Both the position numbers and the translations under genes were made by a program. From the NCBI RefSeq assembly GCF_024494595.1, contig NZ_JANHDI010000004.1, positions 186,001 through 250,000 of the forward strand: DNA of 64,000 nucleotides, in the 5' to 3' direction. Positions within the stretch are counted from its first letter, which is position 1, and every line of letters starts with the position of its first letter. This DNA is from Halobellus rarus (GTDB lineage: Archaea; Halobacteriota; Halobacteria; Halobacteriales; Haloferacaceae). Shown piece after piece: positions 1 to 64,000 of the stretch. The notes under the pieces were generated by a model. That model made no database searches. It was not told the DNA's origin and saw only the letters and a list, made by a program, of their open reading frames with translations.

Positions 1-246
1 GTCGCCCGCGACACCGACGGGATCACGTCGGTGCTCGAATCGGACCGCCTCGGAGGGAGCGAGGACGCGACGTACCTGATGCGCCGCGTACAGGAACGCG
101 GCGGAGCGGCCGCGTACGTCGGCGTCGGCACCGACCACCCCGGCGGCCACCACACGGCCACTTTCGACGTCGACGAGGCGAGCATCGACCACGGCGTCGA
201 CGTGCTCTCGCGAGCCATCGTCGAACTCGGCCGACGTCGTCGGTGA
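1..246 (+). CDS. M20-family peptidase/amidohydrolase, C-terminal fragment
   Basis: The frame is open from the first base, so this is the last 81 codons of a gene that begins before the window. The residues GSEDATYLMRRVQERGG followed by a GTDHPGGHH segment resemble the end of M20 metallopeptidases of the aminobenzoyl-glutamate utilisation (AbgB-like) type, in which a Ser-Glu-Asp segment and a late histidine lie near the di-metal site. The substrate cannot be inferred from this fragment. A GTG at 31 is internal to the frame and is not a credible start because the similarity continues upstream of it. Confidence 0.6.
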   Translation, partial: VARDTDGITSVLESDRLGGSEDATYLMRRVQERGGAAAYVGVGTDHPGGHHTATFDVDEASIDHGVDVLSRAIVELGRRRR

Positions 247-346
247 TCTCCCGTGCGGCCGTCCGGTCGAATTCGGTTCGGGATCGTCCGACCACCGTCA
301 GACTCTCCGGAAAGTATTTGATCCGGATTCAGTGATACACACAGGG

Positions 347-2707
347 ATGAACAGTCGAACTATCGACGTGGTGACCGACTGGGAGACGGTCTCCGCGCCG
401 GACGGATACGAGGGGCTCCACGAACTCGCCGACGGGGAGTTCAGCGGGGCCGTCTCCGCCGGGATGACGTGGGCGTTCTTTCTGAACGGCCGCGTCGTCG
501 GCGTCTTCGAGGGGGGAATCGAGGACTTCGAGCACGCCGAACTGACCGCCTACCGCGCGGCAGATCCGAGCCTTCCGCTCTTGTTTTCGATGCAGGAACG
601 CGGCGGGGAGACACGGGCGAGTTACTACACGAACGAGACGCCGCTGTCGGAGGCGGACGGGACGCTGTCGAACGGCGGTTTTACCGGCTATATCGAGCTT
701 TCTGAGAACGTACTCTCCGGGGACTACTACGTCGTCTACCACGGCGGGAAATCGATGAGCGCCGCCTTCGTCGGGAGTTCCGAACGCCTGATCACGGGCG
801 AGGAGGCGTTCGAGACGGCCGCCGACGAGGTGGGGATCTACAAGGTGATCGACGTCGACGTCGAACTCGTCGAGATTCCGGAACCGCCGTCGGCCGACGA
901 CGCCGAACCCGAGGAACCGGCCGTCAGCGACGCCGAGGACGGGGACGGCCCAGCGGATACAGCCGACGAGCCGGCCGAGCGAGGCGACGACTCCGAGAGC
1001 GAGGCAGACGCGGCAGACGAAGCCGACGGCGACGACGGGGTCACGGCATCCGACGAGGGAGAGACAGGCCCCGAGTCGGGCGACGCCGCGGAAGCGGGGA
1101 CGGGAGCGGAGCCGCAGTCCGGGGCGGAGGCCGGAACGGAGCCGCAGTCCGGGGCGGAGACCGGAACGGAGCCGCAGTCCGAGACGGATCCGCAGACCGG
1201 AACGACACGGACCGAGGCGGAGCCGGCCGCCGGAGCGACGGCCGCGACGGCTCCCGAAGACGACGAACCCTCGGTGCCGACGGGGCAAGAACCCGATCGC
1301 GAAGAGCGGTCTCCGACGGCGGACGAGCGGCAGACCGAAGGGCCGGAACCCGAACCGATGACGGACGCCGAACCCACCGAAGCCGCCGCACCGGAGGGAC
1401 CGGCGGCCGCCGAATCGGCGACCGGCCAGTCGAGCGAGGGGAGCGCCGTCTTCTCCGACGAGGAGCGCTGGCGCGAGGCGAAGACGATCCCGTCGCTCGA
1501 CCCGAGCGCGTCCAGCGGGAACGGGACCACCGTCGGGACGGGCGGCGACGGTTCGGATCGTCAGTCCGCACGCGAGCGCGTCGCGCGGATGCAGCGGGAC
1601 CGGAGCGCACGCAAGGCGGCTCGCGAGCGCGCGGCATCGGGATCGTCGCCGTCGGGGTCGCCGTCGGGGTCGCCGGCGAAGGCGAGCGCCCGGGAGTCCC
1701 CGCCGGCGGCGGGCGAGGGCGTCGAGCGGCTGAAGAAGCGACTCTCGCGGGCACGGGACAGGGTCGAAACGCTCGAAGCCGAGCGGGACGAACTGGCGGC
1801 GGCACGGGACGAACTCGAACGGGAGCGCGCGGAGCGAGACCAGCGGATCGAGGAGCTCGAAACCGAGGGCGAGGCGCACCGCGAGCGCATCGAGGAACTC
1901 GAAGCCGAACGCGACACGCTCGAAGCGGAAGTCGAGCGTCTCGAATCGGAACTCGAAGCGGTCTCGCCGGACGGTGAGAACGCGCGGCAGACGACGATGT
2001 CCCCCGATCAGGCGCTCTCGGGGACGAACCTGTTCGTTCGGTACGACCGAAAGGGAGAGGCGACGCTGGAACACGCACACGACGGCGAGGCCACCCGCGA
2101 GGACGTCAGCGGCAACCTCCGGCTCGAACATCACACCACGTTCGAGACCGACGGGCTGGTCGTCGACGGACGGCCGTACGTGGAGTTCCTGCACGACAGC
2201 ACCGAGTACTCGTTCGCCCACTGGCTCGTGACCGACCTGCTCTACGAGATCGGACAGACCGGGAACCGGTCCGGACTCGCGGGCGTGTTCGACGCGATAC
2301 CCGACGTCGACCGCATCGAACTGTACGGCACGGTCGGCGTCGAGGGCGACGACGGCGTCGAGCAGCGCGACTTCGACGTCATCTTCCGCGACAAGATGGG
2401 CGATCCGCTGTTCGTCGCGGACATCAACGCCTCCAGGAACGCGACGACGGAGGCGATGGTCGACTCGCTGGTGACCAACACCGGCACCATCGCGGCCGAG
2501 GACGACTCGCTCGCGGCGGGGTTCTACGTCACCGAATCCTTCTACGAACCGGGAGCGCTGGAGACGGTCGCGGAGGAGACCGGCGGCGGACTGCTCTCGC
2601 GGTCGAGCAAACTGTCGTACGTGAAACTGTCGCGAAAACAGGGCTATCACCTCTGTCTCGCCGAGGCTCGAAACGGCGAGTTCCACCTGAACGTCCCGGA
2701 CCTGTAG
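347..2707 (+). CDS. Large acidic coiled-coil protein, haloarchaeal, unknown function
   Basis: This encodes about 786 residues. I chose the ATG at 347; an in-frame GTG lies five codons upstream at 332. Three parts are visible: an ordered N-terminal domain (about residues 1-180), a long acidic low-complexity linker with short repeats around EPQSGAE (about 180-440), and a strong coiled coil (about 458-538, heptads rich in EELEAER) leading to an ordered C-terminal domain of about 235 residues. That last domain contains VDGRPYVEFLHD and FDVIFRDKMGDPLFVADIN, which has the look of a nuclease-like or protein-interaction fold, but I do not recognise a family with a known role. There are no membrane segments or signal peptide, so it is probably cytoplasmic. 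The gene stands alone. Confidence 0.85.
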   Translation: MNSRTIDVVTDWETVSAPDGYEGLHELADGEFSGAVSAGMTWAFFLNGRVVGVFEGGIEDFEHAELTAYRAADPSLPLLFSMQERGGETRASYYTNETPLSEADGTLSNGGFTGYIELSENVLSGDYYVVYHGGKSMSAAFVGSSERLITGEEAFETAADEVGIYKVIDVDVELVEIPEPPSADDAEPEEPAVSDAEDGDGPADTADEPAERGDDSESEADAADEADGDDGVTASDEGETGPESGDAAEAGTGAEPQSGAEAGTEPQSGAETGTEPQSETDPQTGTTRTEAEPAAGATAATAPEDDEPSVPTGQEPDREERSPTADERQTEGPEPEPMTDAEPTEAAAPEGPAAAESATGQSSEGSAVFSDEERWREAKTIPSLDPSASSGNGTTVGTGGDGSDRQSARERVARMQRDRSARKAARERAASGSSPSGSPSGSPAKASARESPPAAGEGVERLKKRLSRARDRVETLEAERDELAAARDELERERAERDQRIEELETEGEAHRERIEELEAERDTLEAEVERLESELEAVSPDGENARQTTMSPDQALSGTNLFVRYDRKGEATLEHAHDGEATREDVSGNLRLEHHTTFETDGLVVDGRPYVEFLHDSTEYSFAHWLVTDLLYEIGQTGNRSGLAGVFDAIPDVDRIELYGTVGVEGDDGVEQRDFDVIFRDKMGDPLFVADINASRNATTEAMVDSLVTNTGTIAAEDDSLAAGFYVTESFYEPGALETVAEETGGGLLSRSSKLSYVKLSRKQGYHLCLAEARNGEFHLNVPDL

Positions 2708-2733
2708 CGGGTGCGGGACGGAGACGATATACG

Positions 2734-2739
2734 AAAAAA
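2734..2739 (-). terminator. Short T-run terminator behind the winged-helix gene
   Basis: Six consecutive A on the + strand give a U6 tract 16 bp after the stop codon of the minus-strand regulator gene. Archaeal termination typically uses U-tracts. It also sits 26 bp after the convergent gene that ends at 2707. Confidence 0.4.
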
Positions 2740-2755
2740 CGCTCGCGGCTGGCCG

Positions 2756-3061
2756 TCAGTTCTCGACTTCGACGGTCTCTTCGATCTTCATCTCGTCGAG
2801 TTTGTCGACGATCTCGTCGAGTTTCCCGTCGAGTTCGTCGACGAACTCGGCGGTCCGTTCGGTCGTGATCGCTCCCTGGCTCGACGGTTCGATGAGGTTC
2901 TCCTCTTCGAGAACGCGAAGCGAATAGCGTACCTTGTGGTGGGGGTAGCCGGTCTCGTTCGACATCTTCACGATCCCGATGGGTTCGCTCTCGATGACCA
3001 TTCTCAGGACCTGCAAGTGGCGTTCGAGCATATCCACTTCCTTTTCGAGTCGATCTATCAT
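2756..3061 (-). CDS. Winged helix-turn-helix transcriptional regulator (haloarchaeal)
   Basis: This encodes 101 residues beginning MIDRLEKEVD. The start at 3061 is supported by a TTTAAA box about 30 bp upstream; the frame extends further upstream only through non-conserved sequence. An N-terminal helix (about residues 1-20) leads into a winged-helix DNA-binding domain (about 20-70) with the recognition segment ETGYPHHKVRYSLRVLEEE. The C-terminal 30 residues are a hydrophobic-acidic heptad helix (FVDELDGKLDEIVDKLDEM) that should dimerise. It is likely a small DNA-binding regulator; the target is unknown. It lies between two + strand genes. Confidence 0.8.
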   Translation of the reverse strand: MIDRLEKEVDMLERHLQVLRMVIESEPIGIVKMSNETGYPHHKVRYSLRVLEEENLIEPSSQGAITTERTAEFVDELDGKLDEIVDKLDEMKIEETVEVEN

Positions 3062-3086
3062 GTCATCTGTTAACTTGTCTGGGCAG

Positions 3087-3097
3087 GATTTAAATGT
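3087..3097 (-). promoter_or_regulatory. TATA box of the winged-helix regulator
   Basis: GGATTTAAATG around 3089-3094 is an AT island in GC-rich DNA, centred 30 bp upstream of the start codon at 3061. This spacing implies a leaderless mRNA. Confidence 0.6.
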
Positions 3098-3322
3098 TGC
3101 CCTCCGGACCGCAGAACGGTCGACGGGGGGTCGGACCCCCAACCCGCACGGGAGTTGTTACCGAGTACGAGCGGGGGTGTAAATAACGGTTCGGGTCGAT
3201 TCTCACGCGGCGAATCGCCGGCGTCTCTCGCGGGAGTCCACCGGGGCCGAGCGGTGGAGCCGTCCGATCGAGCCACGCCGGTCCGCCGGGCTGTTACCGG
3301 CGCGCGCTCGCGGACCGTAATG

Positions 3323-3331
3323 GGTTTTACC
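3323..3331 (+). promoter_or_regulatory. Probable TATA-like box for purA
   Basis: GGTTTTACC is the only AT-rich stretch in the 40 bp before the purA start and sits at -23 to -30. The 3062-3352 gap between the divergent regulator and purA holds no other recognisable feature except a second AT stretch, GTGTAAATAAC near 3178-3188. Confidence 0.45.
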
Positions 3332-3352
3332 GGGGGCGGAGAACCGCCGTGT

Positions 3353-4678
3353 ATGACCGTCACGATCGTCGGCTCCCAGCTCGGCGACGAGGGCAAGGGC
3401 GCGCTCGTCGACCTGTGGGGAGGCGACGCCGACGTCGTCGCCCGGTATCAGGGCGGCGACAACGCCGGCCACACCGTCGTCGAGGACGGCGACGAGTACA
3501 AGCTTTCGCTGGTCCCGAGCGGGGCCGTCCGCGACAAGGTCGGCGTGCTCGGAAACGGCTGCGTCGTCAACCCGAAGACGCTGTTCTCGGAGATCGACGA
3601 CCTCCGCGATCGGGGGCTCGACCCGGACGTCCGCGTGGCCCGACGCGCACACGTGATCATGCCGTACCACCGCCGACTCGACGGCATCGAGGAGGAGGCG
3701 AAGTCCGACTCCGACCTCGACGCCGGCACGACGGGGCGCGGGATCGGGCCGACCTACGAGGACAAGGCCGGCCGTCGCGGCATCCGCGTCGGAGACCTCC
3801 TCGATCCGGAGGTCCTCCGCGACCGCCTCGAGTACGTCGTCCCCCAGAAGCGCGCGCTGGCGGAGGACGTCTTCGGCGTCGACCCCGACGAGGCCTTCGA
3901 CGTCGACGCCGTCTTCGAGGAGTACCGCGAGATCGGCGAGCGCCTCCGGGAGGAGTCGATGACCGTCAACGCCGGGGAGTTCCTCGGCTCGCACCTCGAC
4001 GACGGCGACGACGTCCTGTTCGAGGGCGCACAGGGAACCTCGATCGACATCGACCACGGCATCTACCCGTACGTCACCTCCTCGAACCCGACCGCGGGCG
4101 GCGCGTCGACCGGGACGGGGATCGGTCCGACCGTCGTCGGCCGCGGCGAGGTCGTCGGCATCGTCAAGGCGTACCTCTCGCGGGTCGGCACCGGGCCGCT
4201 CCCGACGGAACTGACCGGCGACGACGAGGACCTCGCGGACTACATCCGCGAGAAGGGCGGGGAGTTCGGGACCGTCACCGGCCGTCCCAGGCGGATCGGC
4301 TGGCTCGACATCCCGATGCTCAGACACGCCGCTCGCGCCAACGGCTTCACCGGGATCGCCGTGAACCACATCGACGTCCTCGCCGGCTTAGAAGAGGTGA
4401 AGGTGGGCCACTCCTACGACCTCGACGGCGAGGAACGGTTCACGATGCCCGCGACGACCGAGCGCTGGGGTCGCTGTGAGCCGAACCTCCGCGAGTTCGA
4501 CACCTGGCCGGAGGTCGACTGGACTGCCGTCGCCGAGGAGGGCTACGACGCCATCCCCGAGAACGCGCGGACGTACCTCGACTACGTCTCCGAGGAGGTC
4601 GGAGCACCGGTCTACGCCGTCGGGGTCGGTCCCGACCGCGCTGAGACGATCGAACTGACGAACCCCTTCGAGGCGTAA
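3353..4678 (+). CDS. purA: Adenylosuccinate synthetase
   Basis: This 441-residue enzyme joins IMP and aspartate using GTP, the first committed step from IMP to AMP. The start at 3353 gives MTVTIVGSQLGDEGKG, the family N-terminus with the GDEGKG phosphate-binding loop; the longer upstream frame is not conserved. Other family segments are GGDNAGHTVV, TGRGIGPTYEDK, EGAQGTSIDIDHGIYPYVTSSNP and TVTGRPRRIGWLD near the C-terminal third. Length matches the family. A TTTTAC box about 25 bp upstream suggests leaderless transcription. It is followed by a separate small gene after 79 bp. Confidence 0.97.
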   Translation: MTVTIVGSQLGDEGKGALVDLWGGDADVVARYQGGDNAGHTVVEDGDEYKLSLVPSGAVRDKVGVLGNGCVVNPKTLFSEIDDLRDRGLDPDVRVARRAHVIMPYHRRLDGIEEEAKSDSDLDAGTTGRGIGPTYEDKAGRRGIRVGDLLDPEVLRDRLEYVVPQKRALAEDVFGVDPDEAFDVDAVFEEYREIGERLREESMTVNAGEFLGSHLDDGDDVLFEGAQGTSIDIDHGIYPYVTSSNPTAGGASTGTGIGPTVVGRGEVVGIVKAYLSRVGTGPLPTELTGDDEDLADYIREKGGEFGTVTGRPRRIGWLDIPMLRHAARANGFTGIAVNHIDVLAGLEEVKVGHSYDLDGEERFTMPATTERWGRCEPNLREFDTWPEVDWTAVAEEGYDAIPENARTYLDYVSEEVGAPVYAVGVGPDRAETIELTNPFEA

Positions 4679-4757
4679 GCACCGACCGTCTCGGGGACGC
4701 GACTCCGGAGGTCGCGAACCCGTAGCCTTTTCACCGCCGCTTGCCTTCCGTAGCGTG

Positions 4758-4946
4758 ATGAAAGAGTCTCTGATGGACATCCTCTGTGATCCCCTCGACA
4801 AGAGCGACCTCGAACTCGAAGTCGACGAGCGCGACGGCGAGGAGATCATCGAGGGACGACTCGTCGGGACCGTCACGGGCGAAGTGTACCCCATCGAGGA
4901 CGGCATTCCGAACCTGCTGCCGCCGGACATGCGCGACGAGGAGTGA
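4758..4946 (+). CDS. Trm112-like zinc-binding-fold protein
   Basis: This encodes 62 residues from the ATG at 4758; a GTG lies one codon upstream. The sequence MKESLMDILCDPLDKSDLEL followed by YPIEDGIPNLLPPDMR matches the Trm112/YcaR family, small proteins that act as obligate activators of several methyltransferases for tRNA and translation factors in archaea. The second half of the metal-binding set is missing: only one cysteine remains (CDP), as is common in non-zinc members. It is probably cytoplasmic. It is a single gene between purA and the transporter operon. Confidence 0.8.
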   Translation: MKESLMDILCDPLDKSDLELEVDERDGEEIIEGRLVGTVTGEVYPIEDGIPNLLPPDMRDEE

Positions 4947-5030
4947 GAACGGAAAGACCGCGAACGCGGTGGTGGTGACCGACAGGTGCAGTGAGTCGTC
5001 CGGGACGACGGCCTCGCGGCCAACCCGACA

Positions 5031-5038
5031 GTTTTATC
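5031..5038 (+). promoter_or_regulatory. TATA box of the Liv-type transporter operon
   Basis: GTTTTATC is centred about 35 bp upstream of the GTG at 5070 and 41 bp upstream of the ATG at 5076. It is the first TATA-like motif before a run of co-oriented transporter genes. Confidence 0.55.
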
Positions 5039-5069
5039 GAAGCACGACGGTTCGCACACAGGTGACTCA

Positions 5070-7064
5070 GTGACGATGGTCTCGGCTGTGCAACTCCTCG
5101 ACGTCGTTCTCAACGGCCTGACGATCGGAATGGTGTACGTCCTCGTCGCCGCCGGTCTCTCGGTCGTCTTCGGGGTGATGGGCGTGTTGAACCTCGCACA
5201 CGGGGAACTCCTCGCACTCGGGGCCTACTTCGCGTTCTCGCTCGTGACGGGATTCGGTGCCGGCGGGTTCTGGCTGGCGCTGATCGCGGTGCCGGTCCTG
5301 GTCGGACTCCTCGGCGCGCTCACCGAGCGCGGACTCATCAACCGCGTGTACGGCCGCGGCCAGTTGGCGCAGATCCTCCTCACGTTCGGACTCCTGCTCA
5401 TCATCTTCGACCTGAAGCGGTTCGTCTGGGGGAAGAGCCCGAAGTTCTTCTCGCCGCCGTCGCTCCTCGATCAGACGGTCACGCTCTTCGGATTCTCCTA
5501 CTCGGGATACAGTTACTTCATCATCGCGGCCGGCGCGGTGCTCTCGGTCTCCATCTGGGCGCTCCTCAGATACACGCGGTTCGGCCTGGTCGTCCGGGCG
5601 GGGTCGGAAGACCGGGAGATGGTGCGCAATCTCGGCGTGGACATCGACCGGTATTACACGCTCGTGTTCGGGTTCGGCGCGGCGCTCGCGGCGTTCGGCG
5701 GCGTCGTGCTCGGCGGCTACCAGAACGTCAGCCTCGAGATGGGCAACGCGGTCATCATCCCGGCGTTCGTGATCGTCGTCCTCGGCGGCCTCGGGAGCTT
5801 CCGCGGGGCCGTCGCCGGCGGCCTGCTGGTCGGCATCGTCCAGAGCGCGGTCACGACGTTCGTGCCGCAGGTCCAAGGGGTCGTGGTCTTCCTCCTGATG
5901 ATCGGCGTGCTCCTCGTTCGCCCCGAAGGGCTGTTCGGCGGGACGAGCGAACGGGTCGACGCCGGCCGATCGGAACCCAGCGAGTTCGTGGGCGGTCTCG
6001 GAGGCGGCGTCCTCAGCGACCGCTGGCGGTCGAGAGTGGGGATCGGTGTCGTCGGCGTGTTGACGCTCGTCCCCGTGTTCGACGGGATCCTCTACTCGGA
6101 CTTCGTCGTGTCGCTGCTGATCACGGTGCTCATCTGGGCCCTGTTCGCGATGAGCCTCGACGTCGTCCTCGGCTACACCGGGCTGATCTCGCTCGGTCAC
6201 GCGCTGTTCTACGGACTGGGGGCGTATGCGGCCCTCTTGACGCTGTTGCACGTCTCGCCGTCGGCGTTCGCCGCTCTGGGAATCGCGGTGGCGGTGAGTG
6301 CGCTCACGGCCTGGATCGTCGGTCACCTCGCGATTCGCGTCTCGGGGGTGTACTTCGTGATGATCACCCTGGCGTTCGCCGAGATCGTCCATCGAGCGGT
6401 GTTCAAGATCGACGCGACGGGCGGAAGCAGCGGACTGTTCGGCGCACCGGAACCGCTGTACGGGTTCGGCACGTCCGGGATCCGGTTCAGCGAGGTACTC
6501 GTCGGCGTCGAACCGCTCGCCTTCACCGGCGACTCCCTGTTTTATTACTTCCTGCTCGCGGTGGTCGTCGGATCGTATCTCTTCCTCCGGCGGATAATGA
6601 GCGCCCCGTTCGGGAGCGTGCTGCGGTCGGTCCGAGAGAGCGAGTTGCGATCGCGGTTCATCGGCTACGAGGTGCGGTCGGTCAAGCGACAGGCGTTCGT
6701 CATCAGCAGCACTCTCGCCGGACTCTCGGGCGCGCTGTTCGCGCTTTACAACGGCTTCGTCTCGCCGGACCTCATGAACTGGATCAACAGCGGCAACGCG
6801 ATCATTATGGTCGTTCTCGGCGGCTCCGGAACGCTCTACGGCCCGATGCTGGGCGCGACCGTCTTCACGCTCATCGAGCGGCAGCTCTCGTCGGTGATCC
6901 CTTGGTGGCGACTGTTGCTCGGGGCGCTTTTCGTCCTCGTCGTGCTCTTCCTCCCGACGGGACTGGTTTCGCTGCCGAAGCGGCTTCGGGACGTTCGCAC
7001 CCGGGAGACCGGCGCGAGAGTCGGGACGAGCGAGGACGCCTCGGAGGTCGAGGCCGATGACTGA
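5070..7064 (+). CDS. Fused LivH-LivM-type ABC transporter permease
   Basis: This is a 664-residue polytopic membrane protein in which the two permease subunits of a branched-chain amino-acid-type importer are joined. Residues about 1-295 correspond to LivH (VLNLAHGELLALGAYFA near the start, ending LLVRPEGLFGG), and about 330-645 to LivM (GYTGLISLGHALFYGLGAYAA, then GGSGTLYGPMLGATVFTLIE). Each half has about eight membrane segments and its own EAA-like loop for the ATPases. Start may be GTG 5070 or ATG 5076. It overlaps the next gene by 8 bp (ATGACTGA), so translation is coupled. Fusion of the two permeases is less common than separate genes. Confidence 0.93.
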   Translation: MTMVSAVQLLDVVLNGLTIGMVYVLVAAGLSVVFGVMGVLNLAHGELLALGAYFAFSLVTGFGAGGFWLALIAVPVLVGLLGALTERGLINRVYGRGQLAQILLTFGLLLIIFDLKRFVWGKSPKFFSPPSLLDQTVTLFGFSYSGYSYFIIAAGAVLSVSIWALLRYTRFGLVVRAGSEDREMVRNLGVDIDRYYTLVFGFGAALAAFGGVVLGGYQNVSLEMGNAVIIPAFVIVVLGGLGSFRGAVAGGLLVGIVQSAVTTFVPQVQGVVVFLLMIGVLLVRPEGLFGGTSERVDAGRSEPSEFVGGLGGGVLSDRWRSRVGIGVVGVLTLVPVFDGILYSDFVVSLLITVLIWALFAMSLDVVLGYTGLISLGHALFYGLGAYAALLTLLHVSPSAFAALGIAVAVSALTAWIVGHLAIRVSGVYFVMITLAFAEIVHRAVFKIDATGGSSGLFGAPEPLYGFGTSGIRFSEVLVGVEPLAFTGDSLFYYFLLAVVVGSYLFLRRIMSAPFGSVLRSVRESELRSRFIGYEVRSVKRQAFVISSTLAGLSGALFALYNGFVSPDLMNWINSGNAIIMVVLGGSGTLYGPMLGATVFTLIERQLSSVIPWWRLLLGALFVLVVLFLPTGLVSLPKRLRDVRTRETGARVGTSEDASEVEADD

Positions 7065-7851
7065 CGGCGCGGGCGAGCGGAACCCGACCGACGAGGCGCT
7101 GCTCCGAACGAGAGGCCTCACGAAACGGTTCGGGGAGTTCACCGCGGTCGACGGCGTCGATCTGGCCATCGACCGGAACGAGTTCCGCAGCATCATCGGA
7201 CCGAACGGGGCCGGCAAGACGACGCTCTTCAACCTGATCAGCGGGGCGATGCGTCCCACCGAGGGTTCGATCCACCTCGCGGGGACCGACATCACGGACT
7301 TCACGCCCGCAGAACGGGTCGGCGCGAATCTCGCACGCTCGTTCCAGTTGACGACGGTGTTCAACGGGCTGTCGGTGCGCGAAAACGTCCGGCTGGCCGC
7401 GCAGTCGGCCCGGTTCGACGAGATGTCCGCGGTGAAGCGGCTGTTTTCTGATCCGGAGAACCTCGAGGGGATCAACCGTCGAACCGACACGGTCGTGGAC
7501 CAACTCGGCCTGAGTGACGTTGCCGAAATCCAGGCCAGCGACCTCTCGTACGGGGAACGGCGGCGACTCGAAGTCGGCCTCGTTCTGGCGACCGACCCCG
7601 AAGTGGTGTTACTGGACGAGCCCACGGCCGGAATGGGCAGCGACGAGACGGCGGCGACGATGGACCTGATCGAAGACGTGCTGGCCGAGAAGACGGTCGT
7701 CCTCGTCGAGCACAACGTGGATCTCGTGATGCGGGTCTCGGATCGGATCACGACGCTGAACGGCGGTCAGGTGGTCGCGACGGGAACGCCCGAAGAGGTC
7801 GCGTCCGACGACCGCGTACAGGAGGCGTACCTCGGAGGGTACACCGTATGA
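7057..7851 (+). CDS. ABC transporter ATP-binding protein, LivG type
   Basis: This 264-residue ATPase is one of the two that power the fused permease. Walker A is GPNGAGKT (residues 48-55), the signature loop is LSYGERRRLEVG, and Walker B is VVLLDEPTAGM followed by the switch VEHN. The end, AYLGGYTV, is where LivG proteins normally finish, so the protein is complete. Unusually, the same reading frame stays open for another 63 codons after the TGA stop (to 8043) and encodes acidic octapeptide repeats; see the repeat entry. It overlaps the permease gene by 8 bp. Confidence 0.95.
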   Translation: MTDGAGERNPTDEALLRTRGLTKRFGEFTAVDGVDLAIDRNEFRSIIGPNGAGKTTLFNLISGAMRPTEGSIHLAGTDITDFTPAERVGANLARSFQLTTVFNGLSVRENVRLAAQSARFDEMSAVKRLFSDPENLEGINRRTDTVVDQLGLSDVAEIQASDLSYGERRRLEVGLVLATDPEVVLLDEPTAGMGSDETAATMDLIEDVLAEKTVVLVEHNVDLVMRVSDRITTLNGGQVVATGTPEEVASDDRVQEAYLGGYTV

Positions 7852-8043
7852 GGGGGCTCGGCAGTGACGCGAGATCTGCGTCCGGGTGGACGCGCAGAAC
7901 GCCGACTCGTGGTGGTGACTCTGGATGACAACGCGGAGGAGACTCGGGATGGCAACGTGGAAGACGCACTGGATGACAACGCGGAGGAGACTCGGGATGG
8001 CAACGTGGAGGAGAGATTGGATGGCAACGTGGGGGCACGCTGA
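7852..8043 (+). other. Open stretch in the livG frame: possible small acidic ORF (GTG 7864) or abandoned tail
   Basis: After the livG stop at 7849-7851 the same frame is free of stops until TGA 8041-8043, directly abutting the next gene's ATG at 8044. From the GTG at 7864 it would encode 59 residues: a basic start, then five octapeptides (LDDNAEET, RDGNVEDA, LDDNAEET, RDGNVEER, LDGNVGAR). The acid-rich composition is what haloarchaeal coding DNA gives in its true frame. It could be a small separate protein, a readthrough extension of LivG, or a degenerate relic. A second frame (ATG 7925 to 8047, 40 residues) is basic and Trp/Arg-rich and less likely. No function is assigned. Confidence 0.3.
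7921..8040 (+). repeat. Five tandem 24-bp repeats between the two transporter ATPase genes
   Basis: There are five exact-length 24-bp units at 7921-7944, 7945-7968, 7969-7992, 7993-8016 and 8017-8040. Units 1 and 3 are identical; 2 and 4 differ only in their last bases; the fifth resembles the start of 2 and 4. All share GGATGRCAACG. The period is a whole number of codons. Confidence 0.9.
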
Positions 8044-8820
8044 ATGACGCGCGAGGCGACTCCGCGGCCGGAGCCCCGACGGCTCGACGATCCGCTGCTC
8101 CGTGTCGAGGACGTGACGGCGGGATACGGGGCGACGACCGTGTTGCAGGGCGTCGACTTCGACGTCGGCGACGGCGAAGTCGTGGGACTCGTCGGCCGGA
8201 ACGGCGTGGGCAAGACGACGACGCTCAGGGCGATCACGGGAACCATTACGCCGCGTTCGGGGACGATCACCTACGAGGGCTCGGACATTACCGATCTCGG
8301 CCCCGAAGAGACCGTCCAACGTGGGATCGCGCTCGTCCCCGAGGAGCGTCGGATCTTCGGGGGCCTCAGCGTTCGTGAGAACCTCGAACTCGCCGAACTC
8401 GGGGGGGCAGACGGGTCGTTCGGGTGGGACATCGAAGAGGTGCTGGACACCTTCGAGAACCTCGCGAACGACCAGACGGCGGCCGGAAGCACGCTCAGCG
8501 GCGGCGAACAGCAGATGCTCGCGATCGGACGGGCGCTCGTCAGCAACGCCCGGACACTCCTGCTCGACGAGCCCACGGAGGGTCTCGCGCCGTACGTGGT
8601 CGAACGCGTCGTCGAGACGATCGAGACCCTGCGGCGGCAGGGAATGACCGTCGTGCTCGTCGAGCAGAACGTCCAGATGGCCCTCGACGTCTGTGATTAC
8701 GTGTACGTGGTGGAGAACGGGCGGATCGTCCACGAGAGCACGAGCAGCGCGCTCGCGGCCGACGAGGAGACGCTCAACAGGTATCTGGGTGTCACCCTGG
8801 ACGGCACGGTCGATCACTGA
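8044..8820 (+). CDS. ABC transporter ATP-binding protein, LivF type
   Basis: This is the second ATPase of the importer, 258 residues. Walker A is GRNGVGKT, the signature is LSGGEQQMLAIGRAL, Walker B is LLLDEPTEGLAP and the switch region reads VEQNVQMAL, all typical of LivF. The first 18 residues, rich in Pro and Arg, are an extension before the conserved PLLRVEDVTAGYG. The start ATG abuts the stop of the repetitive open frame upstream. It belongs to the transporter operon despite the 192-bp gap after livG. Confidence 0.95.
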   Translation: MTREATPRPEPRRLDDPLLRVEDVTAGYGATTVLQGVDFDVGDGEVVGLVGRNGVGKTTTLRAITGTITPRSGTITYEGSDITDLGPEETVQRGIALVPEERRIFGGLSVRENLELAELGGADGSFGWDIEEVLDTFENLANDQTAAGSTLSGGEQQMLAIGRALVSNARTLLLDEPTEGLAPYVVERVVETIETLRRQGMTVVLVEQNVQMALDVCDYVYVVENGRIVHESTSSALAADEETLNRYLGVTLDGTVDH

Positions 8821-8921
8821 CCGCAGAAGCCGTTTGACCCGGTCCCACTCGGCCGCACTCCACCGGGGCACCGCACTGCCCCGACGATCCGGGAACGAGG
8901 ACCCGGACCGCAGTCCGTATT

Positions 8922-8930
8922 GTTTTATAT
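8922..8930 (+). promoter_or_regulatory. TATA box of the binding-protein gene
   Basis: GTTTTATAT at -22 to -30 from the ATG at 8952. The solute-binding protein therefore probably has its own promoter in addition to operon transcription, which would allow it to be made in excess over the permease. Confidence 0.65.
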
Positions 8931-8951
8931 CAGACCTCAATAGCGAGTGGT

Positions 8952-10289
8952 ATGGACGGACACGACACGGAGGGCAGCGAGACGTCGCCCGGCGGAGGCG
9001 GCGTGGGGCGGCGAAGAGCACTGCGATGCCTGGGCGGCGGCGCGCTCGCGGCGGCGCTCGGGACTGCTGGTTGCATCCAGCAAACGGGCGAGGGGGGAAC
9101 CACCGAGACCGAGTCCGAGGGCGGATCCACCGCCGAGCCGACGACTGACGGGGACGATACCGGGACGTCGACGCCCGAGAGCGTCACCGTCGGCGTGCTG
9201 GTTCCGACGAGCGGCCCGTCGGCACCGCTCGGCGAGGCTCAGCGACAGGGTGCCGAACTCGGTGTTCGATACGTCAACGAGAGCGACGAGTTCGACTTCA
9301 CGATCGACCCGGTGTACGAGGACACCCAGACGGACCCCTCGACCGGCCTCCAGCGGGCCCAGCAGGTCGTCGAGAACGACGGGGCCACCTACGTCGCGGG
9401 GGCGCTCGAGAGTTCCGTCGCGCTCGCGGTCGCCGACTACGTGAGCGACCGCGACGTCGTGTACACATCCGGGGCCGCAACCATCGAACTGACGGGCGAG
9501 AACTGCAACGCGAACACGTTCCGAACGGAGACGAACGCCGCCCAGCAGATGGCCGGACTCGTCGACTTCGTCGCGGAGGAACTCGGCACGAACCTGTGGC
9601 TTCACACGACTGACGACGCCTACGGCAACTCGGCGGTCTCCCAGATCGAGCGACGGATCGAGGCCCGCGGGTTCGACATCGACGTCGTCGGACGGACGAT
9701 GCCGGACAAGGGAACGACAAACTACGGGCCGCAGATCAGCGGCATCTCGAACTCCGAGGCGGAGGTGCTCGCGGTCCCCGACACCGGCGCGGACCTGATC
9801 AACTTCATGAAGCAGGCGGACAACGCCGGCCTGACGGACGAGGTGGACGTCATCGGAACGGCCATCTTCGCACAGGTGAGCCGACAGGCGCTTGGGTCCG
9901 CGGCGGTCGGTGCCTACTCGTCGACGCTGTACAACCACAAACTCGAGACCGGAGACAACCGGCAGTTCGTCGAGAGCTATCGCGACGAGTACGAGGGCGT
10001 CCCGGGGAGTTTCGCCCGTGTCGGGTACGATATGATCCGGATGACCGCACGGGGAATTCAGGAGGCCGGCACGAGCGATCCGACGACGGTCAGAGAGACG
10101 CTGGCTGGACTCGACGTGACAACCGCGCTCGGGACGACGCCGTTCCGGGAGTGCGACCACCAGGCGGTCAACCCCGTCTGGACCGGCCAGGTCGTCGAGG
10201 GCGACGAGATGCCGGCGGTCGAGTTACTGAACAAGGTGTCCGGAGCGGAGGCCGTGCGACCGTGCGAGACGACGGGCTGTAGTATCTAA
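8952..10289 (+). CDS. Solute-binding lipoprotein of a branched-chain amino-acid-type ABC importer
   Basis: This 445-residue protein starts with a Tat signal (RRR at 20-22) and a lipobox ending at Cys41 (TAGC), so it should be exported folded and lipid-anchored outside the membrane, as is usual in haloarchaea. A Thr/Glu/Gly-rich linker (42-75) precedes a type I periplasmic-binding fold of the LivK/Perip_BP_6 family starting SVTVGVLVPTSGPSAPLGEA. The ligand cannot be read from the sequence: members bind amino acids, amides, urea or aromatic compounds. Its position before a sugar kinase leaves open a carbohydrate-like ligand. Confidence 0.9.
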   Translation: MDGHDTEGSETSPGGGGVGRRRALRCLGGGALAAALGTAGCIQQTGEGGTTETESEGGSTAEPTTDGDDTGTSTPESVTVGVLVPTSGPSAPLGEAQRQGAELGVRYVNESDEFDFTIDPVYEDTQTDPSTGLQRAQQVVENDGATYVAGALESSVALAVADYVSDRDVVYTSGAATIELTGENCNANTFRTETNAAQQMAGLVDFVAEELGTNLWLHTTDDAYGNSAVSQIERRIEARGFDIDVVGRTMPDKGTTNYGPQISGISNSEAEVLAVPDTGADLINFMKQADNAGLTDEVDVIGTAIFAQVSRQALGSAAVGAYSSTLYNHKLETGDNRQFVESYRDEYEGVPGSFARVGYDMIRMTARGIQEAGTSDPTTVRETLAGLDVTTALGTTPFRECDHQAVNPVWTGQVVEGDEMPAVELLNKVSGAEAVRPCETTGCSI

Positions 10290-10397
10290 CTCCGCGGTCA
10301 CGGCTATTGGACGCGGCCTGGGAGATACCGGCTCCACGTCGGGTATGGAGAGGCGAACGACGCAGCGGCGACACGAACAAACGCACGATCCGTAATT

Positions 10398-11930
10398 ATG
10401 AGTGAACGAGAGGTCCTACTGGCCGTCGACGCCGGAACGTCGACGATCAAGACGGTCGCGTTCGATACTGACGGTACCGAATTGGCGAAGGCGACGCGCG
10501 AAACGCGGACGATCAGGCCAGCGCCGGGACAGGTCGAACAGGAGATGTCGACGGTGTGGGAGCGGACGGCGTCGACGCTCCGCGAGGTTCGCGCCGCGCT
10601 CCCGGACGGAGCCGAGCCGCTCGGCGTGAGCGTCACCGGACAGGGCGACGGCCTCTGGGCGATCACCGAGGGGGGTACCCCCGTTCGAAACGCCGTACTC
10701 TGGTCGGATAGCCGCGCCGCAGGCGTCCTCGAGGAATGGGCGGAAAGCGGCCGTCTCGACGACATCGTCGCACAGTGCGGATCGGCGCCCTACCCGGGAA
10801 TGAGCCTCCCGCTGCTCGCCTGGTTGGCCCGCGAGGAACCAACGGCGTACGATCGGGTCGACACGATCCTCTCGTGTAAGGACTGGCTGAAGTACAAACT
10901 CACCGGAGAGCGGACCCTCGACCACAGCGAGGCGACCGTGCCATACCTGGACAAGTCGACCGAGCGCTACGCGAAAGAGGTGTTCGAACTGGTGGGGCTT
11001 CCGGAGGCCGAGGCGCTGCTCCCTCGGCTGGCGGCTCCGACCGAAGTCGTCGGGACGATCACCGAACGCGCCGCCGACGCGACCGGTCTCGAGAGCGGAC
11101 TGCCGGTCGTGTCCGGTACCTTCGACGTTCCCGCGTCGGCTATCGGCAGCGGAGCCGCGGCGACGGGCGGAACCGCGGTCACTCTCGGGACGTCGCTGAC
11201 GCATCAGGTGCTCGTCGACGGGCCGCAGCCGGAGACCTCCGGAATCCAGATGAGTCTGGGAACGGAGGGGCTGTGGACGTACGCGATCGGCTCGAACGCC
11301 GGCACGCCGAGTCTCGAGTGGGCCGCCGAGACGCTCGCGGGGGACGCGAGCGTCGCTGACCTGGAGGACGTCGCCGCGCCGGCTCCGGTGGGAAGCAGCG
11401 GGGTCGTGTACCATCCGTATCTGAGCGCCAGCGGAGAACGCGGTCCGTTCGTCGATCCGAACGCGCGGGGGCAGTTCCTGGGGCTCACCCCCGAGCACGG
11501 AACCGAAGAGATGGTTCGGGCGGTCTACGAGGGGCTCTCGATGGCGGTTCGAGACTGCGTCGAACACCTGCCCGCCGACACGACGACGGTGACGGCGAGC
11601 GGCGGCGGGAGCCGCTCGGACCTCTGGTGTCAGCTACTCGCCGACTGCCTCGACGCCCCCGTGGTCGTCCCGTCGAGTTCGGAACCGGGTGCGAAGGGTG
11701 CGGCCGTCCTCCTGGCACTCTCCCGCGAAGCGTATCCGTCACTGGAGACGGCCGTCGAAGAGATGGTCACGATCGACCGCCGATACGAGCCGAGAGCCGA
11801 ACGGACGGAGCAGTACACGGAACTGTACGAATTCTTCGCCGACGTGCGCTCTGACATAAGGCCCGTGTGGTCTCGACGGGCCGAGACGTACGACCGGCTG
11901 CGCTCTGTCGATCCGGAAGCGACGGACTGA
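10398..11930 (+). CDS. FGGY-family carbohydrate kinase (xylulokinase-like)
   Basis: This 510-residue enzyme phosphorylates a sugar or polyol with ATP. The N-terminal phosphate motif VLLAVDAGTSTIKTVAFDTDG and the C-terminal ATP-domain segment VTASGGGSRSDLWCQLLADCL are typical of FGGY kinases; QVEQEMSTVW and VTGQGDGLW lie in the substrate domain. Length fits xylulokinase or related kinases, but substrate specificity within the family cannot be predicted reliably. It follows the binding-protein gene after 108 bp in the same direction, so it may act on the imported compound or on a product of it. No clear TATA box is seen immediately upstream. Confidence 0.88.
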   Translation: MSEREVLLAVDAGTSTIKTVAFDTDGTELAKATRETRTIRPAPGQVEQEMSTVWERTASTLREVRAALPDGAEPLGVSVTGQGDGLWAITEGGTPVRNAVLWSDSRAAGVLEEWAESGRLDDIVAQCGSAPYPGMSLPLLAWLAREEPTAYDRVDTILSCKDWLKYKLTGERTLDHSEATVPYLDKSTERYAKEVFELVGLPEAEALLPRLAAPTEVVGTITERAADATGLESGLPVVSGTFDVPASAIGSGAAATGGTAVTLGTSLTHQVLVDGPQPETSGIQMSLGTEGLWTYAIGSNAGTPSLEWAAETLAGDASVADLEDVAAPAPVGSSGVVYHPYLSASGERGPFVDPNARGQFLGLTPEHGTEEMVRAVYEGLSMAVRDCVEHLPADTTTVTASGGGSRSDLWCQLLADCLDAPVVVPSSSEPGAKGAAVLLALSREAYPSLETAVEEMVTIDRRYEPRAERTEQYTELYEFFADVRSDIRPVWSRRAETYDRLRSVDPEATD

Positions 11931-11963
11931 CGCCGTCAGTACGGGTTTCCCGCCCACCTGAAC

Positions 11964-11971
11964 GCTTTTAC
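11964..11971 (+). promoter_or_regulatory. TATA-like box of the 11995 gene
   Basis: GCTTTTAC at -25 to -31 from the GTG start at 11995; this spacing supports the GTG as the true, leaderless start. Confidence 0.55.
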
Positions 11972-11994
11972 TCGTCGGCTTCGTTGTCATCGAC

Positions 11995-12846
11995 GTGTCA
12001 GAATCGCTCCGGGTGGAACTGAACCGCGAGACCGTCCACGCCATCGACGTCCCCGAGTCGTTCACTGCAGAGGGGCCGTTCCACGTCGAACTCCGCAACG
12101 ATGGCGGCGCGGCCCACGTCCACCTCCACCTCGACGACGACCTCTCGCGCGTCGCACGGCTCGACGACGTGAACCACTTCGTCGAAGCGGGCGCGAGAAA
12201 GCGGGTCCCGGTCGGCGTCCGCCCGAACCGCGAGCCACGCACAGGTCGGCTCAAGATCGTATCGGGGTACGGCGCGGAGGAGGCGTACGTCGATCTCACC
12301 GTGGTCCCGAAGTCGAGTCGGGGGGGAGACGCCGGGCGAGCGCGGAACAGCCACGCCGACTCGGGGGAACGCGAGAGCGACGCGGCAGGTCCCGCGCGGG
12401 GACCGACGAAACCGTCGGGAACGGAGGCAGTGTCGAGCGACGGGACGGAACCGAACGGAGCCGCGACGCCGGATCGATCAGGGGTGAACGGGGCACCCGC
12501 GGCGACGAACAGGTCCGCGGCGACGAACAGGTCCGCGGCGACGTCGGGCGAAGGGGGCTCCGCGGACTCCTCGACAGGATCGACGGTCAGTGCAACCGCG
12601 GGCCGTTCGAGTCCTCACCCCGCACGAGGCGGGCTGAGAGACGTCGCCCGTCTCGAAGCGCTTCCCAGCGCCGTCTCTGCCTGGCGGGAGTCACCGGAGG
12701 CGCTCACGTTCCTCGCGCTGGCAGCCGTCGCAGTGGTCGTCGGGGTCGGCGTGATCGCCGTCGTCGGCGAGCCCCTGCTTGCAGTCGTCGTCGCCGCCGT
12801 CGTCGCGGGGGCTGTCGCGGTCGCCGGGTGGTTACTCCTCGCGTAG
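11995..12846 (+). CDS. Haloarchaeal membrane-anchored protein with N-terminal beta domain, unknown function
   Basis: This encodes 283 residues with a GTG start supported by the TATA spacing. Residues 1-105 form an ordered domain with a beta-sandwich look (FHVELRNDGGAAHVHLHLDDDLS, VPVGVRPNREPRTGRLKIVSGYGAEEAYVDLTV), similar in pattern to archaeal domains that hold conserved surface-protein modules. Residues 105-225 are a Ser/Gly/Ala-rich linker with a short 18-bp repeat encoding NRSAAT. Two hydrophobic segments end the protein (about 237-258 and 261-282). There is no signal peptide; the N-domain may be cytoplasmic. I do not know the function. It stands alone. Confidence 0.8.
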   Translation: MSESLRVELNRETVHAIDVPESFTAEGPFHVELRNDGGAAHVHLHLDDDLSRVARLDDVNHFVEAGARKRVPVGVRPNREPRTGRLKIVSGYGAEEAYVDLTVVPKSSRGGDAGRARNSHADSGERESDAAGPARGPTKPSGTEAVSSDGTEPNGAATPDRSGVNGAPAATNRSAATNRSAATSGEGGSADSSTGSTVSATAGRSSPHPARGGLRDVARLEALPSAVSAWRESPEALTFLALAAVAVVVGVGVIAVVGEPLLAVVVAAVVAGAVAVAGWLLLA

Positions 12847-12876
12847 CGCTCGGCCGTTTTTCACGGATCGCGCTCC

Positions 12877-13011
12877 TTACTGGAGGTACGAGGGGTCCTC
12901 CGCATCGCAGTTTTCCTCGTGGGCCTTCGCGTCGGCCTCGTCGTCGAGCAGCAGGCCGCACTCCTCGCACTCGTACCAGATCTGGCCGTCCCGTTCGACG
13001 GTCGATACCAT
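12877..13011 (-). CDS. Small zinc-finger protein
   Basis: This encodes 44 residues. Cys-x2-Cys (CEEC) followed by a helix and H-x4-C (HEENC) form a C2HC-type zinc finger: YECEECGLLLDDEADAKAHE. Haloarchaeal genomes encode many such tiny zinc-finger proteins, and some affect stress response or biofilm formation. The start could be the ATG at 13011 or a GTG four codons upstream at 13023; an AAAACCC stretch near 13028-13040 fits a TATA-like element for either. It is transcribed divergently from the CDC48 gene. Confidence 0.85.
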   Translation of the reverse strand: MVSTVERDGQIWYECEECGLLLDDEADAKAHEENCDAEDPSYLQ

Positions 13012-13112
13012 ATCGTGAGGCACGTTGTCACTACTCAAAACCCTTCCCCCGCTGCGTCGACGTTCTCGCTCGCGCGGGCAAGACAAAAGACCGGGCGAGC
13101 CGAAGCGGGGGT

Positions 13113-15359
13113 ATGAGCGCGGACGACGCCCTCGAACTGACCGTTCGCGGGGCCGAAAAGCGGGACGCCGGGCGCGGCATCGCTCGGCTTCCCGAACCGG
13201 CGCGACGACGCCTGGGGGTCCTGAGCGGCGACACCGTCGTCGTCGCCGGCGAGAGAGAGACCGTGGCGAAGGTGTGGCCGGCCGGCGGGGACGTCCCGAA
13301 CGACGTCGTCCTCGTCGACGCCGACACGCGGACGAACGCCGGCGCGAAGATCGGCTCAACTGTCAGAGTCCGGAAGGTCGACGTCGACGACGCCGACTCG
13401 GTGACGCTGTCGATGCCCGAGGACGTCGCCTTCGCGGACGACGACCGCGCGGTCGAGTTGATCAAGCGAGCCATCCGCGACCGGCCGATCAAGCCCGGCG
13501 GGCAGATCCACTTCGAGACGCTGAGCGACGACCCGTTCGTGGTCTCGGAGACGGTTCCGGAGGGGATGGTCCGGGTCACCGACGACACGGAACTTCGACT
13601 GAGTCGCGAGGGACGGTTGAGTCGCGTCGTCTCCTCCATCTCCGAGGGGGTTCGGGGATCCGGCGGCGGCAGCGGATCCGGAGACGCCGACGGGGGCGGA
13701 CGAGGCCGTCGCGGGAGTGGAGGCGGAAGCAGCGGCACGGGCGGAGTGGCCACTTCCGACAGCGGCGTGTCGGTCACCTACGAGGACATCGGCGGTCTCG
13801 ACGAGGAACTCGATCTCGTGCGAGAGATGATCGAACTCCCGCTCTCGGAACCGGAGGTGTTCGCCCACCTCGGGATCGACCCGCCGAAGGGGGTGTTGCT
13901 GCACGGCCCGCCGGGGACCGGCAAGACCCTCATCGCGAAGGCCGTCGCCAACGAGGTCGACGCCACGTTCGTGGACGTCTCCGGCCCGGAGATCATGTCG
14001 AAGTACAAGGGCGAATCCGAGGAGAAACTCAGAGAGAAGTTCACCGACGCCCGCGAGAACGCGCCGGCGATCGTCTTCTTCGACGAGATCGACTCGATCG
14101 CGAGCAAGCGCGACGACGGCGGGGACGTGGAGAACCGCGTCGTCGGGCAGTTGCTCTCGCTGATGGACGGCCTGGACGCCCGCGGCGACGTCGTCGTCAT
14201 CGGCGCGACCAACCGGGTGGACACGCTCGATCCGGCGCTGCGCCGCGGCGGCCGCTTCGACCGGGAGATCGAGATCGGCGTCCCGAACGAGCAGGGAAGA
14301 AGAGAGATCCTCGACGTCCACACCCGGCGGATGCCGCTTTCCGACGACGTCGACGTGGACCGACTGGCCGCGAGAACGCACGGGTTCGTCGGTGCGGACC
14401 TCGAATCGCTGTCGACGGAGGCGGCGATGATCGCGCTCCGCCGCGGACGGCGCGCCGACGCCGCGGCCCCGATCACGGACCTGGAAGTGACCCGCGCGGA
14501 CTTCGAGGCGGCGATGGCCGCGGTCGAACCCTCGGCGATGCGGGAGTACGTCGCGGAGTCGCCGACGACGACGTTCGCCGACGTCGGCGGCCTCGACGAG
14601 GCGAAGCGGACGCTCGAACGCGCCGTGACGTGGCCGCTGACGTACGGGCCGCTGTTCGACGCCGCGAAGGCGGACCCGCCGACGGGCGTGCTCCTGTACG
14701 GCCCGCCCGGGACCGGAAAGACACTTCTCGCCCGCGCCATCGCCGGCGAGAGCGGCGTCAACTTCGTCCAGGTCGCCGGACCCGAACTGCTGGACCGCTA
14801 CGTGGGCGAATCCGAGAAGGCGGTGCGAGAGGTGTTCGAGCGCGCGCGGCAGGCCGCGCCGGCGATCCTCTTCTTCGACGAGATCGACGCCGTCGCGACG
14901 AACCGGGACGCGGCGGGCGGCGACTCCGGCGTGGGCGAGCGCGTCGTCTCCCAGCTCCTCACCGAACTCGACCGGTTGGCCGATCACCCGAACCTGGTCG
15001 TTCTCGCCGCGACGAACAGACGGGGAGCGCTCGACCCCGCGCTCTTGCGACCCGGCCGGCTGGAATCGCACATCGAGGTCCCCGAGCCCGACGAGGCGGC
15101 CCGCCGGGAGATCCTCGACGTCCACCTCGACGGCAAACCGCTGGCGGACGACATCGACCGCGACGAACTCGCCGCGTCGACCGACGGGTACTCCGGCGCG
15201 GACGTCGCCGCCGTGGTCCGGGAGGCGGCGATGCGCGCGATCGAGCGCGTCGCGACGGCCTACGAGGGCGAGACCGCCAACGAGCACGCCGACGAGGTGG
15301 TCATTTCGAGGGACGACTTCGAGGCGGCACTGGAGGCGGTCGGGCCGTCGGGGGGATAA
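13113..15359 (+). CDS. CDC48/VAT-type AAA+ ATPase
   Basis: This 748-residue double-AAA protein unfolds or remodels proteins, usually feeding the proteasome. It has an N-domain with a double-psi barrel (about 1-175), then D1 with Walker A GPPGTGKT (268-275) and Walker B FFDEIDSIA, and D2 with Walker A GPPGTGKT (530-537) and FFDEIDAVA. Arginine-finger regions (GGRFDREIEIG, RPGRLESHIEV) are present. A Gly/Ser-rich linker at about 180-218 between the N-domain and D1 is unusual; ordinary CDC48 has a short connector. Haloarchaea carry several CDC48 paralogues, and this is one of the more divergent. The start at 13113 gives the conserved LTVRGAEKRDAGRGIARL. Confidence 0.93.
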   Translation: MSADDALELTVRGAEKRDAGRGIARLPEPARRRLGVLSGDTVVVAGERETVAKVWPAGGDVPNDVVLVDADTRTNAGAKIGSTVRVRKVDVDDADSVTLSMPEDVAFADDDRAVELIKRAIRDRPIKPGGQIHFETLSDDPFVVSETVPEGMVRVTDDTELRLSREGRLSRVVSSISEGVRGSGGGSGSGDADGGGRGRRGSGGGSSGTGGVATSDSGVSVTYEDIGGLDEELDLVREMIELPLSEPEVFAHLGIDPPKGVLLHGPPGTGKTLIAKAVANEVDATFVDVSGPEIMSKYKGESEEKLREKFTDARENAPAIVFFDEIDSIASKRDDGGDVENRVVGQLLSLMDGLDARGDVVVIGATNRVDTLDPALRRGGRFDREIEIGVPNEQGRREILDVHTRRMPLSDDVDVDRLAARTHGFVGADLESLSTEAAMIALRRGRRADAAAPITDLEVTRADFEAAMAAVEPSAMREYVAESPTTTFADVGGLDEAKRTLERAVTWPLTYGPLFDAAKADPPTGVLLYGPPGTGKTLLARAIAGESGVNFVQVAGPELLDRYVGESEKAVREVFERARQAAPAILFFDEIDAVATNRDAAGGDSGVGERVVSQLLTELDRLADHPNLVVLAATNRRGALDPALLRPGRLESHIEVPEPDEAARREILDVHLDGKPLADDIDRDELAASTDGYSGADVAAVVREAAMRAIERVATAYEGETANEHADEVVISRDDFEAALEAVGPSGG

Positions 15360-15365
15360 GTCGGA

Positions 15366-18221
15366 TTAGTCCCAGAACGACTGCGTCCGCGCGTACTGCC
15401 GCTCCTGTTCGAGGATGTCGCGGTAGAAGTCGGCCTCGTCCTCGCGGAGTTTCCCGATGATCCGAGCGGCCGTCTGCGGGCCGACCCCGCGGCCGGCGAG
15501 GGCGATCACCGCCTGCTTGCCGTGGCTCTGTACGAGGCTCGCCGAGCGGTAGGCGCGCTCGACGAGGCGCTCTTGCTCACTGTCGCGCTCGTCGGGGTCG
15601 GCCCGGACCGCCGCGGGCGTCTCCTCGTCCCAGGGGTTCAGGCAGGCGACCCGGGTCGCCCCGCACTCCGGACACTCCGGTTGCTCGCGCACGCGACGCA
15701 CTTTCGTCGTGTGTTCCCACGCCGAACAGTGGAGACAGAGCAGGCGCACGCGGTCGTTCCGAATCCGCTCTTCGATCGCCTCGATCACGCTCGCGTCCGC
15801 GTTCTCGGGGACGAGCAGTTCGCGGCCGCTGGAGCGGCCGTCGACCCCGATCGGCGTCCGTTCCCGGGCGGTTTCGAGCGAGAGGGGGTCCTCCTCGTCG
15901 CGGAGTCGGTCGAGCAGATTCGCCGTCTCCTCGACGGCGAGGTCGACGTGGAACACCTCCCGGACGGCCTCGTCGTAGACGGGCGTGTCCTCCAGGGCCG
16001 CGAGCAGCCGATCCGCGCCGAATCGCTCCCGCCCCTGATAGCGCTTGAGCGCGCCGAACTTCGCGGCGACCTGCGCGAGCGTGAACTTCAGCGCGTCGGA
16101 GTTTTTGAGCGCCAGTTCGAGCACCGCCTCGACGTGGTCGGGATCGGTCGTCTCCAGTACCTCGACGACGTCGCGGGCGGACGCCCGCGAGGAGACCTCC
16201 AGTTCGATCCGGTAGGGGCTGATCTCCATTCCCACCGACGTGCCGGTGCGCTGACCGACGAGCGCGGCGAGCAGTCGACCCAGCGTCTCGTTGACGCGGT
16301 GGCCGTACGGGCTGTTCAGCACGACCTGCCGGGCCTGTCCTTCGACGACGAGTCTGTCGGCCGTCGGGATCGGATGTCCCGCCTCGACCTGCCGCTCGAT
16401 CGGATCGAGCGCCGATTCGACCGTCTCCGTATCGGTCGGGTACCGGGATCGGAGGTCGCGGGCGACGGCCGCCCGCGACGCGTCGCTCTCGAACTGCCCG
16501 GCGGCGACCTCGCGGATCTCGCCGACCTCGTTGGCGACGGCGGCCGGGACGGGGATCTCGGAGCCGGTCCAGGAGGGGACCTCGCCGCTCGGGTCCTCGA
16601 TCGGCGTGACGTTCACCCGCGCCTCCTCGTCGTCTATGTCGTTGATCCGCCACATCTCGCCGCGCTGGACGAACGCCGCGCCCGGTTCGGCGAAGTTGAC
16701 GACGAAGCGCTCGTCGAGCGTGCCGATCTGTCCCCGCGAGGAGATGTCGTGGACCTCGTAGGTCTCCTCGTCGGGGATCATCGAGAGATTGGCGTAGAAG
16801 TACTGCCAGGTGCCGCCGGACTTCTCCAGTCGGTCGGCCTCTTCGTCCAGCCACAGCAGGCGGTTCTTCGAGAGCTCCCGCACCACCTCGCGGAACGTCT
16901 CCTTCTCCAGATCAGCGAAGGGGTACGCCGCGGTCACGATGTCGTAGGCCCGCCGTGCCGACACCTCACCCTCGTCCATCACGATACCGACGATCTGGTT
17001 GGCGACGGTGTCGAGGCTGGCGTGGTGGATCCGCGCGGGTTCGACCTCGCCGGCCTCCGCGCGCCGGGCGATCGCGAGCGCTTCGAGGGTGTCGTCCGGG
17101 GAAGAAGTGACCAGGGTCCCCCGGGAGACCTCGTCGCGGCGGTGGCCTGCCCGGCCGACGCGCTGGAGGAGCCGCGAGACCTCGCGGGGGCTTCCGTACT
17201 GGACCACGTGATCGACGCGGCCGACGTCGATGCCGAGTTCCATCGAGGAGGTGCAGACGAGCGCGTCGAGGTCGCCGGACTTGAACCGGTCCTCGACGTC
17301 GATCCGGACGTCCTTCGAGAGCGACCCGTGGTGGACCTCGATCGGTTCGTCGAGCGCCTTGAACCGCGATCCGAGCGCTTCGGCTGTCTGGCGGGTGTTC
17401 ACGAACACCAGTGTCGATTCGTGTTCACGGACGACGTCTCGAATCACCCGGACGTGGCTCGCGATCTCGTCGTCGGTGGCGAGCTTGCCGGCTAGCTGTT
17501 CGTCCTCGGGCGTGATCTCGGGACGTGTGACGGTGAACGAGACGTCGCTGCCGACGTCGACCTCGACGATCTCGAACCCCCTGTTTCCGGTGAGAAACTT
17601 CCCCACCTCTTCGGGCGACCCGACGGTCGCCGAGAGGCCGATCCGCTGGAACGGCCCCGAGAGCGCCCGCAGTCGCTCTAAGCCGACGGTCAACTGCGCG
17701 CCGCGCTTCGCGGAGGCCAGTTCGTGGACCTCGTCGACGACGACGTGGCGGACGTCCGAGAGCGCGCGCCTGAGTTTCTTCCCCGTCAGCATCGCCTGCA
17801 GCGTCTCGGGCGTCGTCACCAGCACGTCCGGCGGGTCGTCGGCCTGCTTGCCGCGCTGGTACTGGGTCGTGTCGCCGTGGCGGACGTCGATCTCGATATC
17901 CAGGGTCTCACCCCACCACTCCAGGCGCTGTCGCATATCGCGATTCAGCGCCCGCAGCGGGGTGATATACAGCGCGGAGAGCCCCTCGCGCGCTTCCGGA
18001 TCCGAGCGGACGATCGCATCGAGGACGGGGAGCATCGCCGTCTCCGTCTTGCCCGTCCCGGTGGGCGCGATCACGAGCGCGTTCTTCCCGGCCGAAAGCG
18101 GCGGGATGGCGCGGCGCTGCGGCTCCGTCGGCGTCTCGAAGCCGCGGTCGGACAGCGCCGCTCGTACCGACTCCCCGAGCGCGGTAAACGCATCCATCCC
18201 CTTCGACGCGCCCTCTGGCAT
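15366..18221 (-). CDS. Lhr-type superfamily 2 DNA helicase
   Basis: This 951-residue ATP-dependent 3'-5' helicase acts on branched DNA and DNA:RNA hybrids in repair. Helicase motifs include the Q-motif region (FETPTEPQRRAIPPL), Walker A APTGTGKTE (52-60) and DEVH (163-166); motif V/VI residues are in SSMELGIDVGRVDHVVQYGSP and LLQRVGRAGHR. The C-terminal half has the Lhr-core winged helix and long Lhr tail, with a four-cysteine zinc site near 845-880 (CLHC, CPEC). The start is ATG 18221, or ATG 18197 eight residues in. It converges with the CDC48 gene 6 bp away. A metallophosphoesterase gene lies upstream, as in many archaeal and bacterial Lhr loci. Confidence 0.93.
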   Translation of the reverse strand: MPEGASKGMDAFTALGESVRAALSDRGFETPTEPQRRAIPPLSAGKNALVIAPTGTGKTETAMLPVLDAIVRSDPEAREGLSALYITPLRALNRDMRQRLEWWGETLDIEIDVRHGDTTQYQRGKQADDPPDVLVTTPETLQAMLTGKKLRRALSDVRHVVVDEVHELASAKRGAQLTVGLERLRALSGPFQRIGLSATVGSPEEVGKFLTGNRGFEIVEVDVGSDVSFTVTRPEITPEDEQLAGKLATDDEIASHVRVIRDVVREHESTLVFVNTRQTAEALGSRFKALDEPIEVHHGSLSKDVRIDVEDRFKSGDLDALVCTSSMELGIDVGRVDHVVQYGSPREVSRLLQRVGRAGHRRDEVSRGTLVTSSPDDTLEALAIARRAEAGEVEPARIHHASLDTVANQIVGIVMDEGEVSARRAYDIVTAAYPFADLEKETFREVVRELSKNRLLWLDEEADRLEKSGGTWQYFYANLSMIPDEETYEVHDISSRGQIGTLDERFVVNFAEPGAAFVQRGEMWRINDIDDEEARVNVTPIEDPSGEVPSWTGSEIPVPAAVANEVGEIREVAAGQFESDASRAAVARDLRSRYPTDTETVESALDPIERQVEAGHPIPTADRLVVEGQARQVVLNSPYGHRVNETLGRLLAALVGQRTGTSVGMEISPYRIELEVSSRASARDVVEVLETTDPDHVEAVLELALKNSDALKFTLAQVAAKFGALKRYQGRERFGADRLLAALEDTPVYDEAVREVFHVDLAVEETANLLDRLRDEEDPLSLETARERTPIGVDGRSSGRELLVPENADASVIEAIEERIRNDRVRLLCLHCSAWEHTTKVRRVREQPECPECGATRVACLNPWDEETPAAVRADPDERDSEQERLVERAYRSASLVQSHGKQAVIALAGRGVGPQTAARIIGKLREDEADFYRDILEQERQYARTQSFWD

Positions 18222-18287
18222 CGAAGGTACTACCGGCGCGAGCGGATTAAGCGCAGCGTTCGATCGGAGAGAGACGGTCCGTGGGGA

Positions 18288-18413
18288 TCACTCCCCGAGA
18301 AACCTAAGCACGACGCCGGCAGCGATGACGATCGCTCCGCCGATAAAGGTTCCCGGAAGCGGGAGCACGAACAGCAGCCCACCTGCCAGCATCACTTTCG
18401 TCGAAGTTCGCAT
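18288..18413 (-). CDS. 41-residue membrane microprotein
   Basis: This encodes 41 residues starting MRTSTKVMLAGGLLF, with two short hydrophobic segments separated by PLPGTF. A TATA-like box 18-30 bp upstream of the ATG at 18413 supports this start over a longer frame. It sits between the metallophosphoesterase and Lhr genes on the same strand. There is no recognisable domain; it resembles small haloarchaeal transporter-like or stress membrane proteins in size only. Confidence 0.7.
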   Translation of the reverse strand: MRTSTKVMLAGGLLFVLPLPGTFIGGAIVIAAGVVLRFLGE

Positions 18414-18430
18414 ACTCGTTATTTCCGCCG

Positions 18431-18443
18431 GATATAGAAAAAC
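18431..18443 (-). promoter_or_regulatory. TATA box of the 41-residue membrane protein
   Basis: On the minus strand this reads TTTTTCTATATCC, centred 24 bp upstream of the ATG at 18413. It selects the short reading frame. Confidence 0.55.
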
Positions 18444-18546
18444 AAAACGTCGGTCGCGGCCGTCCATCGCGGTCCTGTACGCGCTCTGATTCGTGACCGG
18501 TGCGCGGTCTGATACGGACGACATCGACGCGCCGGTAGCTGGCGGG

Positions 18547-19386
18547 TCAGACCGAACGGTACGGACCCAGTCGCGTTCCGTCCAACAGGAACGCCTCCGT
18601 CTCGTCTCCGCGGAGGGCTTCGGGCAGGAACGGCGACAGGAAGCCCTGTCCGTCCACGTTCACCCAGGTACCTCCCGAGCGGTCGTTGAACGCCGGAAAC
18701 ACGATGATCTCTGGCGCTCGCCAGTCGAGGTCGTCGACGTCGAGACCCAGGTGTTCGGCGAACGGTTCCGGACGGAGCGGCCCGCGGAGCCACGCGCGCT
18801 CTTTCCGCCCGCCGCCGACGCTGTCTTCGAGCCGAACGGCGGGATGTTCGTGCCCGACGCAGACGACGTCGCTCTCGACGACCTCGCGCGCTGGCCAGGT
18901 GTGACCGTGGACGAATCCGACCCGGCCCAGTCTGACGCCGCCGCTGTCGGTGACGAGTAACGAGTCATCGTCCATCGACTCGAACCGCGCCGGGACGCCC
19001 GCGTCGTGGTTGCCCCGGACCAGCGTCAGGGGCACGCGGTCGAGCACCGCTCCGAGGAGTTCGTCGAGTTCGTCGCCCTCCTCGTCCGCCGATCCGCCGA
19101 TCCGGTGACCCAGGTCGCCGAGCACGACCAGCCGATCGGGATCGATCCGGTCGAGGAGGCCGAGCAGCCGGACCCGCCGGACTGCGGCGTTGCTCTCCAG
19201 TTCGACGCCACGCTCGTACCGCAGCCCGGCCTCGATGCCCGCGTGATAGTCGGCGACGACGAGGGCGCGCTCGCTCCCGAGTCGGGCGACTGCGGCGGGT
19301 TCGCCGGGAACCGGCTCCACGAGTGGATCGGACCGATCCGCGGGCCCCGCAGCCGACTCCGAGACCTCAGGGTCGGGGGAGAGCAC
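18547..19386 (-). CDS. Calcineurin-like metallophosphoesterase (PdeM/Lhr-associated type)
   Basis: This 279-residue phosphoesterase has the complete metal-binding set: D46-x-H48 (DYHAG), GDLGH (90-94), GNHD (125-128), GHTW (161-164) and GHEHP (178-182). This layout matches the ligase-associated/Lhr-associated metallophosphoesterase family, predicted nucleases or phosphodiesterases in DNA repair. About 40 residues of acidic, non-conserved sequence precede the domain, so the true start could be a later codon. It lies 3 bp after the RPA-associated gene, so it is probably cotranscribed with RPA; the Lhr gene follows downstream on the same strand. Confidence 0.88.
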   Translation of the reverse strand: MLSPDPEVSESAAGPADRSDPLVEPVPGEPAAVARLGSERALVVADYHAGIEAGLRYERGVELESNAAVRRVRLLGLLDRIDPDRLVVLGDLGHRIGGSADEEGDELDELLGAVLDRVPLTLVRGNHDAGVPARFESMDDDSLLVTDSGGVRLGRVGFVHGHTWPAREVVESDVVCVGHEHPAVRLEDSVGGGRKERAWLRGPLRPEPFAEHLGLDVDDLDWRAPEIIVFPAFNDRSGGTWVNVDGQGFLSPFLPEALRGDETEAFLLDGTRLGPYRSV

Positions 19387-19389
19387 GGC

Positions 19390-21159
19390 TCAGATCGACT
19401 TCAGCGTCCCCTCGTTGGGCTCGTAGCACTTCCCGCTCATCAGCGCCTCCTGGATGGCCTCGGCGACGTCGTCGGGATCCGCGCCGTACTCCTCGACGAC
19501 GGCCGCGACGACGGCCTCGCGGTCGGCCCCGTCGCCGTCGTCGAGGTCGGCCATCACGGAGACGGCGGCGTCTTCGAGGTCGACGTCGGCGGCCGGTTCG
19601 CCGGCGCTCGTGTCTGGCTCCGCGTCGATGGCGTCTGATCCGGCGTCGACAGCGTCCGAAGCGGTTCCGGGGTCGTCTACGGCTGTTTCGGGGTCATCCG
19701 GGACTGTTCCGGCGTCGTCCGTCGAGTCGGATTCGACGCCCGACTCGTCTCCGTCCGCGGTCGCACCGACGGCTTCATCGTCGAGCTCTGACTCCAGTTC
19801 GTCGACGTCGGGCACGTCGATGTCGGCCTCGCCGGGGTCGTCGACCTCGTTACCGGTCTCGAACTCCGTGCCGTACTCGGCCTCGATCTCGGCGCGCTCC
19901 TCCTCGTCGAGTTCGTACATCTCGTCGTCGGCGATGCCGGTTGCGGCCTCAGTCGCGTCGTTCCCCGTCTCGGCTCCGAAGTCGCCGAGGCCGCCGGCTT
20001 CCGCATCGGCGGAATCCCTGGAGCCGTCCGCGAGCGACTCACCGTCGACGTCGTCGGATGCCGAATCCGACTCGACGGACGCCGATTCGCCGGAGGACGT
20101 CGTCGATCCGGCATCGATCGCCGAATCTTCGACGTCGCTTGCCGTATCCCCGGCTTCGGACTCGCTCTCGCCGGCGACGGCGCTCGACGAGTCAGCGTCG
20201 CTCTCGCCGGCGACGTCCGGAGACGGTGTCTCCCCCCCGCTGTCCGCGGGCGGGGCTTCGGTCGCAACGTCATCCGAGCGGCCTTCCGTGGAATCAACCG
20301 CGCTCTCGTCCGTCGCGCTCGCGTCGTCGATCGCCTCCCCGCTGCTCGGGGAGTCGGGGGCGGCGGCCGCGTCCCCAGTCGACGTCCCGTCGCTCACAGA
20401 CACCGCCGCGGCCGCGTCACCGGGCGCCGCAGACGACGCGGAGACTGCCGGCAGCGGGCCGAGTTCCCGCGATCCCGGGTCGTTCGGGGACGCGGTCGGC
20501 GCTTCGACGGCGTCGCGCTCGCCGGCGACGAGCTCGAGCGCCTGCACGGCCATCGACCTGACGCCTTCGAGGTAGTGTTCGGTCGGTTCGTAGTGATCGA
20601 CCGCGAGCGCGACGCCCTGTGCGAGCGCGGAGTCGACGCCGCGGGACTCCAGCGCCGCGGTCAGATCGTCGCCGCGGACGTCCAGTTCCAGCGCCGCGGC
20701 GGTCGTCGCGACGCGTTCGAGCGTCGCCTCCGCCGCGGCCACGACCCAGCGGTCGCGCGTGTCGGCGTCGACCTCGTTGATGCTCTCCGGACGCACCGAG
20801 GTGAAGATCCGATCGGAGTCCTCCGGCTGATACGTCCGGGCCTTGCCGGTCAGCGAGACGAAGCACGGCGGGGAGGCCCGATCGAGGAATCCCATCGCGT
20901 CCGGCTGGTACTGGCCGGCGTAAGAGACGAAGACGCCGGTCGGGTCGGCGATCCGCCCGCGAACGATCTCCTCGTTGACCTGCTCGACCTCGGTGAGCGC
21001 GCCGACGGCGAACAGCCGATTGACGCGCGCGCCGGTCGGGGTCACCACGTAGTTCGGCGCGCGCTCGTCGTCGCCCTCCGAGTACGACAGCGTCGCGTCG
21101 TCGAACTCGGCGGCGAAGAGGCGGCGAGCCACCTCCCGCCCCTGGGGCGCGTCGCTCAC
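19390..21159 (-). CDS. RPA-associated protein (Rpap, COG3390 family)
   Basis: This 589-residue partner of haloarchaeal RPA is encoded just downstream of it with a GTGA overlap (GTG start 21159, RPA stop 21156-21158). Residues 1-190 hold the OB-fold-containing conserved domain (REVARRLFAAEFDDATLSY, APNYVVTPTGARVNRLF, VSYAGQYQPDAMGFLD). A very long acidic Ser/Asp/Glu/Ala-rich disordered region spans about 215-520. The end is a small helical, winged-helix-like domain (VVAAVVEEYGADPDDVAEAI, then GKCYEPNEGTLKSI), as found at the C-terminus of some replication proteins. In haloarchaea RPA and its associated proteins protect single-stranded DNA and are needed for DNA-damage resistance. The long linker is a notable elaboration. 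Confidence 0.88.
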   Translation of the reverse strand: MSDAPQGREVARRLFAAEFDDATLSYSEGDDERAPNYVVTPTGARVNRLFAVGALTEVEQVNEEIVRGRIADPTGVFVSYAGQYQPDAMGFLDRASPPCFVSLTGKARTYQPEDSDRIFTSVRPESINEVDADTRDRWVVAAAEATLERVATTAAALELDVRGDDLTAALESRGVDSALAQGVALAVDHYEPTEHYLEGVRSMAVQALELVAGERDAVEAPTASPNDPGSRELGPLPAVSASSAAPGDAAAAVSVSDGTSTGDAAAAPDSPSSGEAIDDASATDESAVDSTEGRSDDVATEAPPADSGGETPSPDVAGESDADSSSAVAGESESEAGDTASDVEDSAIDAGSTTSSGESASVESDSASDDVDGESLADGSRDSADAEAGGLGDFGAETGNDATEAATGIADDEMYELDEEERAEIEAEYGTEFETGNEVDDPGEADIDVPDVDELESELDDEAVGATADGDESGVESDSTDDAGTVPDDPETAVDDPGTASDAVDAGSDAIDAEPDTSAGEPAADVDLEDAAVSVMADLDDGDGADREAVVAAVVEEYGADPDDVAEAIQEALMSGKCYEPNEGTLKSI

Positions 21160-22427
21160 GAGCGCACCTCCGCGAGCAGGGCGGTGGCACGCGCCCCCGG
21201 ATCGTCCGTCGCGCGCTCGAACTCGCTCGCCTCGACGCTCGCGCCGTAGTCGTCGACCGAGAGGTTCCCGCGGACGCGGTACTCCCGGCCGACGATGCGC
21301 TCGCGGATCTCGTCGGCGACGACCTCCTTGTCCATCGCGTCGCGCGCGGCCGTCATCGCCTCCTCCATCGTTCCGCCGTAGAGTTCCTCGGTGAGTTCGC
21401 GGTCGAGGACCGCCGTCACGGTCCCGGTGCCGTCGTCGACGATCGCCTTCACGCGCATATCGTCCTCGCCCTCGACGTCCCCGTGACTCCGGCACTGCCC
21501 GTTCTGCAGGACGCGCCCGCACTCCGGACAGCGCTCGATGAGTCCCGATCCGTCGCGGACTTCGAGGACGTTGCCGACGAGTTCGACGTCGAAGAGGCCG
21601 CCGGAACCGACCGCCTCGGCGATGCCCATCCGCGGGGCCTCGTCGTCGACCGCGACGTCCCGAGCCAGCGGCGTGACCGTCGTGAACTCCGAGAGGTTCA
21701 CCTGCGGGACGCCGCGGAACTCCCGGACGTACACGTCCTCGAACCGGAAGTCGTGGCCCTCTCGGAGCTCCGAGCGGGCCTTCCAGTCGGTAAAGGGGAG
21801 CCGCCCGGTCTCGTCGGCGACGACGCCCGAGCGGATCGCGGTCTCGCCGTCGCGGCCGTCGATGACGCGCTCCTCGGATTCGAGGACGCGCACCTCGACG
21901 TTCCGGCCGCGGTCGCCCGACCGGAGGTCGACGAGATCCGAGTCGCCGCCGACCTCGTAGGGGACCTCGACGGGCGTCGTCTCGACGGCGACCGTCGAGG
22001 ACTGGCCGACGTTCAGTTCGGGCCGGCCGTCCCACTCGCGGACGCCGGCGTTGCCGACGGTGATCGAGTCGCCGGGCTCGAAGCCGAAGTCCTCCCACGC
22101 GGTGTAGGAGATCGTCCCGGTCTCGTCGGCGAACTCTCCCTCGCGGATGACCTGTTCTTCGCCCTGGTACTGGATCGATCGCTGGCCCACCGAGAGCACC
22201 CGCACAGTCACGGTGACGTTCCCGTCCTCCGGCGTGACGTCAGCGACGTCCTTGGTCGTCGGCGTCGCGTCGCCACCACCGTCGCCGCCGTGCTTGCGGC
22301 GGATGCTCTGTTTGGCCTCGTCGATCGGCACGCTGTACGACAGCAGGTTCTCCAGGTCGGATCGAACCTCCGCTTTGTCAACCCCGAGGGCGGAGGCGAG
22401 CTCCTCGGCGTGTTCGTCTACGTCCAT
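21156..22427 (-). CDS. rpa: Replication protein A, single-stranded DNA-binding
   Basis: This 423-residue RPA has an N-terminal helical region (MDVDEHAEELASALGVDK), then OB folds. At least two are clear: about 65-165 (VRVLSVGQRSIQYQG) and about 175-280 (VEVRVLESEERVIDGRDG). A further OB region, about 290-420, is interrupted by a zinc finger CPECGRVLQNGQCRSHG. The start at 22427 is supported by a GGATAAAAAG box about 30 bp upstream; longer frames upstream are not conserved. It binds and protects single-stranded DNA in replication and repair. It is operonic with the Rpap and metallophosphoesterase genes. Confidence 0.92.
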   Translation of the reverse strand: MDVDEHAEELASALGVDKAEVRSDLENLLSYSVPIDEAKQSIRRKHGGDGGGDATPTTKDVADVTPEDGNVTVTVRVLSVGQRSIQYQGEEQVIREGEFADETGTISYTAWEDFGFEPGDSITVGNAGVREWDGRPELNVGQSSTVAVETTPVEVPYEVGGDSDLVDLRSGDRGRNVEVRVLESEERVIDGRDGETAIRSGVVADETGRLPFTDWKARSELREGHDFRFEDVYVREFRGVPQVNLSEFTTVTPLARDVAVDDEAPRMGIAEAVGSGGLFDVELVGNVLEVRDGSGLIERCPECGRVLQNGQCRSHGDVEGEDDMRVKAIVDDGTGTVTAVLDRELTEELYGGTMEEAMTAARDAMDKEVVADEIRERIVGREYRVRGNLSVDDYGASVEASEFERATDDPGARATALLAEVRS

Positions 22428-22451
22428 CGTCGTCGAACCTACAGCCGCCTG

Positions 22452-22461
22452 GGATAAAAAG
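22452..22461 (-). promoter_or_regulatory. TATA box of the rpa operon
   Basis: On the minus strand this is CTTTTTATCC, at about -25 to -34 from the rpa ATG at 22427. It fits leaderless transcription of rpa. Confidence 0.65.
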
Positions 22462-22504
22462 GGTCGCCGAGTCGGGATCTCCGAAGCGGTACCCCCGTCG
22501 CCAG

Positions 22505-22813
22505 TCACGCCGGTTCGTCGTCGATCCGCCGCGACACGAGGACGACGAGCGCGAGCGGTATTCCGAGGATGAGGGCGAGCGTCAGGCCGCCGTATGCGGC
22601 GAAGCCGAGCGGCGTCGCCGGGAAGGGAACCAGAAAGAGAAAGCGCGGCGGTCGGAGGCCCTCGACGAACGTCGCGATCAGGAATCCCGCCGTCGCGGTG
22701 ACGAGAACGAGCACGACGTACAGGCCGACGACGAGACGCGGTCCCGCGAGTCCCGGGCGCGAACCCCCCGGTGGCTGGTCGTCGCCTTCGGCCGGATCGG
22801 TAGTCTCGCTCAC
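22505..22813 (-). CDS. Small haloarchaeal membrane protein, unknown function
   Basis: This encodes 102 residues: an acidic, Pro/Gly-rich N-terminal tail of about 25 residues, then two hydrophobic segments (about 27-48 and 70-94) separated by the loop EGLRPPRFLFLVPFPATPLGF. The C-terminus has RRID. It is conserved-looking as an integral membrane protein, but I know no function. It lies 77 bp upstream of rpa on the same strand and may be a separate unit because rpa has its own TATA box. Confidence 0.75.
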   Translation of the reverse strand: MSETTDPAEGDDQPPGGSRPGLAGPRLVVGLYVVLVLVTATAGFLIATFVEGLRPPRFLFLVPFPATPLGFAAYGGLTLALILGIPLALVVLVSRRIDDEPA

Positions 22814-22906
22814 GTCGGCTTTGTAGTGCGGACGCGGTTAAGCCACCCGCTCTCCGATCGACCCGGTGACCGACGCACCTTTGAGCGCACACCACGAACG
22901 AGACGT

Positions 22907-22990
22907 ATGAGCGATACAGACCTGCTGGGCGTCGTTCTCGGAGCGATCGCGATACTGATGTTCGCTACCGGCCTCTTTCTCGCGATCTGA
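22907..22990 (+). CDS. 27-residue membrane microprotein
   Basis: An ATG at 22907 opens a 28-codon frame whose product is MSDTDLLGVVLGAIAILMFA followed by TGLFLAI: a short acidic start and a single transmembrane helix. It sits alone in the 318-bp gap between the divergently placed membrane protein (22813) and the cytochrome oxidase gene that ends at 23132. The clean helix and in-frame stop suggest a real microprotein, possibly a small oxidase-associated subunit, but the only evidence is composition and position. Confidence 0.45.
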   Translation: MSDTDLLGVVLGAIAILMFATGLFLAI

Positions 22991-23131
22991 GCCCGTCGAC
23001 TACCGTCAGCGATCGCAAGGACCGGCAGCGTCGGCTATCGACGATTTCTGATGCTGACCGGCGCGCAGGAGGCGTCGAACAAAAACGAATCGTCGGACAG
23101 AGCGGTCGAGACAGACGTGTTCGGCTCCGAC

Positions 23132-24919
23132 TTACGCGTCGGAGCGGTCGTCCGCCGGTTCGTCGACGTGACCGCCGTCCGTCAGTGCGGTCTCGTCGTC
23201 GGGGTCGCCGCCGTCGGCGATCGCCGTCTGCTGCTTCTGGTCGAACCAGTCCCACTCGGCGGTGTAGAGGCCGGACTGCCGGAGGTTCCACGGGTCGCCG
23301 TCCTCGATCTCCGGGCCCTCCAGCCACGACTGGACGAAGTTCCAGACGAAGATGATCTGCCCGACGAGCAGGAGCAGCGCGCCGACCGTCGCGAGCTGGT
23401 GCAGCGTCGCGAACTGCGGGAGGAACGTCGCGTACCGGCGCGGCATCCCGCCGTATCCGAGCAGGATCATCGCGAAGAACGTGATGTTCGTCCCGATCAT
23501 CGACAGCCAGAAGTGGGCCTTCCCGAGGGTCTTCTGGTACATCCGGCCGGTGTACAGCGGGAACCAGTAATACAGTCCCGAGAAGCCGGCGAACGCGATC
23601 GCGCCCATCACGACGTAGTGGAAGTGCCCGACGACGTAGTAGGTGTCGTGGAGCACGAGGTCCACCGGAATCGACGCCAGGAAGACGCCGGTGACGCCGC
23701 CGATGATGAAGTTCGAGACGAAGCCGACCGAGAACAGCATCGGCGTGGTGAGCCTGACCCGGCCGTTCCACATCGTCGTGATCCAGTTGAACGTCTTCAC
23801 CGCGCTCGGTATCGCGATCGCGAGCGAGACCGCCATGAACGAGGCGCGGAGCCGCGGGTCCATCCCGGTCGCGAACATGTGGTGCGCCCAGACGCCGAAC
23901 GAGAGGACGCCGATCGCGAGCGTGGAGTAGACGACGAACTTGAATCCGAAGAGCCGACGCCCGGAGAACCGCGGGATGACGTAGCTGACGATCCCCATCG
24001 GCGGTAACACGAGAATGTAGACCTCGGGGTGACCGAAGAACCAGAACAGGTGCTGCCAGAGGATCGCGCCGCCCTCGCCGGAGAAGAACGCCGTCCCGAA
24101 GTTGCGGTCGAACAGCAGCATCACGATCGCGCTGCCCAGAAGCGGGAACGCGAACAGGATGAGCCCCGACTGGGTGAGGATCGTCCACGAGAAGATGTCG
24201 AGGTTCGCCCAGGAGACGTCGTCGCCGCGCTCGGTGAAGATGGTCGCGATGAAGTTGATCGCCCCCATCGTCGCGGAGACGCCAGAGAGGTGCAGGCCCA
24301 AGAGCATCAGGTCGACGCCGGCGTTGGCCTGGTTACCCGCACCGGCACCGGTCGAAAGCGGCGTGTACATCGTCCAGGCGGTCTGTGCCGGAATGACGTC
24401 CGGCAGCGGGAAGAAGCCCGCCCAGATGAGCAGCGCTGCGGGCGGGAGCAGCCAGAACGCGATGGCGTTGATCCGCGGGAACGCCATATCGTCCGCGCCG
24501 ATGAGCAGCGGAACGAGGTAGTTCGAGAACGCCGCGATAATCGGCGTCCCGAAGAGGAACAGCATCGTGATGCCGTGACTCGTCAGAAGCGAGTTGTAGA
24601 ACGTGTTCGAGATGAGCGACATCCCGGGATCGATGAGTTCGATCCGCATCACGACGACCATCAGGCCGCCGACGGCGAACGCGATGAGACCGTAGGCACC
24701 GTAGAGGATGCCGATGTCCTTGTGGTCGACCGTCGTCAGCCACCGGATGACGCCGGATGGTTTCTCTTCGGAACCGTAGCTGTCCTTCTGCCCGAAGGCA
24801 CCGCCACCCGCGACGGGGGTGTACGAGCGCCAGTTTTCGACCCGCGCGAGCCACGCGGCGACGGCGACGAGGAAGAGCCCCATAAGCACCGTCAGTGCGA
24901 GCTGTCCGTTGACCTCCAT
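23132..24919 (-). CDS. Cytochrome c oxidase subunit I (heme-copper oxidase)
   Basis: This roughly 595-residue membrane protein is the catalytic subunit of the terminal oxidase. Heme and CuB ligands are visible: the low-spin heme histidine in SHGITMLF, the His-Tyr pair in GHPEVYILVLPP, the two histidines in WAHHMF, and the late heme histidines in HDTYYVVGHFHYVV. HPEVY with the proton-channel-like segments places it in the A-type (aa3) family. The first TM precedes the usual start by about 40 residues (a fused small subunit or extension). I chose ATG 24919 over the TTG two codons upstream. Acidic C-terminal tail. Subunit II is not in the window. Confidence 0.93.
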   Translation of the reverse strand: MEVNGQLALTVLMGLFLVAVAAWLARVENWRSYTPVAGGGAFGQKDSYGSEEKPSGVIRWLTTVDHKDIGILYGAYGLIAFAVGGLMVVVMRIELIDPGMSLISNTFYNSLLTSHGITMLFLFGTPIIAAFSNYLVPLLIGADDMAFPRINAIAFWLLPPAALLIWAGFFPLPDVIPAQTAWTMYTPLSTGAGAGNQANAGVDLMLLGLHLSGVSATMGAINFIATIFTERGDDVSWANLDIFSWTILTQSGLILFAFPLLGSAIVMLLFDRNFGTAFFSGEGGAILWQHLFWFFGHPEVYILVLPPMGIVSYVIPRFSGRRLFGFKFVVYSTLAIGVLSFGVWAHHMFATGMDPRLRASFMAVSLAIAIPSAVKTFNWITTMWNGRVRLTTPMLFSVGFVSNFIIGGVTGVFLASIPVDLVLHDTYYVVGHFHYVVMGAIAFAGFSGLYYWFPLYTGRMYQKTLGKAHFWLSMIGTNITFFAMILLGYGGMPRRYATFLPQFATLHQLATVGALLLLVGQIIFVWNFVQSWLEGPEIEDGDPWNLRQSGLYTAEWDWFDQKQQTAIADGGDPDDETALTDGGHVDEPADDRSDA

Positions 24920-25097
24920 AGGCAACTCTGAGGAACGAAAGGTAATGAAAGGTTCGGGACGACGCGGCCGGGTCCAGCGATCGCGAACGGACGATAGAAG
25001 TCACGACCGTTCGTTTCACTGGCGTGTGGCTCTTTCGAACGACGCGGAAGATCGTTCGGCAAAAGGCCTTTTATGATCTATACGTCACCGCCACCGA

Positions 25098-25547
25098 TCA
25101 GGCGTCTTTGGTATCGGCATCGTCTTCGGCGTCACCGTCGGCATCGTCTTCGGCGTCACCGTCGGCATCGTCTTCGGCGTCACCGTCGGCATCGTCTTCG
25201 CCATCGCCCTCGACTTCCGGAGCGTCGTCGGTCGATTCGGGATCTATCGCCGCCGGTCCGTGGTCCTCTTCGAGCGGTTTGGCGCCTCTGACGCCCGCCT
25301 GTCCGGGAAGATAGACCTCGCCCGACTGTTCGCTGCCGGCGACCGCTCGGCCCGCGAAGTACGTGAGAATCGCGAGCAGTACGAACGGAACGGCCAGCAG
25401 TCCGAACTGGATCGACGACGCGAGCGGGTCGATTCCGAACGGGGAGAGCACCGCGAACGCGACGACGAAGAACGCGATGATGAACAGGGGGACGACGTTG
25501 ACCGTGAGGTCGAGCAGCGTGTCCCGATCGAAGATCTTGTTCGCCAT
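25098..25547 (-). CDS. Oxidase-neighbour membrane protein with acidic repeat tail
   Basis: This encodes 149 residues. Residues 13-75 hold two hydrophobic helices (VVPLFIIAFFVVAFAVL and FGLLAVPFVLLAILTYFAG) preceded by MANKIFDRDTLLDLTVNV, a family seen next to haloarchaeal cytochrome oxidase genes. After about residue 110 the protein becomes a run of Glu/Asp octapeptides (DADGDAED pattern) encoded by perfect 24-bp DNA repeats. It probably serves the oxidase as an accessory membrane subunit; the role is inferred from position only. It has its own TATA-like box (minus-strand CCTATTTGATT near 25569-25579). Confidence 0.75.
   Translation of the reverse strand: MANKIFDRDTLLDLTVNVVPLFIIAFFVVAFAVLSPFGIDPLASSIQFGLLAVPFVLLAILTYFAGRAVAGSEQSGEVYLPGQAGVRGAKPLEEDHGPAAIDPESTDDAPEVEGDGEDDADGDAEDDADGDAEDDADGDAEDDADTKDA
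25114..25209 (+). repeat. 24-bp tandem repeats inside the oxidase-neighbour gene
   Basis: Three identical 24-bp units (25114-25137, 25138-25161, 25162-25185) and a fourth degenerate one (25186-25209). Each encodes eight mainly acidic residues on the minus strand, so copy-number change would alter only the length of the tail. Confidence 0.9.
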
Positions 25548-25625
25548 ACCTGCCCGTTCCGGCGGAGAATCAAATAGGTTGTTGGTTCGCGGGCGGCGCC
25601 GAACGGATCGCAGCCGACGGTGAAC

Positions 25626-25991
25626 TCAGTACGTTGGCTCGCGGTCGGGGCTGAACAGCATACCAGCGACGCCGGCGGCGACGAGGATGACGGCGGCGGC
25701 GACGATCGCCAAGCCCCGGTTCGGGAGGCCGATGCGGGTGAACATAAACGCCAGCCCCAGCACGGCGAGCGGCGCGGCGACGCCGATCAGGCCGCGCCAC
25801 GGCGTCTTCGCGTAGCCCGACTCGGTGGCCATCCCGGCGACGCTCCCGCCGAAGAGGAGGAGCCCGCCGACCGCGATCGGGAACAGGCTGAAGAGGATGC
25901 CGAGCTCCGCGATCGGGATGCCCAGCGCGATGAACAGCGGCCACGGACTCGCCATTCGATACTGCTCCGACAGCCCCGGTTCTGCGTCCAT
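25626..25991 (-). CDS. Small oxidase-neighbour membrane protein
   Basis: This 121-residue protein has four hydrophobic segments (about 15-30, 38-55, 66-86, 91-111) and starts MDAEPGLSEQYRMASPWPLF. It belongs to a haloarchaeal membrane family found with cytochrome oxidase subunits. It is transcribed in the same direction as subunit I, 78 bp upstream of the preceding entry. The function is unknown; a structural or assembly role for the oxidase is inferred from neighbourhood. Confidence 0.75.
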   Translation of the reverse strand: MDAEPGLSEQYRMASPWPLFIALGIPIAELGILFSLFPIAVGGLLLFGGSVAGMATESGYAKTPWRGLIGVAAPLAVLGLAFMFTRIGLPNRGLAIVAAAVILVAAGVAGMLFSPDREPTY

Positions 25992-26110
25992 TACCGGCTG
26001 TACGTCCCGAGAGCTACAAAGGGCTTCGATTTTTCGACCTGTTCGGCGCGTCGCCCCGGACGCGGGAGCGACGTCCCCACGCGACCCGCGGGCCCGCTCG
26101 GAAAGAACAC

Positions 26111-26117
26111 CTTTTTC
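26111..26117 (+). promoter_or_regulatory. TATA-like box of the DRG GTPase gene
   Basis: CTTTTTC at -27 to -33 from ATG 26144. Confidence 0.5.
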
Positions 26118-26143
26118 GACGCAGATAGCCGAACGGTAACACG

Positions 26144-27256
26144 ATGGGACTGGAGGAAGAGATCGAGGAGATCCGCGAGGAGATCGCTGAGACGCCGTAC
26201 AACAAGTCGACCGAGGCGCACATCGGCCGGCTGAAGGCGAAGCTCGCGGAGAAGAAAGAGAAACTCGAAAACCAGTCCGGGAGCGGCGGCGGTCACGGCT
26301 ACGCGGTCGAGAAGACGGGAGACGTGACCGTCGCGCTCGTCGGCTTCCCCAGCGTCGGGAAGTCGACGCTGATCAACGCGCTCACCAACGCCGACAGCGA
26401 GGTCGGCGAGTACGAGTTCACGACGCTCGACGTCAACCCGGGGATGCTGAAGCACAACGGCGCGAACATCCAGATCCTCGACGTTCCGGGACTCATCGAG
26501 GGCGCTGCGGGCGGACGCGGCGGCGGGAAAGAGGTCCTCTCTGTCGTCCGGACCGCCGACCTCGTCGTCTTCCTCCTCTCGGTCTTCGAGATCGATCGCT
26601 ACGAGCGCCTCAGTCAGGAACTGTACAACAACAAGATCCGACTGGACACCTCACCGCCGAGCGTCACCATCTCCAAACGGGGCAAAGGCGGCATTCACGT
26701 GACGACCGCCGACGACGTCGACCTCGATGAGGACACCATCGCGGGCGTCCTCCGCGAACACGGCTACGTCAACGCCGACGTGACCGTCCGCGGCGACGTC
26801 ACGATAGACGAACTCATCGACGCCATCATGGACAACCGCGTCTACCTGCCGTCGATCGTCGCCGTCAACAAGGCGGACCTCATCGATCGCGACTACCTCC
26901 CGACCGTCGAGGAGGACCTCCGCGAGGTGGGCGTCGATCCCGACGACGCGGTCTTCATCAGCGCCGAGGCCGAGAAGGGCCTCGACGCGCTGAAAGAGGA
27001 ACTCTGGGACGCGCTGGGGCTCATCCGGGTGTACATGGACAAGCCCGGCCGCGGCGTCGACTACGAGGAACCGCTGGTCCTGATGGAAGGAGAGAACACG
27101 GTCGACGACGCCCTCCGCAAACTGGGGGGGACCCTCGACGAACGCTTCCGGTTCGCCCGCGTCACGGGCTCGAGCGCGAAACACGACGAGCAGCAGGTCG
27201 GCCGCGACCACGAACTACAGGACGAGGACATCCTCCGTGTCGTCTCGCGGAAGTGA
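26144..27256 (+). CDS. DRG-family GTP-binding protein
   Basis: This 370-residue OBG/DRG GTPase has an N-terminal helical arm (1-45, coiled coil), G1 GFPSVGKST, G3 DVPGLIEGA, G4 NKAD and G5 ISAE, and a C-terminal TGS domain (about 290-370; VYMDKPGRGVDYEEPLVLMEG, ending DILRVVSRK). DRG proteins associate with ribosomes or polysomes and are among the most conserved translation-linked GTPases of archaea and eukaryotes. Length is as expected. Its 3' end overlaps the next gene's start by 20 bp. Confidence 0.96.
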   Translation: MGLEEEIEEIREEIAETPYNKSTEAHIGRLKAKLAEKKEKLENQSGSGGGHGYAVEKTGDVTVALVGFPSVGKSTLINALTNADSEVGEYEFTTLDVNPGMLKHNGANIQILDVPGLIEGAAGGRGGGKEVLSVVRTADLVVFLLSVFEIDRYERLSQELYNNKIRLDTSPPSVTISKRGKGGIHVTTADDVDLDEDTIAGVLREHGYVNADVTVRGDVTIDELIDAIMDNRVYLPSIVAVNKADLIDRDYLPTVEEDLREVGVDPDDAVFISAEAEKGLDALKEELWDALGLIRVYMDKPGRGVDYEEPLVLMEGENTVDDALRKLGGTLDERFRFARVTGSSAKHDEQQVGRDHELQDEDILRVVSRK

Positions 27257-27767
27257 GTCGGCCGTCGACGCAGAGCGCACGCCTCCCGAACGGCCTCGAT
27301 TCGCCCGCGTGGCTCCCGGGTCGCACTCGTCGGCCGGGACCGTCGTACTCTTGCTCGCGCTCCTCTTCGTTCCTTGGTCGGTGCAGGTGTTCTCCGGGCG
27401 CGACGCGACGTTCCTGTTCGCGTGGGGGCTGCTCAACACGAACCCGCCGTCGGTGACCACGCTCCCCGATTTCCTCTTCGTGTACACGCGCGGACTTCCG
27501 GAGTACATCCTCGCGTGGCCGCTGTCGGTGGTGCTGTACGTGCTCGCATTCGCCAGCGCCGCCTCGGGCTGGCTGCTCGGACGGGAGGACCCGCGCGTCA
27601 CCGGTGGCCTGCTGGTCGTCGCGGCCGTCGCCCAGCTGCAACTGGCGTGGGGGTTCGCCCTCCAGCCGACCCGCACGGCGTGGCCAGTCGGATCGGTCGC
27701 GCTGCTCGCTGTCGCGTGGTGGTGCTACTGGCCGGCGGTCCGCGCGTCGATCGATCCGGACTCCTGA
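27237..27767 (+). CDS. TIGR04206-like haloarchaeal membrane protein
   Basis: This encodes 176 residues from a GTG at 27237, overlapping the DRG gene by 20 bp. A polar 35-residue start precedes four hydrophobic segments (about 36-54, 92-111, 122-140, 148-163). The segments FSGRDATFLFAWGLLNTNPPS and YTRGLPEYILAWPLSVVLYV fit the TIGR04206 family of halobacterial membrane proteins, which has no known activity. The overlap suggests coupling to DRG; a later in-frame start would avoid the overlap but none is compelling. Confidence 0.7.
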   Translation: MSSRGSESAVDAERTPPERPRFARVAPGSHSSAGTVVLLLALLFVPWSVQVFSGRDATFLFAWGLLNTNPPSVTTLPDFLFVYTRGLPEYILAWPLSVVLYVLAFASAASGWLLGREDPRVTGGLLVVAAVAQLQLAWGFALQPTRTAWPVGSVALLAVAWWCYWPAVRASIDPDS

Positions 27768-27821
27768 CCCGAGCGATCCCGGTTCGGAACCCGAACCCAC
27801 TCCCGACCGCGCTTCAGCACC

Positions 27822-27829
27822 CTTTTTGA
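27822..27829 (+). promoter_or_regulatory. TATA-like box of the VOC gene
   Basis: CTTTTTGA at about -24 to -31 from ATG 27853. Confidence 0.5.
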
Positions 27830-27852
27830 TCGCGGCGACCGACTCCTCGCGT

Positions 27853-28617
27853 ATGTCCGGAGTACTCGATCACGTGATGATGCGCGTCGAAGACCTCGAA
27901 ACGTCCCTGGAGTGGTACACGACGCACCTGAACTACGAGGAGAAGGGTCGCTGGGAGGCCGACACGTTCACGAACGTCTACCTCGGGCCCGAGGAGATGC
28001 ACGAGGAGGGCGCGACGCTCGAACTCACGTACAACCACGACGGACGGACCTACGAGATGGGCGACGCGTGGGGTCACATCGCCGTCCGCGTCCCCGAGGG
28101 CGAACTCGAAGATCACTACGAACAGCTGATGGATGAGGGCGTCGAGGACTACCGCGACCCCGAGTCCTGCGGCGGCCGCTACGCGTTCGTGACGGACCCC
28201 GACGGCCACGAGGTCGAGATCGTCCAGCGCGACCCCGACCTGCCGACGTGGAGCCTCGATCACACGATGATCCGCGTCGAGGACGCCGACGAGGCGCTCG
28301 GCTTCTGGACCCGGAAGTTCGAGTACGAGTACACCCGCCGCTGGGAGTCCGACACGTTCGCGAACTACTTCATGAAGCCCGCGGGCGCCTCCGAGGCCGC
28401 GATGACCGTCGAACTCACCTACAATTACGACGGTCGCTCGTACACGATGGGCGACGCGTGGGGGCACCTCTGCGTGCGCGCCGAGGACCTCCACGACTAC
28501 TGGGAGACCCTGATGGAGCGGGAGGCCGACGACTACCGCGACCCCGCCGCCTGCGACGACCGGTACGCCTTCACGCGGGACCAGGACGGCCACGAGATCG
28601 AGATCCTGGAACCCTGA
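27853..28617 (+). CDS. Two-domain VOC (glyoxalase/dioxygenase-like) protein
   Basis: This 254-residue protein is built of two similar VOC halves (about 1-125 and 130-254), each with a paired beta-alpha-beta-beta-beta pattern: HVMMRVEDLETSLEWYTTHL versus HTMIRVEDADEALGFWTRKF, and VELTYN(H/Y)DGR repeated. Metal-site candidates are the histidine near each half's start and the glutamates in TLELTYN / TVELTYN and HEVEIV / HEIEIL, the pattern of glyoxalase I. Lactoylglutathione lyase-like activity is plausible, but haloarchaea use gamma-glutamylcysteine rather than glutathione, so the thiol would differ. It is transcribed alone. Confidence 0.88.
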   Translation: MSGVLDHVMMRVEDLETSLEWYTTHLNYEEKGRWEADTFTNVYLGPEEMHEEGATLELTYNHDGRTYEMGDAWGHIAVRVPEGELEDHYEQLMDEGVEDYRDPESCGGRYAFVTDPDGHEVEIVQRDPDLPTWSLDHTMIRVEDADEALGFWTRKFEYEYTRRWESDTFANYFMKPAGASEAAMTVELTYNYDGRSYTMGDAWGHLCVRAEDLHDYWETLMEREADDYRDPAACDDRYAFTRDQDGHEIEILEP

Positions 28618-28750
28618 TAACGAGACGGCTGACTGCCGCTCTCGGCGTCGAAGTGCCGTAGCCGACACGTCCCGCCGGCGTGTTGCTGACGCGTCGCGAC
28701 CGGCGGGCGCTGACGCGGTCTGTCGGTGGGGACGCACGGAACGACAAGGG

Positions 28751-28757
28751 ATTTATT
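28751..28757 (+). promoter_or_regulatory. TATA box of artA
   Basis: ATTTATT at -23 to -29 from the ATG at 28780; this spacing also picks that ATG over a longer frame beginning at 28726. Confidence 0.6.
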
Positions 28758-28779
28758 CGTCAACCGCGTGCCCACACCT

Positions 28780-29703
28780 ATGCCCGGCCCTCTCTCCGAC
28801 GCGCTCGCGTGGGTCGTCATCCTGACGTTCGCCGTCGGAGCGCTCTCTGCCGACCGGAACGAGCGGTTCGCGCGCTACGCCACGGTCGCCGCGTGGGTCG
28901 GTTTCGCGGTCTTCTGGCTGCAACTGGTCCCGCACTTCGCGTTCGTCCACAAGAGCTACGTCGAGGGCATCCTCGCGGTCGCCGCCGTCCCGGCCTCGCT
29001 GTACACCGGCTACCTGCTGTGGGGCGGCCGCGACTCGCTGTTCGTGCTCTCTCGGGCCGTCGCGGCGATGGGGATCATCTACCTCCCGTTCGAGACGATC
29101 CCGGCGTTCACGCTCCTGGGGCTTGCGGTGCCCGCGCCCCGCGGCGTGCTGATGGAGACCGTCGCCGACCAGACGGCGTTCCTGGTGAACGCGTTCGGCT
29201 ACCACCCGGAGATGATCGTCGGCGACCAGGGGTATCACAACACCTTCCTCTTCATGGACGGCGACCACCGACTGACCGTCGCAGTCGTCCTCGCGTGTAC
29301 GGGACTGGGAAGCATCGCCATCTTCGCCGGGCTGATCGCCGCGGTGAAGGCCCCGCTCCGTCGAAAACTCCGCGCGATGGCCATCGCCGTCCCGATCATC
29401 TACGCGCTGAACCTGCTTCGGACGACGTTCATCACCATCGCCTTTGGGAAACAATACATGCAGTGGTTCGTCGACGAGATCCTGCTTATGTTCGGCTCTT
29501 CGGACCCCTATATGGTCTCGTTTTTCATCTCGGATCGGATCATCAGCCAGCTGCTCGCGGTCGTCGTCCTCGTCGGGATCACCTACCTCGTCGTCCGCGA
29601 ACTCCCCGAGTTGCTGACGATCATCGAGGACGTGCTCTTCCTGGTGACCGGTGACGAGTACGACCTCGAATCCGAACTCGGGCTGAACCGGCCGAACGCC
29701 TGA
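28780..29703 (+). CDS. artA: Archaeosortase A
   Basis: This 307-residue polytopic membrane protein cleaves C-terminal PGF-type sorting signals from surface proteins such as the S-layer glycoprotein and couples them to lipid. The active-site trio is Cys173 (in LACTGLGS), Arg214 (in NLLRTTF) and Arg253 (in SDRIIS), at the same numbering I recall for the Haloferax volcanii enzyme. About eight hydrophobic segments are present, with FETIPAF between segments three and four. Start ATG 28780. The pssA gene needed for ArtA-dependent lipid attachment is 5 kb away in the window. Confidence 0.95.
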   Translation: MPGPLSDALAWVVILTFAVGALSADRNERFARYATVAAWVGFAVFWLQLVPHFAFVHKSYVEGILAVAAVPASLYTGYLLWGGRDSLFVLSRAVAAMGIIYLPFETIPAFTLLGLAVPAPRGVLMETVADQTAFLVNAFGYHPEMIVGDQGYHNTFLFMDGDHRLTVAVVLACTGLGSIAIFAGLIAAVKAPLRRKLRAMAIAVPIIYALNLLRTTFITIAFGKQYMQWFVDEILLMFGSSDPYMVSFFISDRIISQLLAVVVLVGITYLVVRELPELLTIIEDVLFLVTGDEYDLESELGLNRPNA

Positions 29704-29761
29704 CCGAGAACGGTCGAGAGCCGCCGACGAGCATTTCTCCCGAGACAACGTGATAGCGCGT

Positions 29762-30142
29762 ATGCATCCACGAACGTTTCTCCGTCTCGAAGGTCTGGCC
29801 GTTCTCTCTGCGTCTCTGGCCGGCTATTTCACGCTCGATGGGCCGCTCTGGCTCTTCGCGGTCCTCGCCCTGGCGCCGGACCTCTCGATGCTCGGCTATC
29901 TCTTCGGGGGGCGAGTCGGGAGTCTCACGTACAACGTCTTCCACACCTACGCGCTGCCGCTCGCTCTCGTCGTTGTGGGCCTGCAGTTCGGTGTCGACGT
30001 CGCCGTCCTCGTCGCACTCGTCTGGGCGAGCCACATCGGTGCGGACCGGCTCGTCGGATACGGCCTCAAGTTCGAATCCGGATTCGGTGACACGCACCTG
30101 TCGCCGCGGCCGGAGGTCGAAACGGCCGCGTCAGTGAAGTAA
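29762..30142 (+). CDS. DUF4260-family membrane protein
   Basis: This 126-residue protein has four hydrophobic segments and the family features LRLEGLAVL near the start, APDLSMLGYLFGGRVGS, YNVFHTYALPL and ASHIGADRLVGYGLKF near the end. DUF4260 proteins are small integral membrane proteins of unknown function in bacteria and archaea. I chose the ATG at 29762, four codons after an alternative at 29750, because the conserved LRLEG segment lies directly behind it. Confidence 0.85.
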   Translation: MHPRTFLRLEGLAVLSASLAGYFTLDGPLWLFAVLALAPDLSMLGYLFGGRVGSLTYNVFHTYALPLALVVVGLQFGVDVAVLVALVWASHIGADRLVGYGLKFESGFGDTHLSPRPEVETAASVK

Positions 30143-30156
30143 TCAGCGTCGACGGT

Positions 30157-30936
30157 TCACGGTTCGTTTTTGGCCAGCACGTCCGCGGGCGCGTCCCCGA
30201 GCGTCGCGAGCGCGTCGGATTCGAGGTGATGGAGGTCGCCCGGAATCACGAGCAGGTGCAAGGGTTCGCCGAAGTCGCGTTCGGCCAGTTCGGAGAGGCG
30301 ATCGGCCGCGACGGTGGGCTCTGGACTCCCCGCGCGGGCGACGACGACGCCGAGGACGTCCTGCCAGTTCTCGGCGAGCATCTCGCTCGCGACGTCCGCG
30401 GTCATATACTCCCCTCGGTCGGCCTTGATATCGAGGTAGACGACGGTGTGAAGGCCGCGTTCGCGGTTGGCCTCGATGGAGTCGACGACGCTCCCCGGGA
30501 CGCCGTCGGCCCCGTGCGCGTAGGGGAACGGGAGCGTGACGGCCTTCCCGAAGCGGTAGTTCTGGAGGCCGGTGAGCCCGCTGGCGGCCGTCTGCGCCGT
30601 GACGCCGTGGACGACGCGCGTCTCGATGCCGCGTTCGATCGCGCGGAGTCGGAGGTCGACGTGGGTCGTCGAGATCATCGTGTCGCCGGCGGTGAGGAAG
30701 GCGACGTGGTCGTCTTCCGCGGCGTCGAGGATCTCCTCGGGGTGCTGTTCGACGCCCGCGCGTTCACGGACCTCGATGTCGAGACCGTTCGCCTCCGAGA
30801 GGTCATCGACGGTCGCACCCACCAGGTGACTCGTGTAGAACTCCGCGAACGCGCGGTCGACGTCGGCGATCGCGTCCCGGCCCTCGACGGTGATCGACCG
30901 CTCGTCGTAGAGACCGAGACCGATGAACGTGAGCAT
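30157..30936 (-). CDS. dph5: Diphthine synthase
   Basis: This 259-residue SAM-dependent methyltransferase trimethylates the modified histidine on elongation factor 2 during diphthamide formation. It has the tetrapyrrole-methylase fold: MLTFIGLGLYDERSIT at the N-terminus, FLTAGDTMISTTHVDLRL (SAM loop) and VVHGVTAQTAASGLTGLQNYRFGKAVTLP, all characteristic. Length is typical. The TATA-like CGTTTTTAC on the minus strand at about -24 to -31 suggests a leaderless mRNA. It is a single gene, convergent with the DUF4260 gene. Confidence 0.95.
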   Translation of the reverse strand: MLTFIGLGLYDERSITVEGRDAIADVDRAFAEFYTSHLVGATVDDLSEANGLDIEVRERAGVEQHPEEILDAAEDDHVAFLTAGDTMISTTHVDLRLRAIERGIETRVVHGVTAQTAASGLTGLQNYRFGKAVTLPFPYAHGADGVPGSVVDSIEANRERGLHTVVYLDIKADRGEYMTADVASEMLAENWQDVLGVVVARAGSPEPTVAADRLSELAERDFGEPLHLLVIPGDLHHLESDALATLGDAPADVLAKNEP

Positions 30937-30958
30937 AGGGTCACTGGGCGGGCAGTGC

Positions 30959-30966
30959 GTAAAAAC
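30959..30966 (-). promoter_or_regulatory. TATA-like box of dph5
   Basis: Minus-strand GTTTTTAC, -23 to -30 from the dph5 ATG at 30936. Confidence 0.5.
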
Positions 30967-31008
30967 GGCCTGAAAGGCGTCTCCGGAAGCGTGACCGGAC
31001 TGCGGACG

Positions 31009-31227
31009 CTATTCGGCGTCGAGTAATCCGAGGTCGTCGGCGACGGCGTCCGCGAGCGCGTCGGCGAGGACGGGATCGACCTGGGCGATCTCCTCGCCGT
31101 CGTGGCGGTGTTCGTTGTGCGTGTCGATCGATTCTCGGAGCTCCGACAGCGGCACTCGCGAGGTCGTCCCGCAGTCCTCACAGACGATCGGGACTGTCGG
31201 CTCGTCGTCGGTCTCCTCGTCGGTCAT
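31009..31227 (-). CDS. Small acidic protein with a likely zinc site
   Basis: This encodes 72 residues. CEDC near residue 16 and two histidine pairs (THNEHRH) make a possible C2H2 zinc site; the rest is acidic and helical (ALADAVADDLGLLDAE). It is of a size common among haloarchaeal small zinc proteins, which are often regulatory. A TAAAAAC stretch (minus strand GTTTTTA) at 31251-31257, about 27 bp upstream of the start, fits a promoter. It lies between dph5 and the oxidase subunit III gene. Confidence 0.7.
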   Translation of the reverse strand: MTDEETDDEPTVPIVCEDCGTTSRVPLSELRESIDTHNEHRHDGEEIAQVDPVLADALADAVADDLGLLDAE

Positions 31228-31284
31228 ACCTGACAGTCGGGCGACGATCGTAAAAACTGGTCCGGTTTGGCAGAGTGTCGGCGC

Positions 31285-32145
31285 TCAGGCGCCGACTTCC
31301 GCGCCGACGTAGAGGACGACGACGAGGAACACCCAGACGACGTCGACGAAGTGCCAGTACATCGACGCCGTGCTGACGGAGACGTGCCGTTCGGCGGAGT
31401 ACTGTCCGAGGAGCGCCCGGACGAAGACGATACCGAGGAGCACCGCACCGAGGCTGACGTGGAGTCCGTGCAGGCCGGTGAGGCCGAAGAACGCCGAGGC
31501 GAAGAAGCCAGACGTCAGCGTGAAGCCCTCGTGGATGATGAACTCGTAGTACTCGTAGATCTGTCCGCCGATGAAGACCACGCCGAGAAGCAGCGTGACG
31601 GCGAGACCCCCGATGAACTTCGCGCGGTCGTTGTCCCGGATCGCCACGTGCGCGTAGTGCAGCGTGATCGACGAGAGGATCAAGATGAGCGTGTTGCCGA
31701 TGACGAGCGACGTCGTCAGGTCCGGCACGCCAACGAATATCGATCCCCAGTCGCCGGCGCGGATGTAGAAGTAGTAGCCGAACAGCGCGCCGAACGTCGC
31801 CAGTTCCGAGCCGAGGAACGCGAGCATTCCCCAGCGTAGCTTGTTCGCGCTCTTGGCGTCGGCGTCGCGCTCCCAGAACTTGATCACGAAGGCGTGATAC
31901 ACCCAGCCGTACAGTCCGACCAGAAAGATGCCGATCGTGACGACGAGCGCGGCGGGCCCGGCGATCGGGCTGACGATCGCGCCGTCGCCGCGTCCGAGGA
32001 TGTACAGCGCGGCCGCGACGTAGACTCCGGCCGCACCGAGCGCGGTGACGAACGGCCACCAACTCGCCTCACCGAACCCACGGGGCCAGTCCTCCACCGC
32101 GGGGAGGTGGTGTCCGTGGTCGTCGTGTGCTTCTTCGGTACCCAT
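31285..32145 (-). CDS. Cytochrome c oxidase subunit III
   Basis: This 286-residue membrane protein has seven hydrophobic segments. Family marks are GMLAFLGSELATFGALFGYYFYIR, LHYAHVAIRDN, and near the end LTGLHGLHVSLGAVLLG and YWHFVDVVWVFLVVVLYV, the conserved WHFVDVVW helix. It starts MGTEEAHDDHGHHLPAVED, a histidine-rich extramembrane tail. I chose the ATG at 32145 because a CTTTTTAG box lies 24-32 bp upstream. It serves the same oxidase as the subunit I gene 6 kb away; no subunit II gene is visible. Confidence 0.93.
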   Translation of the reverse strand: MGTEEAHDDHGHHLPAVEDWPRGFGEASWWPFVTALGAAGVYVAAALYILGRGDGAIVSPIAGPAALVVTIGIFLVGLYGWVYHAFVIKFWERDADAKSANKLRWGMLAFLGSELATFGALFGYYFYIRAGDWGSIFVGVPDLTTSLVIGNTLILILSSITLHYAHVAIRDNDRAKFIGGLAVTLLLGVVFIGGQIYEYYEFIIHEGFTLTSGFFASAFFGLTGLHGLHVSLGAVLLGIVFVRALLGQYSAERHVSVSTASMYWHFVDVVWVFLVVVLYVGAEVGA

Positions 32146-32168
32146 AGACGACCGTTTCGATCCGACGA

Positions 32169-32177
32169 CTAAAAAGC
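32169..32177 (-). promoter_or_regulatory. TATA-like box of oxidase subunit III
   Basis: Minus-strand GCTTTTTAG, -24 to -32 from the start at 32145. Confidence 0.5.
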
Positions 32178-32206
32178 CTCCCAAAACACGCGACCGCCGG
32201 CGGCGA

Positions 32207-33283
32207 TCAGTCGGCGTTCGACGGGGACGCGTGGTACGGACCCGCGGCGACATCCCGTCGGAGTTCCTCCAGGGAGTCGCGACTGCCACCGTTTCGCATT
32301 TCGGTGACGACCGCGAGCACCTCCTGTCTGGAGATCTTCACGCCCTTCGCGGAGAGCGCGTCTTCGGGCCGCGAGAGCAGTTCCCGGAGCGTTCCGACGG
32401 CGAGGAGGAACGGGATGGCCCACGCCTCGAGGGTGTTGCCGTCGCGGAGCGGCACCGTCTCCAGGTACGTCTGTGCGTCGTCGAGGAACGACCCCGCGAA
32501 CTCGGCCGTCCTGCGCACGACCGAGGCGGCGTTCTCCTCGTGTTCGTCGTCGAGGACCTCCTCCTGCGGGACGCCGGCGTCGCGGAGCCACTCTGCCGGG
32601 AGATACACGTTGTCCTCGGCGGTGTAGTCGTCGTAGACGTCCTTCGAGATATTGACGAGTTGCAGGAGCAGTCCGAATTCCTCGGCGGTGTCGTACAGCC
32701 GGCGACGGCGGTCGGCGGTGACGTCGTGGCGCGTCACGAGGTTCGTGATGAGGTTGCCGACCGTCCCGGCGGCGTAGTAACAGTACTCCTCTAACTCGCT
32801 GCGAGTCTGAATTCGGAGTCCGCCCTGGTCGTCGTAACGCTCGACGAACTCGGCCATCCCCTGGACGAGTTCCCGCGCCGGCGGGACGACGGCGTTCTGG
32901 ACGTCTTCGGGGAGGCTCTGGAAGGTCTGCAGCACTCGCGGCGAATCGCGTACGACCGCCCAGTCGTCGGTCATCTCCTCGGCCTCGGGGAGGTGCGGTT
33001 CGACCTCGTTCGCGAACCGCTCGGCGTCCGTGTCGTCGTCGGGGTCGAGGACGGCGTCGTACGTGCGGAGCAGTTCGGCCTGGTCGGTCGGTGGGATGTG
33101 CGAGGCGTCTTCGACGGTGTCCGCGATCCGGCAGACGAGATACCCGAGACAGATGTACGACGACATCGGTTCGTCGAGCACGTCCACCGTGAGCGCGAAG
33201 GTACGAGAAACCCCCTGCACCGATTCGTGACACCACTGTAGATCGGCTTGGTCGACTCGGGGGCGTTCATCCTGCTGAGACAT
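32207..33283 (-). CDS. Squalene/phytoene synthase family prenyltransferase
   Basis: This 358-residue enzyme condenses two prenyl diphosphates head to head. Two aspartate-rich motifs are present: RIADTVEDAS (DTVED) and NISKDVYDDY, which bind magnesium-diphosphate. SRTFALTV near the N-terminus and the fold length fit the squalene synthase branch slightly better than phytoene synthase, because DTVED is the usual squalene-synthase form. Product could be squalene (a major haloarchaeal membrane lipid) or phytoene. A GATAAAAAG box about 29-37 bp upstream supports the start at 33283. Confidence 0.88.
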   Translation of the reverse strand: MSQQDERPRVDQADLQWCHESVQGVSRTFALTVDVLDEPMSSYICLGYLVCRIADTVEDASHIPPTDQAELLRTYDAVLDPDDDTDAERFANEVEPHLPEAEEMTDDWAVVRDSPRVLQTFQSLPEDVQNAVVPPARELVQGMAEFVERYDDQGGLRIQTRSELEEYCYYAAGTVGNLITNLVTRHDVTADRRRRLYDTAEEFGLLLQLVNISKDVYDDYTAEDNVYLPAEWLRDAGVPQEEVLDDEHEENAASVVRRTAEFAGSFLDDAQTYLETVPLRDGNTLEAWAIPFLLAVGTLRELLSRPEDALSAKGVKISRQEVLAVVTEMRNGGSRDSLEELRRDVAAGPYHASPSNAD

Positions 33284-33680
33284 TCGGAGTGTCAGCCCCT
33301 ACGAAGGGCGGGATAAAAAGCTTCGTGGGGTAGATCGGTTTCTCGGTGACTCCTCCGGAGAGAGACGCGGACGGACTGTCCGACTTCGGACCTGCCGGCT
33401 GCGGTTCCGGCGTGGGTTTATATACTATGGCGCGGCCACCGTCCCCGTGACGTAGGAGCCATCTCGCGCTGCTCCGCGGCCGTTCGGCACGTCAGCGCGG
33501 GAGTCGGGCGCGATCGCCCGCCGCGTGTGCCGACTGTTCGCCCAGTACTCCCGGACGGACCCGCGAGTGATTTCCCGAAGTGATCGCGAGGTCTGGTACG
33601 CTCTCCTCCGGCGAATTCGTCGACGACGCCCCCAAATGCAACCGTCAGCGACGCTCTCGCAGTCGCCGGCGGTGCGTTCC
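33284..33680. other. 397-bp intergenic stretch with an orphan TATA motif
   Basis: Besides the synthase promoter (33311-33320), there is one strong AT motif, GGTTTATATACTATGG at 33415-33430, that is TATA-like on either strand. Neither side leads to a credible gene: the + strand frame beginning at 33525 is Arg-rich and lacks the acidic bias of real genes. The + strand after the motif is GC-rich and self-complementary in patches (GCGCGGCC, CCGCGGCCG). It could express a small RNA, or be a regulatory region; I see no known RNA family. Confidence 0.4.
33311..33320 (-). promoter_or_regulatory. TATA box of the squalene/phytoene synthase gene
   Basis: Minus-strand CTTTTTATCC, -28 to -37 from ATG 33283. 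Confidence 0.55.
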
Positions 33681-33974
33681 TCAGCCGTCGACGTCCCGTC
33701 CGTCCAGTCGCTCGGTGAGCCACGCGTGGTGCGATTCCACGCCCCGGACACCCGCCTCCGTGAGACGGTAGACGTCGTGGATCCCCTCGGTTTCGCAGGC
33801 GACGAGGCCGCGGTCGACGAGCGCGTCGAGACTACCGTAGAACGACTTCGGATCGAGTCGGGTCTCGTAGTGTCGTTCGAGCGCCGTCTTGAGCTTCTGT
33901 CCGCGGAGTTCCCCCGCCTCGTAGAGCAGTGCGCACAGATCTCGTCGTCGACCGCTCTGGAGCCACCGCGACAT
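33681..33974 (-). CDS. PadR-family winged-helix regulator
   Basis: This encodes 97 residues starting MSRWLQSGRRRDLCALLYEA. The winged helix contains GELRGQKLKTALERHYETRLDPKSFYGSLDALVDRGLV and the wing EGIHDVYRLTEAGV, the PadR pattern (a helix, the recognition helix with YGSLD, then a beta wing). The C-terminal part HHAWLTERLDG may help dimerise. I placed the start at 33974; longer upstream frame is basic and not conserved. It faces the small DUF gene divergently. The target is unknown. Confidence 0.82.
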   Translation of the reverse strand: MSRWLQSGRRRDLCALLYEAGELRGQKLKTALERHYETRLDPKSFYGSLDALVDRGLVACETEGIHDVYRLTEAGVRGVESHHAWLTERLDGRDVDG

Positions 33975-34122
33975 CGTCGGGAGGACGGTCGGGGCGGTGA
34001 CGTCACTTTCGGTTCGCCGTCCCGGCTCGACCCGATCGCCTCCGGCGCGAGACGCTGCCGGTCGCGGATCACCCCTCGGTTCGAACCGGTAGGTTCGACT
34101 TCCCCGACGCCAAACGCCGGCT

Positions 34123-34398
34123 ATGGGAGAACGCGAGGCGAGCGCAAACGGGATCACCGCGCGGTACGAGGAGACCGAGACCGAGCGACTGCTCACGTTC
34201 CAGAGCGACGGCAACGCCGCGGCGATCGCGCAGAACATCGAGGGGTACGCGATGCTGAAGGTGCGCCCGAGCGCCGACGGCGACGAACTCGAACGGTACT
34301 ACGGCTTCGAGATGGCGCTGGATCACGCCGCGGAACTGCTCGGCGTCTCGCCGCACGACCTGCCGATTCCCGACGCCGCCTCCGATATGGGGATGTGA
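34123..34398 (+). CDS. Small haloarchaeal protein of unknown function
   Basis: This 91-residue soluble protein begins MGEREASANGITARYEETET. Predicted alpha-beta content includes LLTFQSDGNAAAIAQNIEGY and ERYYGFEMALDHAAELLG, ending with LPIPDAASDMGM. Its composition (acidic, low Lys) is typical of real haloarchaeal genes. No catalytic residues or domain are recognised. Its end lies 43 bp from that of the convergent pssA gene. Confidence 0.7.
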   Translation: MGEREASANGITARYEETETERLLTFQSDGNAAAIAQNIEGYAMLKVRPSADGDELERYYGFEMALDHAAELLGVSPHDLPIPDAASDMGM

Positions 34399-34441
34399 GC
34401 GGATCGAGGTTCCGCACCGGCGGCAGGTCGTCGCGTCGCGC

Positions 34442-35143
34442 TCAGTCCCGCCGCCAGTAGAACCGCGGCCCGAGAAAGAGGTACGCGAGCGAGAGGAACA
34501 GGAGCCCGAAGGCGAACCCCTCGCCGATGGCACCGACGAGCCGTTCGCCCATCCGCCCGGCGAGGAGGATCGCCGCCGCCTGGACGATCCCCATCACGAG
34601 CGCGTCCTGTGCGTGCAGGTCCGGATAGGTGATCGGCGCGAGCATCAGCGCCGCCAGCAGGTACACCAGCGGAACGAGGACGAGCGGACTCGTGAAACCC
34701 GCGAGCACGGTCGCACCGATGATCGTCGCCGCGAGCGTCGTCTGGACGCCCTCCGTCTCGGCGTCGTCGCTGTCGTAGGCGGTGTAGAGGCCGAGTCGCG
34801 TGACCGCGGCGGCGACGAAGAGCGCCCCGCCCGCGAGGGCGACGAGTCCGCGCCCGCCGGTCAGCCCCCACGACGTCGACACCGCCATCGAGACCAACAG
34901 CGCGGGCGCGACGCCGAAGGAGGCGACGTCCGCCAGCGAGTCGAGGTAGGGGCCGACCTCCGTCCCGCCGCGCCGCCGCGCCACGACGCCGTCGAGGGCG
35001 TCCGCGATCGCCGCGAGCAGGAGGACTCGGGCGGCGAGTTCGACGTCGACAGTCGCAGCGACCGCCGCGACGAATCCGAGCGCGGCGTTGGAGACGGTCA
35101 CCGCGTCGGCGAGGCCCACGCGACCGACGAACCGCGGCTTCAT
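34442..35143 (-). CDS. pssA: Archaetidylserine synthase (protein-sorting-associated PssA)
   Basis: This 233-residue CDP-alcohol phosphatidyltransferase makes archaetidylserine from CDP-archaeol and serine. The family motif D-x2-D-G-x2-A-R-x7-G-x3-D-x3-D is complete: D48, D51-G52, A55-R56, G64, D68, D72 (ADALDGVVARRRGG, GPYLDSLAD). Six hydrophobic segments are visible. In Haloferax volcanii PssA and PssD make the archaetidylethanolamine needed for ArtA-dependent lipid anchoring; the artA gene lies at 28.8 kb here. A TTTAC-rich stretch (35168-35180) at about -25 to -37 is a likely promoter. Confidence 0.93.
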   Translation of the reverse strand: MKPRFVGRVGLADAVTVSNAALGFVAAVAATVDVELAARVLLLAAIADALDGVVARRRGGTEVGPYLDSLADVASFGVAPALLVSMAVSTSWGLTGGRGLVALAGGALFVAAAVTRLGLYTAYDSDDAETEGVQTTLAATIIGATVLAGFTSPLVLVPLVYLLAALMLAPITYPDLHAQDALVMGIVQAAAILLAGRMGERLVGAIGEGFAFGLLFLSLAYLFLGPRFYWRRD

Positions 35144-35245
35144 ACCTCCGCCGTCACGGAGGACGGGTTTACCTCTTTACATCCGGACTGGAGGTCGGTC
35201 TCCGCGCCGTGGGTTGTGACGCCGATCGCCGCGTCCGGATCGGTC

Positions 35246-35255
35246 CGCATTTAGC
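35246..35255 (+). promoter_or_regulatory. TATA-like box of the halocyanin gene
   Basis: CGCATTTAGC, -23 to -32 from ATG 35278. Confidence 0.5.
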
Positions 35256-35263
35256 GCTCGCAT

Positions 35264-35276
35264 CCTGAGCCTCAGG
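35264..35276 (+). promoter_or_regulatory. Perfect palindrome before the halocyanin start (candidate operator)
   Basis: CCTGAG-C-CTCAGG: 6-bp arms around a single base, ending one base before the ATG and lying between the TATA-like box and the start codon, where a bound repressor would block transcription initiation. Confidence 0.4.
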
Positions 35277-35277
35277 T

Positions 35278-35724
35278 ATGACAGGGCAGCGAGCGTCGGA
35301 TAGCGGTCGTCTCTCTCGTCGGCGCGTCCTCGGGGGACTCGGCGCGGCGGCTACGGGAGGCCTCGCCGGCTGTTCGGGATCGAGCGCTGAGGACGACTAC
35401 GACGTCGGGATGACCGCGGTCGCGTTCGATCCGCCGGAGTTCACAATTTCGGTCGGCGAGACGGTCGTCTGGCGGAACACGAGTTCGCGCGGGCACACCG
35501 TCACCGCCTACGACTCGGGGATCCCCGAAGACGCCGAGTTCTTCGCCAGCGGCGGCTACGAGACGACACAGGAGGCCCGCGACGCGTTCACCTCGGAGTT
35601 CGGCGGCGCTATCGACAGCGGAGAGACGTGGTCGCACACCTTCGAGACCCCCGGCGAGTACCAGTACTTCTGCATCCCGCACGAGCAGGCGGGAATGGTC
35701 GGGACCATCGTCGTCGAGGAGTAG
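35278..35724 (+). CDS. Halocyanin-type blue copper protein, Tat lipoprotein
   Basis: This 148-residue electron carrier has a twin-arginine signal (SRRRVLGG) with lipobox cysteine Cys32 (GLAGC), so it should be exported folded and lipid-anchored. The type 1 copper ligands are His73 (RGHTVTAY), Cys132, His135 and Met140 (YFCIPHEQAGM). The ligand loop is the halocyanin/plastocyanin form. It could shuttle electrons to the terminal oxidase, taking the place of cytochrome c as in other haloarchaea. A palindrome directly before the start may regulate it. Confidence 0.93.
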   Translation: MTGQRASDSGRLSRRRVLGGLGAAATGGLAGCSGSSAEDDYDVGMTAVAFDPPEFTISVGETVVWRNTSSRGHTVTAYDSGIPEDAEFFASGGYETTQEARDAFTSEFGGAIDSGETWSHTFETPGEYQYFCIPHEQAGMVGTIVVEE

Positions 35725-35802
35725 GATAGCCGCGTGACGCGGTCACTCGCTGGACAGCGGCGCACCTCGCGGAGGAGGCAGTGGCTGGGAACCGATACCG
35801 CG

Positions 35803-35810
35803 AAAAAAAA
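35803..35810 (-). terminator. T8 terminator after the S15-S3Ae operon
   Basis: Eight A on the + strand give a U8 tract in the minus-strand mRNA, 20 bp past the S3Ae stop codon at 35831. It is the longest such run near an operon end in the window. Confidence 0.6.
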
Positions 35811-35830
35811 CGAATCGTTCGCGGACCGAA

Positions 35831-36475
35831 TCAGGCGTCGTCGACCGCGACGTCTTCCTCGTCGACGTCGACGGCGGCCTCTTCCTCGGCCGCGACCTCT
35901 TCGGGTCGCGCTTCGAGAGTGAGCTTCTGCACCTCGACCCGGCGGAGCGGGTAGATCGTCTTCGCTTCGCCGTAGATGGCCGAGGAGAGCCGTCCCTCGA
36001 TGACGCTGTCGACGAGTTCGTCGAAGGTCCGCTCGGCGGCGGCCTCCTCGACGAGGTCGATCATCACTCGACGGATCGCCTTCTCCTGGCTGCGGTCGGC
36101 CTTCTTCGTCGTGAACGCCACGGGCTGAAGCTGGACGCGATAGTCGTCCGTCGTCAGCACCGTGATCGCCACGTCGACCTTCGAGGCCCCGCGGCGGACG
36201 AGGCTGCGGACGTAGTCGCGCGCGAGTTCGTGTTTGACGAACTCGGTGTAGGCCGCGTCGCTCGTGACCTCGTTCACTTTGAAAGTGAGCTTCGTGTTGT
36301 TCTCTCCCTGATCGCCGGTGATGTCGCCGAGGGTGACCTCGACGGTCCGACCGTCGACCTTCTCGGGTTCGTCCGCGAAGGTCGAGCCGATCTCGGTCCG
36401 GTCGAACTGCTCCGGCGCGATGAGGGTGTACCATCGCTTGCCGCTCTTCTGCTTCGAAACTGATCGTTCACTCAT
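35831..36475 (-). CDS. rps3ae: Small-subunit ribosomal protein S3Ae (eS1)
   Basis: This 214-residue archaeal/eukaryotic ribosomal protein starts MSERSVSKQKSGKRWYTLIA and contains LGDITGDQGENNTKLTFKV and RRVMIDLVEEAAAERTFDELV. It ends with an acidic tail (EVAAEEEAAVDVDEEDVAVD), as haloarchaeal ribosomal proteins commonly do. It sits at the end of the S15 operon, overlaps the pcc1 stop by 8 bp (ATGAGTGA), and is followed by a T8 terminator. Confidence 0.97.
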   Translation of the reverse strand: MSERSVSKQKSGKRWYTLIAPEQFDRTEIGSTFADEPEKVDGRTVEVTLGDITGDQGENNTKLTFKVNEVTSDAAYTEFVKHELARDYVRSLVRRGASKVDVAITVLTTDDYRVQLQPVAFTTKKADRSQEKAIRRVMIDLVEEAAAERTFDELVDSVIEGRLSSAIYGEAKTIYPLRRVEVQKLTLEARPEEVAAEEEAAVDVDEEDVAVDDA

Positions 36476-36758
36476 AGATGTGTGTCCGTGTCGTATCGAC
36501 GATGGCGTCTGCCACCGTCAGGTTGACCACGGTGTCGTCCACCGTGGACTGCAACCCGCCGGCCGTCTCGCGGGAGATGTCCGTCACGAGGGTGTCGCCC
36601 TCGACGGCTGTCTCCATCGAATCGGTGTTGTCCGGACGGATCGCCGCCGCCACCGTCTCGGCGTCGGCGTGCGTCGTCCGCAGGCGGGCCGTCCGCGACT
36701 CGCACTCGCGAGCCGCGTCCGTCGCGTTCGGTTCCGTCTCTGTGCTGTCGTTCGTCAT
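36468..36758 (-). CDS. pcc1: KEOPS complex subunit Pcc1
   Basis: This 96-residue protein is a Pcc1-like subunit of KEOPS, the complex that makes the t6A modification on tRNA. The family pattern is the paired beta-strands around TVAAAIRPDNTD and MET-VEGDTLVTDI followed by the helix TVDDTVVNLTVADAI. A GGAGGAG ribosome-binding site lies 5 bp upstream of the start, and the gene overlaps S3Ae by 8 bp. It is the third gene of S15-DHH-Pcc1-S3Ae. The first 20 residues are acidic and not conserved. Confidence 0.88.
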   Translation of the reverse strand: MTNDSTETEPNATDAARECESRTARLRTTHADAETVAAAIRPDNTDSMETAVEGDTLVTDISRETAGGLQSTVDDTVVNLTVADAIVDTTRTHIYE

Positions 36759-36763
36759 CGTCT

Positions 36764-36770
36764 CTCCTCC
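36764..36770 (-). promoter_or_regulatory. Strong Shine-Dalgarno site before pcc1
   Basis: GGAGGAG on the minus strand, 5 bases from the pcc1 ATG. Most genes here are leaderless and lack such a site, so this marks an internal operon gene translated from its own ribosome-binding site. Confidence 0.6.
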
Positions 36771-36807
36771 GAGTCAGTCTCCGCCGCTCCGTTCGAATCG
36801 TCCCGGG

Positions 36808-38103
36808 TCATCGCGACGCCTCCCTGATCGCGGCGATGACGTCGGCGTCCGGCGTCTCCGGATCGAACCGCGCGACCGCCTGGGTCGGACCGCCGGACCA
36901 CGCCGCGGTCGCTGTCGCGAACTCCGATGCGAGCGCCGCGGCGGCCTCTCTCGCACCTGATTCACGGGCCGCCAGCGCGGCGGTGCCGTCGTCGAGCGCG
37001 GCGACCAGCGGTTCCGGTGACCTGAAGTCGCGGACCAGTCGGGCGACCGTTCGAAGTCGCCCGAGCGTGGCGGTCGCGTCCTCGGCGTCGTCGCTGCCGT
37101 CGCCCGTGACGTTGTCGGCGTCGTCGCCCCCGTCGTCACGGTCGCCTCCATCGCCACTGACGCCGCCGCGGACGACGAACACGCCGTCGTATCGGCCGGT
37201 GTGTGCCGTGTCGACCGCGCGGTGAACCGCCGTCGCGTGGGTGCGCCACGCGTCGAGCGCGGCCGATCGACCGCCGTGCCCGAGCGCGAGCGCGACCCCG
37301 ACGCCGGGGCGCTCGACCGCGACGGCGTTCAGCGCGTCGGCGAAGCCGCCGAGCGTCGCCATCGGACCGTCGGGCGTCGCGTACGGGCGAAGCAGCCGCT
37401 CGACCGCGGTCGCACCGTGCGCCGTCGTTTCGTCGTCACCGACCACGGCGAGCGCGACGAGCGAAGCGAGGGATCGCCTCGATTCCTCGTCCTGCGGCCT
37501 CGCGTCCGTATCGGTGATCGACGAGAGTTCGGCTCTGACAGCGTCCTCGTCGCCCGAGAAGGGGGCGCGTATCAGCGTCGAGTGGGTCAGTCCGTCGACG
37601 GCGTCGTCGACGGGAATCGCCACGCCCGCGCGGCGCTCGATCGCGCCTGCGTCGGTCGCGGCCTGGACGAGCGAGGTCGCGACCGAGTCGGGATGCTCGC
37701 CCGCGGCGACAGTTCCGGCCAACGCCAGAACCGGATCGACGTCCCGGTTCGACCCCGAGATGCGTCCGGGCTCGCCGACGAGCGTCGTCGCCACGTCGTA
37801 CGCCCGACGGCTCGCTGCCGGGCCGTCCGCGTCGATCGCGACGTCCGCCTCCGACGGGTCGGATCCGACTGCCACCAGCAGACCGTCGTCACTCGCCGCC
37901 GACACGTCAGTGCCGAGCGAGGTGACGCGGACCTGGAACGGGATGTCGACGCCGCGGAGCGCCCGCGCAAGCAACCCGGCGGCCGCCAGTGCGTCGCCGT
38001 CCGCGCGGGCGACGATGCGGACGAACGCGGCCGACGAGAGCGCCGCTGCGACGCTCTCTGCGGGGGCGTTCGCGTCGGCGGTGGCGTCGGGCTGGGATGA
38101 CAT
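36808..38103 (-). CDS. DHH/RecJ-like protein with degenerate catalytic motifs
   Basis: This 431-residue protein resembles the archaeal DHH/RecJ/GAN family seen in this operon with ribosomal protein and KEOPS genes. Motif I is reduced to ARADGDALAAA, and the place where the DHH triad should be reads VAIDADGPAAS, with no paired histidines, so the phosphoesterase centre looks dead. The C-terminal region (VGVALALGHGGRSAALDAW) corresponds to the DHHA1-type nucleic-acid-binding part. A 40-residue Gly/Asp insert lies near residue 320. Possible role: a Cdc45-like structural partner of replication proteins; the evidence is only the fold and the missing residues. Confidence 0.75.
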   Translation of the reverse strand: MSSQPDATADANAPAESVAAALSSAAFVRIVARADGDALAAAGLLARALRGVDIPFQVRVTSLGTDVSAASDDGLLVAVGSDPSEADVAIDADGPAASRRAYDVATTLVGEPGRISGSNRDVDPVLALAGTVAAGEHPDSVATSLVQAATDAGAIERRAGVAIPVDDAVDGLTHSTLIRAPFSGDEDAVRAELSSITDTDARPQDEESRRSLASLVALAVVGDDETTAHGATAVERLLRPYATPDGPMATLGGFADALNAVAVERPGVGVALALGHGGRSAALDAWRTHATAVHRAVDTAHTGRYDGVFVVRGGVSGDGGDRDDGGDDADNVTGDGSDDAEDATATLGRLRTVARLVRDFRSPEPLVAALDDGTAALAARESGAREAAAALASEFATATAAWSGGPTQAVARFDPETPDADVIAAIREASR

Positions 38104-38118
38104 CGGAGCGGGACTGAC

Positions 38119-38586
38119 TTACTCCTCGAGGAGTTTGACGGCGACGTCGTGCGTGTACGTGAAGTCCTCGTCGAGTTCGTCACCGCGGTAGTAGTCGACG
38201 AGCCGACGGATCTTCGATTCGGTGTTCTGCAGGGCGCGCTTGTTCTGCATGTCCTGCTGGTTCTCGTTGACGTGCCGACGGAGGCCCACGGCGCGCTCCA
38301 TCAGGTTCCGGAGGTCCTCGGGGATCTCCGGGGCCGCGTCGTTCTCTTCGAGGATCGCGGTTACCTTCTTGCCGGTCGCGACCTTGACGTCGGGGACGGG
38401 TACGCCCTTGACGCCTTCGTCGCGGAGCTTCAGGCCGATCTGACTGGGCTCGTGGCCCTGCTCTGCGAGTTCGACGACGCGCGCTTCGATGTCGTCGGGG
38501 TCGACATCACTCCACTCCGGGGGTTCGTCTGCCACCGGCTTGTCCGAACCGGACGAGCCACGGCGGCGGGTATGCATTCGTGCCAT
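38119..38586 (-). CDS. rps15: Small-subunit ribosomal protein S15 (uS15, archaeal type)
   Basis: This 155-residue protein starts MARMHTRRRGSSGSDKP (ATG 38586) and contains EGVKGVPVPDVKVATGKKV, the archaeal N-terminal extension, then the S15 fold with LMERAVGLRRHVNENQQDMQ and SKIRRLVDYYRG. Longer upstream frame is not conserved. It heads the operon S15-DHH-Pcc1-S3Ae. A TATTCTGC box (minus strand) near 38613-38620 is a candidate promoter. Confidence 0.96.
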   Translation of the reverse strand: MARMHTRRRGSSGSDKPVADEPPEWSDVDPDDIEARVVELAEQGHEPSQIGLKLRDEGVKGVPVPDVKVATGKKVTAILEENDAAPEIPEDLRNLMERAVGLRRHVNENQQDMQNKRALQNTESKIRRLVDYYRGDELDEDFTYTHDVAVKLLEE

Positions 38587-38784
38587 TGTTGTCGGGTTGG
38601 AACGGCACAGACCGCAGAATACGCGATGTGACGCCGCCGACGGGTGTCGGCGGCATCGCACTTCCGCAATCCCAAGCCGCGCGAGCGCGGCGAGTCAGAT
38701 TTGCGGCCGTGCTGTTCCCAACTGATCCCACCGGCGTCGACGGCAAAAGGATTCCGACCCGCGGTCGCCATCCCACAAGTCGAA

Positions 38785-38796
38785 GCCCTTAAGAAC
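38785..38796 (+). promoter_or_regulatory. Promoter of the alanine tRNA gene
   Basis: CCCTTAAGAACG is an AT island centred about 36 bp before the tRNA 5' end, the usual distance for a short-leader tRNA transcript in haloarchaea. Confidence 0.5.
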
Positions 38797-38825
38797 GAAA
38801 GCGGAATACGGACGAGTGCGAACGA

Positions 38826-38897
38826 GGGCTCGTAGATCAGCGGTAGATCATCCCCCTGGCACGGGGAAGGCCGCGGGTTCAAATCCCGCCGAGTCCA
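38826..38897 (+). tRNA. tRNA-Ala(GGC)
   Basis: This is a complete cloverleaf with no intron. Acceptor GGGCTCG pairs with CGAGTCC (one G-U), the D arm is GATC...GATC, the anticodon stem TCCCC/GGGGA encloses loop CTGGCAC with anticodon GGC (reads GCC alanine codons), and the T arm is GCGGG TTCAAAT CCCGC. The 3' CCA is not encoded; the discriminator base is A at 38897. It is transcribed alone on the + strand. No integrated element with a matching attachment repeat is seen after it. Confidence 0.95.
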
Positions 38898-39003
38898 CTT
38901 CTAATACCTCCCGTATCGAGGGACGGCGGAATCGAATTATACGTTCTAACACGTCCGATAACGACGGTTCTAGTTTTGAGTCCGCTCCCTCACGAAAGAG
39001 AGA

Positions 39004-39022
39004 GCGTTTGGAATCCAAACGC
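39004..39022. repeat. 19-bp perfect inverted repeat after the tRNA
   Basis: GCGTTTGGA-A-TCCAAACGC: 9-bp arms and a single central base. A second small hairpin (GCCGCC/GGCGG) follows at about 39028-39042. The site lies between the tRNA and the metallopeptidase gene and could be an operator or a terminator-like hairpin; the rest of 38898-39148 shows no gene. Confidence 0.5.
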
Positions 39023-39148
39023 GGGTCGCCGCCGTCCGGCGGTGAGTCGAGGGGGTGGCGGCCGATCTGTTCACGCCGTTGCACAGACGCCGCTGTACCG
39101 TAGAGTAGATGGTTGTTCCCTCACATCGTGCTGTCGACACGAGCAACG

Positions 39149-40948
39149 ATGGCTGGGGCACTCAGACAGAACATCGCGCTGTCACGCGCACGGGAGGAAC
39201 GCGGATACGTCGACGCGTCGGTCGCCGTCGATATCCCCTCGAACGTCAGCCGCGTCTCCGTGCAGGTCCCCCCGTGGACGACAGTCGACGAGGCACAGGG
39301 ATTCGACCGACAGTCCGGGTCTCAGCGGTTCGTCTGGACGGGGGCCGCAGACAGACCGACCCTGAAGCTGACGGTCCCAGCCGAGAAGCCACGGCCGGGC
39401 GCGGCCGGAACCACGACGGTCGACGTCGGCGAGTGGGCGATCCTCGAAGCGCCGAACCTGCTCACCCAGTGGCGACACCGCGGGGAGGAACCGACGTTCG
39501 AGCGACGCCTCGTCGTCGACGACGAGGGGATCGCGAGCAGCGACGGGGGGTTGGTGTACCTCGGGCCGCACCGCGAGCACACGCGCCGGGCCGCCGGCCA
39601 GCGGATCCGGCTCGTCGAACCCCGCGCGGCGTCGCTCCGAGAGTCGCCGGACGACATCCTCGACGCACTGGCGCACGCCGCGCGGGAACTCCGTGTCAGC
39701 GGTCGCGACGACGAGGTCGTCGGGATCGCGGCACCGACACGCCCGGTCAACTGGGGCCCCGGTGGGCTCCACGCCGGCGGAAACGCCTTCTGGGCCCGGG
39801 ACAGTTCGCGACTCGACAAGCCGAACGCCACCTGGGTCCACGAGTACGTCCACACCCGACAGGAGTTCGGGACCGACGCCTCGATGAAGTGGATCGTCGA
39901 GGCGACGGCGGTGTACTACGCGACGCGACTCACCTACGAACGGGGCGTGATCTCGGCTGACGAGTGTCACGCCGCGCTCAACGCGTCGACGTGCGAGACC
40001 GACGCGCTCGGAGCGCCGGTCTCGTGGAGTTCGGCGCACGTCCCGTACCGGAAGGGGAGCCGGGTGGTGAGCTGGCTCGATCGGCAGCTCCGCGAGTACG
40101 GCACCGCGACGCTCGCCGACGTGCTCGCGTCGATGAACCGGTACTCGGACGGATCGATCACGGACCCGACGACGCTATCGGAGGTGATCGACGGTGGTAC
40201 CGATGCGATCGGTTTCCGCGATTTCAAGCGCATCGTTGCCGCTGCCGTGGGCGACGAACCCGGGAGCAGGTCGTTCCGACCCATCGAGAAGCAACTGAAT
40301 TCGGCCGTCAACAGTGCTGGCGTCCCCGGGGAGACGTCGCCGCCGGGCGTCAGTGACGTGTCGAGCGACCCGGTCGCGGAGCCGGTCGCGGCGACGGACG
40401 CGACCGAACTGCTCGACGAGGCGTTCGGTGAACGCTACGGGAACGAGGTCGTCGAGGCCGACGGACGGATCGACGAGGGGACGGTGTTCGGCGACGGCGA
40501 CGACGGATCGCTCATCGAGGAGTCCGACGTCTTCGGGAGCGAGGAAGACGACGGAGGCTCGGTGTCCGACGACGACACGACGGTGCGGATCGAGACGTCG
40601 GGGAGTGACGTCACCATTGGCGGCGACGTCGACGACGCCGACGTCGAACGGACCGAGTCGGGAATCAGCGTCGACACGTTCGGATCCACGATCGAGGTCG
40701 ACACCTCCGGGATGGACATCAGTGTCTCCACGAGCGGTGGTACGAGCACCGAGGTCAGCGTCTCGGGCGACGGCATCAGCGTCGAGAGCAGCGGCGGCGA
40801 CGTCACCGTCAGCACGACCGGCGGGATCGACGTCGACGGCGACGTCAGCGTCAGCACGACCGGGGATTCCGGGGTCGGCGGCGACAGCACGAGCGGGCTC
40901 GGTTTCGTGCCGAGGGACCGCTGCGACGACGGAGAACCCAACGGTTAA
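39149..40948 (+). CDS. Putative gluzincin-type metallopeptidase with repetitive C-terminal region
   Basis: This 599-residue protein begins MAGALRQNIALSRAREERGY; an alternative start is GTG/TTG upstream at 39113. A zinc-peptidase motif HEYVH (231-235) is followed by Glu251 in WIVEATAVYYA, the pattern of MA-clan gluzincins; preceding it is a beta-rich domain (about 20-110). Helices to about 400 follow. Residues 460-590 are a run of Ser/Thr/Gly/Asp-rich beta repeats (DISVSTSGGTSTEVSVSG, DVTVSTTGGIDVDGDVSVST), like a beta-solenoid. There is no signal peptide, so localisation is unclear. I know no close family; peptidase activity is inferred from the motif. Confidence 0.7.
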   Translation: MAGALRQNIALSRAREERGYVDASVAVDIPSNVSRVSVQVPPWTTVDEAQGFDRQSGSQRFVWTGAADRPTLKLTVPAEKPRPGAAGTTTVDVGEWAILEAPNLLTQWRHRGEEPTFERRLVVDDEGIASSDGGLVYLGPHREHTRRAAGQRIRLVEPRAASLRESPDDILDALAHAARELRVSGRDDEVVGIAAPTRPVNWGPGGLHAGGNAFWARDSSRLDKPNATWVHEYVHTRQEFGTDASMKWIVEATAVYYATRLTYERGVISADECHAALNASTCETDALGAPVSWSSAHVPYRKGSRVVSWLDRQLREYGTATLADVLASMNRYSDGSITDPTTLSEVIDGGTDAIGFRDFKRIVAAAVGDEPGSRSFRPIEKQLNSAVNSAGVPGETSPPGVSDVSSDPVAEPVAATDATELLDEAFGERYGNEVVEADGRIDEGTVFGDGDDGSLIEESDVFGSEEDDGGSVSDDDTTVRIETSGSDVTIGGDVDDADVERTESGISVDTFGSTIEVDTSGMDISVSTSGGTSTEVSVSGDGISVESSGGDVTVSTTGGIDVDGDVSVSTTGDSGVGGDSTSGLGFVPRDRCDDGEPNG

Positions 40949-40973
40949 GACGGCTTCCGATGACCGGAGCAAT

Positions 40974-42038
40974 ATGTCAGGTGGGTATCCGTACGTCTAC
41001 CCGCCCGATCAGTTTTTCCGCGTGGGCGGACGGCGGGTATCGACGACCGTCGTCGCGTTGGCGCTCCCGGTGGTGGTGGCCGCGCTCGACCTGCTGCTGT
41101 TCGGGTTTCCCGAGACGGGGATCCCCTACAACTACCCGCTCTTCGGTGATATCGTTCTCGTTTGGACGGCCATCCTGTTTCTCCGGCTCTCACACCGCGT
41201 CCTCTGGAATATCGGCGACGAGTTCGCCACGCTGATCCGACTGAGCCGCGGCAATCCCGTTTCGCTCGTCCAGTCGCTCACGCCGCGGGACATCCACAGC
41301 GATCTCCAGAACGTCCTCTACCTCTCGTATCATCCGGTCGTTCTGGGAGTCGGGGCCGTCATCGGCGGGACGTTCGTGAGCGCGATTATGTACTGGATGG
41401 GCGTCTTCGAGGCGTATCCGTATCTGGGGATGAATTTCGGGTTCGGGGCGGCCCACGGCGTGTTCTTCGGGCCGGTCCTCGGCGGGTCGTACGTCGTCGT
41501 CAGAGCGTACTCCACGTACATCGCCGACATCAACCTCCTGGACCCGAACGGCGTCGGCGGCTACCGGCAGATCGGGAACGGGATCGTGAAACTGGCGACG
41601 TACGCCATCGGCGTCCTGACGCTCGATTTCGTCATCCTCTCCAGCGTGACGTTCACCGCGTTCGGGCGGTTCCAGGTCGTCGTCAGCGTGCTGTTTCTGA
41701 CCGTCCTCGCGGTCGTCGTCGTCGGGACGATACTGGTCACCGTCCTGGTACGGCGGAAGTTGTTGCAGGTCAGAAGCGAGAAGGTCAGTCTGATGCGGGA
41801 GACGTTCGCCGACGTCGAACGCGAGTACTGGCGGAAGTACCGCGCCGAGGAGAACAACCTCTCGGAGGCCCTGAACCTCCTCTCGATGTACGCGATGTTC
41901 TACCAGATGAGCGATATGGATATGTGGCCGATCAACCTCTATTCGCTCGTCCGGCTGGGAGGGAGCGTGAGTTTCTCGCTGGCCGTGTACTATCTCGACC
42001 TCATCAACTCCGTCGAGTCACTCGCATCCGTCCTCTGA
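40974..42038 (+). CDS. Polytopic membrane protein, unknown function
   Basis: This 354-residue protein starts MSGGYPYVYPPDQFFRVGG at ATG 40974, 26 bp after the metallopeptidase stop. Six or so hydrophobic segments are present (about 25-43, 55-73, 120-140, 155-175, 210-230, 240-262), followed by a helical soluble part (VSLMRETFADVEREYWRKY) and a weak late segment. It is probably cotranscribed with the metallopeptidase, so the two may act together at the membrane. Its last 21 bp overlap the convergent nucleotidyltransferase gene. I recognise no domain. Confidence 0.8.
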   Translation: MSGGYPYVYPPDQFFRVGGRRVSTTVVALALPVVVAALDLLLFGFPETGIPYNYPLFGDIVLVWTAILFLRLSHRVLWNIGDEFATLIRLSRGNPVSLVQSLTPRDIHSDLQNVLYLSYHPVVLGVGAVIGGTFVSAIMYWMGVFEAYPYLGMNFGFGAAHGVFFGPVLGGSYVVVRAYSTYIADINLLDPNGVGGYRQIGNGIVKLATYAIGVLTLDFVILSSVTFTAFGRFQVVVSVLFLTVLAVVVVGTILVTVLVRRKLLQVRSEKVSLMRETFADVEREYWRKYRAEENNLSEALNLLSMYAMFYQMSDMDMWPINLYSLVRLGGSVSFSLAVYYLDLINSVESLASVL

Positions 42039-42878
42039 CGGCGCGGAACGGCTGACCCGACCGATCGTCACCAGGTGCGCATAGAGGACAACGAACGGGG
42101 TGAGAACGACGAACCCGAGATCCTGCTCCGGCTCGGCGCGAAGCGCGAGGAATCGACGGCGATACCACGGGGGGGCCGGAAGGAGGTCGAGCGCGCGGTC
42201 GAGGGAACCAGGAGGGCCCTCGTCGAGGTGGAACGCGCAGTTGTACGCCGTCCACTTCGCCGCCTCCAGCGAGTAGTCGATCGCTCGCGGCGAAACGAGC
42301 GCGTACCCCACCTGCGCCGCGGCGAGGGCGACCGTCGTCACGAGGCTCCGGAGCAGTTCGCGGTATCGACACGCGAACGGCGTGCCGATCTCGTCCCACC
42401 GGGGTTCGACGGCCCGGCCGTAGATGGTGACTCCCGTCTCGAAGACGCCGAGCAGGACCGTCCGCCAGGGAGCAACGATCGAGGCGACCGAACTCGTATC
42501 GAAGATCGCGGGAAAGTCGCCGGCGGCCACGGCGGATTCGGTGGTCACGAACCCCGAGCGATACATCCCGGTCGCCCGTTCGACGACCCGTTCGAGCGCC
42601 GTAGGATCGTCGGTCCCGGCATCGAGATGTACCGCGGCCAACTCCTCGCAGCGACGTTCGACGTCCGCGACGTACGACTCCGAGACGTCCGAGGCCAGGA
42701 CCACGACCAGATCGACGTCGCTGACCGCCGTCGCCTCGCCCGACACGACGCTACCGAACAGGTGGACGGCGACGACCGCGTCCTCGTCGAGCGCCGCGGC
42801 GAGTTCCTCCAGGAAGTCCCGCGACCGGTCGGACAGGGCTGAACGGATCTCCTCGTCGAGAGACAGGTCGATGCCCAT
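42018..42878 (-). CDS. Nucleotidyltransferase-domain protein (Pol beta superfamily)
   Basis: This 286-residue protein carries the G-S-x10-D-x-D active-site pattern: FGSVVSGEATAVSDVDLVV, with Gly42-Ser43, Asp54 and Asp56 as the metal-binding pair. The 30 residues before it and the helical C-terminal half (LLRSLVTTVALAAAQVGYALVS, AKWTAYNCAFHLDEG, helical repeats like HEPN domains) resemble MNT/HEPN-type or aminoglycoside-nucleotidyltransferase-like proteins. The activity and substrate are unknown: nucleotidylation of a small molecule, RNA or protein. It overlaps the end of the convergent membrane-protein gene by 21 bp. Confidence 0.8.
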   Translation of the reverse strand: MGIDLSLDEEIRSALSDRSRDFLEELAAALDEDAVVAVHLFGSVVSGEATAVSDVDLVVVLASDVSESYVADVERRCEELAAVHLDAGTDDPTALERVVERATGMYRSGFVTTESAVAAGDFPAIFDTSSVASIVAPWRTVLLGVFETGVTIYGRAVEPRWDEIGTPFACRYRELLRSLVTTVALAAAQVGYALVSPRAIDYSLEAAKWTAYNCAFHLDEGPPGSLDRALDLLPAPPWYRRRFLALRAEPEQDLGFVVLTPFVVLYAHLVTIGRVSRSAPSEDGCE

Positions 42879-42901
42879 CGGCGAATTCACCCCCACGCCC
42901 C

Positions 42902-44038
42902 TCAGGCCAGCCGCTCGGCCGCCAGATCGGCACCCTCGCGCAGCGCCTCCAGTTTCTTCCAGGCGATGGCGGGGTGGACGGCGTTCGCGCCCTCGACCAC
43001 CGTCTCGAAGCCGCAGTCGGCACCGGCGACGACACGTTCCGGATCGCCCACAGCGCGGGCGAAACGCTCGATGCGCTCGGCGACGACCTCGGGGTGCTCG
43101 ACGACGTTGGTCTTCACGTCGATCACGCCCGGGATCAGCCGCCAATCGTCCGGCAGCGGGTGCTCCTCGAACGTCCGGTACTCGTGTTGGTGCCGCGGGT
43201 TCGCGCCCTCGACGACCAGGCCGCCGACGTCGGCCTCGTAGAACGCGCCGATCACCTCGTCGAGCGCGACGTCGTGGTGATGCGGGCCCTCGTAGTTGCC
43301 CCAGCAGCCGTGCAGCCGGATCTGCTCGTCGGGGATCCCGGCGATCGCCCGGTTGAGCGCGTCGACGTGTGTGCGGACGCGCTCGCGGAACTGGTCGACG
43401 GAGTCGCCCTTGTACGTCAGCGTGAACCCCGCCAGCAGGTCGGGAGCGTCGATCTGGAGGACCGCGCCCGTCTCGGCGATGAGTTCGTACTCCGTGGCGA
43501 GCGCTTCCGCGAGGTCGAACAGGTACTCCTCGTCGGAGTCGTGGTAGTCGGTCTCGGTGAACCGGAGGACCGCCCCGGGCGAGGGTGCGGTGTGGAACCG
43601 GGCGGGGAACGCGACGCCCTCGGCGTCGACCGCCTCGTCGAACCGGGCGAGATCGTGGCGGAGGTCGTCCTCGCCGACGTACTCGATCGGCCCCGTCGCG
43701 ACCGGACCGCCGATGTTCTCCGTGTCGCCGAGCAGTTCCTCGGCGTACTCCGGGAAGTCGTCGAGGTCGGAGGGCCAGGCGCGTTCGACGGTCCCCTCGC
43801 CGAATCCCGACAGGCGGTTGGTGACGTCGACGGAGTAGGCGATGCGGCTCTGTTCGCCGTCGTTGGCGACGTCGATACCGACCTCGGCCTGACGGCGCAC
43901 GACCTCCCGGACCGACTCGTCGACGGCCTCCTCGAACGCCGCGTCGTCGCGATCCGCGGAGGCGGTCAGCAACGAGCGGAGGCGGTCCGAGCGCGGGAGA
44001 CTCCCGACGTGCGTGGTTCGGATCGTGGGCGGTGACAT
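42902..44038 (-). CDS. MetE-C-like cobalamin-independent methionine synthase
   Basis: This 378-residue enzyme is similar to the C-terminal catalytic part of MetE and to archaeal methionine synthases, which transfer a methyl group to homocysteine. It begins MSPPTIRTTHVGSLPRSD (start 44038). Zinc/homocysteine-site residues are visible: the His-x-Cys segment RLHGCWGNYEGPHHHDV and a late cysteine in VAGADCGFETV. The N-terminal MetE domain is absent, as normal for archaeal forms. It is 23 bp upstream (in transcript sense) of the nucleotidyltransferase gene. Confidence 0.88.
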   Translation of the reverse strand: MSPPTIRTTHVGSLPRSDRLRSLLTASADRDDAAFEEAVDESVREVVRRQAEVGIDVANDGEQSRIAYSVDVTNRLSGFGEGTVERAWPSDLDDFPEYAEELLGDTENIGGPVATGPIEYVGEDDLRHDLARFDEAVDAEGVAFPARFHTAPSPGAVLRFTETDYHDSDEEYLFDLAEALATEYELIAETGAVLQIDAPDLLAGFTLTYKGDSVDQFRERVRTHVDALNRAIAGIPDEQIRLHGCWGNYEGPHHHDVALDEVIGAFYEADVGGLVVEGANPRHQHEYRTFEEHPLPDDWRLIPGVIDVKTNVVEHPEVVAERIERFARAVGDPERVVAGADCGFETVVEGANAVHPAIAWKKLEALREGADLAAERLA

Positions 44039-44094
44039 CGGTTCGACGGTCTCGCGGCGGCCACAAATGGGTGTCGGGGGCGGCAATCGCTCGC

Positions 44095-44277
44095 CTACCA
44101 CCGGAGCCACACGAGCAGCGCGAACCCGATCGCGAGCGTCGCGGGGATCACCATCCCGAGGAGCGCGATCGGTCCGACGTCGCCGACGGTGACCAATCCC
44201 GCGAGTTCGGCGAGGACCCAGAGGCTCCCGGCGAGGACGGCGACACCGACGAGCACAGCGATCACGCGGTCGTCCAT
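44095..44277 (-). CDS. 60-residue membrane protein
   Basis: This 60-residue protein has two hydrophobic helices (about 5-30 and 36-58), starting MDDRVIAVLVGVAVLAGSLW. It has no signal sequence. It lies upstream of the MetE-like gene on the same strand and divergently from trpB. Composition supports a real membrane microprotein; function unknown. Confidence 0.65.
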   Translation of the reverse strand: MDDRVIAVLVGVAVLAGSLWVLAELAGLVTVGDVGPIALLGMVIPATLAIGFALLVWLRW

Positions 44278-44370
44278 CTGTCTCGGAGACTCCTCTATCG
44301 GATCTCTGACGGTCGCAGTCGGCGTAAACGTTTGGCCCGATCGACGGTGAGACCGCGGGGCGAGAGTACC

Positions 44371-44378
44371 GTTTATGG
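44371..44378 (+). promoter_or_regulatory. TATA-like box of trpB
   Basis: GTTTATGG, -25 to -32 from ATG 44403; it supports this start over a frame beginning at 44385. Confidence 0.5.
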
Positions 44379-44402
44379 CGGACGGTGAAGTACTGCGAAC
44401 GT

Positions 44403-45554
44403 ATGTCAGACGGAGAGTTCGAGGGATACGGCGGACGACACGTCCCCGAGCCCCTCGCCGAGCCGCTCGAACAGCTGGCGACCGCCTACGACGAGATCAA
44501 GGAGACGGACGAGTTCCGAAGGGAACTCGACGACCTGCTCGGAGACTACGCCGGACGGCCGACACCGCTCTACCACGCCGAGGGGCTGAGCGAGCGCTAC
44601 GGGGCCGACGTCTACCTCAAGCGCGAGGACCTCCTCCACGGCGGCGCGCACAAGATCAACAACGCGCTCGGGCAGGCGCTGCTCGCGAAGCAGGCGGGGA
44701 AATCCCGGCTCATCGCTGAGACCGGAGCGGGCCAGCACGGCACCGCGACGGCGATGGTCGGCGCGCTGTTGGATCTCGACACGGAGATCTACATGGGGAA
44801 GAAGGACGTCGAGCGCCAGAAGATGAACGTCTTCAGGATGCGGCTGATGGGCGCGGAGGTCAACGAGGTCACCCGCGGGGGATCGGGGCTGTCGGACGCC
44901 GTCGACGCCGCGCTCGAAGATTTCGCGGCGAACATCGACGACACCCATTACCTCGTCGGCTCCGTCGTCGGCCCCGATCCGTTCCCGCGGATGGTCCGGG
45001 ACTTCCAGGCCGTGATCGGCGAGGAGGCCCGCGAGCAGTTCTTGGACCGCACCGGCGGTCTCCCCGACGCGGCGGTCGCCTGCGTCGGCGGCGGCAGCAA
45101 CGCGATGGGGCTGTTTCACGCCTTCCGCGACGACGAAGAGGTCGCGTTCTACGGCGCGGAGGGCGGCGGCGAGGGCGCGGGATCGAAGCGTCACGCCGCC
45201 CCGCTGGCCGACGGCGAGGACGGGACCATCCACGGGATGCGGACCCGGGTCATCGACGAAGACGTGGAGGTCCACTCCGTCTCGGCGGGTCTCGACTACC
45301 CCGGCGTCGGTCCGGAGCACGCGATGTTCCGCGCGGTCGGCCGCTGTGACTACCGCGCCGTCGACGACGGGGCCGCGACGGCCGCGTTCAGAGAACTCGC
45401 CGAGGAGGAGGGAATCATCCCCGCGCTCGAATCCAGCCACGCGATAGCCCTCGCGAAGGAACTCGCAGACGAGCACGACACGATCCTCGTGAACCTGAGC
45501 GGCCGCGGCGACAAGGACATGGAACAGGCCGCGGAACTGTTCGATCTGAACTGA
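44403..45554 (+). CDS. trpB: Tryptophan synthase beta subunit
   Basis: This 383-residue PLP enzyme makes tryptophan from indole and serine. The PLP lysine is Lys84 in HGGAHKINNALGQ; the phosphate-binding loop is VGGGSNAMGLFHAF and the end LSGRGDKDMEQ matches the family. ETGAGQHGTATA is the substrate loop. There is no trpA or other trp gene beside it, so it is a solitary copy, perhaps a second paralogue. The start at 44403 gives MSDGEFEGYGGRHVPEPL, which is conserved. Confidence 0.93.
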   Translation: MSDGEFEGYGGRHVPEPLAEPLEQLATAYDEIKETDEFRRELDDLLGDYAGRPTPLYHAEGLSERYGADVYLKREDLLHGGAHKINNALGQALLAKQAGKSRLIAETGAGQHGTATAMVGALLDLDTEIYMGKKDVERQKMNVFRMRLMGAEVNEVTRGGSGLSDAVDAALEDFAANIDDTHYLVGSVVGPDPFPRMVRDFQAVIGEEAREQFLDRTGGLPDAAVACVGGGSNAMGLFHAFRDDEEVAFYGAEGGGEGAGSKRHAAPLADGEDGTIHGMRTRVIDEDVEVHSVSAGLDYPGVGPEHAMFRAVGRCDYRAVDDGAATAAFRELAEEEGIIPALESSHAIALAKELADEHDTILVNLSGRGDKDMEQAAELFDLN

Positions 45555-45653
45555 GCCGACGCGGTCGCGCCCGCGGCGACGCGGTGGGGGTGGTCTTCGG
45601 TCGCCGCTCCGCAAACTCTAATTCGGTCCGTGTGGTATCGGTGCTCAGAGACT

Positions 45654-45941
45654 ATGTGTCGGGAACTGAAGCGGGAGCCGACCTGGGTGGCGGCGATCCG
45701 ACTGGCGATACTCGAAGGGCAGGTCGACACCGAATCGGTGATCGAGGAGGCGAACCTGATTCCGGGGAGAGAACGCACCGTCCGCGACGTCCTCGCGACG
45801 ATGGACGAGCGCGGGGTGTTGAACGCCGTCGGCGAGGACAGGTACCTGCCCGGCGAGGTCCTCCTGAACTCCGACCGGTTCGACCTCGACTTCGACAACG
45901 CCTCCGACGGCGGCGCGCATCGCTGGAAGTCCTCCGTGTGA
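45654..45941 (+). CDS. Small winged-helix-like protein
   Basis: This encodes 95 residues starting MCRELKREPTWVAAIRLAIL. The helix pattern VDTESVIEEANLIPGRERTVRDVLATMDERGVLNAVGEDRYLPG, then an acidic tail, looks like a winged helix with a beta hairpin and suggests DNA binding. It is an uncharacterised haloarchaeal family. An AT-rich element (CTCTAATTCGG, 45616-45626) lies at -28 to -38. It is transcribed before the AbrB-like gene but as a separate unit. Confidence 0.65.
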   Translation: MCRELKREPTWVAAIRLAILEGQVDTESVIEEANLIPGRERTVRDVLATMDERGVLNAVGEDRYLPGEVLLNSDRFDLDFDNASDGGAHRWKSSV

Positions 45942-45983
45942 ACCGGACCCGATGACGTGCCGATCGACTGACCGTAGCGTAAG

Positions 45984-45995
45984 CTATGTAAATAC
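45984..45995 (+). promoter_or_regulatory. TATA box of the AbrB-like gene
   Basis: CTATGTAAATAC at -19 to -30 from ATG 46014; leaderless spacing. Confidence 0.6.
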
Positions 45996-46013
45996 CACGG
46001 GAATACGTAGCCT

Positions 46014-46169
46014 ATGGGCACGCTGACGAACACCAAAATCTCGGAGAAGAACCTGACTACGGTCCCCAAGCCGGTTCGAAACTTCCTCGACGTCGGCGCC
46101 GGCGACCGCGTCGAGTGGCACGTCGAAGACGGGAAGATCGTCGTCGAAAAGTTCGTCGACGAGGAGTGA
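46014..46169 (+). CDS. SpoVT/AbrB-like DNA-binding protein
   Basis: This 51-residue protein begins MGTLTNTKISEKNLTTVPKP; VRNFLDVGAGDRVEWHVEDG and KIVVEKFVDEE follow. That is the swapped-hairpin AbrB pattern (T-x-V-P-x-x-V-R-x-x-L-x-V-x-x-G-D-x-V-x-W). AbrB-like proteins are dimeric transition-state regulators or antitoxins, but no toxin gene is beside it: the neighbours are a winged-helix protein and the MocA-like gene. It is short enough to be overlooked. TATA spacing supports the start. Confidence 0.85.
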   Translation: MGTLTNTKISEKNLTTVPKPVRNFLDVGAGDRVEWHVEDGKIVVEKFVDEE

Positions 46170-46271
46170 CGACCGTTCGGCCGTTGTCGCTCCGTTCAGT
46201 ACAATCGATCGGCCGCTGTGGACCGTTCGCTGTGATCGGTCCACCGCTGTCGTTCCGTCCATCATCGTCGT

Positions 46272-47027
46272 TCACCTGTTTTCGTTCCGCTCGCTGTCGT
46301 CATTCGGCCGCCGCTCGGTCTCGTCGGGCTCACCTTCCGATTCCGCCAGATCACCGGGCTCGTCGACGTCTCGACGGACACCCGGGTCCGAGACCGACAC
46401 GCAGGCGCTGTCCCCGCTCGTGAGCAGGATCTCGCGACCCCCGACGTCGCCCGCGACGTCCGCGAGCGCGTCGAAGAAGCGCCGGTCGAACAGCACCGGA
46501 TTTCCGCGGACGCCGTCGTGAGCGGCCGCGAGCGCGTCGCCGACGCCCGCGTCGTAGGCGGCGACGAGCGTCTCGACGGTCTCGGGGTCGACGAACGGCA
46601 TATCACCGAGCGCGATTACCGCCGCATCGACCTGTGCATCGGAGTCGCGGAGCGCACCGATCCCGGCCCGGAGCGACGAGGCCTGACCCGTGTCGTAGGC
46701 GTCGTTGGCGACGACCGCCACGTCGAGTCCCGCCAGCGCGTCGACGACGCGGTCGGCCTCGTGGCCCACGACCGCGACGACCGGGTCGAGGCCGGCGTCG
46801 AGGAGCGTGCGCGCCGCGTGTCGGACGAGCGGGTCGCCGTCGTGCGTCGCCAGCAGTTTGTTGCGGTCGCCGAAGCGGTCGCTGGTTCCGGCGGCGAGGA
46901 GCACGCCCGCGACTCGGGAACGGTCCCGCGTCCGATCGTCGTCCTCCTCACTGGATCCCTCCTCATCGGCTCCCTCCTCATCGAACGGCGGCGAGACGAC
47001 CGGCAGATCGACCTCCCCGTCCGTCAT
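46272..47027 (-). CDS. MocA-like molybdenum-cofactor cytidylyltransferase/NTP transferase
   Basis: This 251-residue protein has an acidic, non-conserved first 37 residues, then the nucleotidyltransferase fold: LLAAGTSDRFGDRNKLL, DTGQASSLRAGI and ALGDMPFVDPETV. These are typical of MocA/MobA-like enzymes, with the QASSLRAGI segment typical of MocA, which adds CMP to molybdopterin to give the cofactor form (MCD) used by xanthine-oxidase-family enzymes. That is the cofactor of CO dehydrogenase. It overlaps moeA by 4 bp (ATGA). The acidic C-terminal tail is a haloarchaeal addition. Confidence 0.85.
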   Translation of the reverse strand: MTDGEVDLPVVSPPFDEEGADEEGSSEEDDDRTRDRSRVAGVLLAAGTSDRFGDRNKLLATHDGDPLVRHAARTLLDAGLDPVVAVVGHEADRVVDALAGLDVAVVANDAYDTGQASSLRAGIGALRDSDAQVDAAVIALGDMPFVDPETVETLVAAYDAGVGDALAAAHDGVRGNPVLFDRRFFDALADVAGDVGGREILLTSGDSACVSVSDPGVRRDVDEPGDLAESEGEPDETERRPNDDSERNENR

Positions 47028-48286
47028 CGCTCGACGGCGGAGTACGGGACCACGTCGACCGCCTGGTCGCGCTCGACGCCCTCGCCCGTGAGGACGAAGC
47101 CGTCGGCGCGGGTCGCCCTGGTGCTCGACGAGAGGACGCTCGGGTCGAAGTCCGCCTCGTAGACCGAGAGCGCCGAGTCGGCGTGGCCGAGCGGCATCGC
47201 GACGGCGTCGTCGCCGTCGACATCACCGTCGGTCTCGCCGTCTTCGAGCGTGACGGGAATCGCGTAGGCGAACCCGGGCGTGGCGATACCGACGTCTCGC
47301 GCCATCCGCGCGGGCACCGTCGGCAGCGACGTCTCGCCCGTGAAGAGGGGCCGCGCGACGAGCGTGGTCACCGCGTGCGCGCCCACCGGCTTGCCCGGGA
47401 TGGCGAGGGCGACGGCGTCGTGCTCGGGCAGTTCGGCGACGGCGATCGGCTTGCCGGGGCGGAGTCGCACCCGGTGGAACAGCACCTCGCCGAGGGAGTC
47501 GAGCGCGCGCACCACGTAGTCCTTGTCGCCGACGCTCGTCCCGCCGGTGGTCACCACCACGTCGTGCTCGTCGGCTAAGTCTGCGATCCGGGACTCGACG
47601 CGGTCGTAGTCGTCGGGGACGGTCCCCTCGTAGGCGGCGTCGTGGCCCCACGAGCGGACTAATCCCGCGAGCATCGGTGAGTCGAGATCGGTGTGTCTCC
47701 CCTCGTGGATCTCCGTTCCGGTCGCGAGCAGTCCCACGGAGAGGCGCGTACGGACCCCCACGGACTCGATCCCGAGGTCGCCCAGTAAGATGGCGTCCTT
47801 CGGCGAGAGTCGCTCGCCGACCTCGAACAGCCGCTCTCCCTCGGCGACGTTGCTCCCGCGCTCGTAGACGTACGTCCCCGGTTCCAGGTCCGACCCGGTC
47901 AACCGTCCGTCCTCGACGGTCGCCTCCTCCCGCTTGAGCACCGCGTTCGCCGCGGGCGGGACCGGCGCGCCCGTCGCGATGCGGACGGCCTGCCCCTCCC
48001 CCAGTTCCGGTGGTTCGTCCTCCGGGAAGACGTCGGCGTCGACGACTTCGAGCGGGTACTCCGCCGTCGCGTCGAAGGCGAAGCCGTCCATCGTCGCGTG
48101 GCTCTGCGCCGGGACGTCGACGGGCGAATCGATCGGTTCGGCGAGCGTGCGCCCGGCGATGCGGTCGAGCGGAACCGTCTCGGCGTCCAGCGTCGGAAGC
48201 CACCGCTCTCGCAGGGCCCGAACGCGTTCGGCCCCCTCGTCCCACGCGATCAGATCGTCGTGGCTGTGGTCCGAGTCGTTCGTCAT
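47024..48286 (-). CDS. moeA: Molybdopterin molybdotransferase
   Basis: This 420-residue enzyme inserts molybdate into molybdopterin to make the active cofactor. It contains the MoeA hallmarks: PAQSHATMDGFAF, IATGAPVPPAANAVLKREE, VVTTGGTSVGDKDYVV (the MoCF-binding domain) and LRPGKPIAVAELP, ALAIPGKPVGAHAVTTLVARPL. It is the first gene of moeA-mocA, divergent from the CO dehydrogenase operon. No clear TATA lies within 60 bp; a CAATAAAAG motif (minus strand) near 48428-48440 would give a leader of about 120 nt. Confidence 0.95.
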   Translation of the reverse strand: MTNDSDHSHDDLIAWDEGAERVRALRERWLPTLDAETVPLDRIAGRTLAEPIDSPVDVPAQSHATMDGFAFDATAEYPLEVVDADVFPEDEPPELGEGQAVRIATGAPVPPAANAVLKREEATVEDGRLTGSDLEPGTYVYERGSNVAEGERLFEVGERLSPKDAILLGDLGIESVGVRTRLSVGLLATGTEIHEGRHTDLDSPMLAGLVRSWGHDAAYEGTVPDDYDRVESRIADLADEHDVVVTTGGTSVGDKDYVVRALDSLGEVLFHRVRLRPGKPIAVAELPEHDAVALAIPGKPVGAHAVTTLVARPLFTGETSLPTVPARMARDVGIATPGFAYAIPVTLEDGETDGDVDGDDAVAMPLGHADSALSVYEADFDPSVLSSSTRATRADGFVLTGEGVERDQAVDVVPYSAVER

Positions 48287-48315
48287 CGTTCTCCCGTGTA
48301 GCGTCCGGCAGTGTA

Positions 48316-48369
48316 GTCGCGTCCGTCGGTGCGGTCACGTTCGTCGGTACGCTCGCGTCCGTGGGTACG
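48316..48369. repeat. Three 18-bp near-repeats upstream of moeA
   Basis: Units at 48316-48333, 48334-48351 and 48352-48369 share the core CGTYCGTSGGTRCG with a few changes each. They lie in the leader between moeA and the AT-rich promoter region of the divergent cox operon. Confidence 0.55.
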
Positions 48370-48486
48370 GTTGCGCCCCGGCTGAACGCCCGAGTCATTC
48401 CGAGGTGTCTCTCCCGATGCAACACAAACTTTTATTGGGTACCTACTTGTTACCATAGATCGTGATAATAGTGTGCACATAGTGGG

Positions 48487-48498
48487 GATATATAAAAG
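48487..48498 (+). promoter_or_regulatory. TATA box of the CO dehydrogenase operon
   Basis: GATATATAAAAG is the strongest TATA motif near the operon. It would start transcription near 48518, giving a roughly 30-nt leader before coxG (ATG 48549). A GGAG at 48526-48529 lies too far from that ATG to be a standard ribosome site, and a tiny six-codon frame (ATG 48539) overlaps the start. Confidence 0.65.
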
Positions 48499-48548
48499 AT
48501 GGCGACGCGCAGCTGCCGACCGACCGGAGACACCGACGATGGACACAT

Positions 48549-49145
48549 ATGGAATTTGACGGAGAGTTCGAGTTAGACGGCGTACCGCCCGAGAAAGCGT
48601 GGATCGTTCTGTCGGACCCGATGGCGGTCCGGGACTCGCTGAAGGGGTGTCGCTACATCACCCCGATGGACGACGACTTCAACTTCGACGAGTACGAGCC
48701 CGAGGAGGACGTCGAGATGCTGCCGGACGCGGATCCGGAGATCATCGCCGAGCGGGCCTTCGTCGAGGGGCAGAAGTACGCGGCGCTGATGCAGGTCGGC
48801 GTCGGGAGCGTGAAACCTCGCTTCGAGACGACCGTCACCATCGACGAACGCGACAGCGAGAACTTCAGGATGGTCGCGACCGGCGGCGGCGACGCCTCCG
48901 GGAGCAGTTTCAGCATGGAGTCGGGGATGCAGATCCACGGGCTCGAAGACGGCGAGGGCTCGCGGATCGAGTGGTGGACCGAGGCCGACATCTCGGGGCG
49001 GATCGCCCAGCTCGGCTCGCGGGTCATCAAGCCGGTCGCCAACAAGATCGTGAACAACTTCTTCAGCAGCATCGAGCAGCAGATGACCGACGTCGACGAG
49101 GACGCGAACTCCGGCGTCACCGACAGACTACGGAACATGCTATGA
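48549..49145 (+). CDS. coxG: CoxG-like SRPBCC protein (CO dehydrogenase subunit G)
   Basis: This 198-residue soluble protein has the START/SRPBCC fold: [24 protein letters not shown] (N-terminal strand-helix), [20 protein letters not shown] and [20 protein letters not shown] with the C-terminal helix [19 protein letters not shown]. CoxG proteins accompany carbon monoxide dehydrogenase genes and are thought to bind a hydrophobic ligand such as the quinone used by the enzyme, or to help dock it at the membrane. It is the first gene of the operon and its stop overlaps coxM's start (ATGA). Confidence 0.93.
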
Positions 49146-50029
49146 AAGCGGCACCGTTCGAACACCACGAGCCGACGTCAGTCAGCCAGGCGGTGAGCCT
49201 GATCGAGAGCCTCGACGAGCCGACGATCCTCGCCGGCGGACAGAGCCTGGTTCCGATGCTCCGGTTCCGACTCGCCCGCCCGGACACGGTCGTCGACATC
49301 AACGGCATCGACGAACTCGACTACCTCCGGGAGGAGGACGGCTACCTCAAGATGGGGGCGCTCGCGCGCCACGCCGACGTCGAAGACTCGGACCTGGTCG
49401 ACGAGAAGTACGGGAGCTTCGCGGACGCGGCCCCGCTCGTCGCGGACCCGCAGATCCGGAACCGCGGGACGATCGTCGGGTCGATCGCACAGGCCGACCC
49501 GAAGGGCGACTGGGGGTCGATCCTCATCGCTCACGACGGCGAGATCGTCGCCGCGGGTCCCGACGGGGAGCGGACCGTCCCGATCGACGAGCTGTTCCTC
49601 CTCCCGTACGACACCTCCCTCGGCGAGGACGAACTCATCACGGAGGCGCGCGTCCCGACACCGGAAGAACGGGAGGGAAGCGCCTACCACAAACTGAAGC
49701 GCAAGACCGGCGACTACGCGATGGCCGGCGTCGCGGCCCGACTGATCCTCGACGGAGACGGGAGAATCGAGACGGCGGGAATCGGGATGACCGCGGTGGA
49801 CATCACGAACGCGCGCGCCGCCGACGCCGAGGAACGTCTCGAGGGCGAGCGGCCCAGCGCCGACCTGTTCGAGGCGGCCGGCGAACTGGCGGCCGAACAG
49901 TCGAACCCCGAATCGGACGAACACGGCGACGCGTCGTACAAGGAGCGGATGGTGGAAGTGCTAACCCAGCGGGCGCTCGGCGACGCCGCCGAGCGTGCGG
50001 GGGTCATCAAACGGAGGGCAAAACCGTGA
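49142..50029 (+). CDS. coxM: CO dehydrogenase medium (FAD-binding) subunit
   Basis: This 295-residue flavoprotein carries electrons from the iron-sulphur subunit to the acceptor. FAD-binding segments are [19 protein letters not shown] and [23 protein letters not shown]. The usual second motif in this family is TIGG; here it is TIVGS, a one-residue change at the second glycine. The C-terminal CO dehydrogenase flavoprotein domain follows (about 185-290). It overlaps coxG and coxS by 4 bp each, so translation is coupled. Confidence 0.95.
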
Positions 50030-50742
50030 CTGACGAACGCGAAATCACGCTGACGATCAACGGAACCGAACGCACGCTCGAGGTCGAACCGCGACGCCTG
50101 CTCGTCCACGCGATCCGCGAGGACCTGGATATGACGGGCACGCACATCGGCTGCGACACCGGCAACTGCGGGGCCTGTACGGTCCTGCGGGACGGCGAAC
50201 CGATCAAGTCCTGTCTGATGTTCGCCACGCAGGCCGACGGCAGCGAGATCATGACCGTCGAGGGGATGGAGGACCTCCCCGAGTCCGACGGCGAGCTCCA
50301 CCCGCTCCAGGAGGGGTTCCACGAGGAACACGGCCTGCAGTGTGGGTACTGCACGCCCGGGATGTTGATGGCGGGGAAGGCGCTCCTCGACGAGAATCCC
50401 GATCCCGACGAGGCGGAGATCCGCGAGGCGATCAGCGGCAACCTCTGTCGGTGCACCGGCTATCAGAACATCGTGAAGTCGATCGAGTACGCGGCCGAGG
50501 AACTCGCCGCACAGCCGGCGACCGATGGCGGCACCGCGGCGGTCGAAACCGGATCGTCGGTGGAAGCCGCCGCGAACGGTCCGGAAACGTCCGGTGACGC
50601 GGACGGTCCGACAGCGGCCGACGACGCGGACGATTCCGAACCGTTCGAGGGCTACGACGTCGACGGCGAGTTCTCCTGCGGCGCAGAGAACTGCTGCGGC
50701 GGTCCAACGACCGACGCCGAACACAACGGAGACAACGTATGA
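50026..50742 (+). CDS. coxS: CO dehydrogenase small (2x[2Fe-2S]) subunit with C-terminal extension
   Basis: This 238-residue protein has all eight iron-sulphur cysteines: Cys43, 48, 51, 63 ([10 protein letters not shown]...C) in the plant-type domain and Cys106, 109, 141, 143 (CGYC, CRC) in the second. Family members end near residue 165; here about 70 residues follow, first acidic Ala/Asp/Ser-rich, then [11 protein letters not shown] with three extra cysteines. That tail is unusual and might bind metal or serve assembly. It begins at GTG 50026 overlapping coxM and overlaps coxL by 4 bp. Confidence 0.95.
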
Positions 50743-53243
50743 GCAGCGAAACCGACGACATTCCGGTCGCGGACACGGAGTATCAACACGACGACGACGG
50801 CGGTCCCGACCCCGAGAAGCACTGCGGCCACGGCCGCGGTGGGATGGGCGAGGAGGTCAAGCGCAAGGAGGACAAGCGCTTCATCACCGGTCGCGGCAAC
50901 TACGTCGACGACATCAAGAAGCCCGGGATGCTCCACTGCGAGATCGTCCGGAGCCCGCACGCCCACGCTCGCGTCGAGGACATCGACAAATCGCGTGCCC
51001 TCGATCTCGACGGCGTCGTCGCCGTGCTGACCGCAGAGGACCTGGCGGCGCACGAACTGGCGACGATGCCGACGCTGATGGACGACACCCAGGACGTCCT
51101 CGTCAACGACAAGGTCAAGTTCCAGTCACAGGAGGTCGCCGCGGTGATCGCGACCGACCGGTACGTCGCGAAGGACGGCGCCGAAAAGGTCGAGGTCGAC
51201 TACGAGGTGCTCGATCCCGTCGTCACCGCGGAGGAGGCGCTCGAAGCGGACGCGCCGCTGATCCGCGACGAACTCGAAGACCAGGAGGACAACCACATCT
51301 TCGACTGGGACGTCGGCGACAAGGAAGCGACGGACGAGGTGTTCGAGGAGGCCGACGTGACCGTCGAAGAGCAGATGGAGTACCAGCGGCTCCACCCCGC
51401 GCCGATCGAGACGTGCGGGTGCGTCGCCGACTGGGACCCCGGCAAGGACAAGATCACGGTCCACCTCACCTCGCAGGCACCGCACGCTCACCGCACGCTG
51501 TTCTCGCAGGTGTCGGGCATCCCCGAGCACAAGGTGCGCATCGTCAGCCCCGACGTCGGGGGCGGCTTCGGGAACAAGGTGCCGATCTACCCCGGATACG
51601 TCGTCGCGGCCGCGGCCTCGGTCGTGCTCGAACAGCCCGTGAAGTGGATGGAGGAGCGCTCCGAGAACATTCAGACCACCGGGTTCGCCCGCGACTACGA
51701 TATGACCGGCGAACTCGCCGCCACCGAGGACGGGATTATAAAGGGCGTCCGGACGGACGTGCTGGCGAACCACGGCGCGTACAACGCGGTCGCTCAGCCG
51801 TCGAAGTTCCCGGCGGGCTTCTTCAACATCTTCACCGGCTCCTACGACATCGAGGCGGCGTACGGGTCGCTGACGGCGGCGTTCACCAACACCGCCCCCG
51901 GGGGCGTCGCCTATCGCTGTTCGTTCCGGGTGACGGAGGCCGTCTACCTCATCGAGCGAATGGTGAAGGTGCTCGCCCAGGAACTCGACATGGACCCCGC
52001 GGAGATCCGGCGCAAGAACTTCATCCCCGCCGACGCGTTCCCCTACGAGAGCGCGACGGGGTGGAACTACGACTCCGGGGACTACGAGAAGGCCCTGGAC
52101 AAGGCCCTGGAGATGGCCGACTACGACCACTACCGCGAGGAGCAACGGCGCCGCATCGAGGAGGACGCCGACAAGCTCATCGGCATCGGCATCTCCTCGT
52201 TCACGGAAGTCGTCGGCGCGGGGCCGGGCAAGTCCTGCGACATCGCGGGCATCGAGATGTTCGACTCCGCGGACATCCGGGTGAACCCGACCGGCAACGC
52301 CGTCCTCAGGGTCGGCGTCCAGACGCAGGGGCAGGGTCACGAGACCACGTTCGCACAGATCGTCGCCGAGGAGCTCGGAATGGACGTCGAAAACATCTCC
52401 GTCGAGCACGGCGACACCGACACCGACCCGTACGGGCTGGGCACCTACGGCTCTCGTTCGACGCCCGTCGCGGGGGCGGCCACCGCGGTCGCCGCCCGGA
52501 AGGTCCGCGAGAAGGCCAAATCCATCGCCGCGAACGAGTTGGAGGCCGCCGAGGAGGACATCGAGTGGGACCGCGAGTCCGGCGAGTTCCACGTCGCGGG
52601 CGCGCCCGACCGCTCGATCACGATCACCGAGATCGCCGCGGGTGCGTACATGAACCATCCCACGTCGGAGGAGCCCGGTCTGGAGGCCGTGAACTACTAC
52701 GACCCGCCGGAGATGACGTACCCGTTCGGCTCCTACATCGTCATCGTCGAGGTCGACAGGGAGACCGGCGAGGTCGACTTCGAGAAGTTCGTCGCGGTCG
52801 ACGACTGCGGCAACCGCATCAACCCGATGGTCATCGAGGGGCAGATCCACGGCGGTCTCGCCCAGGGCATCGGGACGGCGATGATGGAGCACGTCACCTA
52901 CGACGAGAACGGCAACTGCACGGGCGGGGACTTCATGAACTACCTGCTGCCGACGGCCAACGAGATCCCCAACTTCGAGACGGGGTACACGGTGACGCCG
53001 TCGCCGCACCACCCGATCGGTGCGAAGGGCGTCGGCGAGTCGCCGACCGTGGGGTCGCCGCCGGCCATCGTCAACGCGGTTGTCGACGCGATGGCCCACG
53101 CCGGCACGACGCACGTCGAGATGCCGATGACGCCCGACCGCGTCTGGGAGGCGCTCGACGAGGCCGGACTGGCGCACGATCCGAGCCAGAACGTGCACTT
53201 CGAGTTCGAGGGCGGACAGAGTGAAGAACCAGCCGACGACTGA
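50739..53243 (+). CDS. coxL: CO dehydrogenase large (catalytic molybdenum-copper) subunit, form I
   Basis: This 834-residue xanthine-oxidase-family subunit oxidises CO with water at a Mo-S-Cu site. The active-site loop is GVAYRCSFR, with Cys394 as the residue that binds copper; AYxCSFR is the form I signature, whereas form II enzymes have AYRGAGR. The essential glutamate is Glu767 in [10 protein letters not shown]. Other cofactor segments are [17 protein letters not shown] and [14 protein letters not shown]. Length is normal. This is strong evidence for aerobic CO oxidation rather than a generic molybdenum hydroxylase. Confidence 0.97.
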
Positions 53244-53298
53244 GCGTCGGCGCCCGGCGACAGCCCCATTGGCGCTGCCGACGTGGAGACAGCAATAG

Positions 53299-54495
53299 AT
53301 GACAGAGAACGAACCCCACGAAGCGAGCGACGATCCGCCGAACCGAGCGGCCGTCAGCGACGGCGACGTCGCCGCGCTGGAGGCAGAGCTCACGGAGCGT
53401 GGCGAGCCCTACGCCCGGGTGACGATCGTCCGCCGCGAGCCGCCGGTGTCGGCGAACGTCGGCGACCGCGCGGTCGTCACGGCGGACGGCGAACTCCGCG
53501 GCTGGATCGGCGGCGCGGCGTGCGCGCAGACGACCGCCATCAGCGAGGCGAAAGCCGCCATCGAGGACGGAAAGCCGCGGTTCGTCGGCATCGCGCCCGA
53601 TCCCGAGGAGATCGACCGCCCGGGGCTGGAGGCGTTCCCGATGCACTGCCACAGCGAGGGCGTCCTCGAACTGTTCATCGAGCCGGTGAACCCGACGCCG
53701 GACCTGCTGATCGTCGGCGATTCGCCGGTCGCGCGGGCGCTCACGCGACTCGCGGACGAACTCGCCGTCGACGTCGTCCTCGTCGATCCGGACGCCGGCG
53801 ACGATCACGCGGCCGATCGCCTCGTCACGAGTACCGATCCCGAGACCGTCGTCGACGCCGTCGGCCGGTCGCCGCTGGTCGTGGTCGCGTCGATGGGCAA
53901 GTACGACGCCCGAGGCGTCGCCGCCGGCGTCGCGGCCGACGCGTCGTACGTCGGCCTCGTCGCCAGCGAAACCCGGAGCGGCGAGGTGATAGAGCGGGCC
54001 GCGACGCTCCTCGAGACGGACCCCGAGCGGGTCCGAGCGGCCGTGACGAACCCCGCGGGCGTCGACATCGAGGCGTACACGCCCGCCGAAATCGCGGTGA
54101 GCATCCTCGCCGAAGTCGTCGACGCGCGAGCGGCGGGGGCTGCAGGCAGTCCGCAGCAGTCGCCGGCCGACGCGAAAACGTCGTCGCCGGCCGACGGGAA
54201 CGCGGAGACCGAACGCGGGGCAGCTGTCGAAGAGGCGTCGGAAAACGACGCGGCAGAGGATGGGGCATCGGAGGGCGACACAGCTAGGGATGTGGCGTCG
54301 GGGAGGGACGCGGCCGAGGACGAGACTGCGACCGCCGACCTCGCCACCGACCCCGTCTGCGGGATGACGGCCGATCCCGAGACGGCTCCCTCGGTCGACC
54401 ACGACGGGGAGACGTACTACTTCTGCTGTGAGGGCTGTGCGGACTCGTTCCGCGCGGAGCCGGAATCGTACCTGGAACGCGGGGAGGCAGCGTGA
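53299..54495 (+). CDS. XdhC/CoxF-family maturation protein with a fused C-terminal YHS domain
   Basis: This 398-residue protein has an XdhC-type N-terminal half (VITADGELRGWIGGAACAQ-like segment, GWIGGAAC near residue 70) and a Rossmann half (LLIVGDSPVARALTRLAD; SYVGLVASETRSGEVI), the pair used to insert sulphurated molybdenum cofactor. An Ala/Glu/Ser-rich linker (280-350) joins it to a YHS domain: DPVCGMTADPETAPSVDHDG and YYFCCEGCADSF. YHS domains bind copper or other metals. XdhC fused to YHS is unusual and suggests that one protein handles both metals of the Mo-Cu site. It is 55 bp behind coxL and overlaps coxD by 4 bp. Confidence 0.88.
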   Translation: MTENEPHEASDDPPNRAAVSDGDVAALEAELTERGEPYARVTIVRREPPVSANVGDRAVVTADGELRGWIGGAACAQTTAISEAKAAIEDGKPRFVGIAPDPEEIDRPGLEAFPMHCHSEGVLELFIEPVNPTPDLLIVGDSPVARALTRLADELAVDVVLVDPDAGDDHAADRLVTSTDPETVVDAVGRSPLVVVASMGKYDARGVAAGVAADASYVGLVASETRSGEVIERAATLLETDPERVRAAVTNPAGVDIEAYTPAEIAVSILAEVVDARAAGAAGSPQQSPADAKTSSPADGNAETERGAAVEEASENDAAEDGASEGDTARDVASGRDAAEDETATADLATDPVCGMTADPETAPSVDHDGETYYFCCEGCADSFRAEPESYLERGEAA

Positions 54496-55481
54496 GCCGG
54501 AACGCGTTCGCGTCGCTGTCGCCGGCGGACCTCGAAGAGCTATTCGAGGCCGAGGCGTACGTCGCGGACGACCGGACGGTCACGACCGTCCACCTCGCGC
54601 TGACGCTCGGCCGACCGCTGCTCGTCGAGGGGCCGCCGGGGAGCGGGAAGACCGAACTCGGCAAGGTCCTCGCGAGCGCGTTCGACACCGACCTCATCCG
54701 ACTGCAGTGCTACGAGGGGCTGACCGCCGAAAACGCGCTCTACGAGTGGAACTACACGAAGCAGCTGCTCGCGGTGCAGGCCGACGAGGGGACGGTCGCG
54801 GGCGATTCGACGGCCGCCGGGGCGGCGAACCCCGAAAGCGACGGGTCCCCGTCGACCGAGACGGCGCAGAGCCGCTCGGTCTTCGACGAGGAGTACCTGC
54901 TCGAACGACCGCTCCTGCGCGCGCTCACGGCCGGCGGGGACACACCGCCAGTGCTGCTCGTCGACGAGATCGACCGGGCCGACGAGGAGTTCGAGGCCTT
55001 TCTCCTAGAGCTGCTCTCGGACTTTCAGGTGTCGATTCCGGAGTTCGGCACCGTCCGCGCCGACCAGCCGCCGATCGTCGTGCTCACGTCGAACCGCACG
55101 CGGGGGCTGTCGGACGCGCTGAAGCGGCGGTGTCTGTACCTGCACGTCGAACCGCCCGACTTCGAGGACGAGTACGAGATCGTCCGCCGGAAGGTGCCGG
55201 AACTCGACGCCGCCGTCGCCGCCGAGGTGTGCGCCGTCGTCGGCCGCCTCCGCGAGGAGGCGTTCCTCAAGCAGCCGGGCGTCGCCGAGACGCTCGATTG
55301 GGCCCGGGCCGTCGCGCGACTGCGGCACGACGACGAGGAGCGGCCGCTCTCGACGGACGAGATCGAGCGGACGCTCGGGTGTCTGCTCAAGGAGGCAGAG
55401 GACTTCGACCGGATCGACACGGAGCTCCTCGAACAGCTACGAGCGGCCGCCGAACGGGCCGCAGAACGCGTCGAAGCCTGA
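54492..55481 (+). CDS. coxD: CoxD, MoxR-type AAA+ ATPase
   Basis: This 329-residue AAA+ chaperone is needed in bacteria to sulphurate and add copper to the CO dehydrogenase active site. It has Walker A GPPGSGKT (47-54), Walker B VLLVDEIDRADEE, sensor 1 VVLTSNRTRGLSDALKRR, and the MoxR C-terminal lid. The start is GTG 54492, overlapping the previous stop. A MoxR-type ATPase works with a VWA protein, which is the next gene. Confidence 0.94.
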   Translation: MSRNAFASLSPADLEELFEAEAYVADDRTVTTVHLALTLGRPLLVEGPPGSGKTELGKVLASAFDTDLIRLQCYEGLTAENALYEWNYTKQLLAVQADEGTVAGDSTAAGAANPESDGSPSTETAQSRSVFDEEYLLERPLLRALTAGGDTPPVLLVDEIDRADEEFEAFLLELLSDFQVSIPEFGTVRADQPPIVVLTSNRTRGLSDALKRRCLYLHVEPPDFEDEYEIVRRKVPELDAAVAAEVCAVVGRLREEAFLKQPGVAETLDWARAVARLRHDDEERPLSTDEIERTLGCLLKEAEDFDRIDTELLEQLRAAAERAAERVEA

Positions 55482-55487
55482 CCGACG

Positions 55488-56918
55488 ATGAACGCGAACA
55501 CTGGGAACGGTCGGGACGGGATTCGCCGGGGGGATTCGACGGAAACCGACGGCCCGGGTGCTAACCGCGATGATGGCGCGAGTCCCGACGGCGTTCCCGA
55601 CTTCCGGGCGGCGCGGCGACACGTCCTGATCGAACTGCTCAGGTTGGCCACCGAACTCCGGAGCGAGAACGTCACCGTGCCGCCCAGCGACACGCTGGCG
55701 GCCGCGCGAGCGCTCTCGGTCGTCGGTCTCGACGACCGCGACCGCGTCGAAGACGCGTTGCGGGCGACGCTGCTCTCGGATCCGATCGATTCCGACGCCT
55801 TCGAGTCCGCGTTCCCGACGTTCTGGCACCGACTCAGATCCGGACTGAGCGCCGTCGCGACCGACCACGACGGGCCGACGGCCGGTGAGGACGACGCGGG
55901 CGAGCGGGAGGAATCCGCCGACGCCGAGAGGGCGGAATCCGGCCTGTTGGAGGACGCGGAACCACCCGACATCGACGATACCAGGGACGGAGACGGTCGC
56001 GTTGACGTCCGGATCCCGACGGAGCGCCGTCACGCGACGGGAGATCGGCCGGAGTCGGCCGGCGAGAGCGACGCGCGACGATACAGCGCCGTCGGCGGGC
56101 GCGAACGCGTCGACGTCGACACCGCGCAGTTGACTCGGGCGGAGATAGCCGCCATCGACCGCTTCGTCGGCGCGCTGGCGACGGTGCCCGGCCGTCGCCG
56201 GCAGCAGTCGACCGCCGGCGACCAGGTGGAGGCCAGACGCGCGCTGCGGGCGAGTCTGGCGACCGGCGGCGCGCCGATGGAACTGCCGCTCTCGCGACCG
56301 ACGCCGAGCGAACTGCGGTGCTGTCTGCTCGTCGACGTGAGCGGCTCCGTCCTCGACACCGTCGACCGGAGCGTCCTCCTGGCGTTCGCCGACCGGTTGC
56401 ACGACAGCGCTCGCGACGCCGGCGTGTTCTTGTTCGATACGGACCTCGTCGACGTCACCGAGCAGTTCGAGCGAGGCGACGGCGACCCCGCGGCGGCGCT
56501 TCGCGAGGCCGAGGTCGAGTGGGGCGGCGGGACGCAGATCGGCGAGGCGTTCGCGACGCTCCGGCGGGAGCACCCCTACGCGGTCGACCGACGGACGGTC
56601 GTCGTGGTCGTCAGCGACGGCCTCGACGTCGGCGACCCGGACGTGCTGGCCGACGGCGTCACGTGGCTGGCCGACCGCGCCGGTGCGCTCGTCTGGCTCA
56701 ATCCGCTGGCGGTCTCACCGGCGTTCGAACCGCGGTCCCGCGGGATGTCGACGGCCGTCCCGTACGTCGACGCCCTGTTCGGGTTCGCCGATCCCACCGA
56801 CCTCGCGGAGGCGGCCCGGCAGATCGAACAGCGCGGACTTGGCGGCACGGTCGGCTACGAGCACGATTCGCGCCGATTCGGGCGCGCGGCCGACGAGACT
56901 GGCGGTGACCCGTCGTGA
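55488..56918 (+). CDS. coxE: CoxE, VWA-domain protein
   Basis: This 476-residue protein has a helical N-terminal region (35-170), an acidic linker (170-250) and a C-terminal von Willebrand A domain with a full MIDAS motif D283-V-S285-G-S287 (CCLLVDVSGSVLDTVDRS), plus GGGTQIGEAF and VVVVSDGLDVGDP. It is the partner of the CoxD ATPase, as in the MoxR-VWA pairs, and likely delivers the ATPase to CO dehydrogenase. It overlaps the next gene by 4 bp. Confidence 0.92.
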   Translation: MNANTGNGRDGIRRGDSTETDGPGANRDDGASPDGVPDFRAARRHVLIELLRLATELRSENVTVPPSDTLAAARALSVVGLDDRDRVEDALRATLLSDPIDSDAFESAFPTFWHRLRSGLSAVATDHDGPTAGEDDAGEREESADAERAESGLLEDAEPPDIDDTRDGDGRVDVRIPTERRHATGDRPESAGESDARRYSAVGGRERVDVDTAQLTRAEIAAIDRFVGALATVPGRRRQQSTAGDQVEARRALRASLATGGAPMELPLSRPTPSELRCCLLVDVSGSVLDTVDRSVLLAFADRLHDSARDAGVFLFDTDLVDVTEQFERGDGDPAAALREAEVEWGGGTQIGEAFATLRREHPYAVDRRTVVVVVSDGLDVGDPDVLADGVTWLADRAGALVWLNPLAVSPAFEPRSRGMSTAVPYVDALFGFADPTDLAEAARQIEQRGLGGTVGYEHDSRRFGRAADETGGDPS

Positions 56919-57763
56919 GCGACCTCCTCGACGCGGTTCGAGACCGTCTCCGACCGCGCGTCACCGAGGCGACGAGCGTCAAGCGGGTCACCGTCGGCGA
57001 CGCGGCGGTGCTCGTGGAACTGACCGACGGCGAGTCGACGGCGGCCGGCCTGGCACACCGCCCGCCCGGCGACCCACCGGAGACGACCGGCTGGACGGTC
57101 GAGTCGTTGCTGGCCGGCGTGTCCGAAGACGTCGCGGACGGGACGTCGGCAAGCGTCACAGAGGACGGGTCGAAGGACCGGACCGCGCGGGCGCTCGGAA
57201 TCGCGACGATGAACGCGCTGTCGGCACCGATCGTCGACTGGCGGGCGGGCGATCCGATGGCGCTTCTGTCCGACGACGTCGAGCGGATCGTGACCGTCGG
57301 GCTGTTCGCTCCCGCGTTCCGGAAGTTCGACGACGTGACGGTGAACGTGATCGAACGCGAGGAGATCGAGAGCGTCCCCGACCCCGATGGCGTGCGTGTC
57401 GAGGTGTTCACCCCGGACGAGACCGACGCCGCGATGGCCGGCGCGGAGGTGGTCTTCGTGACGGGCTCGGCGTTCGTCTACGGGGGCGTCGAGGCGTATC
57501 TCGACGCGGCACCGACGTCGGCGACGGTGGTCGTGATCGGCGCGACGGCGTCGTTCCTCCCCGACCCGCTGTTCGAGGCGGGCGCGGACGTCGTCGCCGG
57601 GGCGACGGTGACCGACGCCGCGGGGGTCAGAGCGGCGCTGCGGCGGGGTGCCTGCGGGACCGACCTGCACGACGCGGGGCTGCGGAAGGTGTACGTCGCC
57701 CGGGCGACGCCTTCGAGGATTCGACTCGACGCGAGCGACGGGGCCGGGGTTTCTAACGAGTAA
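56915..57763 (+). CDS. DUF364-like putative metal-chelation Rossmann protein in the cox operon
   Basis: This 282-residue protein matches the DUF4213/DUF364 pattern by family features: an N-terminal domain with VKRVTVGDAAVLVELTDG and AGLAHRPPGDPP, then a Rossmann-like half with VTVGLFAPAFRKF, VVFVTGSAFVYGG and VVVIGATASFLPDPLFEAGAD. DUF364 has been described as a putative heavy-metal chelation family with members in metal and nitrogenase or molybdenum loci. It sits between coxE and the second XdhC gene, with a GTGA overlap, so it is very likely cotranscribed. No such gene is part of the usual bacterial cox set; a Cu or Mo handling role is inference. Confidence 0.7.
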   Translation: MSDLLDAVRDRLRPRVTEATSVKRVTVGDAAVLVELTDGESTAAGLAHRPPGDPPETTGWTVESLLAGVSEDVADGTSASVTEDGSKDRTARALGIATMNALSAPIVDWRAGDPMALLSDDVERIVTVGLFAPAFRKFDDVTVNVIEREEIESVPDPDGVRVEVFTPDETDAAMAGAEVVFVTGSAFVYGGVEAYLDAAPTSATVVVIGATASFLPDPLFEAGADVVAGATVTDAAGVRAALRRGACGTDLHDAGLRKVYVARATPSRIRLDASDGAGVSNE

Positions 57764-57770
57764 TCAATTC

Positions 57771-58943
57771 ATGACACAGAGCAACTGGAGCGTTCCCGAG
57801 ACGGAAGTCGTACAGCAGATCCGCGACCGACTGGACGGAGATGGAATCGACGTCCTGGCGACGATCGTCGACGTCGAGGGGAACGCCTACCGCCGACCGG
57901 GGGCGAAGATGCTCCTCGACGAGGGCGGCTCCGGCGTCGGAAGCATCACCGCCGGCTGTCTCGAAGACGAACTGCTCGCCGTCGGCGAACGCGTTCGCGA
58001 GACCGGCGAACCCGAAGTGGTCACGTACGACCTGATGGACGACGACGAGGACGACGTCTGGGGTCTCGGCGTCGGCTGTAACGGCGTGATCGAGGTCCTG
58101 CTCGAACCCCTGACGGAGACGTACCGCCCCGCCGTCGAGGCGTTCTTCGGCGGGCGCGACGTGGCCGTCGTCACCGTCCTGGACGGCGGTGAAACGTTCA
58201 CTCGGGGCGACCGCGCCTACTACTACCCCGATACAGGGTCGCTGGAATTACCGGACGGAGCCGACGCGAGCGGGTGGCCGATCGACTCGCTGGCGGGTCC
58301 CGCCGGCGAACTCGCAGCGCAGGGGAAGGCGGGGACCGTTTCGCTGCGAGACGGAACGGACGAACTGACGGTGTTCATCGACGGACTCGCCGCCCCGAAG
58401 GAACTGGTCGTCTTCGGCACGGGTCACGACGTGCGGCCGGTCACGGAGTTCGCGACGAAGAACGACTTCCGCGTGACCGTCGTGGGCTTCCGGGGCGCGG
58501 TCGACCTCGCCGAGCGCTTCCCCGAGGCGGATCGACTCGTCACCACGTCGCCGGCGGCCGTGGGCGACGACCTCGAACTCGACGACCGGACGTACGCGGT
58601 CGTGATGACGCACAACTTCGTCGACGACCAACTGACGGTCGAGTCGCTGCTGGACGCCGGTGTGCCCTACGTCGGAATAATGGGACCGCGCGAACGCTTC
58701 GACCGGATGCTGGAGGCGTTCGAGGACGACGGACGGGAGTTCGGAGAGGAGGAGCTATCGTCGGTGTACACGCCCGTCGGACTCGACCTCGGCGGCGGAT
58801 CGCCGTTCCAGATCGCACACAGCATCGTCGCGGAGGTGCTGGCGGTCTCGAACGACCGGACGCCGCGGCACCTCAAGAGCCGCGAGGACCCGATTCACGA
58901 GCGCGTCGACGTCGAGTCTGACGCCGACCCGCCGGCGCAGTAG
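57771..58943 (+). CDS. Second XdhC/CoxF-family maturation protein
   Basis: This 390-residue protein has the canonical XdhC architecture: N-terminal domain with RRPGAKMLLDEGGSGVGSIT and AGCLEDELL (the XdhC GSISGGCVE-like loop), WGLGVGCNGVIEVLLEPL, and a C-terminal Rossmann half (LVVFGTGHDVRPVTEFATKN; YVGIMGPRERFDRML; LDLGGGSPFQIAHSIVAEVL). XdhC-type proteins receive molybdenum cofactor from MoeA/MocA enzymes, sulphurate it with a desulphurase and insert it in the target. It has no YHS domain, unlike its paralogue at 53.3 kb, so the two may have different partners. Confidence 0.92.
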   Translation: MTQSNWSVPETEVVQQIRDRLDGDGIDVLATIVDVEGNAYRRPGAKMLLDEGGSGVGSITAGCLEDELLAVGERVRETGEPEVVTYDLMDDDEDDVWGLGVGCNGVIEVLLEPLTETYRPAVEAFFGGRDVAVVTVLDGGETFTRGDRAYYYPDTGSLELPDGADASGWPIDSLAGPAGELAAQGKAGTVSLRDGTDELTVFIDGLAAPKELVVFGTGHDVRPVTEFATKNDFRVTVVGFRGAVDLAERFPEADRLVTTSPAAVGDDLELDDRTYAVVMTHNFVDDQLTVESLLDAGVPYVGIMGPRERFDRMLEAFEDDGREFGEEELSSVYTPVGLDLGGGSPFQIAHSIVAEVLAVSNDRTPRHLKSREDPIHERVDVESDADPPAQ

Positions 58944-59051
58944 CCGGCGGATCGACGTCGCGGAAGTCGGCATCGAGGGAGCGTCGCAGAACCCGGTTCT
59001 ACGGTCGTCACAAAAGCGATCGACGTCTACGAGTCCTCTCGTCAGCCGACC

Positions 59052-60023
59052 TTACATATAGCCGAGGTCGCGCAGGCGCTCCATCAGGTCCTCTTTGTCC
59101 TGGGCGCGGCCCGCGCGTTCGGTGGTGTTCGCCATATCCTGCAGCCAGGCGGGTTCCTCGGTCGTCTTGTCCGTCGACACCTCGCTGCCGAGCGAGCGGA
59201 AGCCGGCGAAGTACTTCGGCGAGACCGGGATATCCGCCATCGTCAGCCCGTTCGGCAGGTCGTCGGCGCTCTGGGGGACGTGGCCGTCCTCGGGGTAGCC
59301 CTCGACGGTGTCCGGCACCACGAAGTTCCAGAACGCCTCCCAGACGGAGGCCTCGTCGAACTGGAGGATGGGCTGAATGCGGTCGTGCGGCGGGTAGATG
59401 TCGGGGTCGTGTCGCGGCGAGAAGAACGTCTCGTCGGCGCGAGCCTCCTGCTCGTCCCAGCGCACGCCCGAGATGACGCCGTCGACGTCGTACGTTTCGA
59501 GCGTGTCGTTGAGCGCGACGGTCTTCAGGAGGTGGTTGCCGACGTAGGTGTCGAGCAGGAACGGGAAGGTGTCGTCCTCGTACTCCAGCAGGTCGCGGAC
59601 GTGGTGCTGGTTGTGTTCGGAGAGCTCCGAGACGGGGATGTCGTCGCCGGGTTCGAGGCCGTGTTCCTCGACGTACGCGCCGACGTCCTCGTTGCGGGCG
59701 TAGATGACCTCGAGGTCCCACTGCTCGGCCCAGTGGTCGACGAAGTCGTGGATCTCGTCGAAGTGCTGGAAGTGGTCGATGAAGACCGCCGGCGGGGTCT
59801 CGAGGTCGTACTTCTCGGCGACCTCATTGATGAAGTACAGCGTGAGCGTCGAGTCCTTGCCGCCGGTCCACATCACGGCGGGGTTCTCGTACTGTTCGAG
59901 GCCGCGCCTCGTGACCTCGATCGCCTTCTCGATCTTGTCCTGGATCGTCGGATAGTCCTCGGGGGTCTCGCCCTCGCCGTCGGTGTAGTCGACGTCGAGG
60001 TAGTCGGGAAACTCGTCTGCCAT
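59052..60023 (-). CDS. PAPS reductase/ATP-sulphurylase-like family protein (PP-loop)
   Basis: This 323-residue protein has the PP-loop ATPase motif WTGGKDST near residue 53 (SGGKDS type) and downstream FLLDTYVGNHLLKTVAL and RWDEQEARADETFFSPRHDPD, the segments of the PAPS-reductase/CysH-like superfamily. Activity could be adenylyl-sulphate reduction, sulphur transfer or nucleotidylation; the C-terminal redox cysteines typical of CysH are not seen. The TATA-like box (minus strand GCATTTAGC, 60050-60058) and a perfect palindrome between it and the start codon suggest that it is tightly regulated. It is convergent with the cox operon. Confidence 0.82.
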   Translation of the reverse strand: MADEFPDYLDVDYTDGEGETPEDYPTIQDKIEKAIEVTRRGLEQYENPAVMWTGGKDSTLTLYFINEVAEKYDLETPPAVFIDHFQHFDEIHDFVDHWAEQWDLEVIYARNEDVGAYVEEHGLEPGDDIPVSELSEHNQHHVRDLLEYEDDTFPFLLDTYVGNHLLKTVALNDTLETYDVDGVISGVRWDEQEARADETFFSPRHDPDIYPPHDRIQPILQFDEASVWEAFWNFVVPDTVEGYPEDGHVPQSADDLPNGLTMADIPVSPKYFAGFRSLGSEVSTDKTTEEPAWLQDMANTTERAGRAQDKEDLMERLRDLGYM

Positions 60024-60025
60024 TG

Positions 60026-60045
60026 TGTAATTACATCTAATTACA
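60026..60045 (-). promoter_or_regulatory. Perfect palindromic operator over the start site of the PAPS-reductase-like gene
   Basis: TGTAATTA-CATC-TAATTACA: 8-bp arms, four-base spacer. The site lies between the TATA-like box (60050-60058) and the ATG at 60023 and covers the predicted transcription start near 60029. A dimeric repressor bound here would block initiation. Confidence 0.6.
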
Positions 60046-60049
60046 GAGA

Positions 60050-60058
60050 GCTAAATGC
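60050..60058 (-). promoter_or_regulatory. TATA box of the PAPS-reductase-like gene
   Basis: Minus-strand GCATTTAGC, -27 to -35 from the ATG at 60023. Confidence 0.55.
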
Positions 60059-60130
60059 TTTTTGCCATCGGTTGATGGGAGTGCCGATCTGTCCCATATG
60101 GAATAAACTATATCTTATATTTTATATTAA

Positions 60131-60155
60131 AATATCTTATGTTTTCTAAGATATT
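60131..60155. repeat. Inverted repeat in the AT-rich island
   Basis: AATATCTTA-TGTTTTC-TAAGATATT: 9-bp perfect arms and a 7-base loop. The first arm's core is also repeated directly at 60110-60118. Confidence 0.6.
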
Positions 60156-60272
60156 GTACACGTCGGGAAGGCATTTTCCGCACTCAGATACTCAGCTCAC
60201 ACAGTAAACTCGATTATATGGCGTTGTTCTCGCCTGTCCAGATCCCGAGGGTCCACCAATTCGAACGGGTGA

Positions 60273-60290
60273 AATAATAATAATAATAAT
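60273..60290. repeat. (AAT)6 microsatellite
   Basis: Six AAT triplets in tandem. Such runs are rare in GC-rich haloarchaeal DNA. Confidence 0.9.
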
Positions 60291-60682
60291 ATTGGTATTA
60301 AAAGAATATTATATCTTTACATATATGAAATCGTAGAAGAGAGGACACCCATCCAGTGTCGGTTAAGTGAATAGTATCGCCCGAGTCGTCTCGCGACACG
60401 CCGGCCGTCCCGGTCCAACACCGCCCCCCAGCTCGGACGCACCTGCGTGGATCGAAGAACTCAACCTCGCTCCCGGTTGCCGGTGGCCGTCGTTTTCTAT
60501 CATATTGGATACGGGAACGAGCGCCGGTCTCGGCCCCTGAAGCACCCGAATTACGGAAACCTAACAGATGTACGAATGTGAGTATCTGAGCGAACGAGAC
60601 GGGTCGTGTTTCAACGATAGTGAAAACTGAAAATCCGTACTCCCGACTGTAGAAGGCCCCCTCGGGGACGACCTACCTACGA

Positions 60683-60694
60683 AAAATATAAATG
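60683..60694 (+). promoter_or_regulatory. TATA box of the SDR gene
   Basis: AAAATATAAATG at about -27 to -38 from ATG 60721. Confidence 0.6.
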
Positions 60695-60720
60695 ATAGTG
60701 TTCGTGATTGCTACGCATAG

Positions 60721-61617
60721 ATGGCAGCCCAACACGTTCTTGTGACGGGTCCGTTCGGCGAGGCGGGGGAAGCGATCCTCAACCACCTGGCGGGCAGAGA
60801 CGAGTACGAGTTCACCTACCTGAACCGAAGCGACCACCCCGACTACGAGACGCACGTCGCGGACATCGCGGATTACGAGGCGATCCGACCGGCGTTCGAC
60901 GGGCAGGACGCGGTGATTCACCTGGCCGCCCAGTCCGACGCGGGGGCGGACTTCGGGGACATCATCGAGCCGAACGTCGTCGGGACGTACAACGTTCTGA
61001 AAGCAATGGCGGACGCCGGCGTGGAGAAGCTGATTTACGCGTCCTCTCAGCGGGTTATGGGCCTCTACGAGGAGGATCACGCCCCGGAACTCTACGAGGA
61101 AGACTACCCCAGCGAGCACGACCGCTTCCGACTCACTCACGAGACGCTCCCGAAACCCGACGGCTACTACGGGGCCTCGAAGATGTTCGGCGAGCACATC
61201 TGCCGGACGCACGCGCGCCGAGAGGGGGCGCCGAACCAGGTGTACTCGCTTCGGATTTCGAGCGTCAGAACCGAAGAATACGACCACCCCTACGGCGACG
61301 CCGAGCGCGGCGTGGACCGCGGAGAAGAGCACGCGGTGGACGACGACGAGGTGTGGGACCAGTCCCAGACGGGGTCGTGGGAGCGCGGCAGCGAACAGTA
61401 CGAGGAGATGGTCAAGCGCCTGAAAGCCACCTGGACCTCCCAGCGCGACTTCGCGCACCTGCTGGAGTGCTGTCTGGAGGACGACGACGTCACCTACGAC
61501 GCGTTCTACGCGGTCAGCGGGAACGACGCGCGGTGGTTCGACATCGAACACGCCCAGGCCGTCCTCGGTTACGAACCCCGTGACAACGCCGGCGAGTGGG
61601 ACAGTCCGCCGGAGTAG
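60721..61617 (+). CDS. Extended SDR: Azf/uronate-dehydrogenase-like oxidoreductase or epimerase
   Basis: This 298-residue protein has the extended short-chain dehydrogenase fold. The N-terminal nucleotide loop is VTGPFGEAGEA, the acidic residue pattern YLNRSDHPDYET follows (NAD-type), and the catalytic Tyr-x3-Lys is in DGYYGASKMFGEH. The layout, HVADIADYEAIRPAFDGQDAVIHLAAQSD and SSQRVMGLYEED, is closest to uronate dehydrogenases and to Azf, the haloarchaeal NAD-dependent glucose-6-phosphate dehydrogenase. Substrate unknown. It is 35 bp from the end of the IclR-type gene, which is convergent with it. Confidence 0.85.
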   Translation: MAAQHVLVTGPFGEAGEAILNHLAGRDEYEFTYLNRSDHPDYETHVADIADYEAIRPAFDGQDAVIHLAAQSDAGADFGDIIEPNVVGTYNVLKAMADAGVEKLIYASSQRVMGLYEEDHAPELYEEDYPSEHDRFRLTHETLPKPDGYYGASKMFGEHICRTHARREGAPNQVYSLRISSVRTEEYDHPYGDAERGVDRGEEHAVDDDEVWDQSQTGSWERGSEQYEEMVKRLKATWTSQRDFAHLLECCLEDDDVTYDAFYAVSGNDARWFDIEHAQAVLGYEPRDNAGEWDSPPE

Positions 61618-61652
61618 CGTTCGATTCAGACCGGCGCGAGCGCCCCGCCTCG

Positions 61653-62429
61653 CTACTCGAACTGACGGATCTTCAGCTCGATGATGTTCTTCTTGTTGAG
61701 CAGTGCGGGTGCCAGTTCCTCCTCGATGCGCTCTGTGGTGATCCGGCTGCGGGGGCCGCTGATGGATATCGCACCGATCGCATCGTCGGGCTCCGAGAAA
61801 ATGGCCGTCCCGATGGCGCAGACGCCCGGAAAGTGCTCACCGTTGTTGATCGAATAGCCCCGCTCTCGGATCGTCTCCAGTTCCTCGTAGAGGACCTCCC
61901 TGTCGGTGATCGTGTCGTCGGTCAGCGCGGGCATCCCGCGCCGGTCGAGGACCGCCGCGACGCGCTCGTCGGAGAACTCCGCGAGGATCGCCTTGCCGGT
62001 CGCCGTCAGGTGGAGATAGAAGTGATCGCCGAGCGAGGCGTCGTCGTCGATGGAGTGCGGACTCTCCGATTTGTACAGCTGAACCGAGTACCCGCGCTCC
62101 TGGACGGTGACGTTGGTGTGTTCGCCGGTCTCGTCCTGCAGTTCGTCGAGTTCGGGTTTGGCCGCCTGGTAGAGCGCCAGACCGTCACGGCGCTGTCCAC
62201 CGGTCTGCAGGAACTCGAAACTGCACCGGTAGGTGTCGTCGTCCTTCACCACGTAGCCCGTGTCGACGAGGGTCGTCAGGTGGATGTGGGCCGTGCTCAC
62301 CGCCATCCCGAGGTCGTCGGCCGCCTCCGAGAGCGTCGCACCGTCCTCGCGCCGTAGATATTCAATGATTCCAAAAGACCGCTCGACGCTCTGCAGGCCG
62401 CGTGCGCCCGATTCGTCCGGCTTGGTCAT
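61653..62429 (-). CDS. IclR-family transcriptional regulator
   Basis: This 258-residue regulator has a winged-helix N-terminal domain (about 15-75: SVERSFGIIEYLRREDGATLSE, LSEAADDLGMAVSTAHIHL) and the IclR effector domain (about 90-250: VQERGYSVQLYKSES, LGDHFYLHLTATGKAILAE, YSINNGEHFPGVCAIGTAIF, GAISISGPRSRIT). IclR proteins control catabolic operons and bind organic acids or sugars. It lies between the SDR gene and the RraA/2-hydroxyacid dehydrogenase genes and may regulate them. Promoter GCTTAAGG (minus strand) at about -25. Confidence 0.93.
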   Translation of the reverse strand: MTKPDESGARGLQSVERSFGIIEYLRREDGATLSEAADDLGMAVSTAHIHLTTLVDTGYVVKDDDTYRCSFEFLQTGGQRRDGLALYQAAKPELDELQDETGEHTNVTVQERGYSVQLYKSESPHSIDDDASLGDHFYLHLTATGKAILAEFSDERVAAVLDRRGMPALTDDTITDREVLYEELETIRERGYSINNGEHFPGVCAIGTAIFSEPDDAIGAISISGPRSRITTERIEEELAPALLNKKNIIELKIRQFE

Positions 62430-62452
62430 ACGTACTGCTTCGGCCGTATCTC

Positions 62453-62460
62453 CTTAAGCC
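62453..62460 (-). promoter_or_regulatory. TATA-like box of the IclR gene
   Basis: Minus-strand GGCTTAAG, -24 to -31 from ATG 62429. Confidence 0.45.
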
Positions 62461-62513
62461 CTGCGAGGAATTACAACGATGTTGAACCGGGAGCGAAAGG
62501 ACTCGCTCGCACC

Positions 62514-63203
62514 CTACTGAATCGAGTCCTCGGGGCCGACGACCTCCAAGTTCTCGAAGAGTTCGTCGTAGCCGTTGAGCTCGAAGAGGTAGGTGCCGTC
62601 CCGGACCTCTTCTCGCGTGTCGTCCTCGGAGTCGAGTTTCGCGTGAGCGAGGTCGAGGACCCGTTCTGCACCGTCGCCGGGAATGACCGCGAGGCCGTCG
62701 TCGTCGCCGACGACGATGTCGCCGGGGTCGACGCTCACGCCGCCGCAGGAGATGGTGGCGTTCACCGAGCCGGGATCCTGTTTGAGCGGCCCCTGCGGGT
62801 TCACACCGCGACCGTAGACGGGGAATTCCATCTCGGCGATTTCGCGGCTGTCCCGGTATCCGCCGTCGATGACGAGCCCCGCGAGGTCGTTCGCCTTGCA
62901 GGATTCGCACATCAATTCACCGATGTGTCCGGTGTCGGTGTAGCCGTCACAGTCGATCACGAGGACGTCGCCGGGTTCGGCCATCGTGATCGCCTTGTGG
63001 ATGATGAGGTTGTCCCCGGGAGCGGCCTTGACGGTGATCGCGGTCCCGGCCATCTCGATGTCCTCGTAGGCGGGCGTGAGCCCGGCGTCCATCGTGAGGC
63101 CGACGTTGCCGGTCACGTCGGAGACGATCGTGCTCGGAATCGCCTCGAACGCCTCGACGATGTCGCGGTCCGGCCGCTGCACGTCGTGCTCGATCGTGTG
63201 CAT
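62514..63203 (-). CDS. RraA-family protein (hydroxyacid aldolase-like)
   Basis: This 229-residue protein starts MHTIEHDVQRPDRDIVEAFE (ATG 63203). It has the RraA/4-hydroxy-4-methyl-2-oxoglutarate aldolase pattern: STIVSDVTGN, AGTAITVKAAPGDNLIIHKAI, LVIDGGYRDSREI (the catalytic G-x-x-R/D segment) and VYGRGVNPQGPLKQ. Members act as RNase E inhibitors, aldolases or 2-keto acid decarboxylases; in archaea an aldolase-like role in sugar-acid catabolism is more likely because there is no RNase E. It is divergent from the hydroxyacid dehydrogenase gene. Confidence 0.85.
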   Translation of the reverse strand: MHTIEHDVQRPDRDIVEAFEAIPSTIVSDVTGNVGLTMDAGLTPAYEDIEMAGTAITVKAAPGDNLIIHKAITMAEPGDVLVIDCDGYTDTGHIGELMCESCKANDLAGLVIDGGYRDSREIAEMEFPVYGRGVNPQGPLKQDPGSVNATISCGGVSVDPGDIVVGDDDGLAVIPGDGAERVLDLAHAKLDSEDDTREEVRDGTYLFELNGYDELFENLEVVGPEDSIQ

Positions 63204-63225
63204 ACGTCCGAGGAGACCGATCGGA

Positions 63226-63238
63226 CTCATTAAGCTAC
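63226..63238 (-). promoter_or_regulatory. TATA-like box of the RraA-family gene
   Basis: Minus-strand GTAGCTTAATGAG, -23 to -35 from ATG 63203. Confidence 0.45.
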
Positions 63239-63291
63239 TGATCGACGCGCGAGGCCAAACGATATGTCGACGCGACGCGCACGGACAGCTA

Positions 63292-64000
63292 ATGACCGAC
63301 ACGCCGACCGTCTACGTGACCCGGAGAATACCCGAGGTGGGACTGGAACGGCTTCGAGACCGGTACGAGGTCGTCGTCTGGGAGGGGAAACTCCCGCCGG
63401 CGAAAGCGCACATCGCCTCCCGGCTCGAAGAGTTAGACGCGGAAGGGCTCGTCTGCCTGCTCTCCGATACGATCGACGCCGAGGTGCTGGATGGCTCGCC
63501 GGACCTCTCGGTCGTCAGCACCTTCTCGGTCGGCTACGACCACATCGACCTGGAAGCGGCCGCCGAGCGCGGCATCGCCGTCGGCCACACGCCGGGCGTA
63601 CTCACCGAGACGACCGCGGACCTCGCCTGGGCGCTTCTGACGGCCTGTGCGCGTCGGACTGTCGAGGGCCACGCGTACGTCGAGGCCGACGAGTGGGAGA
63701 CTTGGGGACCGACGCTCCTGACGGGGCCGGACATCCACGACGCGGCGCTCGGAATCGTCGGCCTCGGCAACATCGGCACGGCCACCGCCCGGCGTGCCGC
63801 GGGATTCGATATGGACGTGCGCTACAGCGGTCGATCGCGCAAGCCCGACCGGGAGGCCGAACTCGCCGAGGTCGGCGTCGACGCGACCTACGTCGAACGC
63901 GAGGAACTGCTCGCCGAGAGCGATTTCGTCTCTCTGCACGTACCCCTCGTCGAAGCGACCGAGGACCTCATCGGCGAGGAAGAACTCCAGCAGATGTCCG
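63292..64000 (+). CDS. D-isomer-specific 2-hydroxyacid dehydrogenase, N-terminal 236 residues
   Basis: The gene starts at ATG 63292 and runs off the window end, so the C-terminus is missing. The visible part has the catalytic-domain start (VYVTRRIPEVGLERLRDRYEV), LSVVSTFSVGYDHIDLEAAAE, TPGVLTETTADLAWALL and the NAD-binding loop GIVGLGNIGTATARRAAGF, ending in FVSLHVPLVEATEDLIG. This is the D-2-hydroxyacid dehydrogenase family (glyoxylate, hydroxypyruvate or phosphoglycerate type). It is divergent from the RraA gene with an 88-bp gap. Confidence 0.9.
   Translation, partial: MTDTPTVYVTRRIPEVGLERLRDRYEVVVWEGKLPPAKAHIASRLEELDAEGLVCLLSDTIDAEVLDGSPDLSVVSTFSVGYDHIDLEAAAERGIAVGHTPGVLTETTADLAWALLTACARRTVEGHAYVEADEWETWGPTLLTGPDIHDAALGIVGLGNIGTATARRAAGFDMDVRYSGRSRKPDREAELAEVGVDATYVEREELLAESDFVSLHVPLVEATEDLIGEEELQQMS

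Follow-up and report, generated by a model that had tools for sequence, protein, structure and literature searches.

DUF364, a candidate accessory protein of form I carbon monoxide dehydrogenase in Halobacteria

To our knowledge, how the unique Cu-S-Mo site of aerobic CO dehydrogenase (CODH) obtains its copper is known in outline only, mainly from one bacterium. The cox locus of Halobellus rarus, which lies within the 64,000-nucleotide stretch of DNA analysed here (the window), carries a DUF364 gene among its maturation genes, and the question is what this gene does there. The most likely answer is that DUF364 is a form-I-specific haloarchaeal accessory gene that encodes a site-assembly factor. 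Judged from sequence, this is a known orphan family recruited to the cluster of a known enzyme, and DUF364, a family with a structure since 2010, thereby gains a concrete, testable pathway. A literature search, which largely missed subscription journals, turned up nothing that connects DUF364 with CO dehydrogenase or the cox genes.

The cox locus of Halobellus rarus

The locus begins with the MocA-like and MoeA genes on the minus strand, followed on the plus strand by CoxG, CoxM, CoxS, CoxL, XdhC1-YHS, CoxD, CoxE, DUF364 and XdhC2 (Table 1). The position of the DUF364 gene is as originally predicted, and coordinates and Pfam matches agree. Its GTGA start overlaps the TGA of coxE by 4 bases; its stop codon, TAA, occupies 57761-57763 and the ATG of XdhC2 follows 7 bases on, at 57771. 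A genome-wide check showed a single DUF364 copy.

Table 1. Features of the cox locus (window coordinates)
Feature	Position	Strand	Remarks
MocA-like molybdenum cofactor cytidylyltransferase	46272..47027	-	TIGR03310 3.8e-37, under curated cut-off
MoeA-type molybdotransferase	47024..48286	-	divergent from coxG
coxG	48549..49145	+	PF06240 3.7e-18
coxM, FAD subunit	49166..50029	+	FAD_binding_5 6.7e-46; start 49166 is a working choice for searches
coxS, 2Fe-2S subunit	50026..50742	+	Fer2_2 3.2e-32
coxL, form I, motif AYRCSFR	50739..53243	+	TIGR02416 1226 bits, above cut-off
XdhC1, C-terminal Cys-rich YHS domain	53299..54495	+	PF02625, PF13478, PF04945 1.6e-13
coxD, MoxR-type AAA+ ATPase	54492..55481	+	AAA_5; MadB-like 4.3e-83
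coxE, VWA protein	55488..56918	+	PF05762 6.7e-41
DUF364 protein (DUF4213 N-terminal half and DUF364 Rossmann half)	56915..57763	+	282 aa, complete ORF, GTG start
Codons C247-G-T-D-L-H252, clade-specific CGTxLH motif	57653..57670	+	inside DUF364 gene
XdhC2 / CoxI-type protein	57771..58943	+	PF13478 2.3e-30, PF02625 3e-17

The original prediction raised the possibility that DUF364 takes the place of a copper-insertion step. The locus encodes CoxD, CoxE and a pair of XdhC/CoxF-type proteins, of which XdhC1 has a Cys-rich YHS tail, so no known maturation step is missing and the replacement reading is unsupported. That DUF364 stands in for a missing MocA was rejected, since the MocA-like gene adjoins MoeA in this locus.

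Beyond XdhC2, a convergent CysD/PAPS-reductase-like gene (59052-60023, minus strand) is kept in the same place in 7/7 other cox loci of the genus, not elsewhere. This neighbour of XdhC2 is a possible sulfur link.

Association with form I coxL in Halobacteria

We surveyed 391 Halobacteria genomes, in which form I coxL was defined by a score above 1199 bits (41 genomes; all others scored below 770 bits) and DUF364 exceeded its cut-off in 47. The predicted co-occurrence was borne out: DUF364 is present in 39 of the 41 genomes with form I coxL compared with 8 of the 350 without (Fisher p = 3e-43, a value that ignores shared ancestry). The AYRCSFR motif occurs in all 40 form I loci fetched, and the usual order is G-M-S-L-XdhC1-D-E-DUF364-XdhC2. 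The two genes occur together across 15 genera, and within the window's own genus the listed genomes divide into eight with both and five with neither, which argues that the link is not one single event. Halobaculum saliterrae WSA2, which oxidises CO (PMC6548880), is among the carriers. DUF364 adjoins coxE in this genome, whose cluster is split over two contigs with a piece of coxE on each and was counted as linked by inference.

Form II enzymes, the copper-free type, have the coxL motif YRGAGR, without the cysteine seen in form I. In the genomes with form II only, CoxD is found in 42/59 and DUF364 in 2/59. We mapped 24 further loci, 22 of them with the form II coxL motif; CoxD is present in 18 of these 22, most also have CoxE and XdhC2, and several have MoeA. 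Neither DUF364 nor XdhC1-YHS was found in any of the 24, hence in none of the 22 form II loci. The contrast thus narrows the form-I-specific accessory genes of Halobacteria to two, XdhC1-YHS and DUF364. Since DUF364 is kept with form I coxL and is missing from form II clusters that have other maturation genes, it is probably a form-I-specific maturation or maintenance factor. Within that uncertainty, a role on the copper side has slightly less than an even chance; something else altogether is a weaker possibility, and a role on the Mo or cofactor side is weaker again.

Only two of the 41 form I genomes, G127 and G376, lack DUF364. G376 is uninformative: its cox contig stops inside coxD and no coxE was found. 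In G127, a genome 99% complete, the form I cluster reads G-M-S-L-XdhC1-D-E and a convergent CbiZ gene for cobalamin salvage comes next (L084, 14280-15010); a whole-genome search with the clade profile, accepting E values as high as 0.1, revealed no divergent DUF364. Possession of a form I cluster in its absence means that DUF364 may be dispensable. G127 is a natural knock-out for DUF364.

Conversely, eight genomes have DUF364 without form I coxL, six of them without any coxL at the threshold used. Two retain remnants of the cluster: MoeA-CoxD-CoxE-DUF364-XdhC2 in G213 (L098, 4644-10429), which has lost CoxG, M, S, L and XdhC1, and DUF364-XdhC2 in G313 (L100). The form II coxSLM cluster of G213 has no CoxD/CoxE of its own, so the remnant may serve the form II enzyme. 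Two genomes (G001 and G007) carry a distant form of DUF364, and four (G052, G085, G321 and G277) a related copy outside any cox cluster. In a maximum-likelihood tree, whose inner branches are weakly resolved, these four orphans nest in the cox-linked radiation; this suggests that cox genes were lost or that DUF364 may have relocated.

Such orphan copies without CODH are what one would expect if DUF364 were an unrelated gene merely riding with the cluster, and the inheritance of the cluster as a block means that co-occurrence is not independent of linkage. A passenger should, however, be lost frequently, yet only 2/41 form I genomes are without it, and in one of these the cluster runs off its contig. 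Homologues occupy the equivalent cox position in dozens of genomes, and across copies 46-81% identical the core signature is retained. Moreover, in G246 and G160 CoxD, CoxE and XdhC2 have left the form I locus and lie elsewhere with form II genes, and DUF364 still stands beside XdhC1. We consider a passenger very unlikely.

Rearranged cox clusters of the genus g57 (L062 of G160, L063 of G309 and L100 of G313) lack CoxD/CoxE/XdhC2, XdhC2 only, or coxL, and are useful for asking which parts matter.

Bacterial form I clusters and the CoxF counterpart

The usual bacterial cox set had been said not to include DUF364, and this held in seven annotated bacterial form I clusters (Thermomicrobium, Afipia OM5, Deinococcus, Paraburkholderia, Marivivens, Roseivivax and Shinella), none of which lists the gene. 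In Thermomicrobium, Afipia and Deinococcus it is absent from the whole replicon; the plasmid gene tables are incomplete, so Paraburkholderia, Marivivens, Roseivivax and Shinella provide weaker evidence. A tblastn search of the plasmids with the window DUF364 protein was too insensitive to exclude a distant DUF364 in bacterial clusters.

In Afipia (Oligotropha) carboxidovorans, CoxE and CoxF have been implicated in Cu insertion (PMC4240915), and CoxF is an XdhC-family protein. CoxF and DUF364 both follow coxE within form I clusters and possibly act at the same step. DUF364 nevertheless belongs to a different fold family: Pfam detected neither an XdhC_CoxI nor an XdhC_C domain in the protein, and the true CoxF relatives in the locus are XdhC1 and XdhC2. 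Profile comparison revealed no detectable similarity between DUF364 and the XdhC proteins (probability 1.7%) and gave no support for homology of their Rossmann domains. Replacement of CoxF by DUF364 was rejected, given the two XdhC proteins and the missing XdhC domain; DUF364 looks like a haloarchaeal addition instead.

The XdhC-YHS fusion occurs in nearly all haloarchaeal form I clusters. Pfam found the YHS domain in XdhC1 of L060 and L088, where a too-strict regular expression had missed it; L056, L059 and L077 are YHS-negative by that expression only. A YHS domain is also present on Thermomicrobium XdhC and, more weakly, on Deinococcus XdhC, not on Afipia CoxF. XdhC1-YHS is thus common to both domains of life and a more economical CoxF counterpart than DUF364. 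It is a strong copper-handling candidate, and it could perform the copper step alone. We put forward, tentatively, that DUF364 and XdhC1-YHS might form a haloarchaeal module for copper acquisition and insertion, in which Cys247, His252 and His48 of DUF364 would bind Cu(I) or chelated Cu. Such a module, if true, would be an assembly step new relative to the bacterial CoxDEF pathway.

The closest bacterial form I CoxL in our plasmid collection (61% identical) is encoded on a Thermomicrobium roseum plasmid (L105, 8588-13418), where XdhC-YHS follows directly after coxL. This likeness could stem from an exchange of the cluster across domains.

Fold, pocket residues and possible ligand

The window protein matches PF04016 (DUF364; 77 bits, 1.5e-21, cut-off 23) and PF13938 (DUF4213; 28 bits, 2.6e-6, cut-off 23.5). 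Its AlphaFold2 model (pLDDT 90.9, pTM 0.90) shows an enolase-N-like domain followed by a Rossmann-like domain, and a full-length Foldseek search returned both solved DUF364 structures as its top PDB matches, 3npg (PH1506; 2.5e-17) and 3l5o (Dhaf4260; 8.9e-12). With these the window protein has in common the fold, both Pfam halves and the core residues Asn100, Pro133 and Glu147; it differs in the clade-specific Cys247, His252, His48, Tyr189 and Gly191 and in its context, which is a cox cluster rather than a transporter. Dhaf4260 combines enolase-N-like and Rossmann-like domains around a deep pocket, in which the authors of the 2010 structure paper found no functional metal; they proposed a flavin-, pterin- or siderophore-type substrate (PMC2954201). 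The Pfam label 'heavy-metal chelation' is a guess from genome context (PMC2954201).

We compared 47 haloarchaeal with 19 other archaeal DUF364 sequences. Asn100, Pro133 and the invariant Glu147 form a family core common to both sets; the register of Glu147 with Glu148 of Dhaf4260 is seen through 3npg only. Cys247 is present in 45/47 haloarchaeal and 0/19 other sequences, His252 in 47/47 and 4/19, and His48 in 44/47 and 2/19. The Dhaf4260 pocket residues Asn83 and Thr174 are retained as Asn100 and Thr183, while Asp180 and Thr182 have become Tyr189 and Gly191 in the haloarchaeal clade, so the ligand may differ. Taken together, the clade-specific changes suggest an altered ligand.

The deep pocket and the two-domain fold (PMC2954201 and the fold match) would also suit an enzyme or regulator that serves form I CODH in some way other than building the metal site, such as by stabilising it or by acting on a small metabolite or nucleotide. 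The protein evolves fast, with a mean p-distance of 0.42 compared with 0.13 for CoxL, in keeping with such a role. On the other hand, DUF364 sits between the maturation-type CoxE and XdhC2, and elsewhere the family has metal-linked contexts. We regard this possibility as unlikely.

The contexts of relatives bear on the choice of metal. The family has been noted beside genes for molybdate, tungstate, vanadium and iron (PMC2954201). Methanogen DUF364 genes stand last in operons that also encode a QRPTase, a solute-binding protein, a WtpC-like ATPase (2.8e-111) and a Mo-type permease (TIGR01581 1.4e-92). The DUF364 proteins of these operons belong to the same family as the window protein and share its conserved core, but they lack Cys247 and are linked to Mo/W transport genes and QRPTase. 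Other methanogen relatives adjoin FecCD/Peripla_BP_2 transporters, and no copper genes were seen in the relatives' contexts. A role on the Mo side, in which DUF364 would handle molybdate, Mo-pterin or a cofactor intermediate and feed form I CODH with Mo cofactor by preference, without dealing with copper at all, draws on the Mo-type permease and WtpC-like operons as the likely ancestral setting, on the published contexts and pterin-like ligand guess (PMC2954201), and on the MoeA and MocA-like genes in the cox cluster itself. Form II enzymes depend on this Mo cofactor too, yet 57/59 form-II-only genomes are without DUF364, and the changes at the Asp180 and Thr182 equivalents speak for a different ligand. 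We therefore think a Mo-side role rather doubtful. A general haloarchaeal Mo factor is also unlikely, again in view of the 57/59.

The original prediction of a Cu or Mo handling factor thus stands in part: participation in building the metal site agrees with the genetics, and on Cu versus Mo the form I contrast and the relatives' contexts pull in opposite directions. The transporters of the relatives point to Mo or chelates; form I specificity and the clade-only Cys247 and His252 point to Cu.

The explanation that we favour as a whole, with not quite even confidence, is that DUF364 is a dedicated accessory protein for haloarchaeal form I (Mo-Cu) CODH, acting in Cu-S-Mo site assembly. It would act at the step that sets form I apart from form II, when the Cu-S-Mo site is built on the sulfurated Mo cofactor. 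DUF364 would work after CoxD and alongside XdhC1-YHS, the two perhaps assembling or maintaining the site together. The pocket between the two DUF364 domains would hold a small ligand, which could be chelated Cu or Mo or an intermediate of the cofactor, with Cys247, His252 and His48 as candidate ligand residues. Against this explanation stand G127, the DUF364 genomes without coxL, the relatives with Mo/W or FecCD transporters, and the bacterial form I enzymes that have no DUF364.

One orphan DUF364 gene (L095, 8827-13319) is divergent from a gene for a DUF7405 protein and lies with a DUF7350 protein whose match to Fe2+ transport falls below threshold, a hint that this copy handles iron.
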